Of a stretch of DNA of 64,000 nt, positions 1 through 64,000 are shown one piece after another (the stretch's first letter is position 1; each line of letters begins with the position of its first letter). A program made the position numbers and the translations under genes. Origin of the DNA: Rhodoferax sp. Its GTDB lineage: Bacteria; Pseudomonadota; Gammaproteobacteria; Burkholderiales; Burkholderiaceae_C. The notes beneath the pieces were generated by a model. The model ran no database searches and had not been told where the DNA came from. It saw nothing but the letters and a program-made list of their open reading frames with translations. Where the stretch lies: contig NZ_JAURYQ010000038.1 in the NCBI RefSeq assembly GCF_030653815.1, forward strand, positions 1-64,000. Direction: 5' to 3'.

Positions 1-1016
1 CCGATCATGGTCGGCACGTCGTGGCCCATGGCGTTCATGGTGTGGTGGCTCTTGTGGCAGTGCATGGCCCAGTCGCCTTCTTCGTCGGCGATCAGCTCGA
101 TCTGGCGCATTTGCCCCACCGCCACATCGGTGGTGACTTCGTACCAGCGTGTGCCGGGCGGGGTTGGTCCACCGTCGGTGCCGGTGACCAGAAACTCATG
201 ACCATGCAGGTGAATGGGGTGGTTGGTCATGGTGAGATTGCCCACCCGGATGCGCACGCGGTCGTTCAGACGCACGTTCAAGGTGTCGATGGCCGGGAAC
301 ACCCGGCTGTTCCAGCACCAGATGTTGAAGTCGGTCATGGTGTTGATCTTGGGTGTTTTGCTGCCGGGCTCGACGTCGAAGGCGTTGAGCAAAAAGCAGA
401 AATCCCGGTCCACGTCGCTGATGTGCGGGTGTTTGGCCTTGGGGTGGGTCACCCACATGCCCATCATGCCCATGGCCATTTGCACCATCTCATCGGCGTG
501 CGGGTGGTACATGAAGGTGCCGGGGCGACGCGCCTCGAACTCGTAGACAAAGGTCTTGCCCACAGGAATGGCGCGTTGGGTGAGTCCGCCGACGCCATCC
601 ATGCCGCATGGCAGGCGCTGGCCGTGCCAGTGGATGGTGGTGTGCTCTGGCAACTTGTTGGTGACAAAAATGCGCACGCGGTCGCCTTCAACCACTTCAA
701 TGGTCGGGCCCGGGCTTTGGCCGTTGTAGCCCCACATGTTGACCTTGAAACCCGGCGATACCTCGCGCACCACCGGCTCGGCCACCAGGTGAAATTCCTT
801 GACGCCGTTGTTCATGCGCCAGGGCAGGGTCCAGCCGTTGAGGGTGACCACCGGGTTGTAGGGCCGACCCGTGCTGGGAACCAACGGTGGCGCGGTGGCC
901 ACCGAGTTCTGGATCACCGGCTCGGGCAAGCCGGCCAGCGCCGAGCGCGCGACGGCCAGGCCCGCCACCGATGCGGCTGCACCGGCAAAAAATTGTCTGC
1001 GTGAGTTAAGTTGCAT
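1..1016 (-). CDS. Multicopper oxidase, CopA/laccase-like, Tat-exported; 3' end truncated by the window edge
   Basis: Reverse-strand reading from ATG at 1016 gives MQLNSRRQFFAGAAASVAGLAVARS (twin-arginine signal) with copper-ligand motifs HWHGQRLP, YHPHADEM, HPIHLHGHEF and HCHKSHH. Missing from the ORF track because it has no stop in the window. Confidence 0.9.
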   Translation of the reverse strand, partial: MQLNSRRQFFAGAAASVAGLAVARSALAGLPEPVIQNSVATAPPLVPSTGRPYNPVVTLNGWTLPWRMNNGVKEFHLVAEPVVREVSPGFKVNMWGYNGQSPGPTIEVVEGDRVRIFVTNKLPEHTTIHWHGQRLPCGMDGVGGLTQRAIPVGKTFVYEFEARRPGTFMYHPHADEMVQMAMGMMGMWVTHPKAKHPHISDVDRDFCFLLNAFDVEPGSKTPKINTMTDFNIWCWNSRVFPAIDTLNVRLNDRVRIRVGNLTMTNHPIHLHGHEFLVTGTDGGPTPPGTRWYEVTTDVAVGQMRQIELIADEEGDWAMHCHKSHHTMNAMGHDVPTMI

Positions 1017-1030
1017 GTTGTTCGTTCCTG

Positions 1031-2107
1031 TTAATGCGCAGCGGGGGTAGCTGCCTCACCGCCACCGCCCAGTGCTACAAAACTGTCGGGTGCGCCGCCT
1101 TGCAGCACCCACTGCAGGTCGGCCTCGGCGATCCAGAAGTCACGCTGCGCAGCGATGGCATCGATCGCCGCCTGGGACTGGTTGCGCGATGCGTCCAGCA
1201 CATCCCACACGCTGCTGAGCATGCCGTTGTAGCGCAACACGGTTTCTTCGCTGATGAATTCTTGTGTCTTCTGCGCATCGCGTGTGCCCTTGGCCAGCGC
1301 GTGGCTGGCCTGGTAAGCCGCCAGCGCCAAGCTGAAGTTGGCCTGGTTGCGCAGGCCCTCGGCCTCCGGCAGTTGCGCCTGCACGGCCTGTGCCTTTTGT
1401 CGCCATACGTCAGGCAGGACAAGTTCCGGCGGCAGCTCTGGCAGGGCTTCGGGCAGCGTCACGTTGGTGACATTTCCAGTCAGGCCCAGTGTTCTGATCA
1501 AAGTGGCCTGGGCCTGCGTGGCGGCGTACTGCGCGCGCGCCAGGGCCATCTGCGCCGATGATTGCACCAGCTGCACCCGGGCTTGTTGCAACGCGCTCCA
1601 GTTGCCCACGTTCACCATGCGCTGTCCCAGTTCGCTTGCTGAGTCAGCAGCAAGCACGATGGCCTGGTGATGGGCCAGGGACTGACGTGCGGCAAGTGCC
1701 TGCAACCACGCTTTCCTGGCTTGCACCGCCACGTGCAAGACCTCGTCCATGTCGTCCACCTTGCGTTGCAGGACAGGGTCGATGTCGGTCCAGCGACCGG
1801 TTGCCACCCGTGCCTCATTGGCCGTGCCCAGGCGTGCCAACGGCCGTGCCAGATCGCGGTGGTTGCGCCAGGCCTGACGCGTGACATCCTCCACCGTCAA
1901 CAACTTGATCCCCTCTGCGACCGGCCCTTGCAGCGCCGGGGGCGGCACATTGGCTTGCTCCCATTTGAGTACGTCCGCATGGCCGCGTTTGAGCTGGCCC
2001 ACCGCCTCGTTGGCTCGTCGCCAGTCGGTCTCGGCGCCGGGGGCTGCCGTCTGTGCAGCCAGCGCCAACGGCACCGACACGAGGCCCAATGCCATGGCCG
2101 GCCACAT
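1031..2107 (-). CDS. TolC-family outer membrane efflux protein
   Basis: ORF 1031..2143; likely start MWPAMALGLVSVPLALAAQ (signal peptide); Ala/Gln-rich coiled-coil composition typical of TolC-like proteins; adjacent to the multicopper oxidase. Confidence 0.75.
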   Translation of the reverse strand: MWPAMALGLVSVPLALAAQTAAPGAETDWRRANEAVGQLKRGHADVLKWEQANVPPPALQGPVAEGIKLLTVEDVTRQAWRNHRDLARPLARLGTANEARVATGRWTDIDPVLQRKVDDMDEVLHVAVQARKAWLQALAARQSLAHHQAIVLAADSASELGQRMVNVGNWSALQQARVQLVQSSAQMALARAQYAATQAQATLIRTLGLTGNVTNVTLPEALPELPPELVLPDVWRQKAQAVQAQLPEAEGLRNQANFSLALAAYQASHALAKGTRDAQKTQEFISEETVLRYNGMLSSVWDVLDASRNQSQAAIDAIAAQRDFWIAEADLQWVLQGGAPDSFVALGGGGEAATPAAH

Positions 2108-2147
2108 GTTTTGTGGTTTAAATTTGAGAATCACTATTTCCAATCCT

Positions 2148-2163
2148 TTTGATATAGATCAAA
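2148..2163. promoter_or_regulatory. Perfect FNR/Anr-type box TTTGATATAGATCAAA
   Basis: TTGAT-N4-ATCAA matches the FNR family consensus exactly, in the divergent intergenic region. Confidence 0.6.
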
Positions 2164-2211
2164 CAAGTTTTATTTTGCTGGTGTTTCGGTATCAGCCCGA
2201 TGTCGCGCAAA

Positions 2212-2227
2212 TTACAAAAAAGTAATG
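2212..2227. promoter_or_regulatory. Inverted repeat ATTAC-AAAAAA-GTAAT, candidate metal response-regulator box
   Basis: Perfect 5-bp arms with a 6-nt spacer between the TolC-like gene and the DUF411 gene. Confidence 0.4.
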
Positions 2228-2302
2228 TCGCGGTCATGTCGAAGTCGACACCCCGGTCACACACTCCATCTACAGTTTCAACAACGACAAAGGAACCAGA
2301 AA

Positions 2303-2770
2303 ATGCATGCAAGCTCAATGACAGGCCGTCGCTTTTGGCTCATGGGGGCACTGATGTTGCCGCTGGCGGGCATGGCCGCCGCACCGAAAAGCATTCCCAT
2401 GGAAGTCTGGAAAGACCCCAGTTGTGGCTGCTGCAAGGACTGGATTGCGGCGATGGAGCAGGCCGGGTTTTCGGTGCGGGTGTCCGACATCGGCAACAAG
2501 GGTGTGCGTGCCCGGCTGGGCCTGCCGGCCTCACTGGGCTCGTGCCACACCGCCCGCGTGGGCGGCTACGTGGTTGAGGGCCATGTCCCGGCGCGCGAGA
2601 TCAAACGCCTGCTGCGTGACAAGCCCGACGCCCTGGGGCTGACCGTGCCCGGCATGAAGGTGGGCTCACCCGGCATGGATGGCCCGGCCTACCAGGGCCG
2701 CAAGGACCCGTATGACGTGTTGCTGGTGCGGCGCGACGGCAGCACTTCCGTTTATCAAAGCTATGCGTGA
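2303..2770 (+). CDS. DUF411 domain protein (periplasmic copper-associated)
   Basis: Signal peptide then MEVWKDPSCGCCKDWIAAMEQAGF, GSCHTARVGGYVVEGHVPAREI, typical DUF411 motifs. Confidence 0.88.
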   Translation: MHASSMTGRRFWLMGALMLPLAGMAAAPKSIPMEVWKDPSCGCCKDWIAAMEQAGFSVRVSDIGNKGVRARLGLPASLGSCHTARVGGYVVEGHVPAREIKRLLRDKPDALGLTVPGMKVGSPGMDGPAYQGRKDPYDVLLVRRDGSTSVYQSYA

Positions 2771-2856
2771 CGGGATTGCAAACCGCCCGGATGAAAATAC
2801 GAGTGACTGTTTGCGCCGCGGCGCGCATTGGGTATCTGACTGCGCTCATGTCCCCC

Positions 2857-2878
2857 GGTTCGGGCTGACGCCCGAACC
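2857..2878. repeat. Perfect hairpin GGTTCGGG-CTGACG-CCCGAACC
   Basis: 8-bp perfect stem downstream of the DUF411 gene; no U-tract follows. Confidence 0.5.
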
Positions 2879-3009
2879 TCCTCCTTGACTTCGCTCCGCC
2901 AAACACCCAACACACGCTGCTCGGGTTGTGGTCGCCGCGTTGGTGCGTAAACCCGATTGCACCAATCAGGGCAGAATAGCCACAGCTTGATCCTGAAAGA
3001 AAAACCACC

Positions 3010-3696
3010 ATGAAAATCCTCATCGTCGAGGACGAAGTCAAAACCGGGGACTACCTGAAACAAGGCCTGACCGAGGCCGGCTTTACGGTGGACCTGGCGC
3101 GCGATGGTGTCGACGGGCTCCACCTTGCCTTGACCGAGCACCACGACATGGCCATTCTGGATGTGATGTTGCCCGGCATCGATGGTTGGGGCGTGCTGGC
3201 CGGCATTCGACGTTCCGGCAAAGACCTGCCCGTGATGTTTTTGACCGCCCGCGATGCGGTGGATGATCGCGTCAAGGGACTGGAGTTGGGCGCCGACGAC
3301 TATTTGCTCAAACCCTTTGCGTTTTCCGAGTTGCTGGCGCGCGTGCGCACGCTGTTGCGCCGTGGTGGCAAAGCCCCGACCGACCCCTTTTTGCGCGCGG
3401 CCAATCTGGAGCTGGACTTGATGCGTCGGCGTGTCAGCCGCGCGGGTCAACGCATTGACCTGACCGCCAAGGAATTTGCTCTGCTTGAGCTGCTGCTGCG
3501 GCGTCAGGGCGAGGTGCTGCCACGCTCGCTGATCGCCTCGCAGGTGTGGGACATGAATTTTGATTCCGACACCAATGTGATCGAGGTTGCCATGCGCCGC
3601 CTGCGTGCCAAGGTGGACGACGACTTTAGCCCGAAACTGATCCGCACGGTGCGCGGCATGGGTTATGTGCTGGAAGACCCCACTTGCGCGCCCTGA
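3010..3696 (+). CDS. cusR: Heavy-metal response regulator (OmpR family, CusR/CopR type)
   Basis: [33 protein letters not shown]..., receiver Asp in [13 protein letters not shown], winged-helix C-terminus. Confidence 0.9.
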
Positions 3697-5120
3697 ACCG
3701 AATTTCGCTGACGCAGCGCCTGACGCTGATGTTCGTTCTGGCGGCCTCCAGTGTGCTGCTGGGGCTGGGTTTTGTCGTTGCCGCGTCGGTGGAGCAGCAC
3801 TTTGAAGACCTTGACATGGAGGTGCTTTCGGGCAAGATGGAACTCACCCGCCAGGCTTTGCTGCGCGTGCATTCCCAGCAAGGCCTGACCGAATTCACCC
3901 ACCAGCTGGCCTATTCCCTGGTGGGCCACCACGGCATGGAAGTGATGGTGATCGACGCCGATGAAGCGGTGATTTTTGCCACCGGTCACGCCGGTTTTGA
4001 TCCTGCGCTGGTGATCCGGCAAGCCACTCAGGCGTCAAATCAACCGGCGCTGTGGCAGCTCGACGCACAGACTTACCGCGGCCTGGCCGCCCGATTCCCC
4101 ACGGCGATCGCGGATGCCGCCGGGCAGCCGCTGCGGGTCTATGTGGCGGTAGCCGCCGACATTGGCCACCACCAGGCCTACATGCAGTCTTTTTTGCAAA
4201 CCCTGTGGCTGTTTGTGGCCGGCGCGGCCTTGCTGACCGGCATGCTGGGTTGGGTGGCGGTGCACCGGGGTTTGGCGCCCCTGCGCGCCATGCGCCGGCA
4301 AGCACAGGGCGTGACCGCGCAGCAGCTCAGCCAGCGTCTGCCGGTGAACACCATCCCGCGCGAGCTGGCCGAACTGGCGCAGTCGCTCAACGAGATGCTG
4401 GCGCGCCTGGAAGAAGCTTTTCAACGGCTCACCGAGTTTTCGTCGGACATTGCCCACGAGTTGCGCACGCCGGTGAGCAACCTGTTGACGCAAACCCAGG
4501 TGACCTTGTCGCGCGCCCGCGGCGCCGACGACTACCGGCAGATTCTGGAGTCGAACGCGGAGGAATTCGAGCGCATGGCACGCATGATTTCAGACATGCT
4601 GCTGCTGGCCAAGTCAGACCACGGCCTGGCGTTGTTGCAGCGGCAAGAACTGTCACTGGCCGATGAAGTGCGCGCCCTGTTTGATTATTTTGACGCGTTG
4701 GCCGAGGAAAAAAATGTGACGCTGCGCCTTCTGGGGGACGGCACGGTCAGTGCCGACCGCCTGATGCTGCGCCGGGCGCTGGGCAACCTGCTGTCCAACG
4801 CGCTGCGCCACGCCGACCCCGCGAGCACCGTGACGGTGCGCGTGCAGATGCTGGAGCGGGGCGTGGAAATCAGCGTGGCCAATCAGGGCGAACCCATAGC
4901 GCCCGAACATTTGCTGCGCGTCTTTGACCGTTTTTTCCGGGTCGACCCGGCGCGTCAGCGCAGCTCCGAGGGCACCGGCCTGGGCTTGGCGATTACCCAG
5001 TCGATTGTGCAAGCGCATGGCGGCAGGATTTCGGCGGCATCGAATGAGGGGGTCACCACGTTCACGATGTCCTTGCCTGATCAGTTGGGGTCAGAGCACG
5101 TCGCTGCGCGAGTGGTCTGA
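3684..5120 (+). CDS. cusS: Heavy-metal sensor histidine kinase (CusS type), TTG start overlapping cusR
   Basis: HAMP region, [22 protein letters not shown]-box, [19 protein letters not shown]-box. Confidence 0.88.
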
Positions 5121-5124
5121 CCCG
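5085..5124 (+). repeat. 40-bp direct repeat, copy 1 (overlaps the 3' end of cusS)
   Basis: ttggggtcagagcacgtcgctgcgcgagtggtctgacccg; GGGTCAGA/TCTGACCC terminal inverted arms. Confidence 0.8.
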
Positions 5125-5140
5125 CAAAGTATCAGTCTTG

Positions 5141-5180
5141 TTGGGGTCCGCGCACGTCGCCTCGCGAGTGGTCTGACCCG
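5141..5180 (+). repeat. 40-bp direct repeat, copy 2
   Basis: ttggggtccgcgcacgtcgcctcgcgagtggtctgacccg; 36/40 identical to copy 1 by eye. Confidence 0.8.
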
Positions 5181-5187
5181 TAAGTTT

Positions 5188-5355
5188 TCAGAGTATCCGG
5201 TGATAGGCCTTCAACACCAGCGAGGTCAGGCGCAGTGGGGCATGACGCAGCGGCCCGGGCAGCCACTGCGGCGCATTCAATGAGAAACGCGTTGCCCAGC
5301 GCGTCACCGGGCGCAGCCATTGCGTGGACTGGACAAAACGTTGCTGTTGGTTCAT
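5188..5355 (-). CDS. Small basic hypothetical protein, 55 aa
   Basis: ATG-to-TGA reading MNQQQRFVQSTQWLRPVTRWATRFSLNAPQWLPGPLRHAPLRLTSLVLKAYHRIL; below the ORF-track length cutoff; fills an otherwise empty gap. Confidence 0.4.
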   Translation of the reverse strand: MNQQQRFVQSTQWLRPVTRWATRFSLNAPQWLPGPLRHAPLRLTSLVLKAYHRIL

Positions 5356-5519
5356 GGCGGGAAACCTTTGATGGCGTGAAAAGATGCTGCATTGTTGTGC
5401 TTTAACGAAAACCTTGCTGGCTGTTCAGGAAGTTCGGACCATGGCCGCAATGTCAGTCAAGCTGCAAGGCTTCCGCTGTTGTGCCCTAATCCGGCATCGT
5501 TGCCCTGTGAACCTTCGCC

Positions 5520-6845
5520 TTGAAAACACCCCCTGACGCTCTCAGCTCGCCCGTGCCCAGCAGCCGTCTGGGCCGACTGGCGCGCCTCGGGCAAATGGCC
5601 ACGGGGGTGGCTGGCAACATGTTGCTGGCAGGTGCACGCCAATTGGCCCAGGGTAAACGGCCCAATCTGAGCGATTTGCTGCTGACCCCTGCCAATGTCA
5701 GCCGGGTGACGCAGCAACTGGCGCAAATGCGTGGTGCGGCGATGAAGCTGGGGCAGTTGGTCTCGATGGATGCCGGCGACCTGCTGCCGCCCGAATTGGC
5801 CGCCATTCTGGGGCGTTTGCGCTCCGACGCCCAGCCCATGCCGCAGCGCCAGGTGCAGGCGGTGCTCAGCGCCGCTTGGGGAGCAGGCTGGCAACAGCGT
5901 TTTGAGCCGTTCTCGTTCACCCCGATTGCCGCCGCGTCGATTGGCCAGGTGCATCGCGCCAGGACACTGGACGGGCGCGACCTGGCCATCAAGATCCAGT
6001 ACCCCGGCGTGCGCCGCAGCATCAGCAGCGACGTCAACAATGTGGCGTCGCTGCTGCGCCTGTCGGGCCTGATTCCCAAGACGCTGGACATGGCGCCGCT
6101 GCTGTCTGAGGCCAAGCGCCAACTGCGCGAAGAAGCCGACTACCTGGCCGAGGGTGCCCACCTGCAGCGCTTTTCCGAGCTTCTGGCCGATGCACCGGAA
6201 TTTGTGGTGCCCGCTCATCACGCCGACCTGAGCACCCGAAACGTGCTGGCCATGTCTTTTGTTGGCGGTGTGCCGGTGGAGTCGATGGTGGATGCATCCC
6301 AGGCCGAGCGCGACCGCATCGTCAGCCTGCTGGTAGGCTTGCTGTTTCGGGAATTGTTCGAGTTCGGTTTGATGCAGACCGACCCCAACTTTGCCAACTA
6401 CCGCTATGACCGGGCGACCCGACAGCTGATCCTGCTCGACTTTGGCGCCACGCGCAGTTTTGCTCCTGGCTTTGGTCAAGGCTATCGCGCGTTGATGACG
6501 GCTGCCATGGCAGGCGACCGTGCCGCCATGCGGCGGGCGCTGCTGGCGATTGGTTATTTCTCCGGGCAGACGCAGCCCAAGCACCAGGAGGCCGTGTTGT
6601 CCTTGTGTGAAATGGCGCTGACGCCGTTGCGCCATCAGGGTCACTTCGACTTTGCCAATTCTGATTTGGTGCCGCGCCTGCGCGAAGCCGGCATGGCCCT
6701 GGGTCTGGAGCGCGACTTCTGGCACATTCCTCCCATCGACACGCTTTTTTTGCACCGCAAGCTTGGCGGTCTGTACCTGCTGGCGGCCCGCCTCAAGGCG
6801 CGCGTGAACGTGCAGCAACTGGTGCGTGCCTACCAGGCCACCTGA
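5520..6845 (+). CDS. ABC1/AarF/UbiB-family atypical kinase (TTG start)
   Basis: KLGQLVSMDAGDLLPPELAAILGRL, AAASIGQVHRARTLDGRDLAIKIQYPGV, LLDFGATRSF. Confidence 0.88.
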   Translation: MKTPPDALSSPVPSSRLGRLARLGQMATGVAGNMLLAGARQLAQGKRPNLSDLLLTPANVSRVTQQLAQMRGAAMKLGQLVSMDAGDLLPPELAAILGRLRSDAQPMPQRQVQAVLSAAWGAGWQQRFEPFSFTPIAAASIGQVHRARTLDGRDLAIKIQYPGVRRSISSDVNNVASLLRLSGLIPKTLDMAPLLSEAKRQLREEADYLAEGAHLQRFSELLADAPEFVVPAHHADLSTRNVLAMSFVGGVPVESMVDASQAERDRIVSLLVGLLFRELFEFGLMQTDPNFANYRYDRATRQLILLDFGATRSFAPGFGQGYRALMTAAMAGDRAAMRRALLAIGYFSGQTQPKHQEAVLSLCEMALTPLRHQGHFDFANSDLVPRLREAGMALGLERDFWHIPPIDTLFLHRKLGGLYLLAARLKARVNVQQLVRAYQAT

Positions 6846-6956
6846 GGTCGGTGCCGGGCTCGACTTGTCGGCCATTCAATCTGTTACAGAACTTGCATTT
6901 TCAGTGGCGACTTGGCGCACCCAAACGCCTAGCATGAGGGTTTTAAAAGGAACCCC

Positions 6957-7499
6957 ATGGCCATGTCACCGAATTTCTTCAATAAACGTGAAACCGAATC
7001 TGCCACCGCGCGGCATGTGGTGCCTCTGCCGGCGCAAGGCACGACTTACGGTGCCCCCGTTGCTGCGGCAACCCCGCCCGTGGCGAGTTCTGCGGTCGTG
7101 GCTGCCAACAATGCCAGCGCAGCCGCGCCGGCGGGCGGCAGCAAGCTCATCGTGGGTCCCAACATCAAGCTCAAGGGCGTGGAGATCACCGACTGTGACA
7201 CGCTGGTGGTTGAGGGCTTGGTCGAAGCCACGATGGATTCGCGGGTCATGGAAATTGCCGAACAAGGGGCTTTCAAGGGCTCTGCGGAAATTGACGTGGC
7301 CGAGATCTACGGCCAGTTTGACGGCAATTTGACGGTGCGCCAGAAACTCGTGATCTATGCCACGGGCAAGGTCACCGGCAAGATCCGTTACGGCAAACTG
7401 GTCATTGAAGAAGGCGGACAAATTTCTGGCGATATCCAGTTTGGTGCCGCCCACAGTCCGCGCGCGGACAAGCCCGCCTTGGCCGTGGCCAGCCGGTAA
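6957..7499 (+). CDS. Bactofilin (polymer-forming cytoskeletal protein)
   Basis: Core GPNIKLKGVEITDCDTLVVEGLVEATMDSRVMEIAEQGAFKGSAEIDVAEIYGQFDGNLTVRQKLVIYATGKVTGKIRYGKLVIEEGGQISGDIQ. Confidence 0.92.
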   Translation: MAMSPNFFNKRETESATARHVVPLPAQGTTYGAPVAAATPPVASSAVVAANNASAAAPAGGSKLIVGPNIKLKGVEITDCDTLVVEGLVEATMDSRVMEIAEQGAFKGSAEIDVAEIYGQFDGNLTVRQKLVIYATGKVTGKIRYGKLVIEEGGQISGDIQFGAAHSPRADKPALAVASR

Positions 7500-7518
7500 A
7501 AATCGGAGCGTCAGAGTG

Positions 7519-8184
7519 CTACAGGGCGGGGCTGGTGGTCGCGGCAATCTGGCGCAGCGCCTGCTCAAAGACTGCCGCCGGCTGGCCGCCTGAAATCAGA
7601 TGGCGGTCGTTGATGATGACGGCGGGCACCGAATGGATGCCCAGTCCCGTGTAAAACGCTTCGGCCGCGCGCACCTCGGCAGCAAATTCGTCGCTGGCCA
7701 GAATCTGGCTGGCGCGCGCCACATCCAGACCCACTTGCGCCACCGCATCCAGCAACACCTCGGCTGATTCCATGGCCTGGCTGTGGCTGTGGCAGGCCAC
7801 CAGCAGGGCTTTCTTCAGGGCCAGTTGCCGCTCGGACGATGCCAGCCCGACCCAGTGCAGCAGGCGGTGCGCGGCAAAGGTGTTGTAGACGCGACCGCGC
7901 CCCGACGGGTTGAAGACAAAACCGACACCGGCGCCGCGCTGGCGGATGGTGTCGCGGATTTGCGCCTGCTCCTGTGCGGTGGAGCCATATTTTTGCGTCA
8001 GGTGTTCGGTGATGTCCTGGCCGCCGGCCGGCATCTGCGGGTTGAGCTCAAAGGGCTGGACGTGCAACTGCACCGCCACGTCGCCCTGCACGTGGGTGAT
8101 GGCCTGCTCCAGCGCGGCCAGACCAATGGCGCACCACGGGCAGGAGATGTCGGAGACAAAATCAATTTTGAGAGAAGCGGTCAT
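7519..8184 (-). CDS. DsbA-family oxidoreductase (FrnE-like)
   Basis: FVSDISCPWCAIGLAALEQAI and C-terminal GIHSVPAVIINDRHLISGGQP. Confidence 0.88.
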   Translation of the reverse strand: MTASLKIDFVSDISCPWCAIGLAALEQAITHVQGDVAVQLHVQPFELNPQMPAGGQDITEHLTQKYGSTAQEQAQIRDTIRQRGAGVGFVFNPSGRGRVYNTFAAHRLLHWVGLASSERQLALKKALLVACHSHSQAMESAEVLLDAVAQVGLDVARASQILASDEFAAEVRAAEAFYTGLGIHSVPAVIINDRHLISGGQPAAVFEQALRQIAATTSPAL

Positions 8185-8246
8185 GTGTCGGTTCAGGCTG
8201 AAGATGCCAGATTGTCCGGCAAGCCTGATAACCGTGTGTGGCGGGC

Positions 8247-8642
8247 TTATTTGACGGGTGTGACGGTCACGCCCTGGCGCAGGATGCCACCGGTGGCCGC
8301 GCTGCCTTCGGTGCTGCCCTCGGCGCCCATGCGCGCTTCACAGGCCAGCCGGTCCTCGCCTTCATGCACTTGGCAGCGACGCAGCGCATTCTGTTGGTAC
8401 TGCCCCGGTGCATCGTTCAGCTGGCCGCGTCGGGCCTCCGCCAAGGCGTTGCCGGCCTCGCGGCGGCAGGTGGCGAGGTCCTGATGGCTTTGGCCGCTGT
8501 TGCAAGCGGTCATGTCCTGGCGATACCGTGCCTGGGCCTCGGTGGCTGCCGTTGGCGGCGCAGCCAGTGCCGCAGCGGAGCACAAAAGGCTGACCGCCGC
8601 AATGGCGGTAAGAGAACGAAATGGGAGAAGGAAAACGGTCAT
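8247..8642 (-). CDS. Secreted hypothetical protein with paired cysteines
   Basis: Signal peptide MTVFLLPFRSLTAIAAVSLLCSAAALAA; mature part has MTACNSGQ...TCRREAG...RRCQVHEGEDRLACEARMG. Confidence 0.65.
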   Translation of the reverse strand: MTVFLLPFRSLTAIAAVSLLCSAAALAAPPTAATEAQARYRQDMTACNSGQSHQDLATCRREAGNALAEARRGQLNDAPGQYQQNALRRCQVHEGEDRLACEARMGAEGSTEGSAATGGILRQGVTVTPVK

Positions 8643-8725
8643 GATGGCGCCTCTTGAAGTGAGGGGCCAAGACTAAAGTTGCGGCAGAGGCCTGTCTGTG
8701 TGGTGACGCACGGTGTGCGGCTGCG

Positions 8726-10612
8726 TCAATTTACTCCGGCTGGGAATATCAGGCTCACGGTGGTTCCTTCTGCGGGGGCGCTGCAGATGTCCATGCTGCC
8801 ATAGTGCAGCGCCATGATCTCCTTGACGATGCTCATGCCCAGACCCGTGCCCGATACCTTGCCGGAGGTGTCGGCGCGGTAAAAGCGCTCGCCCACGCGC
8901 CCGGCCTGTTCCGCCGTCATGCCTACGCCCTGATCGGTGATGTGGATGGCGATTTGGCCCGGCAGGCTTTGCACCGTAATGTGCACCGGCTGGCCCGGCG
9001 CTGAATACTTGTAGGCGTTGGACAGTACATTGAGCAAGGCCATCTGGGCCTTTTTTTGATCCGCCCGCAAAAATGCCGGCTCGGCGGTAAGCGCCATGGT
9101 GGGCGGCGTCCGGTCCTTGGGCAGCTTGAGGCCGCGCACCACGTCCTCGATCAGGGATTGCACCGGTATGGTTTCAAAGACAACGTCCTTACCCTGCAAG
9201 GCTTCGATCCGGGCCAGATCCAGCAGTTCATTCAGGATGGATGCCATGAGCTTGGACTGGCGGTAAATGATTTCCAGAAACTCCTTGCGCTCCGCCTCGC
9301 TCAGCTGCTCGGTCAGCAGCACCTCGGCGAAGCCGAAAATGCCCGACATGGGGGTGCGCAACTCGTGCGCGGCGGTGGACAGGAATTCGCTCTTCATGCG
9401 CTCCACCGCCGTTTCATGGCTGATGTCGCGCAGCGAGAGAATCTGCGAGACCGATTGCTCCTGCGATTCGCGCAAGCTCATTCTCAAAACGCGCCGGCCG
9501 GCGGCGGCGCCTGCAGCCTGCTTCAACTCGAACACCTGGTGCGACTCATGGCCACGGCCGGTGTGCGCCGCGCTGCGCAGCGCGGCCAGATCCTGAAAAC
9601 GTGCCTCTGGGAGACACAAGGCCGCCAGTTTGTGTGAAAACGCCAGCTCGTCGAGCCCGATCACCTCGGCGGCAGTCAGTCCGGTGAGGGTGGTGAACGC
9701 CGGGCTGACATACTTGACCAGGCGCCTGTGATCAAAGGCCACATAGCCGTCCGGGCTCAGGGCAAAGATGGCATCGAGTTGTGCGCTGTGCTCGCTCAGC
9801 AGCGCCTCGGCGGCCTTGCGCTGGCTGATGTCGACAAAGCTGCCGACCATGCGCAGCGGCTGTCCGTCGGCGTCACGCTCGACCACGTCGCCACGGTCCA
9901 GTACCCAGACTTCCTGCTGGCCGCTCAGACGCATGCGGTGTTCGCTTTGGTAGCGTCCCTTGCCGGCCAGGCAGTCTCGCAGCCGGGCCATCACCCCGGC
10001 TTTGTCGTCGGCATGTAACAGCGCGGCAAATTCGTGCAGCGGGTGCTGCAGGTAGGCCTCGTCGAGCCCGGTGATCTGGCACCAGCGCCGGTTGTGCGTG
10101 ACGACGCCACTGCGGATGTCCCAGTCCCAGATGCCTTCACCCGTGGCGTCAAGCACATAGTTGAGACGTCGCTCGCTTTCTTCCAGCTTGAGCTGCACCC
10201 TTTTCAGTTCCGAGACATCATTGGCGATCACCAGGATCTGCTTTTTGCCTTCGGGCGTGGTCAGGGGGATCTTGATGGACTGGTAGTAAACGGTCTCGCC
10301 GGTGGTGGCGTCGGTGGACTCTTCCATGACCACCCGGGTCTCGCCCTGCGACATGACGTCACGCACGTTTTGCAGGTAAAACGCCACCTGCTCGGCGTTG
10401 GGGTTGAAGGCACCATCGTCCTTGCCCTCCAGCTGGTCGGGCGTGGTGCCGTAGAGCTGGGCCAGCGCGCGGTTGCCGAGCAAAAACTTGCCATCCCAAT
10501 CCTTCATCAGGATGATGTTGGGGTTCTCGTCGATGACGGTGCGCAGCAGCGTGTTGGCGTCCTGCAAGTGGCTGTTGAGCGTGTCGGTGCTGCGTCTACG
10601 GTGTGTTGTCAT
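8726..10612 (-). CDS. Multi-PAS sensor histidine kinase
   Basis: ORF 8726..10777 re-started at MTTHRRRSTDTLNSHLQDANTLL (ATG at 10612); three PAS-like segments, [39 protein letters not shown]. Confidence 0.88.
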   Translation of the reverse strand: MTTHRRRSTDTLNSHLQDANTLLRTVIDENPNIILMKDWDGKFLLGNRALAQLYGTTPDQLEGKDDGAFNPNAEQVAFYLQNVRDVMSQGETRVVMEESTDATTGETVYYQSIKIPLTTPEGKKQILVIANDVSELKRVQLKLEESERRLNYVLDATGEGIWDWDIRSGVVTHNRRWCQITGLDEAYLQHPLHEFAALLHADDKAGVMARLRDCLAGKGRYQSEHRMRLSGQQEVWVLDRGDVVERDADGQPLRMVGSFVDISQRKAAEALLSEHSAQLDAIFALSPDGYVAFDHRRLVKYVSPAFTTLTGLTAAEVIGLDELAFSHKLAALCLPEARFQDLAALRSAAHTGRGHESHQVFELKQAAGAAAGRRVLRMSLRESQEQSVSQILSLRDISHETAVERMKSEFLSTAAHELRTPMSGIFGFAEVLLTEQLSEAERKEFLEIIYRQSKLMASILNELLDLARIEALQGKDVVFETIPVQSLIEDVVRGLKLPKDRTPPTMALTAEPAFLRADQKKAQMALLNVLSNAYKYSAPGQPVHITVQSLPGQIAIHITDQGVGMTAEQAGRVGERFYRADTSGKVSGTGLGMSIVKEIMALHYGSMDICSAPAEGTTVSLIFPAGVN

Positions 10613-10646
10613 GACTGGGAGTGCTGAAGTTGGCGCTGTAAGCGGG

Positions 10647-11792
10647 TCAGTTGCCGACGATCGTGGCCAGGTGGGCCGCCTTTTTCTGCAACGCTTCGTC
10701 GCTGTCGGCATAACGCGCAGCGATGTCCCGAAATTCATCTTCGAGCGCCAGGAAGGCATCGACCACGTCCGGGTCAAAGTGTTTGCCCCGGCCCTTCACC
10801 AAAATGGCCCGGGCCTTGTCGTGGTCCATGCCGTCCTTGTAAACGCGACGGCTGATGAGGGCGTCATAGACGTCAGCCAGTGCCATCAGGCGCGCGGGGA
10901 TCGGAATCGCATCCCCCACCAGGCCTTGTGGATAGCCCGAACCGTCCCACTTCTCGTGGTGCGAATAGACGATCTGCTTGGCAATCTGGATGAATTCCAG
11001 CGACTCCATGCTCGCCACCTGCGCCTGCATCAGGGCTTCATAACCCAACCGGGGATGCGTTTTCATGATCTCGAACTCGTGAGGCTCATAGCGCCCGGGC
11101 TTGAGCAAAATGCGGTCTGGAATGCCCACCTTGCCGATGTCGTGCAGCGGCGCGCACTTGAACAGCATGTCGATCACGCTGGGGCTCAGGAAACTGGAAA
11201 AACACGGGTGCCCGCTCAGGTGTCGGGCCAGGGCCCGGATGTAGTGCTGGGTGCGCCGCAAATGGTTGCCGGTTTCCACGTCGCGCACCTCGGCCAGCGA
11301 GGCCAGCGCCAGAATGGTGACCTCTTGCAGCGCTGCCATGTCGCGCGCCCGTTTGGCCACCTCGAATTCCAGATACTCGTTGTTGACCCGCAGGGTCCGG
11401 GCGTGCGTGGCATCGACCAGGTGCGCGCGTAGCCGGGACAGCAGGATCTCGGGGCTGATCGGGCGGGTGATGTAGTCGACCGCACCCAGGGCCATGCCCA
11501 TTTCCTCGTTTTCCACCTCGTTCTTGCTGGTCAAAAAAATCACCGGGATATGCTGCGTGCGCGGGTTCCGCTTGAGCTCGCGGCAGACCTCGTAGCCGTT
11601 GATATCGGGCATCATGATGTCGAGCAGGATCAGGTCGGGCTCGTCCTGGCTCACCATGGCGAGCGCCTTGGCGCCATGGTTGACTGCCTTGACGGTGTAG
11701 GACCCGTGCAGCAGGCCAAACAGCAGGGACAAGTTGGCCGGCGAGTCGTCCACGACCAAAATGGTGGGTTTAACGGGGAGAAACAGGTCCAT
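10647..11792 (-). CDS. Response regulator with HD-GYP output (c-di-GMP phosphodiesterase, RpfG type)
   Basis: MDLFLPVKPTILVVDDSPANLSLLF, LILLDIMMPDINGYEV, HDIGKVGIPDRILLKPG, HHEKWDGSGYPQGL. Confidence 0.92.
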   Translation of the reverse strand: MDLFLPVKPTILVVDDSPANLSLLFGLLHGSYTVKAVNHGAKALAMVSQDEPDLILLDIMMPDINGYEVCRELKRNPRTQHIPVIFLTSKNEVENEEMGMALGAVDYITRPISPEILLSRLRAHLVDATHARTLRVNNEYLEFEVAKRARDMAALQEVTILALASLAEVRDVETGNHLRRTQHYIRALARHLSGHPCFSSFLSPSVIDMLFKCAPLHDIGKVGIPDRILLKPGRYEPHEFEIMKTHPRLGYEALMQAQVASMESLEFIQIAKQIVYSHHEKWDGSGYPQGLVGDAIPIPARLMALADVYDALISRRVYKDGMDHDKARAILVKGRGKHFDPDVVDAFLALEDEFRDIAARYADSDEALQKKAAHLATIVGN

Positions 11793-11799
11793 GGCCACT

Positions 11800-14700
11800 C
11801 TAGTTTGGGGCGATGCGCGCGTCGGCTGCCGCTTGCTGGAGCGTTTGCAGTGCGTCCGAGAATTCAAACTCCTGCACTTGTTGCGCCAGTAGCTCGAATT
11901 TAACACCCAGTCCGTTGCGCAGCAAGCCGGCTTGGGTTTGCAGCAATAACTCGGCTTCCGCATTGTTGGCCGCCAGCAGCCTGGCCAGCGTGCTGCAGGT
12001 GTCCGACAGTCGCTGGGCATCCATTGGCTGCCCGGCTTGGACCGGGTCTGGCGTGTCAGGCAAGGCCTTGCGCAGACGCAGTGCCAGATGCGCCAGGTGC
12101 GCCGTTAGCGGCGCAAGCAGGCTCTGTACGGCCATGGGTGGCTGGCCCGCTTGCACCGCCTGGTGCAGGGTGTGCTCGACTTCGCTGCTCAGCGCGCTGC
12201 AACGGACGGCACCCACGTTGGCCGAGACGCCCTTGAGGTTGTGCACCAGGTGCTGTGCCTGTAACCACTGGCCGGCATCGGCGAGTTCTGCCAGCTGGTC
12301 CGGCAGGCGGCTGATGGTGTTCAAGAATTTCTTCAGAACGCCGTGGTACAGCGTCTGGTTGCCCCCGCACAGTCGCAAGCCCTGCACCGTGTCGATGCCG
12401 CTGACGCGCAGCGTGTTGCGTGGCCGCTGCGGCGCGTCGGGCACGGCCGATGCACTGGCAGTGGGCCGGGGTGACGCCGGTTGGCCCCACAGGGCCAGGC
12501 TTTGATGCAGTGCTTCGGGGTCGATGGGTTTGCTCAGGTGGTCGTTCATGCCCTCTTCGAGGCACCGGGCCGCGACCTCGATGTCCGCGTGCGCCGTCAA
12601 GGCGATGATCGGCAAATCTTTAAAACGCTCTTGCTGGCGCAGTGCCAGCGTGGCCTGGTGGCCGTCCATGACTGGCATTTGCAAGTCCATCAGCACCAGC
12701 GACCAGGGCAGGGGCTGGGCTGTGTTTTGCAGCATGTCCAGCGCCTGCTGGCCGTTGTCCGCCAGCGTCACGCGCACGCCCATCGCGGTCATGAGTTCGC
12801 TGGCAATTTGCTGGTTGATCTCGTTGTCTTCGACCAGCAGCACGGCCAAGCCATCCAATGGGTGCCTGCCAGTGGCCGACAAGCTCGATTCACCCGGCGT
12901 CACGGGCTCCGGCCATGCTGCCAGCGCCGCAGGCAACTCTTCAAAGGCCGTTGGTGGGGCGTCCTGCGTCGGGCTGTCGTCCACGTCGGTGCGGGCTTTA
13001 TGGGTTGGCAGATCCAGCCAGGCGGTGAAGGTGAACGTGCTGCCCACCCCCTGCTCAGACTGCACCACCAGATGGCCGCGCATCATTTCAACCAGGCTTT
13101 TTGAAATCGTCAGGCCCAGCCCGGAGCCGCCAAAACGGCGGGTGGTCGAGCTGTCGGCCTGGCTGAAGGCGGTGAAGAGTTTGCTGCGCTGTTCCGCCGT
13201 CATGCCAATGCCACTGTCCTGCACCGACACCGTCAATTGCACCCGCTGACGCTGGCGCTGCGTCGCCACAACAGTCACCTTGACGCGGCCGTGCTCGGTG
13301 AATTTGATCGCGTTGTGGCTCAGGTTGGTCAGCACCTGTTTGAGGCGGGTGGCATCGCCCATCAGGGTTTGCGGTACGTCGGGCTGCACCTCGATCGAAA
13401 ATTTGATGAGCTTCTGATGCGCCAGTTGTCCCACCAGCGTGGTCACGCTGTCGAGCACCTGGTTCAGCCTAAAGGGCGCTGATTCCAGGTTCATCTTGTT
13501 GGCACCAATCTTCGAGTAATCCAGGATGTCGTTGATGATGCCCACCAGCGCCTTGCCCTCGGTGTTGATTTTTTGCAGATAGTCGCGCTGCTTGGCATTG
13601 AGATCGGTTTCCAGCGCCAGGCCTGACAGGCCGATCACCGCATTCATCGGGGTGCGGATTTCATGGCTCATGTTGGCCAAAAATTCACTCTTGGCGCGGT
13701 TGGCCTCATCGGTCTGCTGGCGCGCTGCGCGGGTCAGTTCGAATTGCTGGTGCAGTTCACTGGCCTGCTGGATCAATTCCTGTTGCTGCACCTGGAGCAC
13801 TTCCCCGGACTGTTGCAGGTCGTGCGCCTGGTCCTGCGTTTTCGCCATCAGGTCTTGGGTGACCCGGTTGCGCTCGAAGATTTCCAGGTTCAGCGCCACC
13901 AGCGGCAGCAGTTCGTCCAGCAGGGCCCGGTGGCGCGGGTCCAGGGCGCCATGGGTGGCGAGCACCAGGTACGCCAGCACCTGTTTTTTTCCTGCCGGTA
14001 TCACCGGAACCATCAGTACCGAGCCTGCTTCAAACCCCGGCAGCTCGGCCAGCTCGTCGGTGTTGGCAAAATTGGTTACCAGTGGCGCAGGGTCCGCCAC
14101 GCCGGCCACGCCGAGCAGGGCATAACGCTGGCTCGGTCTGTCCAGAATATAGAGCAGGCCGGCCTGGGCGCCCAACAGCGCGATCAATCGGGCCAGCAAG
14201 GTGTCGGCAAACGCGTTCAGCGTTTCCAGCGACAGCACGCTGGAGGCAATGTCAGCGGTGTTGGACTTGATCCAGCGCAGCACTTCCACCTCGCGCGCGG
14301 CATGCTGCAGCACGGTGAGGGCGCGGGCCATGGCGCCCACATCGTTGTGGAAATCGGTGTGCGGCACGGGGCTGTCCAGCTGGCCGCGCGCCATGGCTTC
14401 AATGCGCAAACGCAGGCGCTCCAGGGGTTGGCTGATGGATCTGATCAGCAACAGGCCGGTGCCCAGGGCCACCAGCAGTCCCAGCACCAGCAGCAGCAAG
14501 CTCAGGTGCTCATAAGCTGTGGCAAAAGCTTCGGCGTTTTCCCAGGCCTGGAGCGCGTTGCTTTCCTTGTGCTGCACCAGCGCATCCAGCCGGCGGTCAA
14601 CTTCCTCAAACAAGGCCAGGTTGCCCGGCTCGAACAGCAAGGCCGCTGCCGCCGGGTCAAAGCGCTGGTCGGTTGCCACCCGATCGGTGATCTGGTTCAC

Positions 14701-15129
14701 GCGCTGCAGGTAGCGCTCCAGCGTGTCAAGGGTCTCGGCCAGCAGGCGCTGGCCTTTTTCCGAACGGAAGCGAGTTTTGCTCTCTTCCATGTTGCGCCGC
14801 AACTCCTGGTGCGCGAGGTCCAGCGCGCGCCGGGCATTGTCGCGCTCACCGGCATTGCGGGCCAACAGCATTTGCCGCAGGTTGCGCCCAACTTCCATCA
14901 GGTGGGTCTGGGCCTCCTTGGTCACAGACAAGCCCACCAGCTTGAGTGTGTACATGTCGCGCAGCTGCGCTGCCTGCTGGCGCTCGCCGTAGATGGCGTG
15001 CGCACCCAGCAGCAAAATAATGCCCAGCAGGACACCCAGTCCGAAACGAAGCTTGCAGCCCAGCGTGAGCCGCTCAAGAAAGTCCATGCCGCTGTGCAAC
15101 AGGAGAGGCTGTGACTTGATTGCACTCAC
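11800..15129 (-). CDS. Hybrid sensor histidine kinase with GAF-like region, receiver and HPt
   Basis: N-terminal TM/4-helix region and [47 protein letters not shown], receiver [18 protein letters not shown], HPt [12 protein letters not shown]. Confidence 0.9.
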
Positions 15130-15134
15130 AGGCG

Positions 15135-17264
15135 TCAGTCCAGCACGACGGGGCGGGTGTCCTGGATTGTGTCGTCCAGCTCTGAGCGGCTGGGACCGGC
15201 CGCGTCAAAGCTGTCCTGCAGGGTGGTGTAGGTGGGCAGGCACAGGCGTACCGTGGTGCCCGCGCCGGGCGCGCTGTCAATCTCAAGCGTGCCATGGTGC
15301 AGCGCAATGATTTCCTTGACGATGCTCATGCCCAGACCGGTGCCGGGAATCCTGCCCGAGGGGTCGGCGCGATAAAAGCGTTCACCCACGCGCGCCCGTT
15401 GCGCTGCGTTCATGCCGATGCCGCGGTCGGTGACCTCGATGCACACGCCGGGAGCCTGGGCGGCCGTGTTCCTGACCCACGCCTTGAGCACCACCGGACC
15501 ACCGTTCGGCGAGTATTTGAATGCGTTGGAGACCACGTTGAGCAGGGTCTGGCGTAGCTTGCCGGCGTCGGCCATCAGGTACAGGGGGTGTTCGGGCAAC
15601 GTCAGTTCCAGGCCCCTGCGGCCATTGGGCACGGGGTAAGTGCGGGCCAGGTCGGTGACCAGCAATTGCAGGTCGACACGGGTGTAGCGGAAGTCCTTGT
15701 CACGGCGCGCCTCGATGCGGGCCAGGTCCAGCAGTTCGTTGAGGATGTTGTTCATCAGCTTGGACTGGACGTAAATGGTATTCAGGAACTCGTGCTGGGT
15801 TGCCTCGTCGAACTTATCGTTGAGCAAGACCTCGGCGTAGCCAAAAATACTGGCCATGGGGGTGCGCAGTTCGTGAGCGGCGGTGGCCAGGAATTCGCTC
15901 TTCATCTGGTCGACCTCGGCCTCATGGGTGACGTCACGCAGGTGCAAAATTTGAGACACGCTGGTGGATTGGCTGGAGCGCAGACCGAGTTGCAGTACGC
16001 GCTTGCTGTCTTGGTTGAGTTCAATCAGCACGCGCTGGTCGGGTCGGCCCCTGTTGACGGCTGTGCGCAGCGCGGCCACGCCCAGGAAAGGCGTGCTGGC
16101 GGAGCAACGCCACGACAGCCAGATCGAGAAATCGTTTTCATCCACGCCTTCCAGCGCCTCCTTGCCCATGCCGGTCAGCTTCCTGAAAGCCGGACTGATG
16201 TAATTGACCCGTTTTTTGGCATCGAAAGAGACAAAGCCGTCGGGGCTCAAATCGAAAATGGCGTTGAGCTGGGCGTTGAGCTCTTCGGTCTGATGTTGTT
16301 CCCGCTCGCGCAAGCGCATTTCGCTGCGGATTTGCCGCAGATGGCGCGTCAGTGCCGTGGCCAGCGCCAGCACCAGCAGGCTCACAATGGCGGCCTGCAG
16401 CCACAAGGCCTGCTTGGCCGTGTTGTGGTTGGCCAGCACCGTCTTGGTATCCAGACCCGCTGCCACCACCAGGGAATGGCCGGGTAGCTTTCGGAAATGC
16501 ACCATGCGCTCGACCTTGTCGACCGGCGAGTGGGCGGTGAATTGGCCCTCCTGCTCGCCCGCGGCGATGCGCGCAAAAACGAGGGAACTTTTGGCCTCGC
16601 TGCCAAACTCTTCGCGGGTGCCCACGCTTCGGGCACGAGCCACACCATCGAGACCGTAGAGCGCCATCAAGCCTTGGTCGCCCAGTTTGAGTTCTTTGTA
16701 GAAGCGGGTGAAGTAACCCGGGTCGACCGACACCACCACCACGCCGGCGAAGTCGCCATTCGGGCGGCTGATGCGGCGCGTCAGCTGGATCGACCACTTG
16801 CCGGTGGCGCGCCCCAGCACGGGTTGTGAGACAAACAGCGCATCGCTGGGGGTGGTGACATGCACCTTGAAGTGCTCCCGGTCGGACAGGTCGATGTTGC
16901 TTGTGATGGGCCGGTTGGCCAGAACATAAATGCCTTTGGCGTTGATGACGCCCACCTGCGGAAAAATCTCTACGTCGATCACACCCTGTGTGGTCAGCGC
17001 CGTCAGGTCAAGCTGGTCGCCCAACTCGAGGTAGCGCGACTGAATGAAGCGAATCACCTGGTCGGCGCCGCGAAAGGTCCGGTCGGCGTGCTCCTGGCTG
17101 ACGCGGGTCAGGTTGGCCAGGTCACGCCTGGCGTTGGCAAGTTCCCTGGTGTGGCTGTCGTTCACCAGCGAGAAAACGTGCCACCACGTCAGGCCCAGCA
17201 GCACCGCCGCAGCCAGCCAAAGCAGCAGCACAATACGTCGGTAATGGGAAATGCTGGCAGGCAC
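15135..17264 (-). CDS. Membrane sensor histidine kinase with periplasmic Cache-like and PAS domains
   Basis: Probable GTG start at 17264 ([28 protein letters not shown]); [40 protein letters not shown]. Confidence 0.85.
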
Positions 17265-17304
17265 GGCAGGCTTTCGGGGAGAGGGATATTCGGCTGACGC
17301 TTGT

Positions 17305-17667
17305 TTACTTGAGGTGGTTGCGCACCCAGGTGACCACTTGCAGCGGGCTGAAGGGCTTGATGAAATAGGCATCCGCGCCGCGCGCGCGCGCATCGTCGTG
17401 GTCGGCGACTTGACCGCGTGCGGTGATCATGCCCACCAGGGTGTCGCGCGTGTCGGGGTCGGCCTTGATGGCTTGTAGCACCTGCAGGCCGTCGATTTCA
17501 CCCGGCATCATGATGTCGAGCAGAACCACTTTGGGGTGGTGATGGCGCACCGCGGCAAGCGCGCTCACGCCGTCCTCGGCTTCAAGAATATGGTACTCCT
17601 TGCCCAGTGTGATGCTGATCAGGCGGCGGATGTCGGAGTGGTCGTCGACGATGAGGACGGTGTTCAT
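17305..17667 (-). CDS. Stand-alone response regulator receiver
   Basis: MNTVLIVDDHSDIRRLISITLG, VVLLDIMMPGEIDGLQV, GADAYFIKPFSPLQ. Confidence 0.92.
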   Translation of the reverse strand: MNTVLIVDDHSDIRRLISITLGKEYHILEAEDGVSALAAVRHHHPKVVLLDIMMPGEIDGLQVLQAIKADPDTRDTLVGMITARGQVADHDDARARGADAYFIKPFSPLQVVTWVRNHLK

Positions 17668-17676
17668 GAGGGCACT

Positions 17677-18309
17677 TTACGCAGGGGTGTTAAGCAAATA
17701 ACGGCTTTGGTTGACGATGACGGCGGCAATTTCTTGCAGCCGGTCGAACGGAATGGGTTTGGCCAGGACGAGGATCCCAGGTGGCAGGCCGCCGTGGGCG
17801 GCGATGGCCGCCTCATCAAGGCCGGTCACGGCGACGATGGTGGTGTGGGCCAGTTCGGGCGCTTGTTGCAGGATGCGCAGCATGCTGAAGCCGTCCATCT
17901 CCGGCATGCTGAGGTCGGTGATCAACAGGTCCGGACTGCGCCGGCCGATCGCCAGCAGGGCTGCAATGGCGCTGCTCATTTCCGTGACTTTGGTGGGCAT
18001 GGGCCAGCGCGTCAGCTTGGCCTGGTACAAACGCAACAGGTCTGCATCGTCCTCGACCACCATGACGTCGAGCTGGCGCGGCGGGTTGAACAGGGGCTCG
18101 GCCGACACCGACTTGACGGGCAGCTCTGGTTCTTGGCGCAGCAGTTGCGCAATGGAGTCGCGCATCACACGGCGGTGGCCGCCTGCGGTTTTCCAGGCCC
18201 GTAGCAGGCCGCTTTCTACCCAAAGCTGCACGGTGCCTACCGACACACCAAGCAATTTGGCGGCCTCACGGGTGGTGCAAAACGATTTTTCAATGGTGAT
18301 GGTGGACAT
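17677..18309 (-). CDS. Excisionase/MerR-like HTH domain fused to a C-terminal receiver domain
   Basis: MSTITIEKSFCTTREAAKLLGVSVGTVQLWVESGLLRAWKTAGGHRRV (HTH) followed by LDVMVVEDDADLLRLYQAKL...LLITDLSMPEMDGFSML...VLAKPIPFDRL. Confidence 0.9.
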   Translation of the reverse strand: MSTITIEKSFCTTREAAKLLGVSVGTVQLWVESGLLRAWKTAGGHRRVMRDSIAQLLRQEPELPVKSVSAEPLFNPPRQLDVMVVEDDADLLRLYQAKLTRWPMPTKVTEMSSAIAALLAIGRRSPDLLITDLSMPEMDGFSMLRILQQAPELAHTTIVAVTGLDEAAIAAHGGLPPGILVLAKPIPFDRLQEIAAVIVNQSRYLLNTPA

Positions 18310-18333
18310 GAGTGTGCGTGCCGGTTTCGCTAA

Positions 18334-18368
18334 ATTATACAATAATTATCACTTTTTGATAAATATTG
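18334..18368 (-). promoter_or_regulatory. Predicted promoter with an embedded inverted repeat, upstream of the HTH-receiver gene
   Basis: Minus-strand TATAAT (18339-18334), 17-bp spacer, TTATCA (18362-18357); CAATAATTATCA-CTTTT-TGATAAATATTG at 18340-18368, arms 10/12 complementary. Confidence 0.5.
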
Positions 18369-18493
18369 TTGAATTTAAAGCTGTGATTTGAATTATTTGT
18401 GTTGTAACTGCAGCGTCAAAGCGCTTTATTGCACGGTTTGCATGGGTGTTTTCCTTAATGGTCGGACGAGTGCAGACCCGCTAAGCTTGTGCC

Positions 18494-19297
18494 ATGAGTC
18501 ATTTTCCCCCCGAAGTACCGCCCCCGCTGTATGTGCCGCCGCCCTCCGAGGCACCCCCCAAGGAAGTCATTGCCATGGCCTGGTCTGCGCCGCCGGGTTG
18601 GCTGCTACGGGGCTGGCGCGATATGGCAGCGCATCCGGCCATCAGCCTGTTTTACGGCCTGGCATTCTGGTGCATGGCGCTCATTTTGGGCGCGGTGTTC
18701 CGCGCCAACCCCGAATACACCATGACCATCGCGTCGGGCTGCCTGCTGGTGGGGCCGTTCCTGGCGATGGGCCTGTATGAGGTGAGCCGCCGCCGTGAAC
18801 TCGGTCTGGCGGCCGGTTTTGCCAGTTCCATGACCTGCTGGAAAAGCCACTTGCGCAGCATGGGCCTGCTGGTGGGCGTGCTGATCGTGCTGGAGTTGCT
18901 GTGGGGCCGGGCCTCGCTGGTGGTGATCGCGGTGTTTTTCAACACCGGCATGCCGTCGTCGGTGGGCGTGGTGCAGGCGGTCTTCAATCCGGACAACCTC
19001 GAATTTGTGCTGGCCTACACCTTGGTCGGGGGCGCCTTTGCGGCGCTGGTGTTTGCCATCACCGTGGTCTCTATTCCGATGATTCTGGATCGCGACACTG
19101 ATGCCATTACCGCGGCCATTGGCAGCATTGAGGTGGTGGTGACGCAGCCCGGTGTCATGCTGTTGTGGGGGGCGCTGATTGTGGCGCTGGTGGCGATGGC
19201 CTTGCTGCTGCCCTGGGCGATCGGTCTGGTGCTGGTCGGACCGCTGCTCGGGCACGCTACCTGGCATGCCTATCGGGGGTCAGTGCGCTGGCTGTAG
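18494..19297 (+). CDS. DUF2189 integral membrane protein
   Basis: GWLLRGWRDMAAHPAISLFYGLAFWCMALIL...FLAMGLYEVSRRRELG, multiple TM segments. Confidence 0.8.
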   Translation: MSHFPPEVPPPLYVPPPSEAPPKEVIAMAWSAPPGWLLRGWRDMAAHPAISLFYGLAFWCMALILGAVFRANPEYTMTIASGCLLVGPFLAMGLYEVSRRRELGLAAGFASSMTCWKSHLRSMGLLVGVLIVLELLWGRASLVVIAVFFNTGMPSSVGVVQAVFNPDNLEFVLAYTLVGGAFAALVFAITVVSIPMILDRDTDAITAAIGSIEVVVTQPGVMLLWGALIVALVAMALLLPWAIGLVLVGPLLGHATWHAYRGSVRWL

Positions 19298-19308
19298 CGC
19301 TTCTTTTT

Positions 19309-19929
19309 ATGGGCACCATCCAGCGCCGAATATATTTGTGTTCGCAAGATCCGCGTCGTCGCGAATTGCTCAAACAGATCGGCATCAATTTCGAAGTGCT
19401 GCTGTTGCGCTGTGATCCTCGCCGCAGTTCGGATGTCAACGAAACGCCGTTGCACGATGAGTCGGCAGAAGTTTATGTGCGACGCCTCTGTCAAGAAAAA
19501 GTCCGTGCAGGTTCGGAATCGCTGCGCTTGCGTAATCTGCCGCTTTTTCCGGTGTTGGCCGCTGAAACCGTCATTGTGTTCAACGGCCAAATTCTTCGCA
19601 AGCCGGTCAACGCCAATCAGGCAGCTGACATGTTGCGTCAGTTATCCGGCCATGAGCATCAGGTTCTGAGTGCCGTTGCGGTGGCCTTGGGCAATCGAAC
19701 TGAAGTTGCGCTGTCGGTCTCTTCGGTACGGTTTGCCAGGCTCAGTGAAGACCGCATCAGCCGCTATCTGCGCAGTGGCGAATATGCCGGCAAGGCCGGT
19801 GCCTATGCGATGCAGGGTTTGGCCGGCGCCTTTGTTGAGCATCTGGCAGGGAGTTATTCGGGTGTGATGGGGCTACCCTTGTCTGAGACGGTCGATCTGT
19901 TGCAGCGGTTTGATTACCCGACACCCTGA
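19309..19929 (+). CDS. Maf-family nucleotide pyrophosphatase (YhdE-like), divergent active-site motifs
   Basis: IYLCSQDPRRRELLKQIGINFEVL, LSGHEHQVLSAVAVAL, GEYAGKAGAYAMQGLAGAFVEHLAGSYSGVMGLPLSETVDLL. Confidence 0.85.
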   Translation: MGTIQRRIYLCSQDPRRRELLKQIGINFEVLLLRCDPRRSSDVNETPLHDESAEVYVRRLCQEKVRAGSESLRLRNLPLFPVLAAETVIVFNGQILRKPVNANQAADMLRQLSGHEHQVLSAVAVALGNRTEVALSVSSVRFARLSEDRISRYLRSGEYAGKAGAYAMQGLAGAFVEHLAGSYSGVMGLPLSETVDLLQRFDYPTP

Positions 19930-19967
19930 ACACGGTCATGCCCAACGGCGTGGTGTCGTGATTGGCC

Positions 19968-21452
19968 TTACAGCCCCAGCGTCTGCCAGAGTGCGTCAAC
20001 CTTGGCGGTGACCTCCGGGCTCATGGTCAGCGGCCGGCCCCACTCACGGCTGGTCTCACCGGGCCACTTGTTCGTGGCGTCAATCCCCATCTTGCTGCCC
20101 AGCCCGCTCACCGGGGAGGCAAAGTCGAGGTAATCGATGGGCGTGTGGTCGGCCAGCAGGGTGTCACGCGTCGGGTCGACCCGGGTGGTGATGGCCCAGA
20201 TCACGTCGTTCCAGTCGCGCGGGTTGATGTCGTCGTCGACCACCACAATGAACTTGGTGTACATGAACTGGCGCAAAAAGCTCCAGATGCCAAACATCAC
20301 GCGCCGGGCGTGGCCGGGGTAGGCCTTTTTGATGCTGACCACCGCCATGCGGTAACTGCAGCCCTCGGGCGGCAGGTAAAAGTCGGTGATCTCGGGGTAC
20401 TGGCGCTGCAGCAGCGGCACAAAGAGTTCGTTCAGCGCCAGCGCCAGCATGGCCGGCTCGTCGGGCGGCTTGCCGGTGTAGGTGGAGTGGTAAATGGGCT
20501 CACGCCGCTGCGTGATGCGGTCAACAGTGAAGACCGGAAACTCGGCCTGCTCGTTGTAGTAGCCGGTGTGGTCGCCAAACGGACCTTCCAGCGCATGCTC
20601 GAAGCCGCTTTTGTGGTTGGCGTCCGGGTAGATGTGACCCTCCAGCACAATCTCGGCAAAGGCGGGCACGCGCAACTCGCTGCCCAACGCTTTGACCAGT
20701 TCGGTGCGGCTGCCGCGCAACAGCCCGGCAAACTGGTATTCGCTCAAACTGTCGGGCACTGGCGTCACCGCGCCCAGAATGGTGGCCGGGTCGGCACCCA
20801 GCGCCACGCACACCGGGTAGGGTTGGCCCGGGTTCTGCTGGGTGTGGTCGCGGAAGTCGAGCGCGCCGCCGCGGTGCGGCAGCCAGCGCATGATGACCTT
20901 GTTGCGGGCCAGCACCTGCTGGCGGTAAATCCCCAGGTTTTGCCGCGCCTTATGCGGCCCTTGGGTAATCACCAAGCCCCAGGTGATGAGTGGCGCCACA
21001 TCGCCGGGCCAGCAGTGCTGGATCGGCAGCCGGGCCAGGTCGACGTCGGTGCCTTCCCACACCACGTCCTGACACGGCGCGCTGTGCAACTCCTTCGGTG
21101 CCATGCTCCACAGCGTCTTGACCAGGCTGCCCATGCCCATGAGTTCTTTGAACCTCTTGGGCGCCTCGGGTTCCTTGAGCGTGGCCAGCACATGGCCAAA
21201 CTGGCGCAACTCGCTCACGTCATTGACGCCCATGCCCAAAGCGACGCGGCGCGTGGTGCCAAACAGGTTGCCCAGCACCGGGATGTGGTGGCCGGTGGGC
21301 TGCTCGAACAGCAGGGCCGGGCCGCCGGCGCGCAGCGTGCGGTCGCACAGGACGGTCATCTCCAGGTGTGGCGACACCTCGGCCTGGATGCGCTTGAGCT
21401 CGCCCAATTGTTCGAGTTGGGTGATGAAGTCTCGGAGGTCGCGGTAGGCCAT
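19968..21452 (-). CDS. ubiD: UbiD-family decarboxylase
   Basis: [23 protein letters not shown]...; GVGDHTGYY-type [44 protein letters not shown]. Confidence 0.95.
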
Positions 21453-21479
21453 GGTGATGAAATGAATGGGGGTCAGATT

Positions 21480-21492
21480 CCAATTAAATTGG
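21480..21492. repeat. Palindrome CCAATT-A-AATTGG next to a GGGGTCAGATT motif, upstream of ubiD
   Basis: Read directly; 6-bp perfect arms. Confidence 0.4.
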
Positions 21493-21537
21493 GCGTAGCG
21501 TTGCGGACTGCCTGCCTTGCGGGTTTTATAGCGGAAT

Positions 21538-22122
21538 TTACAGCCCGTTCCAGCGAACGGCATCGGCCTGCGGCAGGTCCAGCAAATCGAGCACCCGGCT
21601 CACCGTGTGACCCACCATCTCGTCAATCGTCTGCGGCCGCTGGTAAAAACCCGGCACTGGCGGAAAAACGATGCCGCCCATTTCGGTCACGCTGGTCATG
21701 TTGCGCAGGTGCGCCAGGTTGAGCGGTGTTTCGCGCACCATCAAAATCAGCTTGCGGCGCTCCTTGAGCATCACGTCCGCTGCGCGCGTGATCAGGTTGT
21801 CCGACAGGCCCAGGGCCACGGCCGCCAGGGTGCGCATCGAGCAGGGGGCGATCACCATGCCGTCACAGCGAAAGGAACCACTGGCAATCGTGCTGCCAAT
21901 GTCGTGCACCGGGTAGGTCACATCGGCCAGGGCTTCGACCTCGGCGCGCGGCAGGCCCAGCTCCTGCTGCACATTGAGCCAGCCCGCGTCGGACACCACC
22001 AGGTGCGTTTGCACATCAGCCAGCTCGCGCAAACCTTGCAGCAGGCGCACGCCGTAGACAGCACCGCTGGCGCCAGAGATGGCGACGACGATACGTTTGC
22101 TGGGCTCGACTGTTGTGGGCAT
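21538..22122 (-). CDS. ubiX: Flavin prenyltransferase UbiX
   Basis: [65 protein letters not shown]. Confidence 0.95.
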
Positions 22123-22128
22123 GGTGAA

Positions 22129-22623
22129 CTAGCGCGGCTTCAGGTTGGCGAACAGCGACTTGAAGTGTGCCCGGGCCTGCGCCAGCACATGCGGCGGCCT
22201 GAATGACGCCAGGTTCATGACCGGCAGCTCGATCGCGTCGATGGTATTTTTCACCAGCAGGCCGAGTTCGGTGTCGCCCTCCATGGCCAGGCGGCGGTTG
22301 AAAAACAGCGTGTCGGGGTCTTCCTCGCGGCGTGCCAGCTTGACGAAATCATGCGCGCTGGCGCTGATGGTGAGATCGGCCGTGCCGGCGTTCTGGCAGG
22401 CGACAAAACGGCCGTTGCGCCATTCAAAGTCAAAGGCCCAATGCGCGTCCAGCACACACAGTCGCAATTTCTTGCCGATCAGCATGCTCGTGACGTCGGC
22501 ATTGAGTTGCTTGGCCAGCGCCAGATTCAGGGCCGTGACAAACAACATCGAGCCAGGCAAGCCAGGCAGCCGCCCCAGCAGTTGTCCGACAGGTTTCGGG
22601 ATCAGCCATGTTTTTTCGCTCAT
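22129..22623 (-). CDS. ubiT: SCP2-domain ubiquinone accessory protein UbiT
   Basis: SCP2-like FEWRNGRFVACQNAGTADLTISASAHDFVKLARREEDPDTLFFNRRLAMEGDTELGLLVKNTIDAIE, immediately next to ubiV/ubiU. Confidence 0.88.
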   Translation of the reverse strand: MSEKTWLIPKPVGQLLGRLPGLPGSMLFVTALNLALAKQLNADVTSMLIGKKLRLCVLDAHWAFDFEWRNGRFVACQNAGTADLTISASAHDFVKLARREEDPDTLFFNRRLAMEGDTELGLLVKNTIDAIELPVMNLASFRPPHVLAQARAHFKSLFANLKPR

Positions 22624-22634
22624 CAAAGACTCCT

Positions 22635-23546
22635 TTAAGCCGGAACCGCCACCGCCTGGGGGCTGACCAGCTCCAGCCCGGGTTTGCCGTACCAGTAACC
22701 GTTGCAAGGCTTTTCAACCATCAGGCCCAGCAGCTCGGTGTTGGCCGTGGCTGGGTCGGCACGGCCCTGCATCACGCTCTTGAACAGGTCGATGATGCGC
22801 TGCGTGTGTTGTGACTGTGGGCTGATGCGCACCACGTCCACCCCCATTTCCTGCATGGCAGGCAACTCGGGCAGCAGGTTGTGCACGCGCGCGGATTGGG
22901 TCTGAATACCGTTGAGCACCAGGAATTCCTCGTTCTCGCGGGTGCGCATCAGCAGGCCATCGGGGTGTTCGATGCACTTGAACTGGCAGTCGTCCTTGGG
23001 CAGATTGCAGTGCCGCGCGGTAAAACAGCGCGCTGAAAACGCCAGCGGCATGCGGCCGTAGGCAAAGACCTCGGTTTGCAGACCCGCCGGGCTGCCAGCC
23101 AGCAGCAAGCTCAGGTCGTCCCTGCCCATTTCCAGTGGCATGACCCAGCGCTGCAGCCCCAAGGCCGCCATCCATTGCAGCGTGGGCAGGTTGTAAATGT
23201 TGAGGTGCGGCCCGGCGACAAAAGGCACCTTGCCCTCCAGGCAATGCACCGCGCCCATATCGTTGGCTTCGACCAGATAAGTTCCGTTGGCGCAGATCTT
23301 GTGCAGCACCGTGACATCGGCACCTGATTCGATCAGCACCTGGGTCGACAGCACAACCTCCTTGCCGGCCTCGCGTAGCACCGCCGCAATGTCGAGCCAG
23401 TCGCTCAGGCGCACCTCGTGGCGGCGTGAACAGACGGCTTCGCCCAGGTAAACAATGTCCATCGGCGACTGTGCCACGGCGTCGTAAAAAGCCAGCACCT
23501 CGTCGCGCGGCCAGTAGTATTGGATGGGGCCTAGAGAGAGTTTCAT
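22635..23546 (-). CDS. ubiV: U32-family protein UbiV (O2-independent hydroxylation)
   Basis: MKLSLGPIQYYWPRDEVLAFYDAVAQSPMDIVYLGEAVCSRRHE; Cys cluster ARCFTARHCNLPKDDCQFKC. Confidence 0.92.
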   Translation of the reverse strand: MKLSLGPIQYYWPRDEVLAFYDAVAQSPMDIVYLGEAVCSRRHEVRLSDWLDIAAVLREAGKEVVLSTQVLIESGADVTVLHKICANGTYLVEANDMGAVHCLEGKVPFVAGPHLNIYNLPTLQWMAALGLQRWVMPLEMGRDDLSLLLAGSPAGLQTEVFAYGRMPLAFSARCFTARHCNLPKDDCQFKCIEHPDGLLMRTRENEEFLVLNGIQTQSARVHNLLPELPAMQEMGVDVVRISPQSQHTQRIIDLFKSVMQGRADPATANTELLGLMVEKPCNGYWYGKPGLELVSPQAVAVPA

Positions 23547-23548
23547 GG

Positions 23549-24601
23549 TTACTTCCACGGGCGATGGTAAGCGCCGAGTGTGTGCTGCTGGCCTTCGGCG
23601 ACCTTGTCGAGCGCGCTGAACCAGGCGGTTTTGGCGTTGTAGTGGTGCGGGTTGGCCTGACAGCTGTCAATGGCCGCGCGCCAGACCTTGGTGACCTGTG
23701 CCACGTAGGCCGGGCTGCGCTGGCGGCCCTCGATCTTGATGGCGCGCACGCCGATTTTCATCAGGTCAGGCAGCAGCGAGAGTGTGTTCAGGCTGGTGGG
23801 CTCTTCGATGGCGTAGTAGTTTTTTTCGTCACCGACGTCAAAACGGCCCTTGCACAGCGTCGGGTAACCGGCGTTTTCGCCGGGCGCGTAGCGGTCGATC
23901 AGCACGCCGTTCAAGCGCGACTCGCGGCCCTGCGGTGTCTCGACCCAGCGCACCGCTTTGGGTGGTGAACACACGCCATTGGTGTTGGGTGCCTCGCCGG
24001 TGGCGTAGCTCGACAGGGCACAGCGCCCTTCGACCATCACGCACAGGCTGCCAAAGCCGAACACCTCGATTTCGACCGGGGTTTTTTCGATCACCTGGGC
24101 GACCTGGGTGATGGAGAGCACGCGTGGCAGCACGGCGCGCGCAATGCCAAAGTGCTGGTAATAGAAGTCCAGCGCCTCGTAGTTGGTGGCCGAGCCCTGC
24201 ACCGACAAATGCAGGCGCAGTTGCGGCTGGTGGCGGGCTGCATAGGCCATCATGCCGGGGTCGGCCAATATCACGGCATCAACACCACTGTGGGCGGCCC
24301 GGTCCACGGCGCGCTGCCAAAGTTCGGCCTTGGCCGCCTGCGGGTAGGTGTTGAGCGCGACAAACACCTTGCGCTGGCGGTCATGCGCGTAGCGAATGCC
24401 GGCCTCAATGGCGGCTTCGTCAAAGTTCAGGCCGGCAAAATTGCGTGCATTGGTGGCATCGCGAAAACCCAGGTAGACGCAGTCCGCGCCGTTGTCCACG
24501 GCGGCCTTGAGCGCGGGCAGGCTGCCGGCGGGGCAGACCAGTTCCATGGGCGTGGACGCGGCGGGTCGTGTTGGGGGTATGGGGTCAGCAACTGTGTTCA
24601 T
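23549..24601 (-). CDS. ubiU: U32-family protein UbiU (O2-independent hydroxylation)
   Basis: MELVCPAGSLPALKAAVDNGADCVYLGFRDATNARNFAGLNF; FGSLCVMVEGRCALSSYATGEAPNTNGVCSP; ENAGYPTLCKGRF; TLGAYHRPWK. Confidence 0.95.
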   Translation of the reverse strand: MNTVADPIPPTRPAASTPMELVCPAGSLPALKAAVDNGADCVYLGFRDATNARNFAGLNFDEAAIEAGIRYAHDRQRKVFVALNTYPQAAKAELWQRAVDRAAHSGVDAVILADPGMMAYAARHQPQLRLHLSVQGSATNYEALDFYYQHFGIARAVLPRVLSITQVAQVIEKTPVEIEVFGFGSLCVMVEGRCALSSYATGEAPNTNGVCSPPKAVRWVETPQGRESRLNGVLIDRYAPGENAGYPTLCKGRFDVGDEKNYYAIEEPTSLNTLSLLPDLMKIGVRAIKIEGRQRSPAYVAQVTKVWRAAIDSCQANPHHYNAKTAWFSALDKVAEGQQHTLGAYHRPWK

Positions 24602-24676
24602 GGAGATTTGAAAAGCGCCTTGGGCGCGAAGGCAAAGTCAAGCGGCAGAGCGTAACCATGCTTGGCTTCCAAGTAA

Positions 24677-24690
24677 ATGATGCAGGTCAA
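24677..24690. promoter_or_regulatory. FNR-like half-degenerate box ATGAT-GCAG-GTCAA upstream of ubiU
   Basis: 8 of 10 consensus positions of TTGAT-N4-ATCAA, 76 nt from the ubiU start. Confidence 0.35.
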
Positions 24691-24754
24691 GCTATTCAAA
24701 AAAATAAAAAACTGGTGACAATCAGTCTCTCCTTATATTCTGGTCTTCGCCCCC

Positions 24755-25930
24755 ATGAACCGACACCTCTGGCTACTGGCCATCTGCCAAGGCCTTTTCC
24801 TGACCAACAACGTCACTTTTATCGCCATCAATGGCCTGGTCGGTTTCAGCCTGGCGCCGCTGGGCTGGATGGCCACGCTGCCGGTGATGGGCTACGTGGT
24901 GGGCGGCGCGTTTTCGACCGGGCTGGTGGCCAAAAGCCAGCACCGCTTTGGCCGCAAGACGGCGTTTCAAATGGGCTTGGTGGTGGCGGCCTTGAGCGCG
25001 CTGCTGTGCGCCTATGCCGCCTGGAGCAGCAACTTCTGGCTGCTGTGCACGGCCACGCTGATTGCCGGCTATTACAACGCCAATGCCAACCTGTACCGCT
25101 TTGCCGCCGCCGAACTGGCCAAGGTCGGTTACAAGGAAAAAGCGGTGTCGATGGTGATGGCCGGCGGCCTGATCGGTGCCGTGGCCGGACCCAATCTGGC
25201 TGCGCAAACGCGCACCCTGACCGATGTGCCTTTCATGGGGGCTTACCTGGCGCTGGCCGGCGTGGCGCTGCTGTCAATGGCCGTGCTGGCCTTCATCACC
25301 TTTCCCCCTTCACCGGCCAAACAAGCCAATAACGAGGGCCGGCCGCTGCGCGAGATCATGCGCCAGCCGGTGTTTATCGTCGCGGCGGCCTGCGGTGCCC
25401 TGGGTTTTGGCGTGATGAACCTGCTGATGGCGGCCACGCCGCTGGCCATGCAGCAGTGCAGCCTGCCGTTTTCCGATGTGGCGCTGGTGCTGGAGTGGCA
25501 TGTGATCGGCATGTTTGCGCCGGGCTTTTTTACCGGCCACCTGATCAAGCGCTTTGGCGTGTTGCCGATCATGGGGGTGGGTGTGCTGCTCAATGCCGCG
25601 TGTATTGTCGTGGCCCTGTCGGGCGTGGACCTGCACCAGTTCCTGATCGCGCTGTTCCTGCTGGGCGTCGGTTGGAACTTCTTGTTCACCGGCAGCACCA
25701 CCTTGTCGCTGCAAACCTACACCCCGGCCGAGAAAGACCGGGCCCAGGGGGCGCTGAATTTCTTTGTGTTTGCCGTCACCGCTTTAAGCTCTTTTGCCTC
25801 GGGCGTGCTGGTCACCACCCAGGGCTGGCAGCTGCTCAATGCAGGCTCGCTGATCCCGGTGGCCCTGACTGGCGCAGCCCTGGTTTGGCTCAAGATGCGG
25901 CCCCAAGCCGCACCGCTCCATTCCCTGTGA
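24755..25930 (+). CDS. MFS transporter
   Basis: 12-TM-like hydrophobic protein, MNRHLWLLAICQGLFLTNNVTFIAINGLVGFSLAP..., KSQHRFGRKTAF loop. Confidence 0.88.
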   Translation: MNRHLWLLAICQGLFLTNNVTFIAINGLVGFSLAPLGWMATLPVMGYVVGGAFSTGLVAKSQHRFGRKTAFQMGLVVAALSALLCAYAAWSSNFWLLCTATLIAGYYNANANLYRFAAAELAKVGYKEKAVSMVMAGGLIGAVAGPNLAAQTRTLTDVPFMGAYLALAGVALLSMAVLAFITFPPSPAKQANNEGRPLREIMRQPVFIVAAACGALGFGVMNLLMAATPLAMQQCSLPFSDVALVLEWHVIGMFAPGFFTGHLIKRFGVLPIMGVGVLLNAACIVVALSGVDLHQFLIALFLLGVGWNFLFTGSTTLSLQTYTPAEKDRAQGALNFFVFAVTALSSFASGVLVTTQGWQLLNAGSLIPVALTGAALVWLKMRPQAAPLHSL

Positions 25931-25955
25931 CCCAGCCGCTATGATTCGCTTCTGA

Positions 25956-25984
25956 CAGGGCTCATTCAGAGGCCCTGCTTTTAA
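25956..25984 (+). terminator. Rho-independent-like terminator after the MFS gene
   Basis: CAGGGC-TCATTCAGAG-GCCCTG followed by CTTTT. Confidence 0.55.
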
Positions 25985-26003
25985 CCACCTGGAGACATAC
26001 CTC

Positions 26004-27029
26004 ATGCAAAGAAGACACCTGATTGCCGGCGGCCTCGTTGCTGCCACCCTGCCGCACTGGGCGCTGGCGCAAGCGCTGGAAAAGCCGAAAGTCACGCTGG
26101 CCGTGGGCGGTAAAAACCTGCTGTATTACCTGCCGCTGACCATTGCCGAGCAGTTGGGCTACTTCAAGGCCGAGGGGCTGGATGTGACCATTGTTGACTT
26201 TGCCGGCGGCTCCAAGGCCCTGCAGGCGGTGGTGGGTGGCAGTGCCGACGTGGTCTCAGGTGCGTTCGAGCACACCATCAACATGCAGTTCAAGGGCCAG
26301 CCCATGCGCGCCTTTGTGCTGCAGGGCGCGGCGCCGCAAATTGTGCTGGGCGTCAACCCCAAGACCATGCCCAACTTCAAGACGGTGGCCGACCTCAAGG
26401 GCAAAAAGGTGGGGGTCTCGGCACCGGGCAGCTCGACCAATGTGATGGTCAATTTTGCGCTGGCCAAGGTGGGCCTGAAACCTGGCGATGTCAGCATCGT
26501 CGGTGTTGGTACCGGCAACGGTGCGGTGGCTGCCATGCGCTCGGGCCAGATCGATGCCATGAGCAACCTCGACCCGGTCATCACGTTGCTGCAGCGCTCG
26601 GGCGACCTCAACATTGTGTCGGACACGCGCAAGGTGTCCGAGTCCGAAAAAGTGTTTGGTGGCCCCATGCCCGCCGGTTGCCTGTACGCACCGCAAGCCT
26701 TCATCGACAAGAACCCGGCCACCACGCAGGCGCTGACCAATGCCATGGTGCGCGCGCTCAAGTGGATCCAAAACGCGGGTGCAGCCGACATCATCAAGAC
26801 CGTGCCCGAGGGCTTTTTACTGGGCGACCGGGCGGTCTACATCGACGCCTTTCTGGCGGCCAAGGGCGCGCTGTCGCCTGACGGCACGATTCCCGACAAA
26901 GGTGCGCAAACGGCCTTCAATGCGCTGGCCAGCGTGGACGCCAAATTGGCTGCCGCCAAGCTTGACCTGAAGGCGGTTTACACCAACGACTTTGTCAAAA
27001 AGGCCAACGCCAAATACCCCAAGGGCTGA
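26004..27029 (+). CDS. ABC transporter substrate-binding protein (SsuA/TauA/NMT1 type)
   Basis: Tat/Sec-like N-terminus, YLPLTIAEQLGYFKAEGLDVTIVDFAGGSKALQAVVGGSADVVSGAFEHTI. Confidence 0.88.
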   Translation: MQRRHLIAGGLVAATLPHWALAQALEKPKVTLAVGGKNLLYYLPLTIAEQLGYFKAEGLDVTIVDFAGGSKALQAVVGGSADVVSGAFEHTINMQFKGQPMRAFVLQGAAPQIVLGVNPKTMPNFKTVADLKGKKVGVSAPGSSTNVMVNFALAKVGLKPGDVSIVGVGTGNGAVAAMRSGQIDAMSNLDPVITLLQRSGDLNIVSDTRKVSESEKVFGGPMPAGCLYAPQAFIDKNPATTQALTNAMVRALKWIQNAGAADIIKTVPEGFLLGDRAVYIDAFLAAKGALSPDGTIPDKGAQTAFNALASVDAKLAAAKLDLKAVYTNDFVKKANAKYPKG

Positions 27030-27030
27030 C

Positions 27031-27840
27031 ATGACGGCGGCCTTGGCGTTGCAGGACGTGGCCTGCACCTTTGTCAGCAAGGACCAGCCCGGCCAGCGCT
27101 ACACCGCGGTCCAGCAGGTGGACCTGACGGTGGCGGCGGGCGAGTTTGTCAGCGTGGTCGGGCCCACCGGCTGCGGCAAAAGCACGCTGCTCAATGTGGG
27201 CGCCGGCCTGCTGGTGCCCAGCACCGGCTCGGTCACGGTGTTCGGCCAGCCGCTGACCGGCATCAACCAACGCGCCGGTTACATGTTCCAGGCCGACAGC
27301 CTGATGCCCTGGCGCACCGCGCTGGCCAACGTGTCGGCCGGTTTGCAGTTTCACGGCGTTGCCGAGCGCGAGGCCGCCGCCCAGGCCGATGACTGGCTGC
27401 GCCGCGTGGGTCTGGGTGGTTTTGGTGACCGCTACCCGCACCAGATGAGCGGCGGCATGCGCAAACGCGTGAGCCTGGCGCAGACTCTGGTGCTCGACCC
27501 CGACATCATTTTGATGGACGAGCCGTTTTCGGCGCTGGACATCCAGACCCGTCAGCTCATGGAAAACGAGTTGCTTGAGATTTGGCAGGCCAAGAAAAAG
27601 GCCGTGTTGTTCATCACCCACGACCTCGACGAGGCCATTGCCATGAGCGACCGCGTGGTGGTGATGAGCGCCGGGCCTGGCAGCCGCCTGATAGGCGACT
27701 TCCCCATTGACATCGAGCGCCCGCGCGACGTGGCCGAGATCAAGACCTCGCCGCGCTTTTTGCAACTGCACAAGGCGATTTGGGACGTGCTGCGCGAAGA
27801 GGTGCTCAAGGGTTACCAGCAACAGTTGAAAGCGGCCTGA
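27031..27840 (+). CDS. ABC transporter ATP-binding protein (SsuB/TauB type)
   Basis: Walker A GPTGCGKSTLLN, signature MSGGMRKRVSLAQTLVLDPDIILMDEPFSALD. Confidence 0.93.
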   Translation: MTAALALQDVACTFVSKDQPGQRYTAVQQVDLTVAAGEFVSVVGPTGCGKSTLLNVGAGLLVPSTGSVTVFGQPLTGINQRAGYMFQADSLMPWRTALANVSAGLQFHGVAEREAAAQADDWLRRVGLGGFGDRYPHQMSGGMRKRVSLAQTLVLDPDIILMDEPFSALDIQTRQLMENELLEIWQAKKKAVLFITHDLDEAIAMSDRVVVMSAGPGSRLIGDFPIDIERPRDVAEIKTSPRFLQLHKAIWDVLREEVLKGYQQQLKAA

Positions 27841-27844
27841 AACC

Positions 27845-28672
27845 ATGTGGAAATTGATCAAGCCGCACGGCGGTAATTTGTGGCTCTGGCAAGTGGGCCT
27901 GCTGCTGGCGCTGTTTGCCTTCTGGCATGTGATGACGGTACCGGGTCTGATCCCGCCGATGATGTTTGACAACGACAGTCAGGCCGCTTTTTTCTTTGGT
28001 GAACCACTCAAGGTGGCCGAACGCATCTGGGCCTGGTTTGTCACGGATGCCGACATCTACCAGCACCTGGGCGTGACGCTGGCCGAGACCATGATGGCCT
28101 TTGCCGTGGGCGCCGGGCTGGGCCTGGGTGGTGGGCTGTGGCTGGCGCTGGCGCCCATGGCGTCCGCCATTCTGGAGCCCTACATCAAGGCCATGAACGC
28201 CATGCCGCGCATCATTCTGGCGCCCATTTTTTCGGTCTGGTTCGGGCTGGGCATGGGCTCCAAGGTGGCACTGGGTGTGACGCTGGTGTTTTTCATCGTG
28301 TTTTTCAATGTTTACCAAGGCGTGAAAGAAGTGAGCCCGGTGGTGCTGGCCAATGCCCGCATGCTGGGTGCGGATGCGCGCCAGCTGCTGCGCCACGTTT
28401 ATCTGCCCAGCGCCACCAGCTGGGTTTTCAGCTCCTTGCACACCAGCGTTGGACTGGCGTTTGTGGGTGCCGTGGTGGGCGAGTACCTGGGCTCCAGCCA
28501 GGGCGTGGGGTATTTGATTTTGCAGGCCGAGGGCAGCTTTGACATCAACACCGTGATGGCCGGCATCGTGGTGCTGACCGCCTTTGCGCTGGTGCTTGAC
28601 AGCCTGGTGGGCAAGGTGGAAAAACGCCTGATGAAGTGGCAACCCAAGTCCGGGGAGACCGAGAAGCTTTAG
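27845..28672 (+). CDS. ABC transporter permease (SsuC/TauC type)
   Basis: LGVTLAETMMAFAVGAGLGLGGGLWLAL, EAA-like region EVSPVVLANARMLGADARQLLRHVYLPSA. Confidence 0.9.
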   Translation: MWKLIKPHGGNLWLWQVGLLLALFAFWHVMTVPGLIPPMMFDNDSQAAFFFGEPLKVAERIWAWFVTDADIYQHLGVTLAETMMAFAVGAGLGLGGGLWLALAPMASAILEPYIKAMNAMPRIILAPIFSVWFGLGMGSKVALGVTLVFFIVFFNVYQGVKEVSPVVLANARMLGADARQLLRHVYLPSATSWVFSSLHTSVGLAFVGAVVGEYLGSSQGVGYLILQAEGSFDINTVMAGIVVLTAFALVLDSLVGKVEKRLMKWQPKSGETEKL

Positions 28673-29241
28673 CTGCCCTGCAAAATCCGCTCGCTCTTCC
28701 AGTACACGTCATCCCCCACGCTGCCGTCGGTGCGGTAGCGGTTGAGCACGCGGGCCAGCACAAACATCAGATCCGACAAGCGGTTGAGGTAATGCCGGGG
28801 CGTGTCTTTCAGCGCCTCCTGGCCATCGAGCGCCACCACGGCGCGCTCGGCGCGGCGGGCCACGGTGCGGCAGACATGGGCCAGGGCGGCGGCGCGGGTG
28901 CCGGCGGGCAGGATGAATTCCTGCAGGCGCGGCAAGGCCTCGTTGTGCTGCGCCAGCGCGTTGTCCAAGACCAGTACCGCGTCGGCCTTGAGCAACTCAA
29001 AGCCCGGGATCGACAGTTCGCCGCCCAGGTTGAACAACTCGTGCTGGACTTCGACCAACAGGGCGCGCACGTCGTCGGGCATGGCCTCGCACAGCAGCAC
29101 GCCGATGTTGGAGTTGAGCTCGTCAACGTCGCCCATGGCGTGCACGCGCAAGCTGTTTTTGGAAACGCGGGTGTTGTCACCCAGGCCGGTGGTGCCGTTG
29201 TCCCCGGTGCGGGTGGCGATTTGTGTCAGTCGGTTGCCCAT
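28669..29241 (-). CDS. Cob(I)yrinic acid a,c-diamide adenosyltransferase, PduO type
   Basis: MGNRLTQIATRTGDNGTTGLGDNTRVSKNSLRVHAMGDVDELNSNIGVLL; RTVARRAERAVVAL; LNRLSDLMFVLARVLNR. Confidence 0.94.
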   Translation of the reverse strand: MGNRLTQIATRTGDNGTTGLGDNTRVSKNSLRVHAMGDVDELNSNIGVLLCEAMPDDVRALLVEVQHELFNLGGELSIPGFELLKADAVLVLDNALAQHNEALPRLQEFILPAGTRAAALAHVCRTVARRAERAVVALDGQEALKDTPRHYLNRLSDLMFVLARVLNRYRTDGSVGDDVYWKSERILQGS

Positions 29242-29304
29242 GGTTCAGCTCTCAAAAAAGTGGAAAGACGCTTTGTGTAACGCACTGGTGAGGGCGCATT
29301 TGAG

Positions 29305-29321
29305 GATAATGATTGATTATC
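29305..29321. promoter_or_regulatory. Inverted repeat GATAAT-GATTG-ATTATC
   Basis: Perfect 6-bp arms directly upstream of the FAD-oxidase ribosome-binding site; resembles part of a Fur box. Confidence 0.4.
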
Positions 29322-29334
29322 ACGGAGACCCATC

Positions 29335-30750
29335 TTGAACGCACCCGCCCCTTCGTTACACCCGGAAATTGACAGCCGCCCGGTACCCGCCGCCTTGTTG
29401 CAAGCTCTTTCAGAGCGCTTTGGCGCGCAGTACTCCGCGGCGCTGGTGGTGCGCGAGCAACATGGCCGGGACGAGTCGTCCTTCAGCGTGCCACCGCCCG
29501 CAGCCGTGGTGTTTGCCGAATGCACGCAGGATGTGGCGGATGCCGTCAAGCTGGCTGCGCAGTTCAAGGTGCCGGTGATTCCTTTTGGCGTCGGCTCGTC
29601 GCTGGAAGGCCATTTGCTGGCGGTGCAGGGTGGTATCAGCATTGATGTGGGTCGCATGAACCAGGTGCTGGCCATCAACGCCGAGGACCTGACGGTGACA
29701 GTGCAGGCTGGCGTGACGCGCAAGCAGCTCAACGAGGCGGTCAAGTCGACCGGCCTGTTTTTTCCAGTGGACCCGGGGGCCGATGCCACGCTGGGCGGCA
29801 TGGCGGCTACGCGCGCCAGCGGCACCAACGCCGTGCGTTACGCCACCATGCGCGAAAACGTGCTGGCGCTGGAAGTGGTCACGGCCCGTGGCGAAGTGAT
29901 GCGCACCGGCACGCGTGCCAAGAAGTCCAGCGCGGGCTACGACCTCACGCGCCTCATGGTGGGCAGCGAGGGCACGCTGGGCGTGATCACCGAAGTCACG
30001 GTCAAACTCTTTCCGCTGCCCGAGGCGGTGATGGCCGCCACCTGCTCGTTCAACAGCCTGGCCGATGCCGTCAACACCACCATTCACATCATCCAGATGG
30101 GTGTACCAATTGCGCGCTGCGAGCTGCTTGACGCCAACACCATTCGTATCGTCAACAAGCACTCGAATCTGAGCCTGCGCGAGGGTGCCATGCTGCTGAT
30201 GGAATTTCATGGCTCGCCCGCCAGCGTGCAGGAGCAGGTCGACACCGTGCAGACCATTGCCAGCGACTTTGGCGGCCAGACCTTTGAGTGGGCCAGCACG
30301 CCCGAGGCGCGCACCAAGCTCTGGACGGCGCGGCACAACGCCTACTACGCCGGCATCCAGTCGCGCCCGGGCTGCAAGGTCATCACCAGCGACACCTGTG
30401 TGCCGATTTCGAAACTGGCCGACGCGCTGCTGGACTCGGTGCTTGAGGCGCAAGCCAGCGGCATCCCGTACTTTCTGGTCGGCCATGTGGGCGACGGCAA
30501 TTTCCACATGGGCTACCTGATCGACCCCGATTCAGCCACCGAGCGCGCCACCGCCGAACAGCTCAATAGTCAGCTGGTACAGCGCGCACTGAACCTGGGC
30601 GGCACCTGCACCGGCGAGCACGGCGTGGGCCTGCACAAAATGGACTTCCTGGTGCAGGAAGCGGGTGTCGGGGCCATTGCCATGATGCGCGCCATCAAGC
30701 AGGCGCTGGACCCCGACAACGTGATGAACCCGGGCAAGATTTTCAGGTAG
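29335..30750 (+). CDS. FAD-linked oxidase, D-lactate dehydrogenase/GlcD-like (TTG start)
   Basis: [71 protein letters not shown]-type FAD motif; [21 protein letters not shown]. Confidence 0.92.
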   Translation: [471 protein letters not shown]

Positions 30751-30772
30751 CCCGGATTGTCACCCGGGCTAC
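30747..30772. terminator. Perfect 9-bp hairpin between convergent genes; contains both stop codons
   Basis: GTAGCCCGG-ATTGTCAC-CCGGGCTAC; no clear U-tract. Confidence 0.45.
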
Positions 30773-31212
30773 TTGCCGTTGATCGCCAGCAGCTCGACTT
30801 CAAACAGCAGCGTCGCGTTGGGCGGAATCACCCCACCGGCACCGCGTGAGCCATAGGCGATGGACGCGGGACAGGTCAGCTTGGCCTTGCCGCCGACCTT
30901 CATGCGCTGCACTCCTTCGGTCCAGCACGGAATGACGTTGCTTAAGGGGAATTCAATCGCCTTGTTGCGCTTGTACGAGCTGTCGAATTCCTTGCCGTCC
31001 GGGAAGGTGCCTCGGTAATTGACCTTGACGGTGTCACTGGCCTTGGGGCTGGCGCCGCTGCCGTCCTTGACCGACTTGTAGACCAGACCGCTGGCGGTGA
31101 CCACGGCACCGGCTTCCTTGGCGGCGGCCGCCAGCGTGGCGTCAGTGGCGTGGCTGGCAGTGGCAAAAGACAGGGTGGCGGTCAGAAGGGCGAGGGGAAG
31201 AAAGTTTTTCAT
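30769..31212 (-). CDS. FKBP-type peptidyl-prolyl isomerase, exported
   Basis: Signal peptide MKNFLPLALLTATLSFATASHA; VNYRGTFPDGKEFDSSYKRNKAIEFPLSNVIPCWTEGVQRMKVGGKAKLTCPASIAYG. Confidence 0.93.
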   Translation of the reverse strand: MKNFLPLALLTATLSFATASHATDATLAAAAKEAGAVVTASGLVYKSVKDGSGASPKASDTVKVNYRGTFPDGKEFDSSYKRNKAIEFPLSNVIPCWTEGVQRMKVGGKAKLTCPASIAYGSRGAGGVIPPNATLLFEVELLAINGK

Positions 31213-31267
31213 GGGGTTGGCGCTTGCGGGTTGAGGTACTTGTGTAAAAAAATGGGAATGACAGGGT

Positions 31268-32512
31268 TTACAAACTGGCCGCCGGCATGGACAAAATGCG
31301 TTCATCCAGCCAGCGCGGGCGGTCGTCGTTGTTGATGACCAGGCCCAAGGGGCAATTGTGAGTGTTGATAAATTCAGATAGCGACCGCAGCGCGCGTTTG
31401 TCGCCATGCTGATTGAGTTTGATTTCAACGGGCAGCAGGTCACTGGGGCCAAACCGACCCTGCAGAATCAGGTCAATTTCTGCGCCACCACGGGTGCGGT
31501 AGTGATAAGGCTGCACTTCAAGCCCCGCATTTTCGAATCCTCTGAGCAGCGTTTCCACCACCATGCCCTCCCACGATTTGCCCGCCACCGGATGCGTGCG
31601 CAACATTTGCGCATCAGGAATGCGCAGCAATCGATGCAGCAAGCCGCTGTCGCGCAAATAGCCCTTGGGATGTTTGACCAACTGCTTGGCGGTGGATTGA
31701 TCCCAGGCGGGTATGTGCCGCCACAGAAAGGTGTCGTTGGCAATGGCCAGCCAGTCGCGCACCGTGGGTTCGCTCACGCCCAGGGTTCGGGCGATGTCGG
31801 CGTTGTTGAGAATGTTGCCGGAATGTTGGCTCAGCACGGTGATGAATTGGCGAAAGCGATCCCGATTGAGCCCGGGGAACAAGGCGGCAATGTCGCGCAG
31901 CAAATACGAATCAAGGTAATTGCGCTGCCACAGTGCGCGGAATTCGTCACTGGTGCTTAACCATGGCTCGGGGTAGCCACCGGCAAACCAGTAGTCACTG
32001 ACCTGTTGTGCGCTCAAGTTGGGTGCGGCGGCGGCCATCACGTCTGCCAACGGGGCGCCTTGGGTGAGCAAGCCGTAGAGCCTGGATGGCGCCTGTTGCC
32101 AGGCTTCCGATAAAGACAGGGGCGCCATTTCCGCCCGGGCCACGCGACCGGCCAGACTTTCGGAAATCTGACTCACCAGTTGGGGTGAACTGGAGCCCGA
32201 GAGCAAAAAACGGCCTTTTTGCGAGCGATTGCTGTCAATGGCCACTCGCAGCGCGGCAAACAAGGACGGTGCCAATTGCGCTTCATCCACGATCAGTTTT
32301 TGCGGGTGCAGGCGCAGGAACAGGTCCGGGTCGGCCAGCACCTGCTGGCGGTCGGCCGAGTTCTCCATGTCAAAGCGTTGCCAGTCGTCGCCCAGTGTGC
32401 GTAGCAGGGTCGTCTTGCCACATTGGCGCACGCCCGTGAGCACCACGCACGGGAAATGCGTCAACAAGGTCTCAAGGTGTTTTTGGAGATGGCGGGCTAA
32501 CATTAGTGTCAA
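31268..32512 (-). CDS. AAA+ ATPase with DUF4143-type C-terminus
   Basis: Walker A VVLTGVRQCGKTTLL, KLIVDEAQLAPSLF, YHYRTRGGAEIDLILQG. Confidence 0.9.
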   Translation of the reverse strand: MTLMLARHLQKHLETLLTHFPCVVLTGVRQCGKTTLLRTLGDDWQRFDMENSADRQQVLADPDLFLRLHPQKLIVDEAQLAPSLFAALRVAIDSNRSQKGRFLLSGSSSPQLVSQISESLAGRVARAEMAPLSLSEAWQQAPSRLYGLLTQGAPLADVMAAAAPNLSAQQVSDYWFAGGYPEPWLSTSDEFRALWQRNYLDSYLLRDIAALFPGLNRDRFRQFITVLSQHSGNILNNADIARTLGVSEPTVRDWLAIANDTFLWRHIPAWDQSTAKQLVKHPKGYLRDSGLLHRLLRIPDAQMLRTHPVAGKSWEGMVVETLLRGFENAGLEVQPYHYRTRGGAEIDLILQGRFGPSDLLPVEIKLNQHGDKRALRSLSEFINTHNCPLGLVINNDDRPRWLDERILSMPAASL

Positions 32513-32586
32513 TTCTAAACTCGCTGTTTAGAAAATACATTATTCTTTTGCTCACCAAAACGTATGTCTGGGTGATGAAAGAAAAA

Positions 32587-32803
32587 CGTCATTGCGAGCC
32601 GCCCGTATCCGGCCCGCTACCGCACACGGACCTTGAACATGCGTTGTCATGCCGGGCTCGACCCGGCATCCAGGAAGTCCGGGGTTCATGGATTGCGGGT
32701 CGTAGCCCGCAATGACAAGCTGTTCATGGAAAGTCGCGCAGCGACGCGGCAAAACAGGCAATCTGGGGCCATGGATTGCTTCACTGCGTTCGCAATAACG
32801 ATG
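32587..32803. repeat. Dispersed palindromic repeat cluster
   Basis: CGTCATTGCGAGCC ... ATGCCGGG-CTCGA-CCCGGCAT (32649-32669), ATTGCGGG-TCGTAG-CCCGCAAT (32692-32713), CCATGGATTGCTTCACTGCGTTCGCAATAACGATG. Confidence 0.7.
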
Positions 32804-33041
32804 ATCTTTCACGCTAAAAAGCATATGTTCGTTCAAGCTGATGCCGATGCGGTGGATGGAAGCCACTGCACCAAGGTGCAAGGTCGCCTTGTCCGCTGGG
32901 CTGCACCAGGGTTGCTTGGTTGCAGGTTTTGCGCAATGACACGGAAAAAATTGGCAGCAACATATTTAGCACTGCCCGGTCGCGCTGCATGAGGTAGCGC
33001 CAATAGCCCTCGCCTTAACCCTCTTCCAGAGGGATGAAACC

Positions 33042-33941
33042 TTACACCTCGCTCACGACTTTTTCGCTCAGCTCGGCCTGCCTCTGCGCCCGGTTTTCGT
33101 GGAAGAAAATCGCCAGCCCCGCGCTGACGATGAGCGCGGCGCCGCCCAGAGCGGCGGGCGTTGGCACATCGCCCCAGACCAGGTAGCCCAGGGCCATGGC
33201 CCAGACGATGGCGGTGTACTGGAACGGCGCCACCACATTGGCCGGTGCCAGTTTGACGGCGTGGTTGAGCATGAAGTGCGCCGTGGTGGCGACGACGCCC
33301 AGCAGGCAGATCAGGCCGAACGCAAGCGGGCTGGGCGAGACCCAGCTCAGCGGCAGCGTGACTGCGCCGGCCAGGGCCACGCCCGAGGTCTGCAGCGTGA
33401 TCAGGTGAAAGCCGTTGCTGGCGCGCAGGCGACGCGCCAGGATCATCATCAGGGCCAGCGAGAAGCTGCCGGCCAGCGCCATCAGGGCTGGCAGCGTGAG
33501 GGCGGCGGCGCTGGGCGGAAAGATCAGCACCACCCCGGCAAAGCCGACGGCCACCGCCACCCAGCGCGCCAGCCCGACCCGTTCACCGAGAAAAACCACC
33601 GACAGCAGGGTGACGAAAATCGGCGAGGCCAGGTAGAACATGAAGACATCGGCCAGCGGCAGGTGGCGCACCGCCAGATAGAACAAGGCAACCTCGGCCA
33701 CCACCAGCGTCACGCGCAGGGCTTGCAGCCCGGGCTGTTCGATGCGGAACAGGCCAGCCAGCAGACCCTGGCGCCAGAGGTAGGGCAGCAGGATGAGCAA
33801 GGCGGCGGCACTGCGGACAGCCAGGATCTGGCCGACGGGATAGTCCGCGACCAGCCACTTGCCGATGGCGTCGTTGAGCGTGAACAGAAACATGCCGCCA
33901 AGCATCAACAGGATGCCGGCGAGGTGGGGTTTGATCTTCAT
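33042..33941 (-). CDS. DMT-family transporter (EamA)
   Basis: Ten hydrophobic segments; duplicated EamA pattern, FTLNDAIGKWLVADYPVGQILAVRS. Confidence 0.9.
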   Translation of the reverse strand: MKIKPHLAGILLMLGGMFLFTLNDAIGKWLVADYPVGQILAVRSAAALLILLPYLWRQGLLAGLFRIEQPGLQALRVTLVVAEVALFYLAVRHLPLADVFMFYLASPIFVTLLSVVFLGERVGLARWVAVAVGFAGVVLIFPPSAAALTLPALMALAGSFSLALMMILARRLRASNGFHLITLQTSGVALAGAVTLPLSWVSPSPLAFGLICLLGVVATTAHFMLNHAVKLAPANVVAPFQYTAIVWAMALGYLVWGDVPTPAALGGAALIVSAGLAIFFHENRAQRQAELSEKVVSEV

Positions 33942-33972
33942 GGGTGCTGGGTTCAGAGGGTTGATGCTGGCA

Positions 33973-33991
33973 TCCTATCAAGCGGATAGGA
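33973..33991. promoter_or_regulatory. Inverted repeat TCCTATC-AAGCG-GATAGGA upstream of the EamA gene
   Basis: Perfect 7-bp arms, 5-nt spacer, 32 nt upstream of the start codon. Confidence 0.35.
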
Positions 33992-34255
33992 AATTCAACC
34001 GCATGAGGCGAAGCATGGTACGGGTTTTGGGCGTGAAATTACTGCGGTGTCCTAAATTCTGAACACGCGCAGCCAATTGCCGGCTGCGCCGCCAGATCCC
34101 AGTCCGGCTCGTTTTGCACCCCGTCATCCATCGGCGCATCACCGCCCACAGGTAATACGCTGGGCGCTTGGGTGGCACGGTTTGAACGAATTCGAGTGCC
34201 TGCTGTGGAGCGCGCAAATTGGTCACCGCTATGCTTGGTAACACACCCTGGCAGC

Positions 34256-34292
34256 AAAAAACCCCCGTCAGTCGCCAGGACCGAGGGGGTTT
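34256..34292 (-). terminator. Rho-independent terminator of htpG
   Basis: Minus strand reads CAAAACCCCCTCGGTCCTGGCGACTGACGGGGGTTTTTTG. Confidence 0.75.
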
Positions 34293-34330
34293 TGATGGCT
34301 TAGGTGTCTGGGGCAGACAGCCGGGCTGCC

Positions 34331-36319
34331 TTACACCAGCAGCGCGTTCACCCGCTTGACATAAGCCGCCGGATCAGCGGGCAGGCCGCCTTCGGCCAGC
34401 AGGGCCTGGTCGAACAAGATGTGAGCCAGGTCATTGAAGTGCACCGAGCCGTCGAGCTTTTTCACCAGCGGATGTTCGGCATTGACTTCGAGCACCGGTT
34501 TCACGTCAGGGGCGGCCTGGCCGGCCTGCTTGAGCATGCGCGCCAGCTGCGTGCTCATGCCGTGGTCCTGCACCACCAGGCAGGCCGGTGAGTCGACCAG
34601 ACGCGTGGTCACGCGCACGTCTTCGGCCTTGTCCTTCAGCGCTTCCTTGAGTTTGGCCAGCATCGGCTTGAAGGTCTCGGCGGCCTCTTCGGCGGCTTTT
34701 TTCTCGGTTTCGTCCTGCAGCTTGCCCAGGTCGACGGCGCCCTTGGCCACGCTTTGCAGCGGGGTTCCGTCGAAGTCCTGCAGGTAGTTCAGCGCCCATT
34801 CGTCAACGCGGTCGGTCATCAGGAGCACTTCGATGCCCTTCTTTTTGAACACTTCCAGCTGCGGGCTGTTTTTGGCAGCGGCCGCGTTGTCGGCGGTGAT
34901 GTAGTAGATGGCTTCCTGGCCCTCTTTCATGCGCGCCTTGTAGTCGGCAAATGAGACGCTTGCAGCGTCCGAAATGCTGCTGGAAAAACGCAGCAGCTTG
35001 GCGATGCGGTCCTTGTTGGCGTAGTCCTCGCCCAGGCCTTCCTTGAGCACGGCGCCGAATTCGTTGTAGAACTTGGTGTATTTGCCCGCATTGGCGGCAG
35101 CCTCAGCCTTGCCTTCCTCGCTGACCACATCGGTCACGCCTTCTGCCGTGGTGGTGGCCTCCGGCAGCTTGTCGTTCTTGGCCAGGTCTTCGAGCATGCC
35201 CAGCACGCGCTTGGTGCAGCCTTCGCGGATGGCTTTCACGTCGCGGCTTTCCTGCAGCAGTTCGCGGCTCACGTTGAGTGGCAGGTCGCTGGAGTCGACC
35301 ACGCCCTTGACAAAACGCAGGTAGGTCGGCAACAGCGCCTCGGCGTCGTCCATGATGAAGACGCGTTTGACATACAGCTTGACGCCCGCCGATTTTTCGC
35401 GGTTGTACAGGTCCATCGGCGCTTTGCCGGGAATGTACAGCAGTTGGGTGTACTCGGTGCTGCCTTCGACACGGTTGTGGGTGTGCGCCAGGGGCGCCTC
35501 GAAGTCGTGGCTGATTTGCTTGTAGAACTCGTCGTATTGCTCCTGGGTGATGTCTTTCTTGGCGCGTGCCCAGATGGCGTTGGCTTTGTTGACGGTTTCC
35601 CATTCGCCGGTCTTGACCATGGCGCCCGGCTGGCGGCCACCGTTCTCGTCGCTCGGGTTGATGAGTTCGCCGTCTTTCCACTCTTCCTTTTCCATCAGGA
35701 TGGGCAGGCTGATGTGGTCCGAGTACTTGTTGATGATGCCCTTGACTTTCCAGGCGCTCGCGTAATCCATCGAATCGTCGCGCAGGTGCAAAATCACGCT
35801 GGTGCCGCGCTCGGCACGGGTGATGTTTTCCACCTCGAAGTCGCCGGCGCCACCGCTGATCCAGCGCACGCCTTCATCAGCTTTCATGCCGGCGCGGCGG
35901 GATTCGACGGTGATCTTGTCGGCCACGATAAAGCCCGAGTAAAAGCCCACGCCGAACTGACCAATCAATTGCGAGTCGGCCTTCTGGTCACCACTGAGCT
36001 TGCTCACAAAGTCCTTGGTGCCGCTCTTGGCAATGGTGCCGAGGTGGTCGATGGCTTCCTGCGTGCTCATGCCGATGCCGTTGTCGGTGATGGTGAGCGT
36101 CTTGGCGTCCTTGTCAAAGCTGACCTTGACCTTGAGTTCGGTGTCGTTTTCGTACAGACCGCCGTCGTTGATGGCCTCAAAGCGCAGCTTGTCGCAGGCG
36201 TCTGACGCGTTGCTGATGAGCTCGCGCAGGAAAATTTCCTTGTTGGAGTACAGCGAGTGAGTCACGAGGTGCAGCAGTTGCGCGACTTCGGCCTGGAAGG
36301 AAAGGGTTTGTTTGGTCAT
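34331..36319 (-). CDS. htpG: Chaperone HtpG (Hsp90)
   Basis: [64 protein letters not shown]. Confidence 0.98.
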
Positions 36320-36434
36320 GGGAGGTGCTTGGTTTCAAAAAAATGGGTCACTGCCTGACAGCATCAGGCCCTTCTGAGAAGTTGCTAGGTAGGGGCGATG
36401 GCGGCGGTTTCAAGGGGGGCCACGAACAGAATCG

Positions 36435-37640
36435 TCATGGCGATAACCAGGTTATCAGTTGCTGCGCCACTGCCGGACTGTTGAGCAGGGCCAGGTGGCT
36501 GGTGCGGTAGACAATGCATTGGTTTTCGGCGGCAAAGTGCAGGCAGCGCTTGGGATCATCATGTTGGCCCAGCGCGCTGTGCAGCGGCACCAGGCCGTCA
36601 CCCAACAACCGGTCCGCCAGCGCGCTGCGTTTGGCGGCGGTGGTGGCGGCCACGGCAAAACAGGCCACACCTGCCGGCAAGGGCAGTGGGACGCGGCTGT
36701 CGGGTTTGCTTTGAAATCGGTCATGGCCCTGCCAGTCGGCGTCCAGCACATGGCCATAACGCAGGTCGGTGATGCCCGCGCTGCGCAATTGCCCGAGCTT
36801 GGCCAGCGGGCGACTGTAGGGGGTGCTGCCCAAAATCACATCGATCCAGTGGCCGGCGCGCTCCAGCGGTGAGCCGTGGTGCGGCGTCCCCAGAAAGACG
36901 ATGTTTTTTAGCGCGTCAGGCCACCGCATGCCCGACTGGCGGGCGGAAAACAGCGCGCTGCGCGTGACCAGTCCGCCCATGCTGTGCGCCAGCACGCTGA
37001 GTTCGGTCACGGGCACCGGCCAGTGGCGCCCCAGGTCTTCCAGCTGCTGCGCCAGCAAGTGGCCGTTTTCTGACACATGCAGGCCGGAGTTGTAGCGCAC
37101 ATAGACCGGGGTGTAGCCCAGCGTGGTGGCGAGTGTTTCTGCGTGGTTGACGGTTAAACCGGCCTGCTGGCTGGCCCATTGCCGCTCGTTCATGCACAGG
37201 CCGTGGATGACGATCAGCAGCTTGCCGGTGACGTGTGTGTTTTGAAAACGCAGCGTCATCGGTGTTGCCAGCGGATTGCCTGCGACTTGCAGCCGGTCGC
37301 CCATGACACCGTTGAGGGCCGCCAGCATGGCTGCGCGTTCCAGCGACTCCTCGCCTTGGACCTCAAGACGCTGCAGCACCGGCTCCAACCGTGTCAGGGC
37401 TGCGCTCAGACCTCGCCCAACGCGCTGTGTGAGCCCGTTGATGCTTTGGTAAATCAGCCCGGTCAGGCCGCGTGCCTGCTCTGGGGTGGCGCCGCTGGGG
37501 GCGCCCAAGGTGCGCCAGACCGACTGGTGCACGCCTTCGGCCATGCGCGTCACCGCCGCGGTGGCATCCGTGGCCAGCAGTGTGACGGCGCGCAGGTCGG
37601 AGGCGCGCCAATGCGGGCCGGGCTTGTCAGAAGTGCTCAT
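36435..37640 (-). CDS. Alpha/beta hydrolase, lipase/PGAP1-like
   Basis: LLIVIHGLCMNERQW; LSVLAHSMGGLVTRSALF (GHSMG-like nucleophile elbow); FLGTPHHGSPLERAGH. Confidence 0.87.
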   Translation of the reverse strand: MSTSDKPGPHWRASDLRAVTLLATDATAAVTRMAEGVHQSVWRTLGAPSGATPEQARGLTGLIYQSINGLTQRVGRGLSAALTRLEPVLQRLEVQGEESLERAAMLAALNGVMGDRLQVAGNPLATPMTLRFQNTHVTGKLLIVIHGLCMNERQWASQQAGLTVNHAETLATTLGYTPVYVRYNSGLHVSENGHLLAQQLEDLGRHWPVPVTELSVLAHSMGGLVTRSALFSARQSGMRWPDALKNIVFLGTPHHGSPLERAGHWIDVILGSTPYSRPLAKLGQLRSAGITDLRYGHVLDADWQGHDRFQSKPDSRVPLPLPAGVACFAVAATTAAKRSALADRLLGDGLVPLHSALGQHDDPKRCLHFAAENQCIVYRTSHLALLNSPAVAQQLITWLSP

Positions 37641-38604
37641 GCGGCGCCAGGTAGCGCCATTGGCCGACCGGCAGATTGCCCAGCATCACCTTGCCGATGC
37701 GCACGCGTTTCAGGCCCACCACCTTCAGGCCCACCTGTTCGCACATGCGGCGGATCTGGCGCTTTTTGCCCTCGGTCAGGACAAAGCGCAGTTGTTCGGG
37801 GTTTTGCCATTCGACCTTGGCGCGTTGTAAAGGCTGGCCATCCAGGCTCAGGCCGTGGCGCAACAGCGCCAGCTTGTCAGCGGGGAAAATCGACTGCACG
37901 TCCTGGCTCACCGGGTCATCGTCGTCGATGCGGCTGAGCTGGGTGATCTGACCAGGTTGCGCCGGCCGGGGCGCTGCGGCGTAAGTGGCGGCCGCCGAGT
38001 TGGCCGCCGCGGTATTGAGCACCCCGGTGTACATCACGCGCACCAGGTACTCTTTTTCCATCACTGCGTCTTCACCAATCAGCTGGCGCGCCACCCGGCC
38101 GTCCTGCGTCAGCACCAGCAGGCCGGTGGAATCGATGTCGAGCCGTCCCGCGGGCACCAGGCTTTTGAGTTGGCTGGGGTGAAAGAAAAAGCGCGAATTG
38201 TCTTCGGCCCAGCGGTTTTGCGGCTGCACCAAAGTGATGGCGGGCTCATGGCCGTCCTCGGCCTGCCCGCTGACCAGGCCGAGCGGCTTGTTGATCAGCA
38301 CCGTGACCTGTTTGGCCTGCGCTCCAGTGGCTTGTTTGTCGATCTCGATGCGCACATCGGGCGTCACCTGCATGCCCATTTCTGCCACCCGGCCATTGAC
38401 CTTGACCCAGCCCTTGCCAATCCATTCGTCGGCCTCGCGGCGCGACGCCAGGCCAAGCTCGGCCATGCGCTTGTTCAGGCGCAGCGTGCCGCCCGCGCCA
38501 TGGGCCGCGGTGTTGCTTTGCCCGGCGGGAATGGGCGCTTTGGCAGGGGGTGGCGCGGCGCGGCGAAAGGCTGGGGCTTTGGGGATATCTGGTGTATTGC
38601 TCAT
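37627..38604 (-). CDS. RsuA/RluB/RluF-family pseudouridine synthase
   Basis: S4 domain LRLNKRMAELGLASRREADEWIGKGWVKVNG; PAGRLDIDSTGLLVLTQDG; EGKKRQIRRMCEQVGLKVVGLKRVRIG. Confidence 0.92.
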   Translation of the reverse strand: MSNTPDIPKAPAFRRAAPPPAKAPIPAGQSNTAAHGAGGTLRLNKRMAELGLASRREADEWIGKGWVKVNGRVAEMGMQVTPDVRIEIDKQATGAQAKQVTVLINKPLGLVSGQAEDGHEPAITLVQPQNRWAEDNSRFFFHPSQLKSLVPAGRLDIDSTGLLVLTQDGRVARQLIGEDAVMEKEYLVRVMYTGVLNTAAANSAAATYAAAPRPAQPGQITQLSRIDDDDPVSQDVQSIFPADKLALLRHGLSLDGQPLQRAKVEWQNPEQLRFVLTEGKKRQIRRMCEQVGLKVVGLKRVRIGKVMLGNLPVGQWRYLAPHEHF

Positions 38605-38677
38605 GTGCTATTCAATTGGTAGCTAGTTGTGCTCATTTTAGTTGGGCTGTTTGCGTCTCTTTAGCGTCCTCGACGGC

Positions 38678-39385
38678 TCAGAAGACACGGCTGCGCAACG
38701 CCTGCAGGTCAGTCACGCGCAGGCCACCATATTCGACCCGGATCGCCTCCTGTGCCGCCAGCGTGTTGAGCGCCTCGTTGACGCGCTGGCGCGACAGGCC
38801 CACCAGGTAAGCCAGCTCCTGCTGGGTGATGCGCAGCACGGCGCCCAGGCCGGGGTAGAGCACCGGGTTGAACAAGGCCGCCAGGCTGCGCGCCACCCGG
38901 ATGTTGGGGTTGGTCATGCGGTCGATCTCGCGCGCGGCAATGAACTGGCCCAGGCGCTCGTTGAGCTGGTTCATGACGAAGCGGTTGAAGCCAATCGAGT
39001 GGTCCAGCAGCCAGTGAAAGGTGTCCACATGCAGGCCCGCCACCAGGCTCCTTCGCAGCGCCTGGATGTTGTAGCGGTAACTCTCGCGCTTCAGGGCCGT
39101 GCCTTCGCCGAACCAGCCGCCGGGCGGGATGCCGGTGAAGGTCATGGTCTGGCCGTCGATGTTGTCGGTGCTCATTTTCAGCAAACCATCGACCACGCCA
39201 AACCAATAAGTCACCGGGCGACCCGTGCGGCAGACAAAATCACCCGCCTCGGCATCGGTGATTTTGAGGTCTTCCACCGCGCGCTCCCGCTCTGACGCAG
39301 AGAGCAATCTAAGCCACGGAATCACGTCAAGCTCAGCCGCGGTCAAGGGGCGGCGACGTTGAAACAGGGTGACGTCAGGCTTCAT
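38678..39385 (-). CDS. Crp/Fnr-family transcriptional regulator without an N-terminal Cys cluster
   Basis: cNMP-binding fold PGGWFGEGTALKRESYRYNIQALRRS and HTH ITQQELAYLVGLSRQRVNEALNTLAAQEAIRVEYGGLRVTD. Confidence 0.9.
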   Translation of the reverse strand: MKPDVTLFQRRRPLTAAELDVIPWLRLLSASERERAVEDLKITDAEAGDFVCRTGRPVTYWFGVVDGLLKMSTDNIDGQTMTFTGIPPGGWFGEGTALKRESYRYNIQALRRSLVAGLHVDTFHWLLDHSIGFNRFVMNQLNERLGQFIAAREIDRMTNPNIRVARSLAALFNPVLYPGLGAVLRITQQELAYLVGLSRQRVNEALNTLAAQEAIRVEYGGLRVTDLQALRSRVF

Positions 39386-39455
39386 GTGGGCGCACTCCGT
39401 GGGTCAATCAAGGGCCAGGGGGTGCAGGGAAAACACCTATCTGGAACGCCCTGAA

Positions 39456-39473
39456 TTGTCGTCCAAACGACAA
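39456..39473. promoter_or_regulatory. Perfect palindrome TTGTCGT-CCAA-ACGACAA, candidate Crp/Fnr-family operator
   Basis: 7-bp perfect arms with the 4-nt spacing of FNR-type sites, between the divergent regulator and acyl-CoA ligase genes. Confidence 0.6.
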
Positions 39474-39563
39474 CATAACGTCAAATCGAGTTCTATTATT
39501 CGGCCATGTCAGCTGCAGGGACATGTGACCCCGGCTGTGATGATTCAGAGACAAGGTGTTGTG

Positions 39564-41510
39564 ATGCAAACGACGTTTCCCAAATTACTGTTAGACCACG
39601 CTGCCCAGCGCCCCCGGGACGCGGCCATGCGTGAAAAAGAATACGGCATCTGGCAGGCCATCAGCTGGGGCGACATGGCCTCGCTGGTGGAGCATCTGGC
39701 TTGCGGCTTGCACCAGGCCGGTTTGCGTCAACATGATCACATGGTGGTGATCGGTGCCAACCGGCCCCGCTTGTACGCCACCATGCTGGCGGTGCAGTCG
39801 CTGGGTGCGGTGCCGATTGCGCTGTACCAGGATGCCGCGGCGCTGGAATGTGTTTTCCCGCTCAACAATGCCGAGGTGTGCTTTGCCTTTGCCGAAGACC
39901 AGGAGCAGGTCGACAAGTTGCTGGAAATTCGTGATCAGTGCCCACAGCTCGGCCACATCTACTTTGACGACCCGCGCGGCCTGCGCAACTACGACGAACC
40001 CGGTCTGCAGTCGCTCGACGATCTGATCACCGAGGGCAAGAACTTTGCCGCGCAAAACGCCGATTTTTTCAAGTCCGCCGTTGACCGGGTCAAGCCTGAC
40101 GATGTGGGTGCCATGTTTTTCACTTCCGGCACCACGGGCAACCCCAAAGGCGTGGTGCACACGCACGACTCGCTGCTCAATCGCGCGCGCGCCGGCGCCG
40201 AGTTCGACAAGCTGACCCACACCGAAGACGTGCTGGCTTACCTGCCGCCGGCCTGGATCGGGCAAAACATCTTCAGCTATGCCCAGTGGCTCAGTTGCGG
40301 TTATGTGGTGAACTGCCCCGAGTCGGCGGCCACGGTCACCATCGATCTGAAGGAAATTGGCCCCACCTACTACTTTGCACCGCCACGGGTGTTCGAGGGC
40401 CTGCTGACCAGCGTGATGATCCGCATGGAAGACGCTGGCTTCATTAAGCGCAAGATGTTCCAGTACTTCATGAGTGTGGCCAAGCGCGTCGGGCCGACGC
40501 TGATGGACGGAAAAACGATCGGCTTGATTGATAGGGTGTTGTACGCCTTGGGCAATTTCATGGTGTATGGCCCCTTGCGCAACAGCCTGGGTTTCAGCCG
40601 GGTGCGTGTGGCCTACACCGCCGGTGAAGCCATCGGGCCGGACCTGTTCAGCTTTTACCGCTCGATTGGTGTCAACCTGAAGCAGCTCTATGGGTCCACC
40701 GAAACCGCTGTGTTCGTCTGCCTGCAGCCCGACCATGAAGCGCGCGCCGACACTGTGGGCGTGCCGTGCAAGGGCGTCGAGATCAAGGTGGCCGACAACG
40801 GCGAGATTCTGGTCAAGTCGCCAGGCCTGCTCAAAGGCTACTTCAAAAATCCCGAGGCCACGGCCGAGGTGCTGACGGCCGACGGCTGGTACCACACCAG
40901 CGACGCCGGTTTTTTGGATGCCCATGGCCACCTCAAGATCATCGACCGCGTGAAAGACGTGGGCCGCATCAAGGGCGGCGCCAACGACGGTGCCATGTTC
41001 GCCCCCAAGTACGTCGAAAACAAACTCAAGTTTTTCCAGCATATCAAGGAAGTCGTGGCTTATGGCGACGGTCGTGAAAAAGTGTGCGTGATGATCAACA
41101 TCGACTTTGACGCGGTGGGCAACTGGGCCGAGCGGCGCAACCTGCCCTATGCCGGTTACACCGACCTGGCGCAAAAGCCCGAGGTCTACCAGCTCATCAA
41201 GGAATGCGTCGAAAAGGTGAATGCCGACCTGAGCGTGGACACCCTGCTGGCGGGCAGCCAGGTGAGCCGCTTCCTGGTGCTGCACAAGGAACTCGATGCC
41301 GATGATGGCGAACTGACGCGAACCAACAAGGTGCGCCGCGGCTTCATCGCCGAGAAATACGACGTGCTGATTGACGCCCTGTATGGCGGCAAAACTTCGC
41401 AGTTCATCGAAACCCAGGTCAAGTTCGAAGACGGCCGTACCGGCAGCGTCAGCGCCACCTTGGCGATTGACGATGCCAAAACCTTCACCCCCGTCAAGGC
41501 GGCAGCATGA
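39564..41510 (+). CDS. AMP-binding acyl/aryl-CoA ligase (long-chain type)
   Basis: MFFTSGTTGNPKGVVHTHDSLL; LYGSTETAVFVCLQPDHEARADTVGVP; GWYHTSDAGFLDAHGHLKIIDRVKD. Confidence 0.92.
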   Translation: MQTTFPKLLLDHAAQRPRDAAMREKEYGIWQAISWGDMASLVEHLACGLHQAGLRQHDHMVVIGANRPRLYATMLAVQSLGAVPIALYQDAAALECVFPLNNAEVCFAFAEDQEQVDKLLEIRDQCPQLGHIYFDDPRGLRNYDEPGLQSLDDLITEGKNFAAQNADFFKSAVDRVKPDDVGAMFFTSGTTGNPKGVVHTHDSLLNRARAGAEFDKLTHTEDVLAYLPPAWIGQNIFSYAQWLSCGYVVNCPESAATVTIDLKEIGPTYYFAPPRVFEGLLTSVMIRMEDAGFIKRKMFQYFMSVAKRVGPTLMDGKTIGLIDRVLYALGNFMVYGPLRNSLGFSRVRVAYTAGEAIGPDLFSFYRSIGVNLKQLYGSTETAVFVCLQPDHEARADTVGVPCKGVEIKVADNGEILVKSPGLLKGYFKNPEATAEVLTADGWYHTSDAGFLDAHGHLKIIDRVKDVGRIKGGANDGAMFAPKYVENKLKFFQHIKEVVAYGDGREKVCVMINIDFDAVGNWAERRNLPYAGYTDLAQKPEVYQLIKECVEKVNADLSVDTLLAGSQVSRFLVLHKELDADDGELTRTNKVRRGFIAEKYDVLIDALYGGKTSQFIETQVKFEDGRTGSVSATLAIDDAKTFTPVKAAA

Positions 41511-42289
41511 GCAAACTAATTGGCGATGTCATTCTCGACGTCAAAAACATCTCCTTGAGTTTTGGCGGCGTCAAGGCGCTGACCGACATTTCGTTCGACG
41601 TGCGTGAGCATGAGGTGCGCGCCATCATTGGCCCCAACGGTGCCGGCAAGAGCTCGATGCTGAACTGCATCAACGGCGTGTATCGGCCGCAAGACGGCGC
41701 GATCACCTTCAAGGGCCAGACCTTCAGCCACATGGACAGCTACCAGGTGGCCAGCATGGGCATTGGCCGCACCTTTCAGAGCCTGGCGCTGTTCAAGGGC
41801 ATGAGCGTGATCGACAACATCATGACCGGGCGCAACCTCAAGATCAAAAGCAACCTGTTTTTGCAGGCGCTGCGCATTGGCCCGGCCCAGCGCGAGGAAG
41901 AAATGCACCGCGAGTTTGTCGAGCACATCATCGACTTCCTGGAGATCCAGGCGTTTCGCAAAACGCCGGTGGGCCAGTTGCCCTACGGCCTGCAAAAGCG
42001 CGTCGACCTGGGCCGCGCACTGGCCATGGAACCACAACTGCTGTTGCTCGACGAACCCATGGCCGGCATGAACGTGGAAGAAAAGCAGGACATGAGCCGC
42101 TTCGTGCTGGACGTGAACGAGGAGTTTGGTACCACCATTGTGCTGATCGAGCACGACATGGGCGTGGTGATGGACATTTCTGACCGTGTGGTGGTGCTCG
42201 ATTACGGCAAGAAGATTGGTGACGGCACCCCTGAAGAAGTTCGCAACAACGAAGAAGTGATCAGCGCTTACCTTGGAACAGGACACTAA
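41507..42289 (+). CDS. livG: Branched-chain-type ABC transporter ATP-binding protein
   Basis: IIGPNGAGKSSMLNCINGVYRPQDG; LPYGLQKRVDLGRALAMEPQLLLLDEPMAGMNVEE. Confidence 0.93.
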   Translation: MSKLIGDVILDVKNISLSFGGVKALTDISFDVREHEVRAIIGPNGAGKSSMLNCINGVYRPQDGAITFKGQTFSHMDSYQVASMGIGRTFQSLALFKGMSVIDNIMTGRNLKIKSNLFLQALRIGPAQREEEMHREFVEHIIDFLEIQAFRKTPVGQLPYGLQKRVDLGRALAMEPQLLLLDEPMAGMNVEEKQDMSRFVLDVNEEFGTTIVLIEHDMGVVMDISDRVVVLDYGKKIGDGTPEEVRNNEEVISAYLGTGH

Positions 42290-42291
42290 TC

Positions 42292-43221
42292 ATGGCATTT
42301 TTTCTTGAAACTTTACTCGGCGGTCTGATGGCCGGCATGCTGTATTCGCTGGTGGCGCTGGGCTTTGTGCTGATCTACAAGGCCTCTGGCGTGTTCAACT
42401 TTGCGCAAGGCGCGATGGTGCTGTTTGCGGCGCTGGCGATGGCGCGGTTCTCGGAGTGGATCCCGCTCTACACCGGCATTGACAACCTCTTCGTGGCCAA
42501 TTTGCTGGCTTTCATTGGCGCCGGGATCATGATGTTCGGGGTGGCCTGGCTGATTGAGCGGTTGGCCTTGCGCCATCTGGTCAACCAGGAAGGCACCACG
42601 CTGCTGATGGCCACGCTGGGTATCAGTTACTTTCTGGACGGCATCGGCCAAACCATCTTTGGCAGCGACATTTACAAGATTGACATCGGCATGCCCAAAG
42701 ACCCCATCATCGCTTTCGAGAGCGTGTTTGAAGGCGGCATCCTGATCAACAAGGAAGACCTGTATGCCGCGCTGATTGCGGCGGTGCTGGTCGGCCTGCT
42801 GACACTGTTTTTCCAGAAGACGGTCACTGGCCGCGCCCTGCGCGCGGTGGCCGATGACCACCAGGCGGCGCAAAGCATCGGCATCCCGTTGAACCGGATC
42901 TGGGTCATTGTGTGGTGCGTGGCCGGTGTGGTGGCGTTGGTGGCCGGCATGATCTGGGGCAGCAAGCTGGGCGTGCAGTTTTCCCTGACCACCGTCGCCT
43001 TGCGCGCCCTGCCAGTGGTGATTTTGGGGGGGTTGACCTCGGTGCCGGGCGCCATTGTGGGCGGCCTGATCATTGGTGTCGGCGAAAAATTGTCCGAGGT
43101 GTTTTTGGGGCCGTATGTGGGCGGCGGCATCGAGATCTGGTTTGCCTATGTGCTGGCGCTGGTGTTTTTGCTGTTCCGCCCGCAAGGGCTGTTCGGCGAA
43201 AAGATCATTGACCGGGTCTGA
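42292..43221 (+). CDS. livH: Branched-chain-type ABC transporter permease
   Basis: LLGGLMAGMLYSLVALGFVLIYKASGVFNFAQGAMVLFAALAMA; LRAVADDHQAAQSIGIPLNRIW. Confidence 0.94.
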   Translation: MAFFLETLLGGLMAGMLYSLVALGFVLIYKASGVFNFAQGAMVLFAALAMARFSEWIPLYTGIDNLFVANLLAFIGAGIMMFGVAWLIERLALRHLVNQEGTTLLMATLGISYFLDGIGQTIFGSDIYKIDIGMPKDPIIAFESVFEGGILINKEDLYAALIAAVLVGLLTLFFQKTVTGRALRAVADDHQAAQSIGIPLNRIWVIVWCVAGVVALVAGMIWGSKLGVQFSLTTVALRALPVVILGGLTSVPGAIVGGLIIGVGEKLSEVFLGPYVGGGIEIWFAYVLALVFLLFRPQGLFGEKIIDRV

Positions 43222-43256
43222 CTTGCGCTGTCCTCAACTGATTAAAAAAGAAGCAT

Positions 43257-44333
43257 ATGTTTTACAGAGAAAACGGCCAATTCAAAACTTCTTACCGGGC
43301 TGACCAGCAGATATTTGCCATCACCCAGGACCGGGTGGCCGTGTTGCTGCTGATCGCTGCGGCATTTCTGGTGGTGCCCATGGTCACCAGCGAGTACATG
43401 TTCAGGGCCATCCTGATTCCGTTTCTGATCATGTCGCTGGCGGCCCTGGGGGTGAATATCCTGGTGGGTTATTGCGGCCAGATTTCACTGGGTTCGGGTG
43501 CTTTCATGGCCGTGGGGGCCTATGCGGCTTTTAATTTCTTTGTCCGTATTGACGGCATGCCGGTGCTGCTGGCCTTGCTGCTGGGGGGGCTGTGTGCTTC
43601 GGCGTTCGGGATCTTGTTTGGTCTGCCGAGCTTGCGCGTCAAGGGCTTGTACCTGGCGGTGGCCACGCTGGCGGCACAGTTTTTCAGCGACTGGATGTTT
43701 TTGCGCATCAATTGGTTCACCAACAACAGCACCTCGGGGTCGGTGTCGGTGTCCAACCTGCAGGTGCTGGGTTACCCGATTGCCAGCCCGATTTCCAAGT
43801 ACCTTTTTTGCCTGGCGATCCTGGTGGTGCTGGCGCTGCTGGCCAAGAACCTGGTGCGCAGCGCCATTGGCCGCGAGTGGATGGCGATCCGTGACATGGA
43901 TGTGGCCGCCTCCGTCATCGGCATCCGTCCCATGTACGCCAAGCTCACGGCCTTCGCGGTCAGTTCGTTCATCATTGGTGTGGCGGGCGGCTTGTGGGGC
44001 TTCGTGCACCTGGGCTCATGGGAGCCGGCCGCGTTCTCGGTGGACCTGTCATTCCGGTTGCTGTTCATGGTCATCATTGGCGGCATGGGCTCCATCATGG
44101 GCAGCTTCTTTGGCGCTGCCTTCATTGTGGTGCTGCCAATTTTTCTGAACCAGTTTTTACCAATGTTGGGCAGCCTGTTTGGCATAGAAATTTCAACCTC
44201 TGGCATTTCCCATGCCGAGCTGATCATCTTTGGCGCGCTGATCGTGTGGTTCCTGATTGTGGAGCCGCATGGGCTGGCCAAACTGTGGTCTACGGCCAAG
44301 CAGAAGCTGCGCCTGTGGCCATTCCCGCATTGA
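43257..44333 (+). CDS. livM: Branched-chain-type ABC transporter permease
   Basis: ALGVNILVGYCGQISLGSGAFMAVGAYAAFNFFVR; GREWMAIRDMDVAASVIGI. Confidence 0.94.
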   Translation: MFYRENGQFKTSYRADQQIFAITQDRVAVLLLIAAAFLVVPMVTSEYMFRAILIPFLIMSLAALGVNILVGYCGQISLGSGAFMAVGAYAAFNFFVRIDGMPVLLALLLGGLCASAFGILFGLPSLRVKGLYLAVATLAAQFFSDWMFLRINWFTNNSTSGSVSVSNLQVLGYPIASPISKYLFCLAILVVLALLAKNLVRSAIGREWMAIRDMDVAASVIGIRPMYAKLTAFAVSSFIIGVAGGLWGFVHLGSWEPAAFSVDLSFRLLFMVIIGGMGSIMGSFFGAAFIVVLPIFLNQFLPMLGSLFGIEISTSGISHAELIIFGALIVWFLIVEPHGLAKLWSTAKQKLRLWPFPH

Positions 44334-44397
44334 TGGCGTCGTTGATTCGTTTTTCGTTAACCAAAGCACTGCGGTGCATTACAACCAGGAGACTTGC

Positions 44398-45714
44398 ATG
44401 AAAATTAAACACATTGCGTTAGCGGCTCTTATGGCCTCGGTGGGCGCCACGGCGTTTGCTCAAGCCAAGGAGCAGTTTTTCCCCGGTTTGCCGTACCGCA
44501 CCGGCGCCTACGCCCCCAATGGCGTGCCATGGGCCAACGGCTACGCTGACTACCTCAAGCTGGTGAACGCCCGCGGTGGTATCAATGGCGTCAAGATCAT
44601 TTACGAAGAGTGCGAAACCGGCTACGCCACCGACCGCGGCGTGGAATGCTACGAGCGCCTGAAAGGCAAACATGGCGGCGCCACCGTGTTCCAGCCCCTG
44701 TCCACCGGCATCACCTTTGCCCTGACCGAGAAAGCCCCGGTCGACAAGATTCCTTTGATCACGGCGGGTTATGGCCGCAGCGAAAGCCAGGACGGTCTGG
44801 TCTTCAAATGGAACTTCCCGATCGCCGGCACCTATTGGCTGGCCGCTGACGTGCTGGTGCAAACCATTGCCAAGAAAGAAGGCGGATTCGACAAGCTCAA
44901 GGGCAAGAAAATCGCCTTGGTGTACCACGACTCGCCTTATGGCAAAGAACCCATTGCCCTGCTGCAGGAGCGTGCCGCCATGCACGGTTTCAACCTGCAA
45001 CTGCTGCCGGTGGCCCACCCCGGTGTAGAGCAGAAAGCCACCTGGCTGCAAGTGCGCCAGGCACGCCCTGACTATGTGTTGCTGTGGGGCTGGGGAGTGA
45101 TGAACTCCACCTCGCTCAAGGAAGCCCAAGCCACGGGTTACCCGCGCGACAAAATGTATGGCGTCTGGTGGTCGGGTGCCGAGCCCGATGTGAAAGACGT
45201 GGGCGAAGGCGCCAAGGGCTACAGCGCGGTCACCATGCAGCACGGTGCCGAGCCTGATTCGGCCGTGGTCAAGGAGATGCTGGTCAAGGTGCACGACAAG
45301 GGCCAGGGCACTGGCCCCAGAGAAGAAGTGGGTTCGGTGCTTTACATGCGCGGTGCCATCAGCGCCATGTTTGCGGTCGAGGGTGTGCGCCGCGCGCAGG
45401 AGCGTTTTGGCAAGGGCAAGTGGATGTCGGGTGAGCAGGCGCGCTGGGGTTACGAAAACCTGGCGCTGGACCAGAAGAAGCTTGACGCCCTGGGTTTTGC
45501 CGGCGTCATGCGCCCAGTGCAGACCACCTGCGCCGACCATATGGGCGCCAACTGGGCCCGCATCCACACCTGGGACGGTAAAAAATGGGCGTTTTCGTCG
45601 GATTGGCTGCAGGCTGACGAGCAGGTCCTGAAGCCTCTGGTGAAGTCGACCGCTGCCAAGTACGCCGCTGACAAAAAGCTGGCGCCACGCACGCCGGCGG
45701 ACTGCCAGTCCTGA
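44398..45714 (+). CDS. ABC transporter substrate-binding protein (LivJ/K-like)
   Basis: Signal peptide MKIKHIALAALMASVGATAFAQA; PYRTGAYAPNGVPWANGYADYLKLVNARGGINGVKIIYEECETGY. Confidence 0.92.
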   Translation: MKIKHIALAALMASVGATAFAQAKEQFFPGLPYRTGAYAPNGVPWANGYADYLKLVNARGGINGVKIIYEECETGYATDRGVECYERLKGKHGGATVFQPLSTGITFALTEKAPVDKIPLITAGYGRSESQDGLVFKWNFPIAGTYWLAADVLVQTIAKKEGGFDKLKGKKIALVYHDSPYGKEPIALLQERAAMHGFNLQLLPVAHPGVEQKATWLQVRQARPDYVLLWGWGVMNSTSLKEAQATGYPRDKMYGVWWSGAEPDVKDVGEGAKGYSAVTMQHGAEPDSAVVKEMLVKVHDKGQGTGPREEVGSVLYMRGAISAMFAVEGVRRAQERFGKGKWMSGEQARWGYENLALDQKKLDALGFAGVMRPVQTTCADHMGANWARIHTWDGKKWAFSSDWLQADEQVLKPLVKSTAAKYAADKKLAPRTPADCQS

Positions 45715-45724
45715 TGTCAACTGC

Positions 45725-45748
45725 GCATCCCGGCGTGTGTCGGGATGC
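45725..45748 (+). repeat. Intercistronic hairpin 1, GCATCCCG-GCGTGTGT-CGGGATGC
   Basis: Perfect 8-bp stem between the binding-protein gene and livF. Confidence 0.7.
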
Positions 45749-45752
45749 CAAC

Positions 45753-45778
45753 AGGCAGCCTTGCGTGCAGGGTTGCCT
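45753..45778 (+). repeat. Intercistronic hairpin 2, AGGCAGCCTTGC-GT-GCAGGGTTGCCT
   Basis: 12-bp RNA stem with two G-U pairs, 4 nt after hairpin 1. Confidence 0.65.
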
Positions 45779-45798
45779 ATTGGTGAAGGCAAGGAAAT

Positions 45799-46608
45799 AT
45801 GGAAGCTAAAAACATCGTTCTCAACGTCAATGGCATCGAGGTCATTTACAACCATGTCATTCTGGTGCTCAAGGGTGTGTCCCTGAACGTGCCCGAGGGC
45901 AAGATTGTGGCCATTCTGGGCGGCAACGGCGCGGGCAAAACCACCACGCTGCGGGCCGTGTCCAACCTGCTGCGCGGCGAGCGTGGCGAGGTCACCAAGG
46001 GCTCGATCGAGCTGCGCGGCGAGCGCATCGAGAATTTGTCGCCGGCCGACCTGGTGCAGCGCGGCGTGGTGCAGGTGATGGAAGGGCGCCATTGTTTTGC
46101 CCACCTCACCATCGAGGAAAACCTGCTCACCGGCAGCTACACGCGCAAGGACAAAGGCGAGATTGCCGCCAACCTGGAGAAGGTCTACACCTATTTCCCG
46201 CGCCTGAAGACCCGCCGCAGCAGCCAGGCGGCCTACACCTCGGGCGGCGAGCAGCAGATGTGCGCCATCGGCCGCGCGCTCATGACCAACCCCAGCATGG
46301 TGCTGCTCGATGAGCCCTCCATGGGGCTGGCGCCGCAGATTGTGCAGGAGGTGTTCGAGATCGTGAAAGACCTCAACGTGCGTGAAAAGGTCACCTTTTT
46401 ACTGGCCGAGCAAAACACCAACATGGCCCTCAGATACGCCGACTACGGCTACATCATGGAGTCAGGCCGTGTCGTGATGGACGGCATTGCCAGCGACCTG
46501 GCCAACAACGAAGACGTGAAAGAGTTTTACCTTGGCATGGGCGGTGGCGAGCGCAAGAGCTTCAAGGATGTCAAGAGCTACAAACGCCGAAAACGCTGGC
46601 TGGCGTAG
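45799..46608 (+). CDS. livF: Branched-chain-type ABC transporter ATP-binding protein
   Basis: ILGGNGAGKTTTLRAVSNLLRGERGEV; TSGGEQQMCAIGRALMTNPSMVLLDEPSMGLAPQIV. Confidence 0.94.
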   Translation: MEAKNIVLNVNGIEVIYNHVILVLKGVSLNVPEGKIVAILGGNGAGKTTTLRAVSNLLRGERGEVTKGSIELRGERIENLSPADLVQRGVVQVMEGRHCFAHLTIEENLLTGSYTRKDKGEIAANLEKVYTYFPRLKTRRSSQAAYTSGGEQQMCAIGRALMTNPSMVLLDEPSMGLAPQIVQEVFEIVKDLNVREKVTFLLAEQNTNMALRYADYGYIMESGRVVMDGIASDLANNEDVKEFYLGMGGGERKSFKDVKSYKRRKRWLA

Positions 46609-46650
46609 GGCCAACTGTCATCGTGAATTTGTTTTGAATGGATCTTTCCC

Positions 46651-47907
46651 ATGGCTGATTATTTTGATGCGTTGGAAACGCGTGACCCCGCTGTTCGCGA
46701 AGCAGCTTTGCTGGCAGCTCTGCCGCTGCAGGTGGCGCACGCCAAACTGGCCGCGCCGGCTTTCGCCGGAATTCTCAAGGACGTCAATCCGGCCGAGGTC
46801 ACCACGCGTGCCGCACTGGCCCGGCTACCGGTCACGCGCAAACATGAACTGCTGGCGCTGCAATTGAGCAGTCGCAATCACGGCGGCAGCGTGTTTGGCG
46901 GATTCAGCGCCGTCGGTTTGGGCGCCCATGTGCCGCGCATCTTTGCCAGCCCAGGCCCCATTTACGAACCCGAAGGCACGGCACGCGACTACTGGCGCAT
47001 GGCGCGCGCCATTTTTGCCGCCGGTTTCCGTCCGGGTGAGTTGATCCACAACAGCTTCAGCTACCACTTTGTGCCGGCTGGTTCGATGATGGAAACCGGT
47101 GCCCATGCGCTGGGTTGCACCGTGTTCGCGGGGGGGACCGGCCAGACCGAGCAACAAGTGCAGGCCATGGCTGAACTGCAACCCGCTGGCTACATCGGCA
47201 CACCGAGCTTTTTAAAAATCATTCTGGAAAAAGCCGCCGAGATGGGTGTGGCCCTGCCCAGCCTGACCAAGGCGATGTTCGGCGGCGAGGCCTTTCCGCC
47301 CAGCCTGCGCGACTGGTTTACCGCACACGGCGTGGCCGGTTACCAGTGCTATGCCACCGCCGACCTGGGCTCCATTGCTTATGAGACCTCGGCGCGCCAG
47401 GGTCTGGTGCTTGACGAAGGTGTGCTGCTGGAAATTGTGCGCCCCGGCACGGGCGACCCAGTGGCCGAGGGTGAAGTGGGCGAGGTGGTGGTGACCACGC
47501 TCAACCCCACTTACCCGCTGATTCGTTTTGGCACGGGCGACTTGTCGGCCGTGTTGCCGGGCCCTTGCCCCAGTGGGCGTACCAACGTGCGCATCAAGGG
47601 CTGGATGGGCCGGGCTGACCAGACCACCAAGATCCGCGGCATGTTTGTGCACCCCGGCCAGGTTGACACCATCGCCAAGCGCTTCCCCGAAATCACCAAG
47701 GCCCGTCTGGTGGTGACCGGCGAAATGGCCAACGACCAGATGACGCTCAAGGTTGAAACCGCCTGCAGTGGCCCAGACAGTCTGGCTGTGAAGGTGATGG
47801 AAGCGATTCGCGACGTGACCAAGTTGCGCGGCCAGGTCGAGGTCGTGTCGCCGGGCAGTCTGCCCAATGATGGCAAGGTGATCGAAGACGCGCGCAGCTA
47901 CCAGTAA
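46651..47907 (+). CDS. Phenylacetate-CoA ligase-like AMP-binding enzyme (PaaK family)
   Basis: RDYWRMARAIFAAGFRPGELIHNSFSYHFVPAGSMMETGAHALGCTVFAGGTGQTEQQV; RFGTGDLSAVLPGPCPSGRTNVRIKGWMGRADQTTKIRGMFVHPGQV. Confidence 0.92.
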   Translation: MADYFDALETRDPAVREAALLAALPLQVAHAKLAAPAFAGILKDVNPAEVTTRAALARLPVTRKHELLALQLSSRNHGGSVFGGFSAVGLGAHVPRIFASPGPIYEPEGTARDYWRMARAIFAAGFRPGELIHNSFSYHFVPAGSMMETGAHALGCTVFAGGTGQTEQQVQAMAELQPAGYIGTPSFLKIILEKAAEMGVALPSLTKAMFGGEAFPPSLRDWFTAHGVAGYQCYATADLGSIAYETSARQGLVLDEGVLLEIVRPGTGDPVAEGEVGEVVVTTLNPTYPLIRFGTGDLSAVLPGPCPSGRTNVRIKGWMGRADQTTKIRGMFVHPGQVDTIAKRFPEITKARLVVTGEMANDQMTLKVETACSGPDSLAVKVMEAIRDVTKLRGQVEVVSPGSLPNDGKVIEDARSYQ

Positions 47908-47912
47908 TTTCA

Positions 47913-48001
47913 TTTCTAAATCATCCGTGTCGTTGTTGCTTCGCCTTGTCGTGCGATAGCACTGCCTGCGGCTTCGCGCCTGGACACAAATGATTTGGAA
48001 A
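47913..48001. repeat. Long imperfect stem-loop between the PaaK-like and DUF1840 genes
   Basis: TTTCTAAATCATCCGTGTC (47913-47931) pairs with GACACAAATGATTTGGAAA (47983-48001): 16 Watson-Crick, 1 G-U, 2 mismatches; inner GTGC-GATA-GCAC hairpin. Confidence 0.6.
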
Positions 48002-48013
48002 CGGAATAACGGG

Positions 48014-48349
48014 TCAAACCCCCCAGGTGATCGCCGCGTCGTCCTTCAGACACTGCCTGATCATGTCCATGAAAGGCAGGGTGCGCTGGCGCAGGCCGAT
48101 GGCCTCGAAACGGGGCGCAGGCAGGTTTTCTGCGTGAGCCTGATGGATGGCCTCCTTTTGTTGCGCCTCTTCAAGCGCCACCGCGTCTTTCAGCGCCGCC
48201 AGCGCTTGCGGCATGTGTTCGGGCAGCAAAATGCCCTTGGTGCTGGGCTCGGAAGCCGAGTGTTTGCCGATGATTTCCAGCACGCGCTGGCCGTTGGCTT
48301 GCAACATAATCACATCCCCGGTGACTTTGGATTTGAACTTGTACAGCAT
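48014..48349 (-). CDS. DUF1840 domain protein
   Basis: MLYKFKSKVTGDVIMLQANGQRVLEIIGK...GILLPEHMPQALAALKDAV; SD GAGGAA upstream. Confidence 0.88.
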   Translation of the reverse strand: MLYKFKSKVTGDVIMLQANGQRVLEIIGKHSASEPSTKGILLPEHMPQALAALKDAVALEEAQQKEAIHQAHAENLPAPRFEAIGLRQRTLPFMDMIRQCLKDDAAITWGV

Positions 48350-48386
48350 GCGTTTCCTCGCGTTGGTGAATCGTCTCAAGGGGCTC

Positions 48387-49448
48387 ATGTTAGTCCCCTG
48401 CCTGCTGCTGGGGCTGACCGGCTGCGCCGACACGCGTTATTACTGGCAGTCGGTCACGGGCCATTGGCAACTGATGCAGGCGGCGCGGCCCATAGACCAT
48501 TGGCTGGCTGACCCGACGACGCCATTGGCGTTGCAGCAGCGCCTCAAGCTGGCCCGGGACATGCGCCGATTTGCCGTGACTGAACTCCATCTGCCCGACA
48601 ACGCCAGTTACCAGCGCTACGCCGACCTGCAGCGCCGTCATGTGGTGTGGAACGTCGTGGCCGCGCCCGAGTTTTCCCTGACGCTGAAAACCTGGTGCTT
48701 CCCGGTGGCGGGTTGTGTGGGTTACCGGGGTTATTTTTCCGAGGCTGATGCGCAGGCCGAGGCCCAGGCGCAACGTGCCGCCGGGCTGGAGGCCAGCGTT
48801 TATGGTGTGCCTGCCTATTCCACGCTGGGCTGGATGAACTGGGTGGGCGGCGACCCGCTGCTCAACACCTTCATCCATTACCCCGCAGGCGAGGTGGCGC
48901 GTCTGCTTTTCCATGAGCTGTCGCACCAGGTGCTGTATGTGCCCGACGACATGGTCTTCAACGAATCATTTGCCACCGCGGTGGAACGGCTGGGCGGCGC
49001 CCTCTGGCTGGCGCAACAAGCCAGCCCTGAGGCGCGCCAGGCCTATGCCGACTTTGACGCGCGCCGCCAGCAGTTCAGGCTTCTGACGCGTAACACGCGT
49101 GACCGACTGAAGGAAATTTACAGCACCGATGGCCCGCAAGCCACGGCCAAAAAAAACCAGGCCGCCCTGAAGCAGCAAACCATGCGGGACTTCAGGGCCG
49201 CCTATGCCGAGCTCAAGGCGAGTTGGGGTGGTTACAGCGGCTTTGATGCCTGGGTGGCTCAGGCCAATAACGCGACTTTTGGTGCGCAGGCGGCATACGA
49301 CGAATTGGTGCCCGGCTTCGAGGCGCTGTTTGTGCGCGAAGGCCGCCAGTGGCCCACGTTCTATGATGCGGTCAAGGACCTTGCCAAGCGACCCCAAAAG
49401 GAGCGGGCGCAACAACTGAAACAATTAGCAGCAGAACAAAAAGGCTGA
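48387..49448 (+). CDS. Predicted lipoprotein aminopeptidase (Aminopep/PF10023-like)
   Basis: Lipobox LLLGLTGC; ARLLFHELSHQVLYVPDDMVFNESFATAVERLG; AAGG-SD AAGGGG before ATG 48387, alternative ATG at 48348. Confidence 0.82.
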   Translation: MLVPCLLLGLTGCADTRYYWQSVTGHWQLMQAARPIDHWLADPTTPLALQQRLKLARDMRRFAVTELHLPDNASYQRYADLQRRHVVWNVVAAPEFSLTLKTWCFPVAGCVGYRGYFSEADAQAEAQAQRAAGLEASVYGVPAYSTLGWMNWVGGDPLLNTFIHYPAGEVARLLFHELSHQVLYVPDDMVFNESFATAVERLGGALWLAQQASPEARQAYADFDARRQQFRLLTRNTRDRLKEIYSTDGPQATAKKNQAALKQQTMRDFRAAYAELKASWGGYSGFDAWVAQANNATFGAQAAYDELVPGFEALFVREGRQWPTFYDAVKDLAKRPQKERAQQLKQLAAEQKG

Positions 49449-49454
49449 CAGACC

Positions 49455-49784
49455 ATGGCTGAACTCAATATCGTTCGTGAACACACGCTGGGCCTGGCCA
49501 AGGCGCGCAAGATCGCCTTTCAGTGGGCGGAACAGGTCGAGCAGGAATTTGCCATGCAGTGCAATTACGCCCAGGGCAAGCACATCGACGAAGTTGAATT
49601 TGTGCGCTCAGGTGTCAAGGGCAGTTTGACGGTGACCAAAACGCACTTCGAGCTGCGCGCTCAATTGGGCTTTTTGCTCGGTGCGTTCAAGGGCACCATC
49701 GAGGCTGAGATTGTGAAGAACCTCGATGCCTTATTGGCGGCGCCCACGCCAGTTCCTAAAAAGCGGCCAGTGCCAAAGGCTTGA
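49455..49784 (+). CDS. Polyhydroxyalkanoic acid system family (PHA granule-region) protein
   Basis: MAELNIVREHTLGLAKARKIAFQWAEQVEQEFAMQCNYAQGKHIDEVEFVRSGVKGSLTVTKTHFEL. Confidence 0.85.
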   Translation: MAELNIVREHTLGLAKARKIAFQWAEQVEQEFAMQCNYAQGKHIDEVEFVRSGVKGSLTVTKTHFELRAQLGFLLGAFKGTIEAEIVKNLDALLAAPTPVPKKRPVPKA

Positions 49785-50039
49785 TCAGCTCAGCGATTTG
49801 ATCAGGTCGATGTACTGCTGCATCGCATCGGCACTGGGGGTGCCCTTGAGGGTGTTCCACGCATCCCATTTGGCGCGGCCCACCATGTCGGTAAAGCCGG
49901 GTTTCTTTTCTGCGTTGTCCCCGGCGCTGGCCTGTTTGTAAAGTGCGTAAAGCTTGAGCAGGGTCATGTTGTCGGGGCGTTCGCTTAAGGTTTTGGAGTG
50001 GGCCACGGCGGCTTCAAATTGGGTTTGCAGGTCAGACAT
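49785..50039 (-). CDS. Acyl-CoA-binding protein (ACBP)
   Basis: MSDLQTQFEAAVAHSKTLSERPDNMTLLKLYALYKQASAGDNAEKKPGFTDMVGRAKWDAWNTLKG. Confidence 0.95.
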   Translation of the reverse strand: MSDLQTQFEAAVAHSKTLSERPDNMTLLKLYALYKQASAGDNAEKKPGFTDMVGRAKWDAWNTLKGTPSADAMQQYIDLIKSLS

Positions 50040-50143
50040 GATGAAATTTCTATCCATTAAAAAGAGGGGGCATCAGGGTAATCAGGGTTGATCTTAATGG
50101 GCGTTTTGATCGCAAAATAGAGAACCTTCCCGAAAGCGTTCTC

Positions 50144-51667
50144 ATGGTCACACGTTTGCCTCGTTCCCGTTCCCGAACTGCCCCGCAACAGTTGTCTGCC
50201 AGCCCGGTGCACGAGCGCATGAGCAAGGTCGACACCGCCTGGTTGCGCATGGACAGCGCCAGCAACCTGATGATGATCATGGGCGTCTGGATCATCAAGC
50301 CGGCGGTCAGTTATGAGGCTACTTGCCAGCGCATCGAAGAACGTTTGTTGAAGTACCCGCGCTTCAGCCAAAAAGTGGTGCAGGATGCAACCGGTGCCAG
50401 CTGGGTGACCGACACCGGCTTTGACATCCAACGCCATGTGCTGCGCGACAAGCTGCCGCCCTCGGCCAAAAGCCACCCGCAGCAAGCGCTGCAGGATCGC
50501 CTGGCCGAGCTGGCCTTGCAGCCGCTGGACCCGCGTTACCCGCTGTGGGACTTCAGGCTGGTGGAACATTACCAGGGCGGCTCGGTCCTGCTGGTGCGCA
50601 TTCACCATTGCATTGCCGACGGCCTGGCGCTGATCGCCGTGATTCAGTCGCTGGTGGATGGCGGCACCGAGCCACCGCAGCGCCAGGTCAGGCACGACTC
50701 GGCTTCTGGCTGGGAGGCGGCGGAAGAATGGCTGTCGCACACGGTGATCGAACCGTTCACCGGGGCGGCCGTGAAGGCCTTGGATTTTGCGGGCGACAGC
50801 GCGGCGCAAGCACTGGGCGCCATGGGTCACCCGCAAACCCTGTTCGACAAACTCATCACCAAGGGCGTGAGCAAGGGCAAGGACGGGTCGGCAGAAATCG
50901 CCAAACTGGCCTACCAGGTGCTGCGCGACAGCGCCGCGCTGGCCCTGATGCCCGACGACTCCCCCACCCGACTCAAAGGCAGCCCGGGCCACGCCAAGCG
51001 GGTGGCCTGGTGCCAGCCGATTCCGCTGGATGAAGTGCGCGCCGTGAGCAAGGTGCTGCATTGTTCGATCAATGATGTGCTGCTGGCCTGCGTGGCGGGC
51101 GCCATCGGCCAGTACCTCAAAGCGCAGGGCGATGCGGTGGCGGGCAAGGAAATTCGCGCCATGGTGCCGGTCAACTTGCGGCCCATGGCGCAAGCCTACC
51201 AATTGGGCAACCAGTTTGGGCTGGCACCGGTGGTGCTGCCGATCGGCCTGGAGCACCCGTTGGCGCGGGTGTTTGAAGTGCGCCGGCGCATGGGGGAGCT
51301 CAAAGGCAGCATGCAACCGCTGCTGAGTTTTGCCCTGCTGGCGCTGGCGGGCATGCTGGTCAAGCCGGCCCAGGACGCCTTGCTGAGCCTGTTCTCGAAA
51401 AAAACCACGGCAGTCATGACCAATGTGCCCGGGCCCCGGGAAAAGCTCAAGTTCTGTGGTGCCACCCTGGAGCAGCCGCTGGTCTGGGTGCCGCAGTCGG
51501 GCAGCGTGGGTTTGGGCGTGTCGATTCTGAGCTACGGCGGCGGCGTGCAGTTCGGCATCGTCAGCGACGCCACCCTGTGCCCCAACCCGCAGGCCATCAT
51601 TGACCAGTTTGAGCCCGAGTTCGAAAAACTCCGTCTGCTGACCCTGATGCTGCCCTGGGAGAATTGA
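50144..51667 (+). CDS. Wax ester synthase / diacylglycerol acyltransferase (WS/DGAT)
   Basis: Active-site HHCIADG in VRIHHCIADGLALIAVIQ; PLWDFRLVEHYQGG; C-terminal VMTNVPGPREKLKFCGATLEQPLVWVPQSGSVGLGVSILSYGG. Confidence 0.95.
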   Translation: MVTRLPRSRSRTAPQQLSASPVHERMSKVDTAWLRMDSASNLMMIMGVWIIKPAVSYEATCQRIEERLLKYPRFSQKVVQDATGASWVTDTGFDIQRHVLRDKLPPSAKSHPQQALQDRLAELALQPLDPRYPLWDFRLVEHYQGGSVLLVRIHHCIADGLALIAVIQSLVDGGTEPPQRQVRHDSASGWEAAEEWLSHTVIEPFTGAAVKALDFAGDSAAQALGAMGHPQTLFDKLITKGVSKGKDGSAEIAKLAYQVLRDSAALALMPDDSPTRLKGSPGHAKRVAWCQPIPLDEVRAVSKVLHCSINDVLLACVAGAIGQYLKAQGDAVAGKEIRAMVPVNLRPMAQAYQLGNQFGLAPVVLPIGLEHPLARVFEVRRRMGELKGSMQPLLSFALLALAGMLVKPAQDALLSLFSKKTTAVMTNVPGPREKLKFCGATLEQPLVWVPQSGSVGLGVSILSYGGGVQFGIVSDATLCPNPQAIIDQFEPEFEKLRLLTLMLPWEN

Positions 51668-51670
51668 ACT

Positions 51671-52444
51671 TCAGTCTTCCAGCTCGGCCTTGGCCATTTC
51701 GACGTCCAGGCGTTCCATGGCGTCGATGGGCTTGGCGCTGGCGGCTTGTTGGTAGAGGCGGGTGGCTTCGTGCACCACGGCATCACCGTCGAGCATCAGC
51801 AGCGCGTGGGCGTATTCGACCATGCCCATGGCCGACGCCATGTTGAACTTGAGCGCTTGCTGAAACAGCGTGAGCCCGGTGGCCTTGTGGGCGCCGTAGG
51901 CCATCGCGCCAATGAGCTCGCCGACCTTGTCGATCACTTCGGCATGAAAGGCACCCAGCGCAATGTGGGCGTCGGCGTGCATGGGTTGCTTCTGGATGAC
52001 GTGTTCCAGGTCGGTCTTGACGCGGGTGCCAAGGCCTTGCGCCAGCGCCTTGGCCACGCTGATGCCCTGGCTGTAGCGCCCCAGGGCGTAGGCGCGCCAG
52101 TAATAGGCGTTGATGTTGTCGGGCTGCTGTTTGATTTGCGCCTCGGTGCGCTCGGCCACCTCGACAAACAGGGCCTGCCGGATGGCTTCCTGCCGCTCCA
52201 GGTAAGTGGCGTACACGCAGACGGCCTTGTTGGCCACATTGAGCCCGGACAGCCCCAGATCGAGCCCCATGGACATGGATTTGTAAAAGTCACCATTGTG
52301 AAAATGAGCCCAGGCCTGCAACAACTTGGGGTCTTGGGGGAGCGGCTCCAGATCCCCCGCATGCAGTCTGGCCCACGAACTTTTGACGCCTTCCGCGTCA
52401 AAGTTGTAATCGCCCGCAAAGGGGAAAGGTGTCCATTTGGCCAT
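51671..52444 (-). CDS. Hypothetical protein with TPR-like helical repeats
   Basis: MAKWTPFPFAGDYNFDAEGVKSSWARLHAGDLEPLP...AYYWRAYALGRYSQGISVAKALAQGLGTRVKTDLEHVIQKQPMHADAHIALGAFH. Confidence 0.75.
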   Translation of the reverse strand: MAKWTPFPFAGDYNFDAEGVKSSWARLHAGDLEPLPQDPKLLQAWAHFHNGDFYKSMSMGLDLGLSGLNVANKAVCVYATYLERQEAIRQALFVEVAERTEAQIKQQPDNINAYYWRAYALGRYSQGISVAKALAQGLGTRVKTDLEHVIQKQPMHADAHIALGAFHAEVIDKVGELIGAMAYGAHKATGLTLFQQALKFNMASAMGMVEYAHALLMLDGDAVVHEATRLYQQAASAKPIDAMERLDVEMAKAELED

Positions 52445-52468
52445 TGGTTTCTCCGGTGCCTTGTTGTT

Positions 52469-53131
52469 TTATTTGTTTTCCTTATTGTAGGCATCGGAGA
52501 GTTTGAGCAGGTGGCTGCGCTGCGACGACTCCAGGTAGGGCGCCAGCAGGTTCAGCACATGCTGGGCACCGCGCAGCAGCGCTGCCTGCGCGTTCTGCTC
52601 TTCCAGGGCATTGCGCGGGTCACGCACGTACTCAAAACTGAACCAGTAGGTCAGCACCACCACCATGCTGGTCGCGGTGGCCTCGATCTCGCGCGAGTCG
52701 ATGTGCAGGGCACCGCCGCGGCGCATGCCGTCGAGCAGGGCCTTGATGGAGCGGGTCTTGTTTTTCAGGATCGACTGAAAGTGGGTTTCCAGACGCCGGT
52801 TCTTGCTCAGCAGGTCGTTCAGGTCACGGTACAAAAACCGGTATTGCCAGATCAGCTCAAACAGCGTGTGCATGAAAAACCAGGCATCTTCAACGTCGCG
52901 CACATCATCACCGGCGCCCAGCAACTCGTTCAAGGGGCGCTCGAAACGGTCAAACAGCGCGTTGATGAGCTCGTCCTTGGCCGGGTAGTGGTAGTACAGG
53001 TTGCCGGGGCTGATGTTGAGTTCGGCCGAGATCAGCGTGGTCGACACATTGGGCTCGCCAAAGCGGTTGAATAGCCCCAGCGTGACCTCCAGGATGCGCT
53101 CGGCGGTGCGCCGCGGGGCTTTTTTTACCAT
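52469..53131 (-). CDS. TetR/AcrR-family regulator
   Basis: RRTAERILEVTLGLFNRFGEPNVSTTLISAELNISPGNLYYHYPAKDELINALF. Confidence 0.93.
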   Translation of the reverse strand: MVKKAPRRTAERILEVTLGLFNRFGEPNVSTTLISAELNISPGNLYYHYPAKDELINALFDRFERPLNELLGAGDDVRDVEDAWFFMHTLFELIWQYRFLYRDLNDLLSKNRRLETHFQSILKNKTRSIKALLDGMRRGGALHIDSREIEATATSMVVVLTYWFSFEYVRDPRNALEEQNAQAALLRGAQHVLNLLAPYLESSQRSHLLKLSDAYNKENK

Positions 53132-54378
53132 GTCGGCTGACCATTTTTGGGGGCTGCCACCTGCACCACCTGGTTCAGGGTGTTCAGGGTGGTGTGCAGC
53201 TTGGTCAGGGCATGGCTGACCCGGGTGGGTTCGCGCTGGGGGCGACACAGGTGGCGGCTGGTGTCGTCCAGCAGCGCATGGTTCAGCGTGATGCCGTGGT
53301 CGCCGAGCTGGGTGACCAGGCCGGCCTGGTTTGAGCGCAGCAACTGGCGGGTTTGCTGGTAGGCGTGTTCGGCCAGATGGCGGCGCTGGCTGTAGCTGAA
53401 GGTGTTGGCCAGGTACAGCTCGGGGTCGCGGTGGTCGGGCTCGATCAGCAGAATGTCGGTGTTGGGGTAGGCCTGTTGGTAGCTTTTGAGCCCCAGTACC
53501 AGGCGCGAGTGGATGAGCGACCTGAAGGTCTGGCTCAGCACCGCGGGCAGGCCGCCGTCGGCAATACGCGGAATGGGTTCGGGCGCGGCCCAGGGCGTGT
53601 TGGGCTCGGTGGTGGCTTGCCGCTTGGAAGCGTCAAAAGGCACCAGCGGGTTGATGCACAGCATCAGGTCCACACCCTCTTCCAGCGCAATCGAGGCGTG
53701 CATGGTCTTGATCAGGGCGCCATCGACAAAATGCTGGCCGTCGATCTCGACCGGTGGAAACAGGCCCGGCAGGGCGGCGCTGGCTTGCACGGCTTTGGAA
53801 ATGGGCACATGGTCCCAGCCCGGGCGGCCAAACGCAACCGTCTGGCAACTGTCGAGATGCGTGGCCACCAGCGTCAGGCGGCTTTTGAGTTGGCGGAAAT
53901 CGTTGCTGCGGCCGGGTTTGGCAAACAGCCGCGCCAGCTCGATGTCAATCTGGTCATTGGAGAAAACGCCAGTCGGCAGGCTCGGGCTCAAATATTCCAG
54001 CGCGCGCATGAGCGACTTGCGTCCCAGCGTGCCCTGCCACGTGCCTGCCAGCAGCAAGCCCGGCACCAGCAGCCCGCGCGAAAAAAATTCGCCAAACGCA
54101 GGCCGCAGCAACCAGGCCGGATCGAACGCCTCGGCCTGATGTTTGCGGTCTTCAATGAACAGGGAAAACAGCTGGCGTGGCGTGACGCCATTGGCCAGAC
54201 CGGCGGCAATGAAGCTGCCGGCCGACACCCCGACGTAATGTTGCAGCCGGTTGAAATCGATGCCCTGCAGCGACTCCTGCAACGCGCACAGCGCACCAAT
54301 TTCATAGATGGCACCCAGCGGGCCACCACCAGCCAGTGCCAGGGCGATCTTGGGTGCGTGGGCTTTTTGACGCGTCAT
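53125..54378 (-). CDS. Patatin-like phospholipase
   Basis: IALALAGGGPLGAIYEIGALCAL (oxyanion), YVGVSAGSFIAAGLANG (GxSxG), VDGALIKTMHASIALEEGVD. Confidence 0.94.
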   Translation of the reverse strand: MTRQKAHAPKIALALAGGGPLGAIYEIGALCALQESLQGIDFNRLQHYVGVSAGSFIAAGLANGVTPRQLFSLFIEDRKHQAEAFDPAWLLRPAFGEFFSRGLLVPGLLLAGTWQGTLGRKSLMRALEYLSPSLPTGVFSNDQIDIELARLFAKPGRSNDFRQLKSRLTLVATHLDSCQTVAFGRPGWDHVPISKAVQASAALPGLFPPVEIDGQHFVDGALIKTMHASIALEEGVDLMLCINPLVPFDASKRQATTEPNTPWAAPEPIPRIADGGLPAVLSQTFRSLIHSRLVLGLKSYQQAYPNTDILLIEPDHRDPELYLANTFSYSQRRHLAEHAYQQTRQLLRSNQAGLVTQLGDHGITLNHALLDDTSRHLCRPQREPTRVSHALTKLHTTLNTLNQVVQVAAPKNGQPTW

Positions 54379-54411
54379 ACCACGCCAGTGTAGGGCGCTC
54401 GCAGCCCTTTG

Positions 54412-55029
54412 TTATTCAGGGTTTACCTGAGGCGCCGGCGCGACCTTGGGCGCTGCCTTTTTGGCGGCTGGGGCTTTGCGGGCCGGGGCTTTTTTGGCCA
54501 CGGGCGCGGCCGCCACCGTCTTGGCTACGGCTTTTTTGGCCGCTGGCTTGGCTTTGGCCGGGGTCAGCTTGTGCACGCTGGCATTGAGCGCGTCAATGCG
54601 GGCAATCAGCGCGTCGATGTCCTTGGCCGACGGCACGCCCAGCTTGTTGAGTGCCTTGGCCACGCGGTCTTCAAAAATGTTTTCCAGCTTGTCCCATTGG
54701 CCCGAAGCCCGACTGCCGATGTCGCTGGCCATGCTGGTCATCTTGTGGGTGGCCTCGTTGATTTTTTCCTCGGCGGCCGACTGGGTCTTGCGCTGAAAAC
54801 TCACGCCTTCCTTGACCAGTGCCTCGAACGCCTTGGTGCCTTCCACCTGCGCTTTGGTAAAAGCGCCCAGGCCAGCTTGCCAGATCTGTTGGGCCGAATC
54901 TTTCACCGAGCCCGACAAAATGGATGACTTGGACGCCGCCGATTTGGCAGACTTTTTGCTGGCCGACTTGACGCTGGATTTGGCTGCGGGTTTGGCTGCG
55001 GCGCTGACTTTTTTGAGTTTGGTGACCAT
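54412..55029 (-). CDS. Phasin-family protein with Lys/Ala-rich tails at both ends
   Basis: Core SVKDSAQQIWQAGLGAFTKAQVEGTKAFEALVKEGVSFQRKTQ...; N-term KKVSAAAKPAAKSSVKSASKKSAKSAASKSS; C-term AKPAAKKAVAKTVAAAPVAKKAPARKAPAAKKAAPK. Confidence 0.9.
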   Translation of the reverse strand: MVTKLKKVSAAAKPAAKSSVKSASKKSAKSAASKSSILSGSVKDSAQQIWQAGLGAFTKAQVEGTKAFEALVKEGVSFQRKTQSAAEEKINEATHKMTSMASDIGSRASGQWDKLENIFEDRVAKALNKLGVPSAKDIDALIARIDALNASVHKLTPAKAKPAAKKAVAKTVAAAPVAKKAPARKAPAAKKAAPKVAPAPQVNPE

Positions 55030-55149
55030 GTGACACTCCTGTGGGTAAAGGGTAAAACTGTTGCACCAAGGTCGTCGGTGCATGGGGGTGACTGTAAGGA
55101 CGACGCGCGCAAATGTGTAGGGGCAGCTTCCTAAAACCAGGACCCCAAG

Positions 55150-55190
55150 CCATGGATTGCCACGTCGCTGTGCTTCTCGCGATGACGGAC
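55150..55190. repeat. Dispersed repeat, half unit
   Basis: CCATGGATTGCCACGTCGCTGTGCTTCTCGCGATGACGG. Confidence 0.7.
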
Positions 55191-55246
55191 AGGGGTCTCA
55201 ACTTGATTACGAGCATGCTTGCCTCAATCCATCGTTCCGGTAACAA

Positions 55247-55269
55247 TACAATCTAGACAGACTAGACAG
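55247..55269 (+). promoter_or_regulatory. -10-like TACAAT followed by direct repeats CTAGACAG-A-CTAGACAG
   Basis: Immediately upstream of the antitoxin gene; candidate autoregulatory operator. Confidence 0.5.
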
Positions 55270-55278
55270 GAGTTAATA

Positions 55279-55521
55279 ATGCATACATGGCAATTACAGG
55301 AAGCGAAGAACCGCTTCAGCGAAATAGTGGACATGACGCTCAATGAGGGGCCGCAGCTTGTCACGCGCCGGGGGCAGGACGTTGTGGTCATTCTTGCGGC
55401 CAAGGACTACCGACGCATGAGCGGTGCGCCGTCATTGCTCAGCACCTTGTTCAGCGCGCCACGAGGCGAGCCACTTGATCTGGCGCGCGCGAAGGAGCCC
55501 ATTCGCGAGGTCAAGCTGTGA
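55279..55521 (+). CDS. Type II antitoxin, Phd/YefM family
   Basis: MHTWQLQEAKNRFSEIVDMTLNEGPQLVTRRGQDVVVILAAKDYRRM. Confidence 0.94.
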   Translation: MHTWQLQEAKNRFSEIVDMTLNEGPQLVTRRGQDVVVILAAKDYRRMSGAPSLLSTLFSAPRGEPLDLARAKEPIREVKL

Positions 55522-55940
55522 ATTACCTGCTTGACACCTGCTTCCTGTCCGAGCTGGTCAAGCCAGCGCCCGCGCCAGCGGTTTTGAGTTGGATGGGTGA
55601 GCGCACCGAGACCGAATTATTCGTGAGCGCAATGACCATGGCAGAGCTTCAGCGCGGTATCGAGAAACTTGCGCCGTCGCGCCGGCAAGCTGAGCTCTCG
55701 ACCTGGCTGCAGCAGCTCAAAATGGGGTTTGAGAATCGTATGCTGTCGTTCACGATCGAGACCGCTAGTGTTTGGGCTCACATGTGCGCCAAAGTCGAGT
55801 CCGAGGGCAAACCCATGGCCGCCTTCGACTCCATCATTGCTGCGACTGCCCTGGAGCATGGCCTGGCTCTGGTCACACGCAACGTGCGCGACTTCGCGCA
55901 AGCCCCGGTTGTGCTGATGAACCCCTGGTCTGTTGGTTGA
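55518..55940 (+). CDS. PIN-domain toxin (VapC/FitB-like), GTG start overlapping the antitoxin
   Basis: NYLLDTCFLSELVKPAPAPAVLSWM...FVSAMTMAELQRGIEKL...PMAAFDSIIAATALEHGLALVTRNVRDF. Confidence 0.94.
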   Translation: MNYLLDTCFLSELVKPAPAPAVLSWMGERTETELFVSAMTMAELQRGIEKLAPSRRQAELSTWLQQLKMGFENRMLSFTIETASVWAHMCAKVESEGKPMAAFDSIIAATALEHGLALVTRNVRDFAQAPVVLMNPWSVG

Positions 55941-56062
55941 CGTCAAAAATGCATGGATCGCCACGGTCTGCGGCCTCGCGTCGACGGGGGCCTCCACGGG
56001 TTTACGATACAGCGCGACCAACCCGATTCAGGCAAAAATAGCCCATTCTTTTGGAGACACCC

Positions 56063-58048
56063 ATGCGTTATTTCGTCACCGGGGCCACCGGGTTCATTGG
56101 CAAACGGCTGGTCAAGAAGCTGCTGGAGCGCAAGGGCGCGGTGGTGTATTTTCTGGTGCGACCGGGCAGCGCAGGCAAGGTCAAGGCCCTGCGTGAATTC
56201 TGGGGCGCCAGCGCGGCGCGCGTGATTCCGGTGACCGGTGACCTGACCAGCAAGAAACTGGGGATTGCAGCCGCGGACCTCAAGCAACTCAAAGGCCAGA
56301 TCGACCATTTCTACCACCTGGCGGCCATTTACGACCTGAGCGCCGACGCCGCCAGCCAGATCGTGGTCAACGTGGAAGGCACCCGCAACACCATTGAGCT
56401 GGCCCGCGCCATCGATGCCGGGCACTTCCACCATGTGAGCTCCATTGCCGCCGCCGGCCTGTACGAAGGCGTGTTCCGCGAAGACATGTTCAATGAGGCC
56501 GAGAACTACGAGCACCCGTATTTCATGACCAAGCATGAAAGCGAAAAAATCGTGCGTACCGAGTGCAAAGTGCCCTGGTCGGTTTACCGTCCGGCCATGG
56601 TGGTGGGCGACAGCCAGACCGGTGAAATGGACAAGGTCGACGGCCCGTATTACTTCTTCAAGCTGATCCAGCGCATGCGCCAGCTGCTGCCGCCGTGGCT
56701 GCCGTCCATTGGCCTGGAGGGCGGGCGCATCAACATCGTGCCGGTGGACTTTGTGGTGGCGGCGCTGGCAACCATCAGCCACCAGAAAAGCATCGCGCAA
56801 AAGTGCTTCCACCTGGTTGATCCGGTGGGTTACCGCGTGGGCGATGTCCTCGACATTTTCAGCAAGGCGGCGCATGCGCCCAAGATGAACCTGTTCATCA
56901 ATGCTGCGCTGCTGGGCTTCATCCCGCGCAGTATCACCAAGGCCTTGATGACGCTGGCGCCGGTGCGCCGGGTGCGCGCCGCCATCATGAAAGACCTGGG
57001 CCTGCCCGAGGAAATGCTCACCTTTGTCAACTACCCCACGCGCTTTGACTGCCGCGACATGCTGGCCGCACTGAAAGGCACCGGTGTTGAATGCCCGAAC
57101 CTGCGGGACTACGCCTGGCGCCTGTGGGACTACTGGGAGCGTCATCTCGACCCCGAACTGCACATCGACCGCAGCCTGCGCGGCACCGTGGGCGGCAAGG
57201 TGGTGCTGGCCACCGGGGGCTCGTCCGGCATTGGCCTGGCCGCCGCGCACAAATTTGCCGAGGCCGGTGCCATCACCCTGATTTGCGGGCGCGACCAGGA
57301 CAAACTCGACGAGGCATGCGCCCAGGCCAAGGCGCGCGGCTACCAGTTTGTGGCCTACGCGGTCGACATTTCTGACGCAGCCGGCTGCGAGGAATTTGTG
57401 CAAAAGGTGGTGGCTGAACACGGCGGGGTCGACTTTTTGGTCAACAACGCGGGCCGCTCCATCCGCCGCGCCATCGAATCCAGCTACGACCGCTTTCACG
57501 ACTACGAGCGCACCATGCAGCTCAACTACTTTGGCAGCCTGCGCGTCACCATGGGTTTCCTGCCTGGCATGGTGGCCAAGCACCACGGCCATGTGGTCAA
57601 CATCAGCAGCATCGGCGTGCTCACCAACGCGCCGCGCTTCAGCGCCTACGTGGCCAGCAAGGCCGCGCTGGACGCCTGGACGCGCTGTGCCAGCAGCGAG
57701 TTTGCCGACCAGGGCGTGACCTTCACCACCATCAACATGCCGCTGGTGCGCACCCCCATGATCGCGCCCACCGGCCTGTACAACAACGTGCCCACCCTCA
57801 GCCCCGAAGAAGCCGCCGACCTGGTCGCCCAGGCCTGCATCTTCAAGCCGGTGCGCATCGCCACCCGCATGGGCATTTTTGGCCAGGTGCTGCACGCCGC
57901 GCTGCCGCGCGTGGCCCAAATCGCCATGAACACCAGCTTCAGGATGTTCCCGGACTCCTCGGCCGCCAAGGGTGCCAAAGCCGACAAGCAAAAACTCTCA
58001 CCGGAAGCCGTGGCGATGCAGCAGATGATGCGGGGAATCCATTTTTAG
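56063..58048 (+). CDS. Two-domain SDR fatty acyl-CoA/ACP reductase (Maqu_2220-like FAR)
   Basis: N-terminal extended SDR MRYFVTGATGFIGKRLVKKLL...HHVSSIAAAGLYEGVFREDMF; C-terminal classical SDR GGKVVLATGGSSGIGLAAAHKFAEAGA...VNNAGRSIRRAIESSYDRFHDYERTMQLNYFGSLRVTMGF; ends MMRGIHF. Confidence 0.88.
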   Translation: MRYFVTGATGFIGKRLVKKLLERKGAVVYFLVRPGSAGKVKALREFWGASAARVIPVTGDLTSKKLGIAAADLKQLKGQIDHFYHLAAIYDLSADAASQIVVNVEGTRNTIELARAIDAGHFHHVSSIAAAGLYEGVFREDMFNEAENYEHPYFMTKHESEKIVRTECKVPWSVYRPAMVVGDSQTGEMDKVDGPYYFFKLIQRMRQLLPPWLPSIGLEGGRINIVPVDFVVAALATISHQKSIAQKCFHLVDPVGYRVGDVLDIFSKAAHAPKMNLFINAALLGFIPRSITKALMTLAPVRRVRAAIMKDLGLPEEMLTFVNYPTRFDCRDMLAALKGTGVECPNLRDYAWRLWDYWERHLDPELHIDRSLRGTVGGKVVLATGGSSGIGLAAAHKFAEAGAITLICGRDQDKLDEACAQAKARGYQFVAYAVDISDAAGCEEFVQKVVAEHGGVDFLVNNAGRSIRRAIESSYDRFHDYERTMQLNYFGSLRVTMGFLPGMVAKHHGHVVNISSIGVLTNAPRFSAYVASKAALDAWTRCASSEFADQGVTFTTINMPLVRTPMIAPTGLYNNVPTLSPEEAADLVAQACIFKPVRIATRMGIFGQVLHAALPRVAQIAMNTSFRMFPDSSAAKGAKADKQKLSPEAVAMQQMMRGIHF

Positions 58049-58050
58049 GG

Positions 58051-58154
58051 TGGTCATGGTCGCCACGTCGCGTTGCTCCTCGCGATGACGGTGCCTCGAC
58101 TGCCATTGCGCAATGAATGACTGTCATTGCGAGCGAAGCGCGGCAATCCATGGA
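58051..58154. repeat. Dispersed repeat, inverted unit
   Basis: GGTCATGGTCGCCACGTCGCGTTGCTCCTCGCGATGACGG ... TGTCATTGCGAGCGAAGCGCGGCAATCCATGG. Confidence 0.75.
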
Positions 58155-58224
58155 GCCCGGAAGTCCTCAAACCCCAAGCATTGCCAACCTATTAGAATCC
58201 ACCGCACTCGGGAGTAATTGAATA

Positions 58225-59094
58225 ATGGACGTTGAAGCGCAAGAGGCAGAAATCAGTCTGCTGGATTTGTTGGTGGTGGTGGCGGAAAACATCAAGCTGC
58301 TCCTGCTGGGGCCGCTGCTGGCGGGGCTGGTGGCCTTGGGCATCGGATACGCGCTGCCGCAAAACTACGTCAGCCAGGCCATCCTGCTGCTACCCTCGAC
58401 CAACTCGACCAACTCGACCAACTCGGCGCAGGCTGCGGCCATGATGACCTCGCCGCTGGTGCTTGATCCCATCATCGCCACCGACCCCGAACTCAACGCC
58501 AAGCCCATTGAGACCGCCCGCATTGCTCTGGCCGGCAAGCTCAAGGCGGCTGTCGCCAAAGACGGCCTGCTGCGGCTGGACGCGACCGCCACGCAACCCC
58601 AGGCAGCCCAGGCGCTGGCCAATGCGGTCATTGACAACTGGCTCAAAAGCACCGTGCCTGGCCCGCAAGACCGTGCCGACCTGGAAAAACGCCTCAGCTA
58701 CGCCAGCAATGCGCTGGCCTCCGTGACCACCCTGCTCAACACGCTCAGTGTGGACGGCGCGGTCAGCCTGGGCAAGCCCCTGACCCGCGGCGAGGCCGGC
58801 ACCAGCCTGGTGGGCCTGGGCGAGCTGCAAACCCGCTACCTGAACGATGTACTTGGCATTCCGCGCAGCTTGCAAGGCCTGTCGCGCGACGTGGTCAAAC
58901 AGCCCCCCACCTTGCCCACCGAGCCGGTCTCCAACAAAAAAGCGCTGATTGCCGTCATGAGCACCCTGGGCGCCGGCTTTGCGCTGCTGTTGTTTGTGTT
59001 CATGCGTCAAGCCTGGCGCAACGCGTCGCAAGATCCCGAAACGGCTCCCAAAATGGCGCGCCTGCGTGCAGCGTTTGGCGCGCGCAAAGCCTGA
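58225..59094 (+). CDS. Wzz-like chain-length determinant/polysaccharide co-polymerase
   Basis: EISLLDLLVVVAENIKLLLLGPLLAGLVALGIGYALPQNYVSQAILLLPS and C-terminal TM KALIAVMSTLGAGFALLLFVFMRQAWRN. Confidence 0.78.
   Translation: MDVEAQEAEISLLDLLVVVAENIKLLLLGPLLAGLVALGIGYALPQNYVSQAILLLPSTNSTNSTNSAQAAAMMTSPLVLDPIIATDPELNAKPIETARIALAGKLKAAVAKDGLLRLDATATQPQAAQALANAVIDNWLKSTVPGPQDRADLEKRLSYASNALASVTTLLNTLSVDGAVSLGKPLTRGEAGTSLVGLGELQTRYLNDVLGIPRSLQGLSRDVVKQPPTLPTEPVSNKKALIAVMSTLGAGFALLLFVFMRQAWRNASQDPETAPKMARLRAAFGARKA
58395..58421 (+). repeat. Three tandem 9-bp units CTCGACCAA inside the Wzz-like gene
   Basis: Encodes STNSTNSTN in the periplasmic region just after TM1. Confidence 0.85.
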
Positions 59095-59268
59095 TCTCAT
59101 CACCCTGACTAACGGCGCCTGCTGGCGGTGTCACATGGCACGCCGGTAGCGCGTCCGAACCACGCTTTCACCCCTGGCCGGCAAAGCAGCTCTTTCATCA
59201 TCCAGCGCGCGGACCGCATTGCTTTCGCTGAGAAGGGTATGGGGACTGAATTTGAAATCCGCAGGCAA

Positions 59269-59329
59269 GGCGGATGGATTATTTTAATAACTGACTTGAA
59301 GTTATTAAAAAGAGATAATACGATCCACC
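59269..59329. promoter_or_regulatory. Long AT-rich hairpin upstream of the H-NS-like gene
   Basis: Perfect TTTTAATAAC (59282-59291) / GTTATTAAAA (59301-59310), extended imperfectly by GGCGGAT / ATCCACC. Confidence 0.6.
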
Positions 59330-59386
59330 AAAAGAGCCACAACAACGGGCCGACAGGCGTTTCAACCTTTATATTTATTTAATACC

Positions 59387-59701
59387 ATGACCAATTTGAT
59401 CGATATTCAAAACCAGATCGCCATCCTGCAAAAACAAGCCGAAGAAATCAAGGCTCAGGAGTTTAATAAAACCGTGCAGGAAATCAAGGCGAAAATGGCG
59501 GCCTTTGGTATTACCCTTGATGATCTCAATGGTGGCGGCAAGACGCGTGTGCGCAAAGCCGGCGCAGCCAAGTCGGGCACTCCGGCACCTGCCAAATACC
59601 GCGGCCCCAACGGCGAAACCTGGAGCGGCCGTGGTTTGATGCCGCGCTGGCTGGCTGCTTTGGTAGCACAAGGACAAAGCAAAGAATCGTTTGCCATCTA
59701 A
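59387..59701 (+). CDS. H-NS-family histone-like protein
   Basis: C-terminal AKYRGPNGETWSGRGLMPRWLAALVAQGQSKESFAI (TWSGRGxxPxW motif). Confidence 0.94.
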   Translation: MTNLIDIQNQIAILQKQAEEIKAQEFNKTVQEIKAKMAAFGITLDDLNGGGKTRVRKAGAAKSGTPAPAKYRGPNGETWSGRGLMPRWLAALVAQGQSKESFAI

Positions 59702-59760
59702 CTTAATTTCCAGTCAAGAAAAGCGTCTTGAAAGGCGCTATGGAACTTTAGGGGGTTAGT

Positions 59761-61626
59761 TTGCAAAGTCGGGTTTTATATTTGTCGCGCACCGTCAAGC
59801 AGTTGGTGGTGCTTTCGCTTGACGTGGTGTTGGCTTTGTTGGCCACATGGATCGCATTTAGCTTGCGGCTGGATGCGCCGCACTGGCCCAGTGGTGCCCA
59901 GTGGTGGGTTTACGCGCTGGCACCCGTTATTTCCATACCCGTATTTGTTCGTTTTGGCCTGTACCGGGCCATTTTTCGCTATACCGGTCAGGCCGCGTTG
60001 CAGGCCACGGGCATGGCGGTCTTCATTTATGGATGCCTGTTAATGTCGGTGCTGGCTTGGCAACAATGGCCAGCCGTGCCGCGCAGCTTGGGGGTGTTGC
60101 AGCCCTTGGTGTTTTTGGTTTTGATTGGCGCCAGTCGGGCATTTGCGCGGTTTTGGCTGGCTGATGTGAATCGGGCTCGAGCCCATTGCGAAGGCCGCTT
60201 GCTCATTTACGGCGCCGGCACGGCTGGTGTGCAAACCGCCGCGGCCTTGCGCATGTCACATCAATATGCCTTGCTGGGTTTTGTGGATGATGACGCGACC
60301 AAGGCGGGCCGCAGCCTCAATGGCGTGCCTGTGTTTTCCCCCCATGAGGTGCCGCAGGTGGTGGCGAAACAGGGCGTGACCGACATCCTGCTGGCCTTGC
60401 CCAGCGCCACGCGCGACCGGCGCAACGCCATTTTGAGCAGCTTGCGGCCGCTACCGGTGCACATTCGCACGCTGCCGGGCATGTCAGACCTGGCCAGTGG
60501 CCGTGTCACGGTACAGGATTTTCGCGAGCTGGATTTAGAAGATTTGCTGGGCCGCGACCCGGTACCGCCCAACGCCGCGCTGCTGGCACGCGAGTTGGCG
60601 GCACAGGTGGTGCTGGTGACCGGCGCCGGTGGCAGCATTGGCGGTGAACTGACGCGCCAGATTGTCTTGCAGCGGCCACGTCAGTTGCTGCTGCTGGACC
60701 ACAATGAATTCGGTCTGTACAGTATTCACCAGGAGTTGCAGGGCATTTGTGCCGCCCACCAGTTGGGTGTCGAGTTGATCCCCCTGCTTGGCAGTGTGGC
60801 CAATCCGGCCCGTTTAAAGGCAATTTTCGAGGTCTATCGCCCGGCCATGGTTTACCACGCTGCGGCCTACAAGCATGTGCCGATGGTCGAAGACAATCCC
60901 GGCGAGGGCGTTTTGAACAACGTGTTCGGCACGCTCAATACCGCCCGTGCGGCACAAGCCAGCGGTGCCAGGCGCTTTGTGCTCATTTCCACCGACAAGG
61001 CGGTGCGCCCCACCAATGTGATGGGCGCCAGCAAGCGCATGGCCGAACTGGTGTTGCAGGCGCTGGCCATGCAGCAGTCTGGCACCTGTTTCACCATGGT
61101 GCGCTTCGGCAACGTGCTGGGCTCCAGCGGCAGCGTGGTGCCCTTGTTCCGGCGCCAGCTCAGCGAGGGCGGCCCGCTGACCGTGACCCACGCCGAGGTC
61201 ACACGCTATTTCATGACCATCCCCGAAGCCGCGCAGCTGGTGCTGCAGGCCGGTGCCATGGCCGTGGGTGGTGACGTGTTTGTGCTGGACATGGGCGAAC
61301 CCGTCAAGATCCTGGACCTGGCCCGGCGCATGGTTGAGCTGTCGGGCCTGCGCGTGCGCGATGCCGATCACCCCGATGGCGACATCGAAATCGCCGTGAC
61401 CGGCCTGCGCCCGGGTGAAAAGTTGTACGAGGAGCTTTTGATAGGCGACAACCCCAAGCCCACCGCGCACACCCGCATCATGAAAGCGCACGAAGATTAT
61501 TTGGCCTGGGACGATTTGCTGCCCCACCTGAACACGCTGCGCACCGGCGCCGAGCAGGCTGACCTGGCCCGGATCAAGACCGTGCTGCAAACCTGCGTGC
61601 ATGGTTATGGGGACGCGCAGCACTGA
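59761..61626 (+). CDS. Membrane nucleoside-diphosphate-sugar epimerase/dehydratase (CapD/PglF/WbpM family), TTG start
   Basis: Four N-terminal TMs; VVLVTGAGGSIGGELTRQIVLQRPRQLLLLDHNEFGLYSIHQEL; AAYKHVPMVEDNPGEGVLNNVFGT. Confidence 0.94.
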   Translation: MQSRVLYLSRTVKQLVVLSLDVVLALLATWIAFSLRLDAPHWPSGAQWWVYALAPVISIPVFVRFGLYRAIFRYTGQAALQATGMAVFIYGCLLMSVLAWQQWPAVPRSLGVLQPLVFLVLIGASRAFARFWLADVNRARAHCEGRLLIYGAGTAGVQTAAALRMSHQYALLGFVDDDATKAGRSLNGVPVFSPHEVPQVVAKQGVTDILLALPSATRDRRNAILSSLRPLPVHIRTLPGMSDLASGRVTVQDFRELDLEDLLGRDPVPPNAALLARELAAQVVLVTGAGGSIGGELTRQIVLQRPRQLLLLDHNEFGLYSIHQELQGICAAHQLGVELIPLLGSVANPARLKAIFEVYRPAMVYHAAAYKHVPMVEDNPGEGVLNNVFGTLNTARAAQASGARRFVLISTDKAVRPTNVMGASKRMAELVLQALAMQQSGTCFTMVRFGNVLGSSGSVVPLFRRQLSEGGPLTVTHAEVTRYFMTIPEAAQLVLQAGAMAVGGDVFVLDMGEPVKILDLARRMVELSGLRVRDADHPDGDIEIAVTGLRPGEKLYEELLIGDNPKPTAHTRIMKAHEDYLAWDDLLPHLNTLRTGAEQADLARIKTVLQTCVHGYGDAQH

Positions 61627-61627
61627 A

Positions 61628-61723
61628 GTCATGGATGGCCACGTCGCTGCGCGCCTCGCAATGACGGTTTGGGTGTCATTGCATCCTGCTCATCATTGCG
61701 AGCGAAGCGCGGCCATCCATGAC
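61628..61723. repeat. Dispersed repeat, complete inverted unit
   Basis: GTCATGGATGGCCACGTCGCTGCGCGCCTCGCAATGAC ... TCATTGCGAGCGAAGCGCGGCCATCCATGAC. Confidence 0.8.
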
Positions 61724-61776
61724 TGCAACATGGTGCACAATTTGCCTGTCATCCCCAAAAACCCCCAAATCCCACC

Positions 61777-62667
61777 ATGACCGACGTATCCCACATCTCT
61801 CCGCGTGACAAGGCCGAAATCCTGGCACAGGCGCTGCCCTACATCCGCAAATTCCATGGCAAGACCATGGTCATCAAGTACGGCGGCAACGCCATGACCG
61901 ACCCCGCCCTGCAGGCCGATTTTGCCGAAGACGTGGTGCTGCTCAAGCTGGTGGGCATCAACCCGGTGGTGGTGCATGGTGGCGGGCCGCAGATTGAAAC
62001 GGCGCTCAAGCGGCTGGGCAAAAAAGGCGAATTCATCCAGGGCATGCGCGTGACCGACGCCGAGACCATGGAGGTGGTGGAGTGGGTGCTGGGCGGCGAG
62101 GTGCAGCAGGACATCGTGGGCCTGATCAACCAGGCCGGCGGCAAGGCGGTGGGCCTGACCGGGCGCGACGGTGGCATGATCCGCGCCCAAAAGCTCAAGA
62201 TGCTCGACAACGCCGACCCCAGCATCGAGCACGATGTCGGCCAGGTGGGCGATATCGTCAGCATCGACCCCAGCGTGGTCAAGGCGCTGCAGGACGACGC
62301 CTTCATTCCGGTCATCAGCCCGATCGGCTTTGGCGAAAACAACGAAAGCTACAACATCAACGCCGACGTGGTGGCGGCCAAGCTGGCCACCGTGCTCAAG
62401 GCCGAAAAACTGATGATGCTGACCAACATCAGCGGCGTGCTCAACAAGGCCGGTGAGTTGCTCACCGACCTGACGGCGCGCCAGATTGACGCGCTGTTTG
62501 CCGATGGCACTTTGAGCGGCGGCATGCTGCCCAAGATTGCCGGTGCACTCGATGCCGCCAAGAGCGGGGTCAACTCGGTGCACATCATTGACGGCCGTGT
62601 GCCGCACGTGCTGCTGCTGGAAATTTTGACCGACCAGGCCTTTGGCACCATGATCCGGTCACATTGA
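61777..62667 (+). CDS. argB: Acetylglutamate kinase
   Basis: [86 protein letters not shown]. Confidence 0.97.
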
Positions 62668-62686
62668 TGGCCTGATCCCACACCCC

Positions 62687-63646
62687 ATGGAAAACAAATC
62701 ACACGCACTGGCCGCCGGCCTGTTTGTTGTGTTTGTCAGTGCCTTGCTGGTCGCGTTGGCGGTATGGCTGACGCGCGACACACGCCAACTGCGCAGCTAC
62801 GAACTGGCCGGGCAGGTTAATTTAAGCGGTTTGCAGCCGCAGGCCAATGTGCGCTACCAGGGCGTGCCGGTGGGCAAGGTGACTGCCATCAAGTTGGACC
62901 CCCAGACCCGCGGCCAGGTGCTGGTGCGCATTGCGGTGGATGAGCTGGCGCCCATCAGCGTCACCACGTTTGCCACGCTGGCTTACCAGGGCGTGACCGG
63001 GCTGGCTTTCATTCAGCTTGACGACAGCGTGCCCGCCGATGGCACGCAAGCGCCTGGGATGCAATTGGCCAACAACAGCCGCATTCCGCTCAGGCCCGGT
63101 TTGATGAGCAAGCTGACCGACCGCGGCGAGCGGGTGTTGGGGCAGCTGGACGAAGCCGCCCAACGCCTGAACCAATTGCTGTCAAGCCAGAACCAGCAGG
63201 CCTTGATCACCACCATGGACAACTTTGGCAAGGCCGCCCTGGAGATTCAGCAGCTGACGGCGCAAACCCGGAGCTTGTTGCCCACGGTGGCGCAGGAAAC
63301 GCGCGACAGCCTGGCCGCGTTGAAAGCGGCCTCGGTGCGCCTGGGCGACAGCGCCGATGTCGCCCGCACCTCGGCCGGCGCATTTCAGCGCTTGACCGAA
63401 CGCATGGCGGCCCCCGGCGGCACGCTGGACCAGCTGGGGCAGGGCGTTGAGGTCTGGGTGGCCACCAACCATGTGCTGCAAGGTGTCGCCCTGCCGCGCC
63501 TGAACCTGCTGGCCCAGGATGTGGCGCGCAGCACGCGCCAGATTGGTGAGCTGGCCCAGACCCTGCGCGACACCCCGCAGGCCCTGCTGTTGGGTGCCCC
63601 CGCCCCCCTGCCCGGGCCGGGTGAACCCGGTTTTTCTGTGCCATGA
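62687..63646 (+). CDS. MCE/MlaD-family protein
   Basis: Single N-terminal TM then RSYELAGQVNLSGLQPQANVRYQGVPVGKVTAIKLDPQTRGQVLVRIAV. Confidence 0.92.
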   Translation: MENKSHALAAGLFVVFVSALLVALAVWLTRDTRQLRSYELAGQVNLSGLQPQANVRYQGVPVGKVTAIKLDPQTRGQVLVRIAVDELAPISVTTFATLAYQGVTGLAFIQLDDSVPADGTQAPGMQLANNSRIPLRPGLMSKLTDRGERVLGQLDEAAQRLNQLLSSQNQQALITTMDNFGKAALEIQQLTAQTRSLLPTVAQETRDSLAALKAASVRLGDSADVARTSAGAFQRLTERMAAPGGTLDQLGQGVEVWVATNHVLQGVALPRLNLLAQDVARSTRQIGELAQTLRDTPQALLLGAPAPLPGPGEPGFSVP

Positions 63647-64000
63647 ACATGAAAAAAACTGCCACTCCGATTTACTTGCTCAGGCCATACGGTCTGTTGC
63701 TGGTGTTGATGCTGTTGCTGGCCGGCTGCACCGCAACAAGGCCGGAGGCTGCGATCAAGGTCTACGACTTTGGCCCCGCTCCGCTGCAGACCCCGGTAGC
63801 GGCGTCGCAGCCCGCCCTGGCCACCCTGGTGCTGTATGAGGCTCAGGTCAGCCCGGCACTCGAGGGCAACGCGCTGCTGTACCGCCTGGCCTACGCCGAC
63901 GCGCAGCAGCTCAAGCCTTACGCCCTGGCGCGCTGGAGCATGCCACCCGCGCAGCTCATCGGCCAGCGCCTGCGCCAGCAGTTGGGCGCGCAGCGCGCCG
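63643..64000 (+). CDS. PqiC/ABC-transport auxiliary lipoprotein, truncated by the window edge
   Basis: ATGA overlap with the MCE stop; lipobox LLLAGCTATRPEAAIKVYDFGPAP...; open at position 64000. Confidence 0.8.
   Translation, partial: MNMKKTATPIYLLRPYGLLLVLMLLLAGCTATRPEAAIKVYDFGPAPLQTPVAASQPALATLVLYEAQVSPALEGNALLYRLAYADAQQLKPYALARWSMPPAQLIGQRLRQQLGAQRA

Follow-up and report, generated by a model that had tools for sequence, protein, structure and literature searches.

The HTH-REC protein encoded in the 64,000-nucleotide stretch of Rhodoferax DNA that we analyzed (the window), a response regulator whose helix-turn-helix (HTH) precedes its receiver, is probably a phosphorylation-controlled, BldC-like transcription regulator that would control its own gene by stacking cooperatively on DNA. 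AT-rich arrays of direct repeats lie in front of HTH-REC genes, and their pitch follows the HTH-REC protein tree. This family-wide, clade-dependent direct-repeat operator is a new element that was previously unremarked. Behind this reading stand two recognizable domains, conserved phosphorylation residues, the arrays, the match between pitch and clade, and a conserved two-component neighborhood. To the wider claim, that a large family of response regulators polymerizes head-to-tail on direct repeats via a BldC-like winged HTH (wHTH), while the receiver switches assembly and the pitch shifts between 9 and 10 bp from clade to clade along with the protein, we give slightly less than an even chance.

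The gene and its two domains map to the window as follows.

17677 to 18309, minus strand: HTH-REC response regulator gene (ATG at 18309, stop ending at 17677, 210 aa)
18133 to 18279, minus strand: N-terminal winged HTH, residues 11-59, wing T-x-G-G-H-R-R (HTH_17, MerR and TIGR01764 matches above cutoffs, BldC-DNA profile match)
17698 to 18072, minus strand: C-terminal receiver, about residues 80-204 (Response_reg match, alignment, AlphaFold2 model)

Pfam placed HTH_17 at residues 11-59 (45.7 bits, cutoff 27), MerR (PF00376) at residues 12-47 (36 bits, cutoff 28.2) and Response_reg at residues 82-194 (57.2 bits, cutoff 30.2), and the excisionase domain TIGR01764 of NCBIfam matched with 48.3 bits (cutoff 28.8). 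A first-pass annotation had described an HTH of the excisionase/MerR type in front of an intact receiver with its acceptor Asp and Lys, and these points were borne out: the HTH comes first, all three HTH models scored above their cutoffs, and the protein contains TREAAKLLGVSVGTVQLWVESGLLRAWKTAGGHRRV in the HTH, ITDLSMPEMDG with acceptor Asp132, and LAKPIP with Lys184. The location given there, 17677-18309, was right in its coordinates, and the gene lies on the minus strand. In an alignment of 36 homologues, the acidic D87, the acceptor D132 and K184 of the receiver are invariant, as are Thr41 and Gly43-Gly44-His45-Arg46-Arg47 (GGHRR) of the wing. Its receiver, which has the acidic residues, the acceptor Asp and the Lys, places the protein in the receiver superfamily, and its HTH is of the MerR-like winged type; with the HTH at residues 11-59 and the receiver at 82-194, the order is not the canonical one of OmpR, NarL and NtrC (receiver N-terminal, output C-terminal).

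The first-pass annotation had also called for a structure prediction. An AlphaFold2 model made from the 36-homologue alignment (mean pLDDT of 90) showed two confident domains joined by a disordered linker: a helix ends at residue 58, the low-confidence linker follows at about residues 64-68, and the receiver comes next, with no coiled-coil dimerization helix after the HTH. Its modest pTM (0.64) is compatible with freely oriented domains. Searching structures with the full model gave, among the matches listed, only receivers and receiver-led regulators. Judged by the sequences, the HTH-REC order is not due to chance, since homologues (E ≤ 1e-15) occur in 26 of 61 relatives, mostly at full length, and the AlphaFold2 domains are confident.

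As an architecture, HTH-REC is neither new nor unusual. Homologues at E ≤ 1e-22 were present in 72 of 299 genomes sampled across the phylum, and most of them span both domains; the closest named relative, from Rhodoferax, is 76% identical, and the window's own genome carries only one full-length copy. The viral contigs searched held no relative. Plasmid-borne homologues are labeled “response regulator” or “excisionase family DNA-binding protein” in public records, and PDB entry 3cnb is titled “DNA-binding response regulator, merR family.” By that entry name, which joins a MerR-like HTH and a receiver in one protein, 3cnb probably shares the architecture class, but its 143-residue chain matches the HTH-REC protein over the receiver only, and the texts consulted on MerR-class response regulators mention no operator. 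MerR stands among the HTH output types of response regulators in the classification cited by PMC2222644, and the HTH-REC order is found in archaea in LtrR and FilR1 (PMC5847659), which have the HTH first and the receiver last but archaeal (w)HTH types and other partners, and are likened here by domain order alone. These occurrences, annotations and precedents together make the architecture known and ordinary. The reversed order that had been singled out as noteworthy is real, but it is neither rare nor novel, given the 72 of 299 genomes and the existing annotations; the earlier interpretation as a whole is partly supported. A literature search that lacked most subscription journals found no study of this HTH-REC family and no account of its direct-repeat operator.

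Next, we looked at the genes around HTH-REC, which heads a cluster on the same strand.

17305 to 17667, minus strand: stand-alone receiver of 120 aa, 9 bp downstream of HTH-REC and a recurrent downstream neighbor
15135 to 17264, minus strand: dCache-PAS sensor histidine kinase (GTG at 17264)
11800 to 15129, minus strand: 4HB-HAMP hybrid histidine kinase with receiver and Hpt
10647 to 11792, minus strand: REC-HD-GYP response regulator, c-di-GMP phosphodiesterase-type
8726 to 10612, minus strand: PAS-containing histidine kinase, the last gene of the cluster

Downstream of HTH-REC the same-strand gaps are 9, 40, 5 and 7 bp, followed by an overlap. The order HTH-REC, lone receiver, dCache kinase, hybrid kinase and REC-HD-GYP recurs across the genus, and a partial cluster (HTH-REC, then a lone receiver and a 7TM hybrid kinase) is carried by a plasmid of the gammaproteobacterial Methylomagnum. 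Among 77 named loci with enough sequence, the gene directly downstream encodes a lone receiver in 24 and a kinase in 18; a kinase lies somewhere in the locus in 62, and no kinase partner is universal among them. This conserved neighborhood supports a two-component function for HTH-REC. The neighborhood also bears on the notion that the protein is an excisionase-like accessory factor of a mobile element that has acquired a receiver. The TIGR01764 match is what such a factor would display, but the five annotated downstream neighbors are two-component genes, not integrases, and the gene is present as a single copy that keeps its operon position in the genus; we regard this origin as extremely improbable. 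The conserved kinase cluster and the direct-repeat operator had both been missed by the first-pass annotation.

Upstream of 68 HTH-REC genes of the window's group, TGATA is far more frequent than expected. Copies of TGANA were spaced by exactly 10, 20 and 30 bp in 15, 8 and 8 cases in these regions, versus 0.5, 0.6 and 0.1 in dinucleotide shuffles, and the result changed little when near-duplicate promoters were removed. Strict phased pairs occurred in 15 of the 68 promoters; among the other promoters of these loci the figure was 3 of 404, and among AT-matched ones 2 of 49. An unsupervised fit of three tandem units scored 243.7 at period 10 and at most 136 at periods 7-9 and 11-13, with shuffles at period 10 scoring 23.5-35.5; the fitted 10-bp unit is approximately ATTTGAYAAA. 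Furthermore, a model trained on the 43 promoters outside Rhodoferax-type loci and scored on the 25 held-out Rhodoferax-type promoters found arrays (p < 0.05) in 17 of the 25 at period 10 and in 10 each at periods 9 and 11, and the held-out promoters outscored AT-matched controls (P = 1.2e-5).

The window's own promoter holds a predicted operator and, inside it, a predicted promoter.

18332 to 18371, minus strand: predicted operator of four 10-bp units, CAACAATATT TATCAAAAAG TGATAATTAT TGTATAATTT (-62 to -23 from the ATG)
18334 to 18362, minus strand: sigma70-like promoter TTATCA-17-TATAAT, inside the array (consensus match only)

Scored with the model trained on other genera, 18332-18371 ranked first in the 64-kb window on both strands (36.0, versus 21.6 for the runner-up), and the array exceeded 2000 shuffles with both four units (p = 0.001) and three units (p = 0.0035). 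The array is degenerate: the trained model detects it, and the model-free repeat count alone does not classify it, so the assignment in the window itself rests on the trained model. In a looser pattern search of the whole genome, the window promoter was among the few best matches; the others were a FecR-TolC promoter, discussed below, and a site at LysR/ilvD, which was weak and which we treated as chance. A mirrored control pattern had two matches in the genome.

When 44 promoters of distant homologues were considered, the pitch changed. The period-10 model did not transfer (1 of 15 promoters), and this failure led to the finding that distant homologues use 9 bp: a fresh three-unit fit to the 44 promoters scored 124.3 at period 9 and at most 46.5 at any other period. 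Copies of TGANA in the distant promoters are spaced by 9, 18 and 27 bp, and another distant group has repeat units such as TGCAATTTT. A model-free count, which tallies runs of at least 5 identical bases at a given lag and assumes no motif, gave z values of 10.7 at lag 10 in the window's clade and 22.4 at lag 9 in the distant homologues. AT-rich control promoters gave 0.8 at lag 10 and 2.6 at lag 9, with a maximum of 5.3 at lag 27 bp that cautions against over-reading single lags. Mapped on the protein tree, the pitch label required 5 changes, versus 12.1 when shuffled (0 of 500 shuffles were as low). In the window's half of the tree, 22 rows are ten-bp and 2 are nine-bp, and in the other half 13 are nine-bp and 2 are ten-bp; the fork between the halves has moderate support only, and 41 of the 68 promoters of the window's wider group, the window included, have no clear pitch by the model-free count.

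These patterns bear on a conventional alternative, a MerR-type regulator whose symmetric dimer recognizes a palindrome; the 10-bp repeats would then be a side effect of AT-rich promoters or of the sequence TATCA-N5-TGATA. The Pfam matches to MerR and HTH_17 would suit such a regulator, for which a palindromic operator between -35 and -10 is expected, and a perfect TATCA-N5-TGATA inverted repeat is indeed present in the window promoter, where it could be a symmetric dimer site. However, this inverted repeat occurs in only 2 of 69 family promoters, where direct repeats prevail, and we rejected a palindromic MerR operator as a general rule on that count. Moreover, AT-matched controls lack the 9- or 10-bp periodicity, the pitch tracks the protein clade, and in the model the HTH is followed by the low-confidence linker rather than by a MerR coiled coil. 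We therefore consider the palindrome-binding dimer unlikely.

We then compared HTH-REC with BldC. A profile of the HTH had the BldC-DNA complexes among its best matches to solved structures (6amk, E 5.7e-11; 6ama, E 1.8e-10). Slightly above them in the same search stood 8jbs (“putative cobalamin binding protein”), whose GGHRR-type HTH lies near the N-terminus, making it another larger protein with this HTH in front. BldC binds 9-bp direct repeats head-to-tail, with protections one helical turn apart; His46, Arg47 and Arg48 of its wing touch the AT-rich minor groove or dock into it, and BldC bends DNA (PMC5859096). HTH-REC resembles BldC in two respects: the invariant H45-R46-R47 correspond to His46-Arg47-Arg48 in a related wHTH, and the operators are direct repeats of variable number with a pitch of about one helical turn (9 bp for BldC, 9 or 10 bp here). 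Because the wing motif and the repeat architecture agree independently, HTH-REC appears BldC-like, and the direct-repeat operator suggests a BldC-like mode of DNA binding by a response regulator. In contrast, BldC is a bare wHTH of 68 residues without a receiver, whereas HTH-REC has one fused C-terminally, and the 9-bp pitch of BldC differs from the 10-bp pitch of the window's clade. Since BldC is a wHTH alone, we did not file HTH-REC as a member of the BldC family; the sequences suggest that it works like BldC but is not BldC. Regulators of the OmpR/NarL type share the receiver switch, and several bind direct repeats, as PhoP and PmrA do (PMC5859096), but their receiver is N-terminal and their C-terminal DNA-binding domain belongs to another fold family. 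Of the relatives with solved DNA complexes, BldC is the nearest, and it bends DNA; by this analogy, phosphorylation could plausibly be coupled to an HTH that distorts DNA.

From the features of the genes and promoters we infer DNA binding, phosphorylation, head-to-tail stacking, an acting kinase and a sign of regulation, which would fit together as follows. The N-terminal wHTH would bind the AT-rich direct repeats with one protomer per repeat, and protomers would stack head-to-tail at intervals of about one helical turn. One of the neighboring cluster's kinases would phosphorylate the receiver, and the phosphorylation state would set how readily protomers stack on the array. The first target would be the HTH-REC gene's own promoter. 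The likeliest outcome would be repression of the whole signaling operon, because the array lies over the predicted -35 and -10 elements, with phosphorylation either relieving or reinforcing it.

BldC set the precedent for MerR-like wHTHs that bind head-to-tail, and it lacks a ligand or switch domain. If the proposed mechanism is true, phosphorylation-dependent cooperative assembly on DNA would be directly testable, with ready-made operators of mutable pitch, and the shift between 9 and 10 bp among clades would be a natural experiment in protein-DNA coevolution. Furthermore, a large set of genes labeled only “response regulator” or “excisionase family protein” would gain a predicted binding mode.

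Arrays were also found at promoters other than that of HTH-REC. In one Rhodoferax-type relative (G003), five strong sites lie at HTH-REC's own promoter and at those of two CheW and two MCP genes, and model scoring added a third CheW gene; the arrays at the three CheW and two MCP genes (L205-L208, L244) have the same 10-bp units as the HTH-REC arrays. These additional sites could mean that the arrays are bound by another protein or by an H-NS-type nucleoid protein, with HTH-REC acting elsewhere, and nucleoid proteins are attracted to AT-rich promoter DNA. On the other hand, the arrays accompany the HTH-REC gene in different neighborhoods and clades, their pitch follows the tree of its protein, and Pfam finds no DNA-binding domain in the other annotated proteins of the cluster. 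A different binder is accordingly quite improbable in our judgment. In most other genomes that have HTH-REC, no arrays were seen at CheW promoters, and we did not generalize a chemotaxis regulon for that reason. The window's own genome has a sole CheW-domain match (G000:C24:103500-103922), in a 331-aa open frame of CheV-like length, versus 12-19 in several congeners; it probably has little or no classical chemotaxis. It does have a good array (G000:C15:35188-35222; L157:3189-3223) directly upstream of a gene for a FecR-like protein, with a long TolC-like open reading frame next and a cyclase-like one on the other strand. This site is absent in relatives, so FecR-TolC as a target of HTH-REC is an uncertain lead.

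Some loci showed further arrangements of the family. Two HTH-REC genes lie close together, often divergently, in single loci (L062, L074, L077, L081, L085, L107, L109, L116, L125 and L134), which suggests that some of these regulators come in pairs. On a Limnohabitans plasmid (pTEGF4, L059), the HTH-REC gene has a PemK/MazF toxin-antitoxin pair and a type II CRISPR-Cas locus in its vicinity. Finally, a Burkholderia plantarii plasmid encodes a 372-codon “GAF domain-containing protein” (L295:2498-3616) whose N terminus aligns with the HTH and the greater part of the receiver, and which is possibly a three-domain HTH-REC-GAF form.
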